From a virus, in IMG/VR virus record IMGVR_UViG_3300009135_000015, positions 1-20,277 of that record: a stretch of 20,277 nucleotides of DNA. One strand, written 5' to 3'. The notes beneath the pieces were generated by a model. It saw only the letters and a list, made by a program, of their open reading frames with translations. It made no database searches and had not been told where the DNA came from. Positions 1 to 20,277 of the stretch are shown here, in pieces (the first letter of the stretch is position 1; every line of letters starts with the position of its first letter). A program made the position numbers and the translations under genes.

Positions 1-700
1 CTTGCAGCTTGCGTGAGCCAGCTTCAACTGCTTGAGATACGACATCCAGCGTCATCTTGCGACCACCAGAACCTTCAATGAAGGAACCTGAGCCACCAAA
101 CTGGCTACCACCGTGTCCGGCGTGGCCGTCCAAAGTAGATTCAGCGTAGACCGCACCCTGACCAGCTGCAGAACCTGCTGCTGCGGATGACTGGTGACCT
201 ACACCAGATGCATCTGTACCGGAAATGTCACCGGTGCCTGCCTGACCGGCAGAGCCGAGACCAGAACCACCAGCTGGAACATCACCAGCGTCGATACCAC
301 CAGAGTACCACTGACGGATTGGAGAAACGTTGCCGAATACTTCATCGTCTACCGCAATTGCGCCTGGAAGGCCAAATGGGTTCGTATGAGTGGTATTGCC
401 AACAGCTTCAGCGTAGCGATAGCGAAGTGTGTATACCAGTCCAACTGGTCCGGACATTGGCTGTACACCAACGAGTTCCGTAGCAATTGTGCCTGGAATG
501 ATACGACGGATCATCGGGATCAGAATCTTTCTGAAGTTGGCGACGTCGTGTGCTTGCGTCGAACCTGCTGCTGCGGATTCCGCAATCAGATGGTTCTTTT
601 GGTTTTCCAGAAGTGGATCTACAACAGCCTGCTTGTCAGCGCTAAGGCCTTCGAGAAGGGCAGCTTTAGTCTCATTCCAGTTTTCGAATAGTTCGTTCAT
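1..700 (-). CDS. 23: Major capsid protein (T4 gp23-like), 3' end outside window
   Basis: Forms the hexameric capsid lattice of the T4-type head. The translated N-terminal 233 residues carry the family core, seen around residues 56-97 as FRKILIPMIRRIIPG, then GVQPMSGPVGLVYTLRYRY. A possible gp21 cleavage site L-I-A-E|S lies near residue 41, where T4 gp23 loses its N-terminal propeptide at residue 65, so the propeptide here would be shorter (inference). Residues about 134-213 are a long Gly/Ser/Ala-rich, low-complexity stretch. The start ATG has a strong AGGAG ribosome site 8-12 bases upstream. It follows gp22 by 43 bases and has no late box of its own, so it probably depends on the promoter before gp22. 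The carboxy-terminal part lies beyond base 1. Confidence 0.96.
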   Translation of the reverse strand, partial: MNELFENWNETKAALLEGLSADKQAVVDPLLENQKNHLIAESAAAGSTQAHDVANFRKILIPMIRRIIPGTIATELVGVQPMSGPVGLVYTLRYRYAEAVGNTTHTNPFGLPGAIAVDDEVFGNVSPIRQWYSGGIDAGDVPAGGSGLGSAGQAGTGDISGTDASGVGHQSSAAAGSAAGQGAVYAESTLDGHAGHGGSQFGGSGSFIEGSGGRKMTLDVVSQAVEAGSRKLQ

Positions 701-718
701 TACGAATTTTCTCCTGTT

Positions 719-730
719 ACACTTTCGTGT
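719..730 (-). promoter_or_regulatory. Small GAAA-tetraloop hairpin upstream of gp23 ribosome site
   Basis: On the minus strand ACAC-GAAA-GTGT can form a 4-bp stem closed by a GNRA tetraloop, directly before the AGGAG ribosome site of gp23. It lies in the only gap between gp22 and gp23. A role in mRNA processing or in raising gp23 translation over gp22 is possible but is inference; the stem is short. Confidence 0.3.
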
Positions 731-743
731 GTTAAATGGTTAG

Positions 744-1682
744 TTACTTAATACCAGCGAGCTTACGAATATGGTCAAGCTTGGTATCAAGCTCTGGATT
801 TTCTTCACTCTCTGTGATGACGTCTTCCGTGTCACCAGTTTTGACTTCGCCTTCAACAACAACTTCGTCGTCCTTGTCAGCTGTGTCATCTCCGTCTACA
901 TCAGCGCCCTCAGCCAGTACTTTATCTTCCTTCTCTGAGTCAACTTCTTCTGTTTCTCGGACAACTCGACCAATAAAGGTCTTGTAGCCTCTCTCAAGAT
1001 CGTCGGTATCGACAGTCTTCAGAATTGCTTCCATCACTTCTTTCTGGCGTCCAGATAGAGGTGAAAGAATTTCGTCAAGCTTCACTGCACGTTCCAGTTC
1101 GCCACGCTTGCTTTCTGCTTCTTCCAGAGCGGACTCTGTATCAGCCAGGCGTGTCTTAACTTCGGCGAGTGTTGCTTCTGCATTTTCTTCGTCCTGATGG
1201 TTATTCAGGAATTCATCTGCGAATGCTTCGAAAATCTTGCGACCGAATTCATTCTTGCGAACTTCATCGATGTCTTCGCGCAGCTCTTCGATTTCAGCAG
1301 CGAGACGAATCTCGAGGAATGCATCAATCTTTTCTACGAGTTCTACGAGGTCTGTCTTCAGCTCATCACCCATTGCAGCTTTCGCTTCAACGAGCTTCTC
1401 AGCGAATTCGGCTTCAAGATCACGAAAACGATCGATATCATCTTTTAGCTCTGCGACTTCGTCTGTAAGGAAATCACCGACTTTCTGGTCAATTGCTTCA
1501 ACCAGGCTGTCACGCTCCTTAACCCATTCTTCTGTTAGTTCAGCTCGGACATCAGCAGCTGCATCTTCTTTCGCAGCAGTAATTGCTTCATCCAACTGAG
1601 ACTTAAATGCTTCTTCGAGCTCGGTCTTCGTCTCGTCTGTGAGGACCTCTGCTTCTAGAAGTTTTTGCAGCAGTTCATTCAT
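744..1682 (-). CDS. 22: Prohead core scaffolding protein (T4 gp22-like)
   Basis: Main internal scaffold around which the T4-type prohead assembles; degraded by the gp21 protease on maturation. The 312-residue product (T4 gp22 is 269) is highly charged and Glu/Asp/Lys/Ala-rich with heptad-like coiled-coil character from about residue 15 to 200, an acidic low-complexity region at about 240-295, and the family-typical carboxy end LDHIRKLAGIK. It lies between gp21 and gp23, the T4 position. Candidate protease sites of the form (L/I)-x-E|(A/G) include V-L-A-E|G in the acidic part. Start ATG has a TAGGAGAA ribosome site. A perfect late box 92 bases upstream and a folded leader precede it. Confidence 0.93.
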   Translation of the reverse strand: MNELLQKLLEAEVLTDETKTELEEAFKSQLDEAITAAKEDAAADVRAELTEEWVKERDSLVEAIDQKVGDFLTDEVAELKDDIDRFRDLEAEFAEKLVEAKAAMGDELKTDLVELVEKIDAFLEIRLAAEIEELREDIDEVRKNEFGRKIFEAFADEFLNNHQDEENAEATLAEVKTRLADTESALEEAESKRGELERAVKLDEILSPLSGRQKEVMEAILKTVDTDDLERGYKTFIGRVVRETEEVDSEKEDKVLAEGADVDGDDTADKDDEVVVEGEVKTGDTEDVITESEENPELDTKLDHIRKLAGIK

Positions 1683-1704
1683 TGTGTTTTTCTCCTAAAC
1701 TGTT

Positions 1705-1767
1705 AGTTCGAACTTATTAGTAGTTGCGTGCGTATCGCACGACGCAAAAACACAATAGGTGTTTTTG
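1705..1767 (-). promoter_or_regulatory. Structured 5' leader of gp22 mRNA (three inverted repeats)
   Basis: Three inverted repeats lie between the late promoter and gp22. Bases 1745-1753 pair with 1759-1767 (9 bp, perfect, 5-base loop). Bases 1727-1732 pair with 1736-1741 (6 bp, 3-base loop). Bases 1705-1714 are the palindrome AGTTCGAACT. With T4 late promoter geometry, transcription would begin near 1768, so the 9-bp stem would sit at the extreme 5' end of the mRNA. Such terminal stems can protect mRNA from 5'-dependent RNase E attack; that role here is inference. Confidence 0.55.
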
Positions 1768-1773
1768 TCATAA

Positions 1774-1781
1774 TATTTATA
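1774..1781 (-). promoter_or_regulatory. T4-type late promoter for gp22-gp23
   Basis: The minus strand reads TATAAATA, an exact match to the T4 late -10 element recognised by the gp55 sigma factor. The expected start is near 1768, giving a leader of about 85 bases before gp22. No -35 element is needed for this class. It is the best-placed promoter for the capsid gene. Confidence 0.8.
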
Positions 1782-1803
1782 TCAGTGTGGGGACCAATAG
1801 TGA

Positions 1804-1848
1804 TTCCCTGCGGCGTGGCAAGGGAACCCCCTGGTAGTATGCGGGGTT
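1804..1848 (-). promoter_or_regulatory. Two overlapping stem-loops between gp21 and gp22
   Basis: Bases 1804-1809 pair with 1821-1826, and bases 1825-1830 pair with 1843-1848; the two stems share two bases, so they compete at their junction. They lie just upstream (minus sense) of the gp22 late promoter. No U-run follows in the minus direction, so this does not look like a standard intrinsic terminator; an attenuating or RNA-processing role is possible. The rest of the 226-base gp21-gp22 gap is AT-rich. Confidence 0.35.
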
Positions 1849-1905
1849 ATATGAGTATAGAAAATTTGACTTTTTTCTAAATCAATGACTTAGATAAGTA
1901 TTTTC

Positions 1906-1913
1906 TATTTATT
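1906..1913 (-). promoter_or_regulatory. Possible secondary late box overlapping gp21 stop
   Basis: The minus strand reads AATAAATA across the gp21 stop codon, pointing toward gp22. It matches the NATAAATA form seen before the tape measure gene, but the sequence is an AT-rich, Lys-coding 3' end, so chance is a fair explanation. Confidence 0.25.
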
Positions 1914-2544
1914 TCTTTTTGAAGATGTCGGTCTTCAGCCAATCAAGAATCTCTTGTTTGAAGTACTTCTGAGCCTTTGGATCATGACGAACCGACTCAG
2001 CAAGATCCATGATATGCTCGCCGTTAATTGCTGTCTGTAAAGACTCATATACGGCTGATGGATATGCACCTGGTGCAGATGGCTGTGCAACGATATCAAC
2101 TGTTACAAATTGGAAGCCCGTTACGCCTCCAGATTCTGTAACTGATCCAGCGCCACGAGAAGAGACGCCCAATGCTACACCACTGTTTACTAGCTCTCTT
2201 GCAATGTTACCCATCGGGGTACCAAGTAACTTTGCTCGGCCTACAGCGTTATTGCCATCCATCTTCATCTCTGTGATTACATGAGAGATGCGATCTAGGT
2301 TAATTGTTAGGGATTGTGGATGATCTAGTTCACCGAAGATACCGTTGGTTTCTGTAATGACCTTACTTGCATTCTCTACCGCGAGTGAAATCTCACTCAA
2401 TGGGTAGCTTCGGCCGTTTCTGTTCTTCATTTCGGCCTGCATAAAGATGCCATTTAACCAAGCATTCTTTCCATCCTCAGATGATTCTGTTACCAGATTA
2501 GCAACTGATGGTGAAAGTTCTTCTACTAAAATTTGTGTTTCCAC
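1909..2544 (-). CDS. 21: Prohead core protein protease (T4 gp21-like)
   Basis: Serine protease that cleaves the scaffold and capsid precursors during head maturation; HK97/herpes-type prohead protease fold. The 211-residue length matches T4 gp21 (212). The catalytic His is in GELDHP (H75), the nucleophile Ser in LGVSSRGAG (S128 or S129), and a conserved acidic strand is seen as VDIVAQPSAPGA near residue 150. The start codon is GTG, supported by a GGGAG ribosome site upstream; no ATG fits better. It lies 31 bases after the acidic core protein gene and before gp22, the T4 order. Confidence 0.93.
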   Translation of the reverse strand: METQILVEELSPSVANLVTESSEDGKNAWLNGIFMQAEMKNRNGRSYPLSEISLAVENASKVITETNGIFGELDHPQSLTINLDRISHVITEMKMDGNNAVGRAKLLGTPMGNIARELVNSGVALGVSSRGAGSVTESGGVTGFQFVTVDIVAQPSAPGAYPSAVYESLQTAINGEHIMDLAESVRHDPKAQKYFKQEILDWLKTDIFKKK

Positions 2545-2575
2545 GTTTCTCTCCCGTCGTGATCAGACTACTGTC

Positions 2576-2983
2576 TTACTTCTTTTTCTTCTTCTTGGAC
2601 TTCTCTTCTTCTTCGACATCCAGTTCGTCATCATCGGAGTCGTCATCGGAATCCTTGTCGGAATCGTCGTCAGAGTCTTTGTCGTCGGAATCAGAATCGT
2701 CGTCGTCGGAATCCTTATCAGAATCGTCGTCGTCGGAGTCCTTGTCGTCCTTGTCGCATTCACATGTCTCTTTGCCACACTCTTCACAAACGTCTGCTTC
2801 TTCGGAGTCTTTTGCTTCACCGAGAATCAGGTCGCGAGTCGCGAGCTGTAAGTACGAACGCAGCTCTTCAGCTGCTGAGTCAGAATCACCACGGATAATA
2901 GCTTCAACCATCTTGTGAACGGCTGCACGCTTCTTATCGTTTACTTTACGGACACTTTTGCCCAATTTGTCACCCCGTGCCAT
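2576..2983 (-). CDS. 67: Acidic prohead core protein (T4 gp67-like)
   Basis: Small internal prohead component. The 135-residue product has an N-terminal helical part (about residues 20-56, with VEAIIRGDSDSAAEELRSYL and LILGE) that resembles T4 gp67 in order of charged and hydrophobic positions. A CxxC-x3-CxC cluster (CEECGKETCEC, about 69-79) follows, then a long Ser-Asp-rich acidic tract and a Lys-rich end. T4 gp67 also ends in an acidic Asp/Glu tract, but the cysteine cluster is not a T4 gp67 feature that I know of. L-G-E|A at the end of the helix is a possible gp21 cleavage site. It follows the 61-aa gene by 5 bases. Confidence 0.75.
   Translation of the reverse strand: MARGDKLGKSVRKVNDKKRAAVHKMVEAIIRGDSDSAAEELRSYLQLATRDLILGEAKDSEEADVCEECGKETCECDKDDKDSDDDDSDKDSDDDDSDSDDKDSDDDSDKDSDDDSDDDELDVEEEEKSKKKKKK
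2632..2755. repeat. GTC/GAA-type trinucleotide-rich tract coding the Ser-Asp repeat
   Basis: Low-complexity DNA made of repeated gtcgtc, gtcgga and gaatcc triplets on the plus strand, coding imperfect Ser-Asp-Asp repeats on the minus strand. Such tracts change length easily by slippage, so this part of the core protein is likely variable among relatives (inference). Confidence 0.7.
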
Positions 2984-2988
2984 TGTTT

Positions 2989-3174
2989 TTACTCCTCGTT
3001 GTCAGTTTCAACGGCGTCGACATCAGTATCAGTTTCTTCAGTCTCAGGAGGCGAAACACCGAGGGTATCCTTCATCTTGTCGCCAAGATAGTCGTGGAAA
3101 TCCACCTGTGCTTGCTCCGACTTATCATTGATAAGGTTGTCGAGCATATTGCGTAATTTTTCTTTGTCGGCCAT
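2989..3174 (-). CDS. Small prohead core protein, gp67/gp68-type
   Basis: 61-residue protein directly between gp20 and the 135-aa acidic core protein, the position of the T4 gp67/gp68 pair. Residues 8-38 (MLDNLINDKSEQAQVDFHDY then LGDKMKDTLG) align by eye with the helix of the neighbouring core protein (VEAIIRGDSDSAAEELRSYL), suggesting a duplicated module; the end is acidic and Thr/Glu-rich. AAGGAG is a strong ribosome site. The role as an internal head component is inferred from position and from the shared module. Confidence 0.65.
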   Translation of the reverse strand: MADKEKLRNMLDNLINDKSEQAQVDFHDYLGDKMKDTLGVSPPETEETDTDVDAVETDNEE

Positions 3175-3188
3175 TTTGCCTACTCCTT

Positions 3189-3196
3189 TATTTATA
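3189..3196 (-). promoter_or_regulatory. T4-type late promoter between gp20 and core genes
   Basis: The minus strand reads TATAAATA, an exact T4 late -10 element. It lies only 15 bases from the start of the 61-aa gene, so a start six bases after the box would trim part of the AAGGAG ribosome site. It may therefore serve mainly the gp67-type protein and gp21, or the first gene may be translated from read-through mRNA starting at gp20. Confidence 0.65.
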
Positions 3197-3218
3197 GATC
3201 TGCGTTATTATTTAGATA

Positions 3219-4844
3219 TTAAATTGGGGGACTTCCCTCGCCACCAGCGGGCGCTCCACCGAGGTCGCCGCCACCCATGTCACCACCGCCAGCATCCATG
3301 CTGCCCATCTCGCCGCCGAATCCACCATCCATACCGGCCATCGCATCATTCGGATCGCCGTATACTTTCGGTAAATCTTCGTCGCCACCGTCAACATCAA
3401 TGTCGACCATCTCTTCACGCTTCATGCGATCATTGATCACGATCTCTTCATCCGACATCTGTAGGAATCGAGATAAGATGAAGCGCTTGGACAGATATGA
3501 GATACCGTCAGCTGTGCTGAAGGATGTCAGTAACTGAGCATCAAGTTCTTGCTGCTTGTACTTGCCGAAGTTAGATGGCTCTGGAAGACGAAGACGATAC
3601 ATCGTTTCGTCGACGTTAATATTACATGCACGCAAGTACTTCTTGAACTCTTGATCCAAGGTTGCTTCAACGTGATGCTGTAGTCGAGATACAAACAGAG
3701 CGAATCGTAATTCCTGAATGTAAGCAACGCCTACTTTACCATCATTCCAAATTTGTCCACCTTCCTGTTGTTCAATCATGTAGGAAGCTGGTACGCGCAA
3801 ACCTCTCCATACTTTACGTTGGAAGTATTCAAGGTCAGACAATTCACCAAGACCAGCACCACCAGGCAATGTTTCTACACGAGAGCCTCGACCGTCTGGA
3901 CGTGATGCAAAGAAGAAGTCTTCAGACATCGACTGTGGATTGTAAACAGAATCAACTTCTGTTTGTCCACCATGAATGTTTGGAATCTTCTTCTGCTTGA
4001 TTTCATTTTTGATATTTTCGAGATACGTCTTAACACGTTGCGGAGGCATCTTACCAACATCGATATAAAATACTCGACGCTCTGGTGCACGCTGAACACG
4101 ATAGATGATGATAGCATCTTCCAGCAGTTCTTTCTGTTTGTGTGCTCGATATACAGAACGAAGAATTGATTCACCAAATGGAGCCGTGTCGGACATATCA
4201 TCATTCAATGTGAACCGAACCATCTCTCTTGCATCAATGATTTCTGTTTCGTACTGGGTATCTTGTTTCGCGCCAAGAGGCATGCCGTAGCCAGATTTGG
4301 ATTTCTTCGGATCCTTCTTAACCTGCCAAGCAACAACCTTTGTTACATCATTAGGATGAACAACCGCGGCCACGACGTTCTTTGGATGAATGAACACCCA
4401 CTTGTCGTGAACGTTGACTGGATCTTTACGGAAGAACACATCGCCGTACTTAACAGTCATTCGAGAGACTTTATATACGCGTTGTTCCCAATCGTGAATT
4501 CTGTTCCAACGAGACAGTGCTGCTCGAAGCGTTACAACCGCTGAGCCCTCAAACTGTTCCTCGTCTTCTGTGATCAGGTCAATTTCAATTGGCTGATCTG
4601 TCTTCGGGTTATTACCGGACATTTCCTCAGCAATAGAATCAACAGCGCGAGCAACCTCAACATCGTTGTCCATGAGATCATATTCACGGTATCGCGTCAT
4701 GCGAGATGCTGATCCTTGAATCAGTCTTTGATACCACGTGTAGTTATTGTACGCACCGACGTCAGCCATCTCCTGACTGTCGGTCATCTTGACTCTGCCA
4801 GGATCTGGTTGAACTACTTTAAAATATCCAGTCCATTTACTCAT
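3219..4844 (-). CDS. 20: Portal vertex protein (T4 gp20-like)
   Basis: Dodecameric portal at the special head vertex; initiates prohead assembly, forms the DNA channel and binds terminase and neck. The 541-residue length fits T4 gp20 (524). The family is clear from the N-terminal region (TWYQRLIQGSASRMTRYREY, then MDNDVEVARAVDSIAEEM), the central RVQRAPERRVFYIDVGKMP and the segment YFQRKVWRGLRVPASYM. The last 45 or so residues are Gly/Met/Asp/Pro-rich and low complexity (about residues 495-541), longer than in T4. Transcribed with the head genes; a late box (GATAAATA) lies 28 bases upstream of the start. Confidence 0.96.
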   Translation of the reverse strand: MSKWTGYFKVVQPDPGRVKMTDSQEMADVGAYNNYTWYQRLIQGSASRMTRYREYDLMDNDVEVARAVDSIAEEMSGNNPKTDQPIEIDLITEDEEQFEGSAVVTLRAALSRWNRIHDWEQRVYKVSRMTVKYGDVFFRKDPVNVHDKWVFIHPKNVVAAVVHPNDVTKVVAWQVKKDPKKSKSGYGMPLGAKQDTQYETEIIDAREMVRFTLNDDMSDTAPFGESILRSVYRAHKQKELLEDAIIIYRVQRAPERRVFYIDVGKMPPQRVKTYLENIKNEIKQKKIPNIHGGQTEVDSVYNPQSMSEDFFFASRPDGRGSRVETLPGGAGLGELSDLEYFQRKVWRGLRVPASYMIEQQEGGQIWNDGKVGVAYIQELRFALFVSRLQHHVEATLDQEFKKYLRACNINVDETMYRLRLPEPSNFGKYKQQELDAQLLTSFSTADGISYLSKRFILSRFLQMSDEEIVINDRMKREEMVDIDVDGGDEDLPKVYGDPNDAMAGMDGGFGGEMGSMDAGGGDMGGGDLGGAPAGGEGSPPI

Positions 4845-4871
4845 TAATTAGGTTCTCTTTGAAGTATAGAG

Positions 4872-4879
4872 TATTTATC
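4872..4879 (-). promoter_or_regulatory. T4-type late promoter for gp20
   Basis: Minus strand GATAAATA, 7 of 8 bases of the T4 late element, in the 60-base gap between the tape measure stop and the gp20 start. Expected start near 4866, leaving a leader of about 22 bases. The same GATAAATA form is found before the gp26-like gene. Confidence 0.65.
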
Positions 4880-4904
4880 ATCGTGATTAGAGGGCTTCAT
4901 TATC

Positions 4905-6992
4905 CTAACGAGTGGCTCCGGCCCGTCCACGAGCGCGGATGTTTATTGAGCGTCGATTTGCACTTTCATTTTGGGTTGAAGCTCGGTATTCGGCCGCTCG
5001 TTCTTCTGATGTTTGTGCAACAACTCGAGTTGTCTGTTGAGTTGCTGCAACACCACCTTCAGCAATGTCGTTAGCGCGACGCTGCTCGTCAAGTTGGTCT
5101 TGTAGAAGTTGTTGATTGCGGCCTCGATAGGCGGTACGCTCAGCTTCCGCAGTTTCAGCAGATTCTTTATCTTCATTTAGGGTTCTCATTATATCAAGGC
5201 GATCCTGCGCCGCCTCATTGCCGAAGAATGCAAGAGTACTATCAACGCTACTACCAAGCCAGTCACTGAATGCACGGCGAGAGTCTGGTGCGTTTTTCTC
5301 CCAGGCGCTGTCAATAGCGGTGCCGATACCATATCCGACGCCTGCTGCAAGACCAACTGCGCCAAGCCCCTTTCCAATCATTGCTAATCGGGACAACATT
5401 AATGATCCTGATCCGAGCAATGTTGTCATCAGAGCTTGTCCTGTAACAAGCGTACCAACGATAACACCAAGTGATGTAATGATTGTTGCAAGTGGACCTT
5501 CTGTCATTGCATTCATCGCCACTTCGTAAGCTATTGTTGCGTTCTGTACAGCTTCAGAGGTTGCTGCTGTATTGTCGGCTGTGCTTTGTTGTGCTGGGTT
5601 TACTTTCAATCCTTCTGCTAGTGCTGTATCAGCAAACTGGCCCATCGGACCAATATATTGATCCATACCAGACGTTGCTAGTAGTTGAGACTGAGCCATC
5701 TCTGAGGCAAATCCTTGACCCATTATTTCACTTGATCGTGCTGTAGCTTGTTTCATCAATTCAGCAAATTCAGCTTTATCACCTTCACCTCGAAGACCAC
5801 CTCGAAGCAATTGAGCAGCTCGTTCTCCTTCTGCACCCATACCCATACCACCCATCGTGGCTTGTAATTTAGCTGCTTCTTTCAGACGCTCTCTAGGACT
5901 CTTTGCGCCCATCGCTTCCATCGCTTCCACAACCTTATGCGCCTGTTCGATTGTCAAACCATCAAGTCGGAGTTTTTCCATCGTTTGTTGAATCTCAAGG
6001 AAGTATTGAGCTCGACGCGACTTGTCCATCTTAAACATCTGAGCTCGGATAGATTGACTTGACAGCAATTGCTCATTCATCGCAATAAATTGTTCGGTTG
6101 TCATAGAGAGGGTGTTGTGTAGTGATCTGAAAACATCTTTCTGTCCTTCTAAGAACTGAGATTGATCCATTCCCGCTGCACCCAACACTCTAAAGGATCG
6201 GGCGCTTTCGAGAGCAAACTTAGCACCATCTTTTATGCTGCCCGTGAGACCAATCATTGCATAGCCTTGGTCTTTCATCAGCGCTGTCATTTTCTCACTG
6301 GTCATTCCAGACGCTTCCATCGTCTGTCGGTAATTTGCTTGTGTCTCTAACAACTCAACTTGAGACATTCCCATAAGTCGAGCTTGTGCGGCTTGACCCA
6401 ATGTCTCTTCAAGACCCGTTCGCATTGAGGTTGTGTGGACTGCATATAGTTCTTTTGCTGCAGCACCAGCAATTGCAGCTAGTGCGGCCATGACTCTCGA
6501 CACCTTACCACTACGTTCAGCAGCCTCATCCATCTTCTCGTCAAGGTTGCCGACTGTATCAGTCAGCTCATCCATTTCCGCTCTGAGTTCTTCTTCTGAT
6601 CGCTTCACGTCTTTGGTTGTGAAGCCAAGTTCTTTTATCTTATCACGATAATCTCCAATATCAACGCCACCAGATCGATACTGCCTCCGCAGTTCCATGA
6701 AGGCATCGAGATCTTTTTTGCTGTTTGCTTCTGCTAAAGTCCGCAACTTTTCCATACTATCCATTGTCGCAGAGATTGCAGCGATGTGAGCGTTGGAAGA
6801 TTTTGATAGCGATTTTTGAATTTTGCGAGCTACGCTAGATTGTCTATCAGATTCCTTCTCAGCAACATCCTTCGCAGATGCAGGAGCGGCACCGCCTTTT
6901 AATTCAGAACCACCACCCATACTACCCTGAGCCGACACCGTGCGGTTCAGTTTTTGTAGTTCTGCTAGTAATAGTGCTTCTGTATCAGCCAT
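4905..6992 (-). CDS. Probable tail tape measure protein (T4 gp29 analogue)
   Basis: Sets tail length and is packed inside the tail tube. The 695-residue product is Ala/Met/Glu/Gln-rich and mostly helical. A coiled-coil-like region lies at about residues 65-180 (EEELRAEMDELTDTVGNLDE). Hydrophobic, Gly-rich membrane-like segments lie at about 505-570 (LATIITSLGVIVGTLVTG; LGAVGLAAGVGYGIGTAI), as in many tape measures. The Gln/Arg-rich end carries RGRAGATR. Length, composition and its place beside the gp26-like frameshift gene support the call; there is no clear sequence match to gp29 by eye. At about 0.15 nm per residue the tail would be near 100 nm (inference). Its own divergent late box (AATAAATA) precedes it. 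Another large tail or internal protein cannot be excluded. Confidence 0.7.
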   Translation of the reverse strand: MADTEALLLAELQKLNRTVSAQGSMGGGSELKGGAAPASAKDVAEKESDRQSSVARKIQKSLSKSSNAHIAAISATMDSMEKLRTLAEANSKKDLDAFMELRRQYRSGGVDIGDYRDKIKELGFTTKDVKRSEEELRAEMDELTDTVGNLDEKMDEAAERSGKVSRVMAALAAIAGAAAKELYAVHTTSMRTGLEETLGQAAQARLMGMSQVELLETQANYRQTMEASGMTSEKMTALMKDQGYAMIGLTGSIKDGAKFALESARSFRVLGAAGMDQSQFLEGQKDVFRSLHNTLSMTTEQFIAMNEQLLSSQSIRAQMFKMDKSRRAQYFLEIQQTMEKLRLDGLTIEQAHKVVEAMEAMGAKSPRERLKEAAKLQATMGGMGMGAEGERAAQLLRGGLRGEGDKAEFAELMKQATARSSEIMGQGFASEMAQSQLLATSGMDQYIGPMGQFADTALAEGLKVNPAQQSTADNTAATSEAVQNATIAYEVAMNAMTEGPLATIITSLGVIVGTLVTGQALMTTLLGSGSLMLSRLAMIGKGLGAVGLAAGVGYGIGTAIDSAWEKNAPDSRRAFSDWLGSSVDSTLAFFGNEAAQDRLDIMRTLNEDKESAETAEAERTAYRGRNQQLLQDQLDEQRRANDIAEGGVAATQQTTRVVAQTSEERAAEYRASTQNESANRRSINIRARGRAGATR

Positions 6993-7022
6993 GAGTTATC
7001 CAAGAAAACGTGTTTATTGTTG

Positions 7023-7030
7023 TATTTATT
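7023..7030 (-). promoter_or_regulatory. Late promoter for the tape measure gene
   Basis: Minus strand AATAAATA, 7 of 8 bases of the T4 late element, 31 bases upstream of the tape-measure ATG. It faces away from the plus-strand late box at 7067-7074, giving a divergent late promoter pair. Confidence 0.55.
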
Positions 7031-7041
7031 CGAGGGAGCCG

Positions 7042-7066
7042 GTGAGTTTTGCCAGGGGTTACTCAC
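7042..7066. promoter_or_regulatory. Inverted repeat between divergent late promoters
   Basis: GTGAGT (7042-7047) and ACTCAC (7061-7066) form a perfect 6-bp inverted repeat centred between the leftward and rightward late boxes. It might be an operator-like site or a hairpin in a read-through transcript. Function unknown. Confidence 0.35.
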
Positions 7067-7074
7067 GATAAATA
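7067..7074 (+). promoter_or_regulatory. Late promoter for the gp26-like gene
   Basis: Plus strand GATAAATA, 7 of 8 bases of the T4 late element, 33 bases before the ATG. A TATAAT at 7084-7089 has no recognisable -35 at the proper distance, so the late box is preferred. Confidence 0.6.
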
Positions 7075-7107
7075 TCACATACGATATAATCGGAGACCGA
7101 TACTAAA

Positions 7108-8106
7108 ATGACTGATGAGAAAAAAATTACGGGTGATAGACCTGAATTTCCTGTGAACAAGGTTGATCACATTGAGCCTGGTGCGCCTGGTCAGATAGTG
7201 AATCCAACCCCCGAGCCAATCTACAACCAAGTCGAGGAACAATCCGTAGCAACTCCTGCAGACTTTGCTCCTGCCGCGCCTGCTGCTCCTGCTGCTCCTG
7301 CTGCTCCTGCTCCGGCGGTTGTCAATCCGCTTCTTGCCAGAGTTCAGATGCCTGGTGAGACATTCAAGCTGCCTTCGTGTGGTTTGTTCTACGACAATGG
7401 TGAACTCGATCCAAGCGTCAAGGATGCTGAAGTTCATGTTCATCCTATGACTGTTCTCGACGAAATCATGATTAAGACGCCCGACCTGCTGTTCAGTGGA
7501 AAAGCTGTTGAAGAGGTATTTGGTCGATGTATTCCTCAAGTGTTAAAACCATCCCAGCTGTTAGCAAAGGACGTTGACTTCTTGTTGCTTTGTCTTCGAA
7601 AAGTCTCTTATGGTGAAGTGTTAGAGATGGAAACAAGTCACTATGAATGTAAGGCTGTTGAGAAGAACACCACACACTCATACCCAATAAACGTTAGCCA
7701 CTTCATTCAAAATAGCAAGCGCATCGATCCAACAGGAAAGGATAATCAATTTCGTGTTACGTTACCAAATCAGCAAGTTGTTGATATGCAGCCCGTTCGA
7801 TTCTGTGACTTTATCACACTTATGCAAGCACAGGACTTAGAGAGCACTGCCACACCTGAAGAGCAAGTTGCGGTGTTGGTTGAGGCACTATCAAACATTA
7901 TTGTTCGCGTTGATGAGATTACAGATTCGGGCATGATCGTTGAATGGCTGCGAAGCATTAAACCAGAGTTCTTAAACAAGCTAAATCAAAAACTAGAAGA
8001 AACAGTCCACTGGGGGCCAGACTTCGCCTACAAAGTTGAGTGTGTTGATTGTGGTGAGGTGCAGGAGGTCACCGCTCCACTGAACCCTTTAGCTTTTTTT
8101 ACATAA
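7108..8106 (+). CDS. 26: T4 gp26-like baseplate hub assembly protein
   Basis: Belongs by motif to the T4 gp26-type baseplate hub/assembly family: conserved core from about residue 85 (GETFKLPSCGLFYDNGEL; EVHVHPMTVLDEIMIKTPDL) and a carboxy-terminal half zinc finger ECVDCG (C312, C315) followed by APLNPLAFF. The product is 332 residues against 208 in T4; the extra length is partly an Ala/Pro-rich N-terminal region (residues about 52-72). ATG is preceded by CGGAGA. The last codons contain T_TTT_TTT, and the -1 frame stays open for 76 codons beyond the stop, suggesting a fused longer product. Lying beside the tape measure gene, it fits a tape measure chaperone role like lambda G/GT (inference). 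Confidence 0.85.
   Translation: MTDEKKITGDRPEFPVNKVDHIEPGAPGQIVNPTPEPIYNQVEEQSVATPADFAPAAPAAPAAPAAPAPAVVNPLLARVQMPGETFKLPSCGLFYDNGELDPSVKDAEVHVHPMTVLDEIMIKTPDLLFSGKAVEEVFGRCIPQVLKPSQLLAKDVDFLLLCLRKVSYGEVLEMETSHYECKAVEKNTTHSYPINVSHFIQNSKRIDPTGKDNQFRVTLPNQQVVDMQPVRFCDFITLMQAQDLESTATPEEQVAVLVEALSNIIVRVDEITDSGMIVEWLRSIKPEFLNKLNQKLEETVHWGPDFAYKVECVDCGEVQEVTAPLNPLAFFT
7267..7318. repeat. CTGCTCCTG-type Ala-Pro repeat in gp26-like gene
   Basis: About five tandem copies of a 9-base unit close to cctgctgct code the segment APAAPAAPAAPAP near residues 53-68. It reads as a flexible linker between an N-terminal tail and the conserved domain and is a likely slippage hot spot. Confidence 0.75.
8094..8100 (+). 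promoter_or_regulatory. Slippery heptamer T_TTT_TTT for -1 frameshifting
   Basis: In the gp26 frame the codons are gct-ttt-ttt-aca-taa, so the heptamer T_TTT_TTT has the X_XXY_YYZ phase needed for a simultaneous -1 slip, two codons before the stop. The -1 frame is open from 8058 to 8330. An imperfect stem-loop follows at 8118-8148 (GGAAC with GTTCC, plus an inner stem). P2 tail gene E uses a related U-rich heptamer, to my knowledge. Confidence 0.65.
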
Positions 8107-8330
8107 CGGTCAAGGAAGGAACTCCCGAGCAAATCGGTAGGATGTTCCAGATGCTTGGCCGTGAGGTGGACATACTCCTCCAGAACGTAATTGAATTATG
8201 TTATTGGATGCGCGGTGCGATACCTTACGAATCAATGATGTTGCGGACGCCAGGTGAGCGGCAACGTATTCAAGATTTTATAGCACACCATTTGAAAAGT
8301 GAGGCGAAGAAGAATTTCCCCAACTACTAA
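8100..8330 (+). CDS. -1 frame extension of gp26-like protein (or small separate ORF)
   Basis: The -1 frame adds 76 residues after the slip, beginning YITVKEGTPEQIGRM and ending KSEAKKNFPNY; the fused product would be about 407 residues. The 15 residues before the first in-frame ATG (8142) read as normal protein, and that ATG has no well-spaced ribosome site (the AAGGAAGGA at 8112-8120 is 21 bases away), so translation by frameshift is more likely than an independent 62-aa start. The position matches T4 gp51, which follows gp26, and the T part of lambda GT; no sequence match to either is claimed. Its end overlaps the convergent minus-strand gene by 4 bases. Confidence 0.65.
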   Translation, partial: YITVKEGTPEQIGRMFQMLGREVDILLQNVIELCYWMRGAIPYESMMLRTPGERQRIQDFIAHHLKSEAKKNFPNY

Positions 8331-8548
8331 TCAGCGCAATCTGATCCTGTACTGATATCGCCCCAGATCGTATGCTCGACAGGGCGCGGAACAACATTCT
8401 CACACTTAGCCATATTGTCGAAGGGTACAACGACCTTCGGACGTGCGTCCAACTCAGCGTTGAAGTCACTCGCATAAAAGAATGCGCCGACAAACACCAA
8501 TAGTGCCATGATGAAAAATGATTTGATTATTGTGTAGATGAAATCCAT
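8327..8548 (-). CDS. Small single-pass membrane protein, unknown function
   Basis: 73 residues starting at the ATG that overlaps the upstream stop as TAATG; a longer form from an in-frame GTG (8560) lies inside the previous gene and is less likely. Residues about 3-25 (IYTIIKSFFIMALLVFVGAF) form one membrane helix followed by a soluble part with two cysteines. Being coupled behind an early promoter, it may be an early inner-membrane protein acting on host physiology or superinfection, but nothing in the sequence shows this. No family recognised. Confidence 0.7.
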   Translation of the reverse strand: MDFIYTIIKSFFIMALLVFVGAFFYASDFNAELDARPKVVVPFDNMAKCENVVPRPVEHTIWGDISTGSDCAD

Positions 8549-8847
8549 TACCAGTTCCACGCTTCGCGATCAGATACTTTGCGACCGATGATAGTCTCAA
8601 GAGCAGCCCAGGCGGCTTTGAGCTTGACATACTTGGCGTGCGCTTCCTCGTTGGAAATTTCGCCATCGCAGTGAAGGTTTTCAGGAGAGAGCTGGCCCAT
8701 CAGTGAAGCAAAGACAGGCTTGGCTTCGGCCATGTTTGAGGGGACAGCAATCAGCGGACGCTTGAACATTTCGTTCAACCAGTTTTCGCGGTCAATAACC
8801 GCTTGTAATTCCGGTGATTCAGTCTTGCGTGAGCTTTTGATTCCCAT
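8548..8847 (-). CDS. Small early protein of unknown function
   Basis: 99 residues from ATG 8847, chosen because GGAGAAG lies 5 bases upstream; an upstream TTG at 8865 would overlap the ribosome site. Basic N-terminus, then a soluble helical protein (ENWLNEMFKRPLIAVPSNMA; AKYVKLKAAWAALETIIGRK) ending in Trp-Asn-Trp. It is the first gene after a strong sigma70-like promoter and is translationally coupled to the membrane protein that follows. No family recognised. Confidence 0.75.
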   Translation of the reverse strand: MGIKSSRKTESPELQAVIDRENWLNEMFKRPLIAVPSNMAEAKPVFASLMGQLSPENLHCDGEISNEEAHAKYVKLKAAWAALETIIGRKVSDREAWNW

Positions 8848-8866
8848 GTATCTTCTCCAATTCAAT

Positions 8867-8900
8867 AGGGTAATTATCCACTATATCACCCTAATGTCAA
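8867..8900 (-). promoter_or_regulatory. Early sigma70-like promoter (TTGACA-16-GATAAT)
   Basis: Minus strand -35 TTGACA at 8900-8895 (exact consensus), 16-base spacer, -10 GATAAT at 8878-8873. The -10 runs into ATAATTACCCT (8877-8867), which is repeated exactly at the gp55 promoter. Start expected near 8866, just before the 99-aa gene. It directly follows the helicase stop codon. Confidence 0.8.
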
Positions 8901-8907
8901 CAGGAGA

Positions 8908-10518
8908 TTACGATAAAGTCTGGTATGAATCGTGCCACCACTGCGGGATCATCCCGTTAGTCTGCGACTTCAAGAATCCGAATGATTGGTCGAGAACATA
9001 CACAGATCCGGTGTCTTCAGGCCCACGTACTATGCGGCCTCCGCCCTGAATAATATCAATCAATGCGCGGCGTTGATACCACACTTTTGACATCTCCATT
9101 CTGCGCTTGATCCACTGGTCTCCGAGAGATCCGAATGGCACCTTCGCAAAGATAGCGAATTTGCCGAGTTCTCCTTTCAAATCAAGCCCTTCTGTGCTGG
9201 ACGGTGAGATGAGTACGCCTGGTTTTGGATTGCCGATGAACGCTTTGATAATCGCGTTGCGATCGTCTCCACTGCCTGGATTGTGGCTGAAGATCTGTTG
9301 CTCGACGTCGAGGTTGTCACATAGCCACATAGCGATCTTGAAGTTTCCTGTATGGATGATTCCTGATTCACCTGCGTGCATGGCGAGCAGCTTCTCAATC
9401 GTCTCAAGCATATCCTTCTTGCCTGATGCACTCTCTTGCCACTTGTAATTCATCTTGTGCTGAGGCATGTAGTAAACGGGACGATTCGAAACATCGAATT
9501 CAGACTGCAATGATAGGAATGCTGTATCTTCTGGATCGATACCAATGTCGCGGCAGAATCCTTCTTTGTCGAGTACAGTTGAAGACATGAACAAGAATTG
9601 ATCTGCCATCGGTTCGACGATGTTGTGGAATGCTCTCGCACCACTCAGTCGCTTGAACTCAAACATCTTCGGATCATTGACGAGAACGAACTCGTCATTC
9701 AGCTTCTCAATCTCAGCGTCTTCGCAACTGCTGAATACGATCACTTCTTCGAAAACGTGCTGCTGAAGTTTTGCATACTCATTCAGCTTGTTCAGTTCAC
9801 CTTTTGTCAGATCGCTTGGATCTTTATTCTCGAGGTATGCAAGATCGTTCCCCATATCCTCAACAACTTCTCTCATCTTCGGGAAGTAGACATCACGGAG
9901 ATAGTTGCACGCTTTCTTCAACGTGTCACAAGTCTTCCACTGAACGTCATACTTCTTGCACCGCCACTCTGTGATTGCAAGCGCGTCGAATCCAACAAGG
10001 CTTTCTTCAAGTGTGTGGCATTCGTCAAGAATCATCAGATTACGAGCAGCAGGCGTACCGTCTTTGTATTTGAATAGACGCGTAAATGCCCACACTCCCA
10101 AACCGAGAGCATAGTTCATTACGGTGTTGCAACTTGATTTCGCATTGTCCCGAGCATTGTCGTAAGGACAGTCTTTACAGCGCGGCTTAACAAGCGAGCC
10201 AACGGAACAATCAGCGTTCTTCGTATGGCATTGATAATTGGATTTGCCGTAGAATGATGCGAGATCAATCTCGGGGGTTGTCTGGAATGATTCCTCATAT
10301 TGCTCCTGAAGAATCCGTTGCGGCGTAAGCACGAATGCATTGCTGCCGCGGTATAGTGAGTACACGAGACCTATATTGGATTTACCAGCGCCCACAGGTG
10401 CCTCCAGAATAAGGTATTTCTTGTCTTGATTGGCGGCGAGCCACGGAAGTGCTATTTCCTGATTCCTGCGTGGAGGGTAGGGAAACGGCCAATGATTCAT
10501 AATGGTAGATTCAGTCAT
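8908..10518 (-). CDS. DinG/Rad3(XPD)-like superfamily 2 DNA helicase with Fe-S cysteines
   Basis: ATP-dependent 5'-3' DNA helicase of the iron-sulfur DinG/XPD type. Walker A is LEAPVGAGKS (residues 38-47). Four cysteines in the Fe-S arch position (C97, C104, C114, C117; spacing x6, x9, x2) are followed by NYALGLGVWAF. The DExH box is DECH (165-168). Motif V-like GVLISPSSTEGLDLKG and motif VI QGGGRIVRGPEDTG complete the set. At 536 residues it is compact and has no added nuclease domain. It ends the long early operon. T4 has UvsW and Dda but no DinG-type helicase, so this is an added or replaced function. Likely role: recombination or repair unwinding. Start ATG lacks a good ribosome site; M7 (10500) is an alternative. 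Confidence 0.9.
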   Translation of the reverse strand: MTESTIMNHWPFPYPPRRNQEIALPWLAANQDKKYLILEAPVGAGKSNIGLVYSLYRGSNAFVLTPQRILQEQYEESFQTTPEIDLASFYGKSNYQCHTKNADCSVGSLVKPRCKDCPYDNARDNAKSSCNTVMNYALGLGVWAFTRLFKYKDGTPAARNLMILDECHTLEESLVGFDALAITEWRCKKYDVQWKTCDTLKKACNYLRDVYFPKMREVVEDMGNDLAYLENKDPSDLTKGELNKLNEYAKLQQHVFEEVIVFSSCEDAEIEKLNDEFVLVNDPKMFEFKRLSGARAFHNIVEPMADQFLFMSSTVLDKEGFCRDIGIDPEDTAFLSLQSEFDVSNRPVYYMPQHKMNYKWQESASGKKDMLETIEKLLAMHAGESGIIHTGNFKIAMWLCDNLDVEQQIFSHNPGSGDDRNAIIKAFIGNPKPGVLISPSSTEGLDLKGELGKFAIFAKVPFGSLGDQWIKRRMEMSKVWYQRRALIDIIQGGGRIVRGPEDTGSVYVLDQSFGFLKSQTNGMIPQWWHDSYQTLS

Positions 10519-10660
10519 AGCGCAAGTCTACAATAGATTCTAATTTGGGGCAACAACCTAAGTGGACTTCGTAGTCGTTCAGCGCGTACCGCACTTCCGA
10601 CTGCTTTTGATATAAAACCCTAATCGGAATACACGGTAGATTCCGGCTTAAAGCAGACAC
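10511..10660 (-). CDS. Possible tiny gene overlapping helicase start
   Basis: 49-residue frame from GTG 10660 with GGGGGA nine bases upstream, ending in TGA that overlaps the helicase start (out of frame). Segments such as SEVRYALNDYEVHLGC read as plausible protein, with two adjacent cysteines. The overlap could couple helicase translation, which otherwise lacks a ribosome site. No family recognised; no comparative support available here. Confidence 0.3.
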   Translation of the reverse strand: MSALSRNLPCIPIRVLYQKQSEVRYALNDYEVHLGCCPKLESIVDLRYD

Positions 10661-10730
10661 AGTTTTATTTCCCCCAGCGTTTACCTCAAAAAAATTTCTG
10701 GGAGGATGGTGCTTTAACGATGTGGTATCG

Positions 10731-10738
10731 CATTTATA
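10731..10738 (-). promoter_or_regulatory. Possible late-like box upstream of helicase
   Basis: Minus strand TATAAATG, 7 of 8 bases of the late element, about 215 bases before the helicase start. The mismatch is at the last position, unlike the other boxes here, which vary only at the first. Weak call. Confidence 0.25.
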
Positions 10739-10774
10739 CCTGATTTACAAAATATGGATTCTGAAGGAATGGTC

Positions 10775-10909
10775 TCACTTGCAAGGTTCACGGACGGGGA
10801 TTATTGCCGCCTCAACACCGAGGTGATAGCATACCAATTTTCGGACGGTGATATTTTGTCCAGGGACCAGACGCAACGCGTCTATCTGATCACTACTCAG
10901 CTTCGGCAA
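10775..10909 (-). CDS. Possible 44-aa helix-turn-helix protein
   Basis: The frame starting at TTG 10909 reads MPKLSSDQIDALRL, then VPGQNITVRKLVCYH and LGVEAAIIPVREPCK. By eye this follows the pattern of small phage helix-turn-helix domains: KLs-x2-Q-[IV]-x-A-[IL]-R, then an LA-x2-[YH]-x-V turn and a final I-x2-[IV] recognition helix. There is no good ribosome site, a TAG stop lies nine bases upstream of the TTG, and the family's usual Arg/Trp end is altered. It may be a decayed regulator or DNA-binding domain rather than an active gene. Confidence 0.35.
   Translation of the reverse strand: MPKLSSDQIDALRLVPGQNITVRKLVCYHLGVEAAIIPVREPCK
10869..10883. promoter_or_regulatory. Perfect 6-bp hairpin within the 10.5-11.0 kb gap
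   Basis: AGACGC-aac-GCGTCT is a perfect GC-containing 6-bp stem with a 3-base loop. No U-run follows on either strand, so it is not a standard terminator. It lies inside the possible 44-aa frame. Function unknown. Confidence 0.3.
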
Positions 10910-10969
10910 TCTGCTAATCTAATAGCCAGGTGCACAGCCCTCTTTTTTATTGTTATAGGTTTTGGTTCG

Positions 10970-11018
10970 CGTCTGAGGTGTTCTAATTCTTTCTATACTG
11001 TATATCGTCTGAGGTGTT
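10970..11018. repeat. 13-base direct repeat around the FmdB-type stop codon
   Basis: cgtctgaggtgtt occurs at 10970-10982 and 11006-11018, exactly 36 bases (12 codons) apart. On the minus strand the first copy codes NTSD near the end of the zinc-ribbon protein; the second lies immediately after its TAG stop in the same frame. It looks like the residue of a small duplication. Confidence 0.6.
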
Positions 11019-11204
11019 AAATCTTGTGGTTGGCTTATGAACGCCAAGTCCACCAATCCGGAAACTAGTTCCAGGCACGATGACTCGTTTCACTTTTCCC
11101 TTACACTTACCAAGTGTGCACTTAGTGAGAGGATCGTCATGGACGCTCTGTGTCGTCTCAAAACGTTCATTACATTTGCTGCATTCGTATGTGTAAGTTG
11201 CCAT
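10983..11204 (-). CDS. FmdB-type zinc-ribbon protein
   Basis: 73 residues from the internal ATG giving MATYTYECSKC, the family's normal start; an upstream start at 11228 would overlap the previous gene. Two metal-binding pairs are visible: CSKC (residues 8-11) and CTLGKC (about 28-33), followed by GKVKRVIVPGTSFRIGGLG, a pattern typical of FmdB-like zinc ribbons. Family members are putative regulators with little biochemical data; here it may bind DNA, RNA or RNA polymerase (inference). It follows the 189-aa gene by 4 bases. Confidence 0.85.
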   Translation of the reverse strand: MATYTYECSKCNERFETTQSVHDDPLTKCTLGKCKGKVKRVIVPGTSFRIGGLGVHKPTTRFNTSDDIQYRKN

Positions 11205-11208
11205 CGCT

Positions 11209-11778
11209 TTATTTACTTTCACTAACAACGCTCATCGCGTCGTCGTAATTGAGGTCAGATTCTACTTCGGCCATGAATGTTTCAGCCTCGGCTACTCTTT
11301 GTTCGCCTTCAGCAAGAAACGCTTTTGTGTCTTCCATGAGCTGTTGAATTTCTTCACCCTGTGCTTGTTGCTCAACAAGGTCTGGCTCAGGATCTTTGAC
11401 GGCTTCTATACCAAGCCACTTCCCGTCAATGTAAAGTTCGGGTTGGAATGTTTGCTTGTTTACTCGCATCGGATAACCGTTGTTATGAGGTAAAGACTTG
11501 ATCAATGCTTGATATCGTTCATCCCGATTTTCAACAACTGGTCCAATGTCCTTGTCCTCGAGTATTGACAACCACGTCTCGGGCGATAGGTGAACTGTGT
11601 GTTCTGTCATGTACTTGTAGATAGCGTGCCAGCTCTCCACCTTATAAGTTGCATCATAGTCACCTGACATTAGATCGCCCAGAGCGTCTAGTGCGTTTCG
11701 TTGAGCCTCTTCGTGTTTTGTGCTTCCAACCACAGCAACACTTTCCGTTAATTGTAAGTTTGATTCATATTCACTCAT
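11209..11778 (-). CDS. 189-aa protein of unknown function with shared C-terminal peptide
   Basis: No family recognised. Residues about 25-110 are a soluble helical region rich in Trp/Tyr (VESWHAIYKYMTEHTVHLSP; ETWLSILEDKDIGPVVENRD). Residues about 110-125 contain PELYIDGKWLG, and the last third is a Gln/Glu-rich coiled-coil-like helix. It ends LNYDDAMSVV plus SESK; the YDDAMSVV part matches the carboxy ends of three other small proteins at 12446-13214. Its start overlaps the end of the RuvC-like gene by 8 bases, indicating coupled expression. Confidence 0.8.
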   Translation of the reverse strand: MSEYESNLQLTESVAVVGSTKHEEAQRNALDALGDLMSGDYDATYKVESWHAIYKYMTEHTVHLSPETWLSILEDKDIGPVVENRDERYQALIKSLPHNNGYPMRVNKQTFQPELYIDGKWLGIEAVKDPEPDLVEQQAQGEEIQQLMEDTKAFLAEGEQRVAEAETFMAEVESDLNYDDAMSVVSESK

Positions 11779-12259
11779 TCTTTTCTATCTCCTCGATCGT
11801 TCTTGCGATCCAATATGCATCGGATAAATCACCAAGACCAGTCGTTTTCTTTACTCCTAATTCGTCAAATGCAGCTCGTATATTCTCCGGAAGACACTCT
11901 ACGAGTAATTCTTTCGGCGAGTTACCTTTCCCAGTCGCTACTTTTTTAACTGTCCCTGGAGCTACGATTCTTACATCTGCTCCTTTTACGTATCTCATGT
12001 GAGTTGTGATGGAGAACTGGAGACCTGCTAGATCTCGTGTAGCGTTTCCTCTGCTACTAAATGCTAATCCTTCCATCCCAATGACATCAGGATTGTAGTC
12101 CTTTGTCACCTTCACAACACGCTGAACGACTTGCCAAGCTCTCGTGAAAATGTCCTTCGACTTGTCAGTCACGAACTTTTCGCAATGCAGCATTTCTGAA
12201 TCCCGAAGGACAACAATTCCGCTGCATGTGTAACTTTGGTCAATCGCCAATATCTTCAT
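11771..12259 (-). CDS. RuvC-like Holliday junction resolvase
   Basis: Ribonuclease H-fold nuclease that cuts four-way DNA junctions. 162 residues with the RuvC acidic residues in place: D7 in LAIDQSYTCSG, E63 in VIGMEGLAF, and D144/D147 in LGDLSDAYWIA. The central RIVAPGTVKKVATGKGNSPK matches the RuvC-family PxxVKK-x-TG-x-G element. T4 resolves branches with gp49 (endonuclease VII), so a RuvC-type enzyme appears to supply that function here. It lies downstream of gp46/gp47, consistent with a role in recombination-dependent replication and branch removal before packaging. ATG start follows the zinc-ribbon gene by 34 bases. Confidence 0.9.
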   Translation of the reverse strand: MKILAIDQSYTCSGIVVLRDSEMLHCEKFVTDKSKDIFTRAWQVVQRVVKVTKDYNPDVIGMEGLAFSSRGNATRDLAGLQFSITTHMRYVKGADVRIVAPGTVKKVATGKGNSPKELLVECLPENIRAAFDELGVKKTTGLGDLSDAYWIARTIEEIEKNE

Positions 12260-12293
12260 GCTGCTATTTAACAGCGCAAAGAGTGGGGGTTAC

Positions 12294-12449
12294 CTACAGA
12301 TCCATCCAGTCGTCTGTACCTGCTCCTCGGAATAGTCCTTGCTTCTGCCCACAATGTGCACATTTGCGTCTTGGTTGATTTGTAAATTCAATCGATATCC
12401 AAGCGTGTAATCCCAACCAACAAATGAAATCTCTCATCATTTCTGTCAT
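12294..12449 (-). CDS. 51-aa zinc-ribbon protein
   Basis: Begins MTEMMRDFICWLGLHAW and contains RRKCAHCGQKQGLF, ending DDWMDL before TAG. CxxCG (C30, C33), with C10 and H15 upstream, suggests a zinc knuckle using C/H ligands. The ATG overlaps the preceding TGA as ATGA, a classical coupling arrangement, which strongly supports translation. Function is unknown; small phage zinc ribbons of this kind often bind nucleic acid or host enzymes (inference). Confidence 0.75.
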   Translation of the reverse strand: MTEMMRDFICWLGLHAWISIEFTNQPRRKCAHCGQKQGLFRGAGTDDWMDL

Positions 12450-12643
12450 AGAATACTCATTGCTCTGTCGTAGGCGTCTTCGTCAGTGAAGCTAGCTTTG
12501 TCAAGGACCCAGTCCTCTCCATCCCAAACAACAGGCATGAAATTTTCATCAGTGACTTCCATCACCTTACCATTAATCTGAACAATGTAATTGCCAGGTG
12601 TGCGGATCTGTACGACTCCATCTTTTACTGAGATATCACTCAC
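12446..12643 (-). CDS. 65-aa protein with shared C-terminal peptide
   Basis: Starts at GTG 12643, which overlaps the upstream TGA as GTGA. The product is a small beta-rich protein (VQIRTPGNYIVQINGKVMEV; PVVWDGEDWVLD) ending in DAYDRAMSIL. The DG-x-DW segment resembles VFDGADWEL of the 83-aa protein two genes upstream, suggesting the two are paralogues. The end matches the shared Y-[DE]-x-A-M-[GS]-[VI]-[VL] peptide. Function unknown. Confidence 0.8.
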   Translation of the reverse strand: MSDISVKDGVVQIRTPGNYIVQINGKVMEVTDENFMPVVWDGEDWVLDKASFTDEDAYDRAMSIL

Positions 12644-12966
12644 AACACACCCATTGCCCTTTCGTAGTCATCAACCAAATCTTGTTTTATTGATTTTACG
12701 TATAACACAAAGCTGTCATTGTCACGACCCTTGTCCCACTGAATTTCAAGCTCAATGTACGTTCGGTCGAATGTATCTTGATCGAGGCCAACAAAAGCAA
12801 TCGCTGCTTCTAGCATCATCATATCTTTGTGCACTTGGAGAATGTTATCCACATCGGCCTGTATTGCATCCCATGTGTCTAATTCTGAGTGATCCCACGT
12901 CTCGTACATCTTCGTCTTTTCAACGATGTCCTTCACAAGATCAGCTCTACGTTGTAAGTGGTTCAT
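12640..12966 (-). CDS. 108-aa helical protein with shared C-terminal peptide
   Basis: No family recognised. Mostly alpha-helical and acidic (DLVKDIVEKTKMYETWDHSE; ADVDNILQVHKDMMMLEAAI), ending DDYERAMGVL. The body is unlike the 65- and 83-aa neighbours, but its last eight residues match theirs. The ATG overlaps the upstream stop by 4 bases (ATGA), and its own stop overlaps the next start by 4 bases, so all three are translationally coupled. Confidence 0.8.
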   Translation of the reverse strand: MNHLQRRADLVKDIVEKTKMYETWDHSELDTWDAIQADVDNILQVHKDMMMLEAAIAFVGLDQDTFDRTYIELEIQWDKGRDNDSFVLYVKSIKQDLVDDYERAMGVL

Positions 12967-13214
12967 ACTACACCCATTGCTCTGTCATATGCGGCCTCAT
13001 GATCAGGCTCGAAGTTGTTGAAGTCAATATCTTCAACATCAGCCAATTCCCAATCCGCTCCATCGAAGACATAGAATTTACCCTCAGTGGTATTCATCCA
13101 AATGTCACCAGCCACAGAATCGATAGGTTCATCTGTTCCAGCGTAATACTGAATCGTATCGTCATCGTCTGCGACCTTCTTCTTTTTCCGTTTTATCAGA
13201 TTTATTTTAGGCAT
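12963..13214 (-). CDS. 83-aa protein with shared C-terminal peptide
   Basis: Begins with a very basic stretch (INLIKRKKKKVADDDD), then GDIWMNTTEGKFYVFDGADW, a motif of the kind common in phage virion and fibre-associated proteins, then an acidic linker and the end AAYDRAMGVV. Its ATG overlaps the gp46 stop as TAATG, so it is coupled to gp46. A virion role is suggested by the GDIW..G.FYV.DG motif, but its position in a recombination operon argues for an early protein; unresolved. Confidence 0.8.
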   Translation of the reverse strand: MPKINLIKRKKKKVADDDDTIQYYAGTDEPIDSVAGDIWMNTTEGKFYVFDGADWELADVEDIDFNNFEPDHEAAYDRAMGVV

Positions 13215-14977
13215 TACTCATCCTCGTTAATATAGCTGAAACCCTTTGACATTTGTACGAGCATTCGACGATCGAACGCACTGTCAATTTCGTCTCTATG
13301 TGAAATTATATATAACGAAATCTTCTCTTCTCTCGACTTCCGTTTCAGCATCTTCGCCGCCGCTTGTACACCAATCGCATCAAGCCCGACGTCTAATATT
13401 TCATCTAACATACACACATTCACACGTGAATGAATGCTCTGCAACACATCTCTGAACGCAAACGATAATGCAATATTAACACGCGCTTGTTGGCCGTTGG
13501 ATAAGTTACCAAAATCCAAAGGTCGGCCGAATTGTGAAATGCTCGCTGTCATCTCGTGAGTAAATTCCACAACATGTGAGAGGCCGAGCTCAGTCAAGTA
13601 GAGAGCCAATCGCTTGTTCAGGAATGGAATGTTTTTGTTCAGTAGCGCTTTGCGCACAAAGCTGTCTTTCTTCGTCAACAACTTCAATAGGAATTTTTGG
13701 TGCTCACTTTCGGTTGTTAGCTCATTGATCTTTTCCATCTCTATGGGATCGAGCTCAACATCAAGTAGCTCCTGTAACGGCTCAGCGAACGGATTGTTAG
13801 CGTTCTGTTTGTTTTCAAGTTCCGTCTCGTATCCTGCTACCTTGCCTTTGATTTCAATCAACTCTTCGATATCATCAACAGTGATGTCTTTGTCGAGCTT
13901 AGCTATACAGGCGACTGCATCGTCATATATTTTTTGTGCTTTTTCCGTTCGCTTGATGCTTTTCTTTCGTTCCTTATCATTTACCTTCTTTTGGTCTTCT
14001 GCTTTGGCAATTTGAATTTTTGCGTCCTTGATTGATTGCTGACACGCGTAACACTTATCGTCCTTATAGTGAACGATCTTCTTGTCCTCTGCCGCATCGT
14101 CTTTATCCAGTGCGGTAACAATCTTCTGTTCTGTGGCGAGTGTGTTCTTGGAATCACCCCGTACGGTAACCAGATCATCACGCTCACTAATCTTCGCTTG
14201 CTGGTCTTCTATATCAACACCCGCAATCTTAGCCAACTTGCGCTTGATGGTAGCAATCTCATTCTTGTTGGACTTGTGCCAAGCTACAACACGCTTCTCA
14301 GCAGACTCAATCTGCTTCTCGTGTCGTGCGTGTTCTTTTTCCAATCCGTCGATTCGAACTTTTTGAATCTTGAGAGACTCGTCTGTTTCTTTGATGTCCT
14401 TCTTGAGTGCAGTCGCCTTATCAGACAACGTCTTCAAGTCGAACAACTCCTCAATGATGTCTGTTTGGTTTGCCTGTGAAACATGACGTACGGGTAAATC
14501 AAGAAATGGAGTGTGCGTTGCTGATACAGCAACAATGCGAACGAACAGCTCAAAGGGAAGGCCGAGTACTTTCTCGATCAAATCATTTGTGGCTGCAACG
14601 TCAAGTGATAGGTCTTTGCCGTCTTCTGAGAATTTAACCCAGTTACCGGCAGCGCCCGCTTTCATCTTACGAACACGTTGAACGTGATAATGCTTACCAT
14701 CTTTTTCAAAGTCAAGAGTCACTTCCATGTGCTTCTTGTTGATGTTGTTTACAAGATTGTCTTTGGATATGTTCGAGATCGGTTTGTCATATAAGGCATA
14801 CACAAGCGCATTGACAATCACAGTCTTGCCGACACCATTAGCGCCAGCACCTTGAGCTGTGTTGTCGAGATCCTCTCCAAGTATCAGAGTCGTGCCAGGA
14901 CGTTCGAGATTTACGACCGTTGGGACAGCTCCATACGATAAGAAGTTCTTCATCGTTAGTGTATTGAACCTAATCAT
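13214..14977 (-). CDS. 46: Recombination nuclease subunit (T4 gp46, SbcC/Rad50-like)
   Basis: ABC-type ATPase subunit of the gp46/gp47 complex that resects DNA ends for recombination-dependent replication and repair and degrades host DNA. 587 residues (T4 gp46 is 560). Walker A GANGVGKT is at 45-52, two coiled-coil arms at about 180-300 and 320-440 flank the zinc hook CYAC (C309, C312), the ABC signature SNGQQARVNIA is at 493-503, and Walker B CMLDEILDVGLD (D525, E526) is near the end. ATG with AAGGA upstream; it follows gp47 by 17 bases, the T4 order, and its stop overlaps the next gene. Confidence 0.97.
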   Translation of the reverse strand: MIRFNTLTMKNFLSYGAVPTVVNLERPGTTLILGEDLDNTAQGAGANGVGKTVIVNALVYALYDKPISNISKDNLVNNINKKHMEVTLDFEKDGKHYHVQRVRKMKAGAAGNWVKFSEDGKDLSLDVAATNDLIEKVLGLPFELFVRIVAVSATHTPFLDLPVRHVSQANQTDIIEELFDLKTLSDKATALKKDIKETDESLKIQKVRIDGLEKEHARHEKQIESAEKRVVAWHKSNKNEIATIKRKLAKIAGVDIEDQQAKISERDDLVTVRGDSKNTLATEQKIVTALDKDDAAEDKKIVHYKDDKCYACQQSIKDAKIQIAKAEDQKKVNDKERKKSIKRTEKAQKIYDDAVACIAKLDKDITVDDIEELIEIKGKVAGYETELENKQNANNPFAEPLQELLDVELDPIEMEKINELTTESEHQKFLLKLLTKKDSFVRKALLNKNIPFLNKRLALYLTELGLSHVVEFTHEMTASISQFGRPLDFGNLSNGQQARVNIALSFAFRDVLQSIHSRVNVCMLDEILDVGLDAIGVQAAAKMLKRKSREEKISLYIISHRDEIDSAFDRRMLVQMSKGFSYINEDE

Positions 14978-14994
14978 TACCGTTATTTTTTTCC

Positions 14995-16071
14995 TTAAAT
15001 ATGGGTCTTCAGACCTTTGTATATGTCGACAAGTTTCTCGTTGTCGATGTGCTCACTCTCAATGTCTGTTAGCATTTGCAGAACCAGTTCATTAACACTG
15101 GCGAGTTCATGTTCTTCCCAATCAATTGTTGTTTCTGTATCAGAAAGGGCTTCTTTTATTTCGAGAGATTCTTCCATTGAGAATTCTCGTAGAGAAAACA
15201 TCTTTATGTACGCTTCACGAACTGCTGTGCTTTCTTCAAATGTAATTGGTACATCAACGATGCACTTGACTCGTGAGTCAGGATACACTGTTTCGCTCTC
15301 ATTGAGCAAGTCAGATAGCTTGACCTTCAGGTATTTCGGACACTCTTTCCAATCGGTAAACAGCATCTCATCCTTAGCATGATCATATGTCATCATGCCA
15401 CGAGCATCATCACCCGCATCACCGAAATCCATCGGAAACGTATTACCCATATAAACGATGTTTTGATCTGCTTGGCGTTTGTGGAAGTGACCAGATATGA
15501 TGTGTTTTGGCCCAGCAAAATCTGCTGCGTCAGGTCCTGTTGGCATCTTGATACCATAGCCTGTAACTAGGAAGCCTTTGAATTCAAAATGACCAGCCCA
15601 AATTGGTACGTGGCGATACTTCTCAATCAGTTCGGTGTATTCACCATCTGCGTGAAATAGGTATGGAGAAAATAATGTACCACCTTCAATCTCATCGACC
15701 AGAATTGGTTGATCGATAACAATGAAATTGGAGAATTCCTCAAACGGAACGATCGAATGTATCTCTCGATTGTTTCGATTGTAAAGGTCATGATTACCAA
15801 CTACAAAGTAGACTGGCATATCAAGTTCGTTTATGAGTTTGGCGCCTTGATAGGAATAGTTCAGAGTAGCGATGTTGAGAGCACTTCGATTCTCATTCCA
15901 ATCGCCTAAGAAACCAACGTAATCGATTTCTGGGTCTGACTTTACGTGTTCACAAAACCACTCGATAAATCTAATACAGTCTTCGTTGTGAAGAGTTGAG
16001 TTAGCTTTTTTACCAAAGTGTATGTCCGTGAAGAAAGCGCCTTTTTTCAAGGTCTTGTTCTTGTTGGTCAT
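14995..16071 (-). CDS. 47: Recombination nuclease subunit (T4 gp47, SbcD/Mre11-like)
   Basis: Metallophosphoesterase nuclease partner of gp46. 358 residues (T4 gp47 is 339) with all phosphoesterase motifs: D16 and H18 in FTDIHFG, D57 in GFLGDWNE, N93-H94-D95 in VVGNHDLYN, H161 in WAGHFEF, and H195/H197 in ISGHFHKRQ. The carboxy-terminal 100 residues should bind the base of the gp46 coiled coil (known of the family). It lies between gp55 and gp46 as in T4. A small GAGAC-acaa-GTCTC hairpin (16081-16094) lies just upstream of the ribosome site and could modulate its translation. Confidence 0.96.
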   Translation of the reverse strand: MTNKNKTLKKGAFFTDIHFGKKANSTLHNEDCIRFIEWFCEHVKSDPEIDYVGFLGDWNENRSALNIATLNYSYQGAKLINELDMPVYFVVGNHDLYNRNNREIHSIVPFEEFSNFIVIDQPILVDEIEGGTLFSPYLFHADGEYTELIEKYRHVPIWAGHFEFKGFLVTGYGIKMPTGPDAADFAGPKHIISGHFHKRQADQNIVYMGNTFPMDFGDAGDDARGMMTYDHAKDEMLFTDWKECPKYLKVKLSDLLNESETVYPDSRVKCIVDVPITFEESTAVREAYIKMFSLREFSMEESLEIKEALSDTETTIDWEEHELASVNELVLQMLTDIESEHIDNEKLVDIYKGLKTHI

Positions 16072-16119
16072 ATAATTCCGGAGACTTGTGTCTCTCTTAT
16101 TATTGTTATTACAACAGTA

Positions 16120-16854
16120 TTATTGTGTTCCAGCGTCTCTTGTATCTCGTTCTTGTCCCTCTCCATCAACTTCGTCGCTGAGACGAGTCTGCCTATCCGC
16201 ATCGCGTTTGGCAGCATGTGCTTCTTGGAAAGTGTACGATGGATCGAGTCCATTATCAACTAACATCGAATCGCGTATGTCTCTCTGCCGTCTCTCTTGG
16301 TTCAAGAATTGAATGAATGAGTTTTTGATACATTGAGTGAAGAAAGCAAATGGGTTATTGCTCTTCGCTGGATCAAATCGATTCCACGTACGAACGAGCA
16401 TCATCATAGCATATGCTTGCATGTCATCATTGTATGTGTAATTTGCAAAGTTGCCCTTCCGTCCATATCGAGCAGCAAGGGTTTGAAGCATGTGAGCAAG
16501 ACGATCAGTCATCTGACCTTGCTCTTTACTCAACGCAACTTGGATCATCAAATCCTTGTTGTTGAGATAATTCACCTTCCGTGGCTTCTTCGGCTTGGCA
16601 GGTTTCTTCTTCGCTACCTTCTTCTTCGGAGCGGCAGGCTTTGCCACAACTTTCTTTGGAACGGGGGTTCTTTTGTGTGGTCGACGCTTTGCAACGTGAA
16701 TGTTTTTGTACGGGCCGGCAGTCACCTTCTCCGCTAATACTTTTCCAGTAGCCCGCTCGAACTTAACGTATCGATCGGTCTCTTTGTTATACCACTGGAC
16801 TATATCAGGGCGTTGAGAGGTGGTGGCCTTCGCGCTATTCTTTTTATTATGCAC
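16120..16854 (-). CDS. 55: Late transcription sigma factor (T4 gp55-like) with basic N-terminal extension
   Basis: Directs host RNA polymerase to late promoters of the TATAAATA type. The sigma core is at residues about 95-205: NYTYNDDMQAYAMMMLVRTW, RFDPAKSNNPFAFFTQCIKN, SFIQFLNQERRQRDI. The product is 244 residues (T4 gp55 is 185). The extra N-terminal 93 residues comprise a small region (IVQWYNKETDRYVKFERATG; VTAGPYKNIHVAKRRP) and a Lys/Pro/Ala-rich tract at about 57-93 resembling histone H1 tails. The carboxy end (QERDTRDAGTQ) lacks an obvious hydrophobic clamp-binding motif. The start is GTG with AGGAGA 6 bases upstream; an early promoter precedes it. Confidence 0.9.
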   Translation of the reverse strand: MHNKKNSAKATTSQRPDIVQWYNKETDRYVKFERATGKVLAEKVTAGPYKNIHVAKRRPHKRTPVPKKVVAKPAAPKKKVAKKKPAKPKKPRKVNYLNNKDLMIQVALSKEQGQMTDRLAHMLQTLAARYGRKGNFANYTYNDDMQAYAMMMLVRTWNRFDPAKSNNPFAFFTQCIKNSFIQFLNQERRQRDIRDSMLVDNGLDPSYTFQEAHAAKRDADRQTRLSDEVDGEGQERDTRDAGTQ

Positions 16855-16873
16855 GCAGGTCTCCTATATTGTA

Positions 16874-16907
16874 AGGGTAATTATACGGAAAATCCACCAA
16901 AGGTCAA
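16874..16907 (-). promoter_or_regulatory. Early sigma70-like promoter for gp55 (TTGACC-16-TATAAT)
   Basis: Minus strand -35 TTGACC at 16907-16902, 16-base spacer, perfect -10 TATAAT at 16885-16880, running into ATAATTACCCT (16884-16874). The same 11 bases, the same 16-base spacer and a following GGAGA ribosome site occur at the promoter at 8867-8900. It should make gp55 and the operon below it early genes; no other clear promoter was found before the 10.5-11.0 kb gap. Confidence 0.85.
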
Positions 16908-16910
16908 CGG

Positions 16911-16918
16911 CATAAATA
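16911..16918 (+). promoter_or_regulatory. Late promoter for the baseplate operon
   Basis: Plus strand CATAAATA, 7 of 8 bases of the T4 late element, 35 bases before the tail tube cap ATG. It lies 3 bases from the -35 of the divergent gp55 early promoter, so polymerase binding at the two sites may exclude each other (inference). Confidence 0.65.
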
Positions 16919-16952
16919 CGTAAAACGTAGCGCAAAATAGGGTAAGCCACAC

Positions 16953-17669
16953 ATGGATGATCAAGGTCAATTTAAAGTCAGATTAACGGATGCAAATTCG
17001 GCCGATCTGCTAACGCAGCGGTCTCGCACAGTTCAGTTCGATGCCACGCCAGATCTGATTGAAAACAGAAACGTCAATTATAAGACGCTAGATCCAATGC
17101 ACGCGCCTGGTCAGTTGTATGTGTACGCAAATACATCGTCACGAACATTCAACTTATCCAATATCCGTTTGGTCTCTCGTACGCCAAAAGAAGCGACTAA
17201 CAACTTGATTAGATTGTGGATTCTCCGCAGCTGGTGCATGCCATCTTTTGGCCGAAACGAATTTGAAGACGAGATGCAGAGAGCAGCTCGTGAGCAGAAC
17301 CGCGCAAACGTTGGTGTGGATGGTACCGATATAAATTCGACGATGCAAGAACGAGCAGCAACACCAACCAACTTAGATTTTCTCGGCGCACCACCAAAGG
17401 TACTGCAGCTATCAGCATACTCCAGACTAGGTGCGCAGACGGGCGTTCAGGGACTGGGACACATCAGACGCGTTCCAGTTGTTATTCAGCAGCTGAGTAT
17501 TCCATATCCAAGTGATGCAGATTACATCCCAACTGATGATGCTCAAAACCCAACGCCAATGCCAACGATCATGACTTTGGACATGACGATGGTTGAAACA
17601 CATTCACCAGCTGAATATCAAAATTTCAACTTGAATGATTTCAGAACCGGTAACCTCTCAGGATTTTAA
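16953..17669 (+). CDS. 48: Baseplate tail tube cap protein (T4 gp48-like)
   Basis: Tail tube initiator on top of the baseplate hub (gp48/gp54 group). 238 residues (T4 gp48 is 364). Family-like features are FDATPDLIENRNVNYKTLDP near residue 30, then an immunoglobulin/tube-type strand region (RTFNLSNIRLVSRTPKEATN; LWILRSWCMPSFG), LGAPPKVLQLSAYSRLG, a strand pair (PVVIQQLSIPYPSDADYIPT), and the end NFDLNDF-like (NFNLNDFRTGNLSGF). First gene after a late promoter and followed by gp53 after 2 bases. gp54 is the main alternative name. Confidence 0.72.
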   Translation: MDDQGQFKVRLTDANSADLLTQRSRTVQFDATPDLIENRNVNYKTLDPMHAPGQLYVYANTSSRTFNLSNIRLVSRTPKEATNNLIRLWILRSWCMPSFGRNEFEDEMQRAAREQNRANVGVDGTDINSTMQERAATPTNLDFLGAPPKVLQLSAYSRLGAQTGVQGLGHIRRVPVVIQQLSIPYPSDADYIPTDDAQNPTPMPTIMTLDMTMVETHSPAEYQNFNLNDFRTGNLSGF

Positions 17670-17671
17670 TC

Positions 17672-18034
17672 ATGCCTATTACATCTGGTAAAATAAGAAC
17701 AACCGATTCGTCAGAAGTTAGCACAGGACGATATACTCAAGGTGGTACAGTTGACAAGTTCAAGAACCGACTTGGTTGGTGGGAGCGTGAGTCCTTAGAA
17801 CGTCAAACGGATGATCTGCGTTTTCCAATTACGAAAGAATTTGAGGGTCGTCCTGACCTCGTTGCTCATCGTGTATATAAGAAGGCAACACTGGCGTGGC
17901 TTGTTTTACAATATAATAACATAGTAGATATTAACACCGAGTTTGTTTCAGGAAAGACGCTTGTACTTCCATCACAATTGAGAGTTCAAACAAACATCCT
18001 AACGAAATCAGTCGGTGGTAATATCGTTGAATAG
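17672..18034 (+). CDS. 53: Baseplate wedge protein (T4 gp53-like)
   Basis: Joins baseplate wedges around the hub. 120 residues (T4 gp53 is 196), so only the core is present. The family pattern is clear at about residues 65-108: HRVYKKATLAWLVLQYNNIV, DINTEFVSGKTLVLPSQLRV, where the hydroxylated/hydrophobic end forms the LysM-like fold of gp53. The ATG follows the gp48 stop by 2 bases, with CAGGA within the gp48 end as ribosome site. The context of tube cap, hub and gp5 supports it. Confidence 0.82.
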   Translation: MPITSGKIRTTDSSEVSTGRYTQGGTVDKFKNRLGWWERESLERQTDDLRFPITKEFEGRPDLVAHRVYKKATLAWLVLQYNNIVDINTEFVSGKTLVLPSQLRVQTNILTKSVGGNIVE

Positions 18035-18042
18035 AGGCAATA

Positions 18043-19974
18043 ATGTCTAACCCAGAGAATCCACTCGCTCGCTTCCGAACATATTCATACCACCACTTTC
18101 TTATAGTGGCGGACGGCATGAATACGGCTCAGGAAATAGCAAACCAAAGCGACATCGTTGTCTTCAATCGAGACACACGAAAAGGTGTGGATGAGGCTGG
18201 ATTTGAAGTTGATATTAAACAACGCTTCAGTCCTCGTTTCTTGGGTAGTGAAGATCGTGGCTATGTTATTCTGATTGACGGAATGAAAGACATACAGTTC
18301 TATATCAATTCCGCAAAGTGGGAAACTATCATAGCACCATCAGGCGATACTGGTGGATCAAAAACAGCTGATACAATTGAAGTTGATGGACAACTGATTA
18401 TTACTGAACCATATGGAATAAGCTTCCTAGAAATCTTGACAAACGCATCACGAGATCTTGGCACTGATGCTTCAGGTTTGATCTTTATACTCAAAACAGT
18501 ATTTGTTGGTCACCGCGACGATGGTCAGCAAGAGATGATCAGCAACGTTCGACCTTTCCTATTCACGATGACAAACATCACAGCAGTTCTTGACACGGGC
18601 GGTTCAACATACACAATGGAAATTGTCGGTGTTAATAACGGCACAGCAAAACTACCACAGATTTCTCGCATCGCGCAGGGTGTGAGTTTAAAGGTCGGCA
18701 CAGGTACCAACCTCGGAACAGCACTGGGATTATTGCAAATTCAACTCAACGAGAAATACAAGTGCTTCAAAGAAGCGCTTGCTACACAATTAGCTGCCAC
18801 AAACTCTCCAGTAAATCTAGAGGAGGATTTCAGAGAAGTTGAGTATGAAATTGTTGCTGATCGGGCGTACCATGAGGCCAGATATGAAGCAGGTGGTAAT
18901 CTACCCACCAACGCATCTGGTACAGACGAAGAGCGGCAGATCACAACAGGCGCCAGCGCAACAGTTGAAAGTGCCATTCGTGCTGTGATGGACTCAAGCA
19001 AGCAAGTTAAAGATGACGCCTCTCGCAAAAATAGTGAAAATAAGAAATTCATTTACAAGATTGTTTCAACGATTGTGTCTGATGAAGCAACTGATAACAT
19101 GAAAGTTCAATATTCAGTTCACCGCTATGAGGTGGTAACACAAGTTGTTGGTGAGCCACTTGATCCGGTTGAAGGAGAGTTTATTGAATTCGATTATATT
19201 TTTACTGGTCAGAATGTAGACGTTCTTGAATTCGATATCAAAATGGATATGGGATTAAGTTTCTTCTATACAATCGCCACAGCCGATTCAATTCCACTTG
19301 GTCAAAATGATGTTATTTTCGGTAAGACGCAAGCTTCAGTCGCAGGCCCACAGCCACCTGTTAGCACAGGAGACAAAGAGGTTGTTGACGAAAAAAATCA
19401 ACGAACTAGTCGTAAAACTAAAATACGCACGCCCTTATTTCTTGGTACTACAATAAGCGACCCGTTGGTACGAAACAAAGCGAATCCACTCGACACCGCA
19501 ACATTCGATGCCTTGCTATCCCGTCATGCCGCTTTTGAAAATGTAGAGGCTGCGATGAGGATCGCAGGCAATCCTCAACTGCTCGATGAGACCTGTCCCG
19601 AACCCGCAGAGGTTGAGACCGGTGAAACAACAAACGAAACGGGTAAAGTTGTCGAGGGTAATACCGGATTAGGTCGCATATTCAAAACACCAGCACTGAT
19701 TAAAGTCAATGTTAAGTTCCCCATTGATAATGAGTTGACCAACGTGAAAGATTTTTGGTACAGAGGATTCTACAACTTATATTCAATCACTCAGAATTTC
19801 GACGATGGGTTGTTCACACAAGACATCCAAATGTTCAGTCTTCCTCAATCAGACGGTACAGAGGAAGCTCTCTCCACGGCAGCCAGCCAGCCAACGAACA
19901 CAACTGCGGAGTCGCCCGACTCTTCAACTTCTGGTAATGCTGAGGATGCAACTCCGGCAGGGGGATGCAGCTGA
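18043..19974 (+). CDS. Probable baseplate hub protein (gp27-like position)
   Basis: 643-residue structural protein between gp53 and gp5. The N-terminus (NPLARFRTYSYHHFLIVAD) and the segment FDYIFTGQNVDVLEFDIKMD (about 384-403) resemble hub proteins of other large myophages, in which the Y-[IL]-[FY]-TG-[KQ]-N-x-D-[IV] motif recurs. The hub would be a trimer carrying gp5 and starting the tube. It is much longer than T4 gp27 (391) and I see no direct gp27 match, so the name rests on position and the motif. The last 45 residues are Ser/Thr/Ala/Gly-rich. AGAGG ribosome site; its TGA overlaps the next ATG (TGATG). Confidence 0.65.
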   Translation: MSNPENPLARFRTYSYHHFLIVADGMNTAQEIANQSDIVVFNRDTRKGVDEAGFEVDIKQRFSPRFLGSEDRGYVILIDGMKDIQFYINSAKWETIIAPSGDTGGSKTADTIEVDGQLIITEPYGISFLEILTNASRDLGTDASGLIFILKTVFVGHRDDGQQEMISNVRPFLFTMTNITAVLDTGGSTYTMEIVGVNNGTAKLPQISRIAQGVSLKVGTGTNLGTALGLLQIQLNEKYKCFKEALATQLAATNSPVNLEEDFREVEYEIVADRAYHEARYEAGGNLPTNASGTDEERQITTGASATVESAIRAVMDSSKQVKDDASRKNSENKKFIYKIVSTIVSDEATDNMKVQYSVHRYEVVTQVVGEPLDPVEGEFIEFDYIFTGQNVDVLEFDIKMDMGLSFFYTIATADSIPLGQNDVIFGKTQASVAGPQPPVSTGDKEVVDEKNQRTSRKTKIRTPLFLGTTISDPLVRNKANPLDTATFDALLSRHAAFENVEAAMRIAGNPQLLDETCPEPAEVETGETTNETGKVVEGNTGLGRIFKTPALIKVNVKFPIDNELTNVKDFWYRGFYNLYSITQNFDDGLFTQDIQMFSLPQSDGTEEALSTAASQPTNTTAESPDSSTSGNAEDATPAGGCS

Positions 19975-20277
19975 TGAGTAGATTTGGGGTACTTGATGAG
20001 GTTACAGATCTTCAAGGTGCAGACGCTCTCGTCACTGGTATTACTGTTGGTGAGGTGGTTGATACAAACGATCCACAACAAATGGGTCGTGTCCGCGCAG
20101 TATGCCCAGCACTTGGTGACATTAAAACACAAGCTCGCAAGCATACACCTTGGGCAATGTACGGCTCGCCATTTGCGGGCGTCAATCAGCTAACAAAGCG
20201 TGGTCGCGAAGAAACAGAATCCGAAGGTCCAGTTGCTTACGGTATGTGGGCAATTCCTAAGATTGGTTCGTATGTTC
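19974..20277 (+). CDS. 5: Tail spike/baseplate hub protein (T4 gp5-like), 3' end outside window
   Basis: The N-terminal 101 residues carry the OB-fold domain of gp5/VgrG-type cell-puncturing proteins: ITVGEVVDTNDPQQMGRVRA (about 23-42), then TPWAMYGSPFAG and AYGMWAIPKIGSYV. In T4 this domain binds gp27 and is followed by a lysozyme and a triple-stranded beta-helix needle; those parts, if present, lie beyond the window. The ATG overlaps the hub TGA by one base, indicating coupled, near-stoichiometric synthesis of the hub and spike. Confidence 0.88.
   Translation, partial: MSRFGVLDEVTDLQGADALVTGITVGEVVDTNDPQQMGRVRAVCPALGDIKTQARKHTPWAMYGSPFAGVNQLTKRGREETESEGPVAYGMWAIPKIGSYV

Follow-up and report, generated by a model that had tools for sequence, protein, structure and literature searches.

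The question raised by this locus is why small phage proteins with different bodies, encoded close together behind gp46, end in the same short peptide. The window, i.e. the whole stretch of DNA analysed, is the 20,277-base viral record IMGVR_UViG_3300009135_000015, whose source, judging from its portal and gp46 matches, is a T4-like jumbo phage: the portal matches that of XacN1 at 52% identity, and the best matches of gp46 are in jumbo phages. The genes considered here run in one direction, from gp47 and gp46 through three of the small genes, a 51-aa CxxC gene, a RuvC-like gene and the fourth small gene to a helicase further down. These features are the following.

14995..16071, minus strand, gp47, SbcD-like subunit, untagged operon context (phrog_100, E 1e-55)
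13214..14977, minus strand, gp46, SbcC-like recombination nuclease subunit, untagged operon context (phrog_77, E 8e-95)
12963..13214, minus strand, 83-aa gene directly behind gp46, GDIWxNT tail-fibre-type body plus tag, ending ..AAYDRAMGVV
12966..12989, minus strand, tag YDRAMGVV, final 8 codons of the 83-aa gene (TAT GAC AGA GCA ATG GGT GTA GTA)
12640..12966, minus strand, 108-aa gene, body without assigned function plus tag, ending ..DDYERAMGVL
12643..12666, minus strand, tag YERAMGVL, final 8 codons of the 108-aa gene (TAC GAA AGG GCA ATG GGT GTG TTG)
12446..12643, minus strand, 65-aa gene with GTG start plus tag, ending ..DAYDRAMSIL
12449..12472, minus strand, tag YDRAMSIL, final 8 codons of the 65-aa gene (TAC GAC AGA GCA ATG AGT ATT CTA)
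12294..12449, minus strand, untagged 51-aa protein with a CxxC motif, lying between the 65-aa gene and RuvC (PHROG 15926, E 4e-6, function not assigned)
11771..12259, minus strand, RuvC-like resolvase, conserved neighbour, untagged (phrog_159, E 2e-28)
11209..11778, minus strand, 189-aa gene plus tag, ending ..LNYDDAMSVVSESK
11224..11247, minus strand, tag YDDAMSVV of the 189-aa gene, with SESK behind it (TAC GAC GAC GCG ATG AGC GTT GTT)
8908..10518, minus strand, helicase (DEAD plus Helicase_C_2), untagged, the usual far border of the tagged cluster

A sequence-only reading of the window had singled out the common ending of these four proteins, and all four open reading frames were recovered with these ends. 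The 4-base coupling that it described for three genes behind gp46 was seen at the 83/108-, 108/65- and 65/51-aa junctions, and gp46 shares 1 base with the 83-aa gene. When the tag was removed, none of the four bodies was similar to another, the 83- and 65-aa proteins included (blastp, E<0.01); the bodies are as different as had been claimed, and the possibility raised against the reading, that the four proteins are full-length members of one family, did not materialise. A profile search assigned no clear family to any of the four. The 83-aa protein has tagged homologues in L018 and L028, and its body resembles the repeats of a 1004-aa protein of G014 and of GDIW tail proteins. Tagged homologues were also found for the 108-aa protein (L016, 45% identity) and the 65-aa protein (L016/G004, 67% body identity). 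Single-protein searches for related loci with the 83-, 108- and 189-aa proteins gave no relatives, and for the 189-aa protein neither the related-locus search nor tblastn against cultured phages found a relative outside the window.

First, a YDRAM-type peptide was confirmed at C-termini far beyond chance. In an unsupervised search of 18 contigs, in which all gapped triplets in the last 14 residues were compared with internal windows of the proteins, Y-x-x-A-M ranked first (40 of 1786 ends vs 22 of 25,888 internal windows). The strict motif [YF][DENK][RKHYDN]AMx[VIGFLAT][VIL], which was refined on the same contigs in which it was counted, occurred at 41 of 1848 C-ends versus one of 369,944 internal positions, a rate from which 0.045 C-end matches are expected. 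The same count gave 0 of 1848 for N-ends and a mean of 0.017 C-end matches (maximum 3) for 300 order-shuffled motifs. Because of this refinement, fairer evidence is provided by the unsupervised search and by positions 7 and 8, neither of which was forced during collection: of the 57 tags collected, 41 have I or V at position 7 and 53 have L, I or V at position 8. The strict motif was absent from the untagged relative G006 (0/574), from 79 other gp44 loci (0/996) and from 35 distant gp47 loci (0/665). At the DNA level, the pattern YDRAMx[VI][VIL] plus stop was found at 10 places in viral contigs, mostly of the same lineage, and in 257 Gb of prokaryote genomes it gave only two matches, both in doubtful frames. 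The pattern matches in L099 (a 12-codon frame), L102 (23 aa), L172 and the lysozyme-like L174/L175 were set aside as chance or natural ends.

Second, selection acts on the peptide itself. The sequence-only reading had argued this from the differing codons in the window, and the argument was strongly supported by the larger set, in which Tyr is encoded 26 times by TAT and 25 times by TAC, all six Arg codons and all four Ala codons are used, and the tag is kept between homologous bodies that are only 28-69% identical. The tag is thus firmly a shared, selected C-terminal module. Some mild base-level preference, the cause of which is unexplained, exists at the tag Ala, where GCR rather than GCY precedes ATG in 49 of 57 cases vs the 67% expected for Ala codons before ATG (p 0.001).

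Third, the position and predicted shape of the tag would fit a short helix close to the protein end. In the form Y-[DEN]-R-A-M-x-[VI]-[LIV], the tag would be an amphipathic helix that follows an acidic linker and lies at the C-end or close to it: Y1, A4, M5 and position 8 lie on one face of a helix, and D and E make up 27% of the 10 residues before the tag vs 16% in the bodies. AlphaFold models, which are only consistent with such a helix, place a final helix at residues 97-104 of the 108-aa protein and 72-80 of the 83-aa protein, behind a low-confidence linker (pLDDT ~61). The earlier reading had asked whether the peptide is always C-terminal; the enrichment given above places it at or near C-ends, but 22 of the 57 tags are followed by one to seven further residues and one copy is internal. 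A requirement for a free C-end is therefore unlikely.

The tag extends to many contigs. The first relative, L002, carries differently bodied small genes behind gp46 that end in YERAMKG, YERAMGT, YLRAMEV, YSDAMEV and FERARRA. When a scan with aligned gp47 was performed, 80 loci were obtained. In the gp47 set, 14 rows, the window among them, have between one and six tagged genes within a few kb behind gp46. Many accessory genes of these clusters are tagged or nearly so, and gp46, gp47, RuvC, a zinc-ribbon FmdB-like protein and the helicase never are; the more distant gp47 loci are without the tag. Tagged genes also lie between the clamp-loader genes gp44 and gp62 (G008, L178 and G014) and directly upstream of the topoisomerase gene gp52 (G005 and L105, with gp39 nearby in G005). 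Two further tagged genes of G018 have no clear context, and another stands near the end of G008. In the gp44 scan, only L178, a near relative of G008, was tagged, the 79 others being untagged, and L178 has one tagged gene more than G008. On the gp47 tree the tag does not form one clade; 10 changes are needed, at least six of them forced, which indicates that tagged genes come and go. The motif is not enriched in the cultured jumbo relatives XacN1, RAS14, Atu_ph07 and Phosso, and tblastn of six tagged proteins against cultured phages gave no relatives, one search returning short GDIW-type tail-fibre matches. A search for genes that accompany the tag and are missing from untagged G006 found none that tracks it cleanly. 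A helicase came up and was rejected as a tag-linked gene, since it is also present in untagged L001 and XacN1 and missing in tagged G011.

The bodies that carry the tag are highly diverse. The 57 tagged proteins were collected from open reading frames that are mechanical predictions on metagenome contigs, most of the genomes being incomplete, and 54 of them fall into at least 37 body clusters (blastp of bodies, E<0.01), so that the sharing of one peptide by different bodies reaches well beyond the window. The bodies do not belong to one full-length family, with the exception of the largest cluster, which consists of eight tandem paralogues of 77-85 aa in G021 (L103/L154:619-2583), each ending in [YF]D[YR]AM, then G or Q and two hydrophobic residues. 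Searches of Pfam, PHROGs, NCBIfam and PADLOC left most bodies without a convincing match; the PADLOC defence and anti-defence profiles gave only weak single matches among the 54 proteins (best E 4e-4), and PDB sequence and fold searches returned nothing useful.

Where a body does have a recognisable match, this is mostly to a part of a virion or packaging protein of the kind that the phage itself makes. Two such bodies, of 114 aa in G016 and 145 aa in L034, are tail sheath C-terminal domains with the tag added behind the domain. In G006 (57666-57962), a genome without tagged proteins, the same sheath domain stands alone as an untagged 98-aa protein, which fits the tag as an add-on module. Relatives with the same body and without the peptide had been named as a point against the reading, and this sheath-like family was the one found. 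A 223-aa protein of G016 is the ATPase half of terminase, in which Walker A reads GVSS instead of GKST and LDEF is replaced by LDNS; on these substitutions it should be inactive as an ATPase. Portal stretches were found in a 95-aa protein of G008, which repeats portal residues 258-282 at 64%, in a 95-aa protein of G014, which has two stretches in swapped order, and weakly in a third case, an L021 protein with the degenerate tag AFDRANRAL. The GDIW bodies match tail proteins, and a 324-aa protein of G016, in which the internal tag copy lies at residue 78 after the first (GDVW) of two GDxW-like domains, looks like a fusion.

Herein, we propose that the peptide serves as an address, i.e. a docking tag through which, in each phage, the different bodies reach one shared partner, and we consider this reading somewhat probable. 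Its carriers would be fast-changing small accessory proteins inside the replication and recombination operons of one T4-like jumbo phage lineage, and the single partner might be part of the phage replication/recombination complex, or else a host protein encountered early in infection. Between unrelated bodies, tags are closer to one another within a genome than across genomes (permutation p 0.009), as is expected if all fit one partner; copying could do the same. Among the partners suggested earlier, gp46/47 alone is disfavoured by the tagged genes at gp44/gp62 and gp52. No such tag was described in the literature searched or seen in the cultured relatives checked, and the statement that no described system is known holds to that extent. 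If docking is correct, the shared tail would assign dozens of small, otherwise unreadable phage proteins to one partner as its clients, allow accessory genes of uncultured jumbo phages to be picked out from sequence alone, and offer a bait for finding the hub that the tagged proteins serve. The dead or partial terminase, portal and sheath bodies raise the question of why tagged pieces of the assembly machine stand beside replication genes. As an extension of the docking reading, which we regard as doubtful, the label might have been attached by evolution to such captured gene pieces, forming a changing set of decoys against competing phages or host factors that is directed to a common hub.

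A related explanation makes the decoys themselves the purpose: virion and packaging proteins, copied in part or in a dead form, would poison the assembly of co-infecting phages, while the tag would hold them at the DNA factory or hand their targets to disposal. The terminase half with GVSS and LDNS, the two sheath bodies, the three with portal stretches and the GDIW bodies accord with this. However, most bodies have no recognisable source, the re-use of stand-alone domains needs no conflict, and a phage that makes such a poison would put its own assembly at risk. We consider this explanation improbable.

Turnover is another reading that we consider unlikely. The tag would then act as a degron, giving early accessory proteins a short life or handing bound partners to a host or phage protease. 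Small proteins tagged at their C-ends with hydrophobic last residues would be expected of a degron, and the delivery of bound partners would suit bodies that mimic portal, sheath and terminase. However, the trailing residues of 22 of 57 tags and the internal copy are unlike C-degrons that require a free end, and the permuted tmRNA of G008 has a predicted tag, DDNYYEDLRLAA, that is unlike the YDRAM type, which makes ssrA mimicry unlikely.

Capsid targeting, by which the tag would bring small effectors into the prohead in the manner of the T4 CTS on internal proteins, is distinctly less plausible. The T4 CTS is N-terminal and acts in the prohead core, whereas the phage tag is C-terminal and is carried by genes in replication operons. 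The architecture is the same as in T4, in that hypervariable small internal proteins share only one short terminal signal (PMC3012670). However, the same phages have their own CTS-like signal: MK[LV]x[DE][IL][IL] starts are enriched 8- to 16-fold in G008, G006 and G021 (five vs 0.32 expected in G008), and this peptide looks like a candidate N-terminal capsid-targeting signal. Both roles had been suggested in the sequence-only reading; capsid targeting has been weakened by the separate N-terminal signal and turnover by the trailing residues, and they are retained as rivals.

A sliding-clamp docking tail is very improbable here. In T4, gp43, gp33 and gp55 use an interchangeable C-terminal clamp-binding tail, which resembles the present tag in that one docking peptide, set behind a variable linker, serves unrelated proteins (PMC2988020), and tagged genes adjoin the clamp-loader genes. 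The sequences differ, however, and the lineage has a different shared peptide, [VF][DE][DSN]L[LF]xF, as its putative clamp tail. The gp43 proteins (G005:85360-88451, G008:92691-95868 and G006:280490-283336) end in VDDLLDF, VEDLLGF and VDSLFEF, and the gp33-like protein next to gp43 in G005 and G008, assigned by position and tail rather than by profile match, ends in VDDLLDF and VDNLLQF. Candidates for gp45 were likewise assigned by position (G005:84595-85317 and G008:91948-92652), and PF02916 gave no match. These tails point to the DDLLDF type as the clamp-binding tail of this lineage, and the clamp, which had been listed as a possible partner of the YDRAM-type peptide, is disfavoured. Finally, the idea that the end codons are kept because the next, overlapping gene needs them as its ribosome-binding site or as a coupling signal draws on the many tagged genes that share 4 or 1 bases with the next start and on the mild GCR preference before the Met codon, and it is largely refuted by the free variation of the Y, D, R and A codons, by distances to the next start that range from overlap to no start within ~25 bases (e.g. 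L032 and L035), and by the untagged conserved genes of the same operons, which do without the peptide.

Two other known systems resemble the proposed docking tag in part. Encapsulin cargo-loading and microcompartment encapsulation peptides are short, often C-terminal and partly helical, and recruit diverse cargo to one partner, whereas no such shell protein was identified in the tagged phages. The import of proteins into the phage nucleus of PhiKZ and PhiPA3, for which no N- or C-terminal signal was found (PMC11087766), is alike as selective addressing to a replication compartment, and differs in that these T4-like phages give no evidence of a nucleus.

Two minor observations were also made in the tagged genomes. 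The permuted tmRNA of G008 (L130:4758-4966) matches Rfam RF04321 at 114 bits, with the betaproteobacterial type second, and may suggest a betaproteobacterial host or source. In G001, gp46 (L002:4771-7614) is 947 aa long and contains an intein-sized insert that starts after the Walker A region (..GVGKFQSVDSLVKTPDGWVRMGD..).
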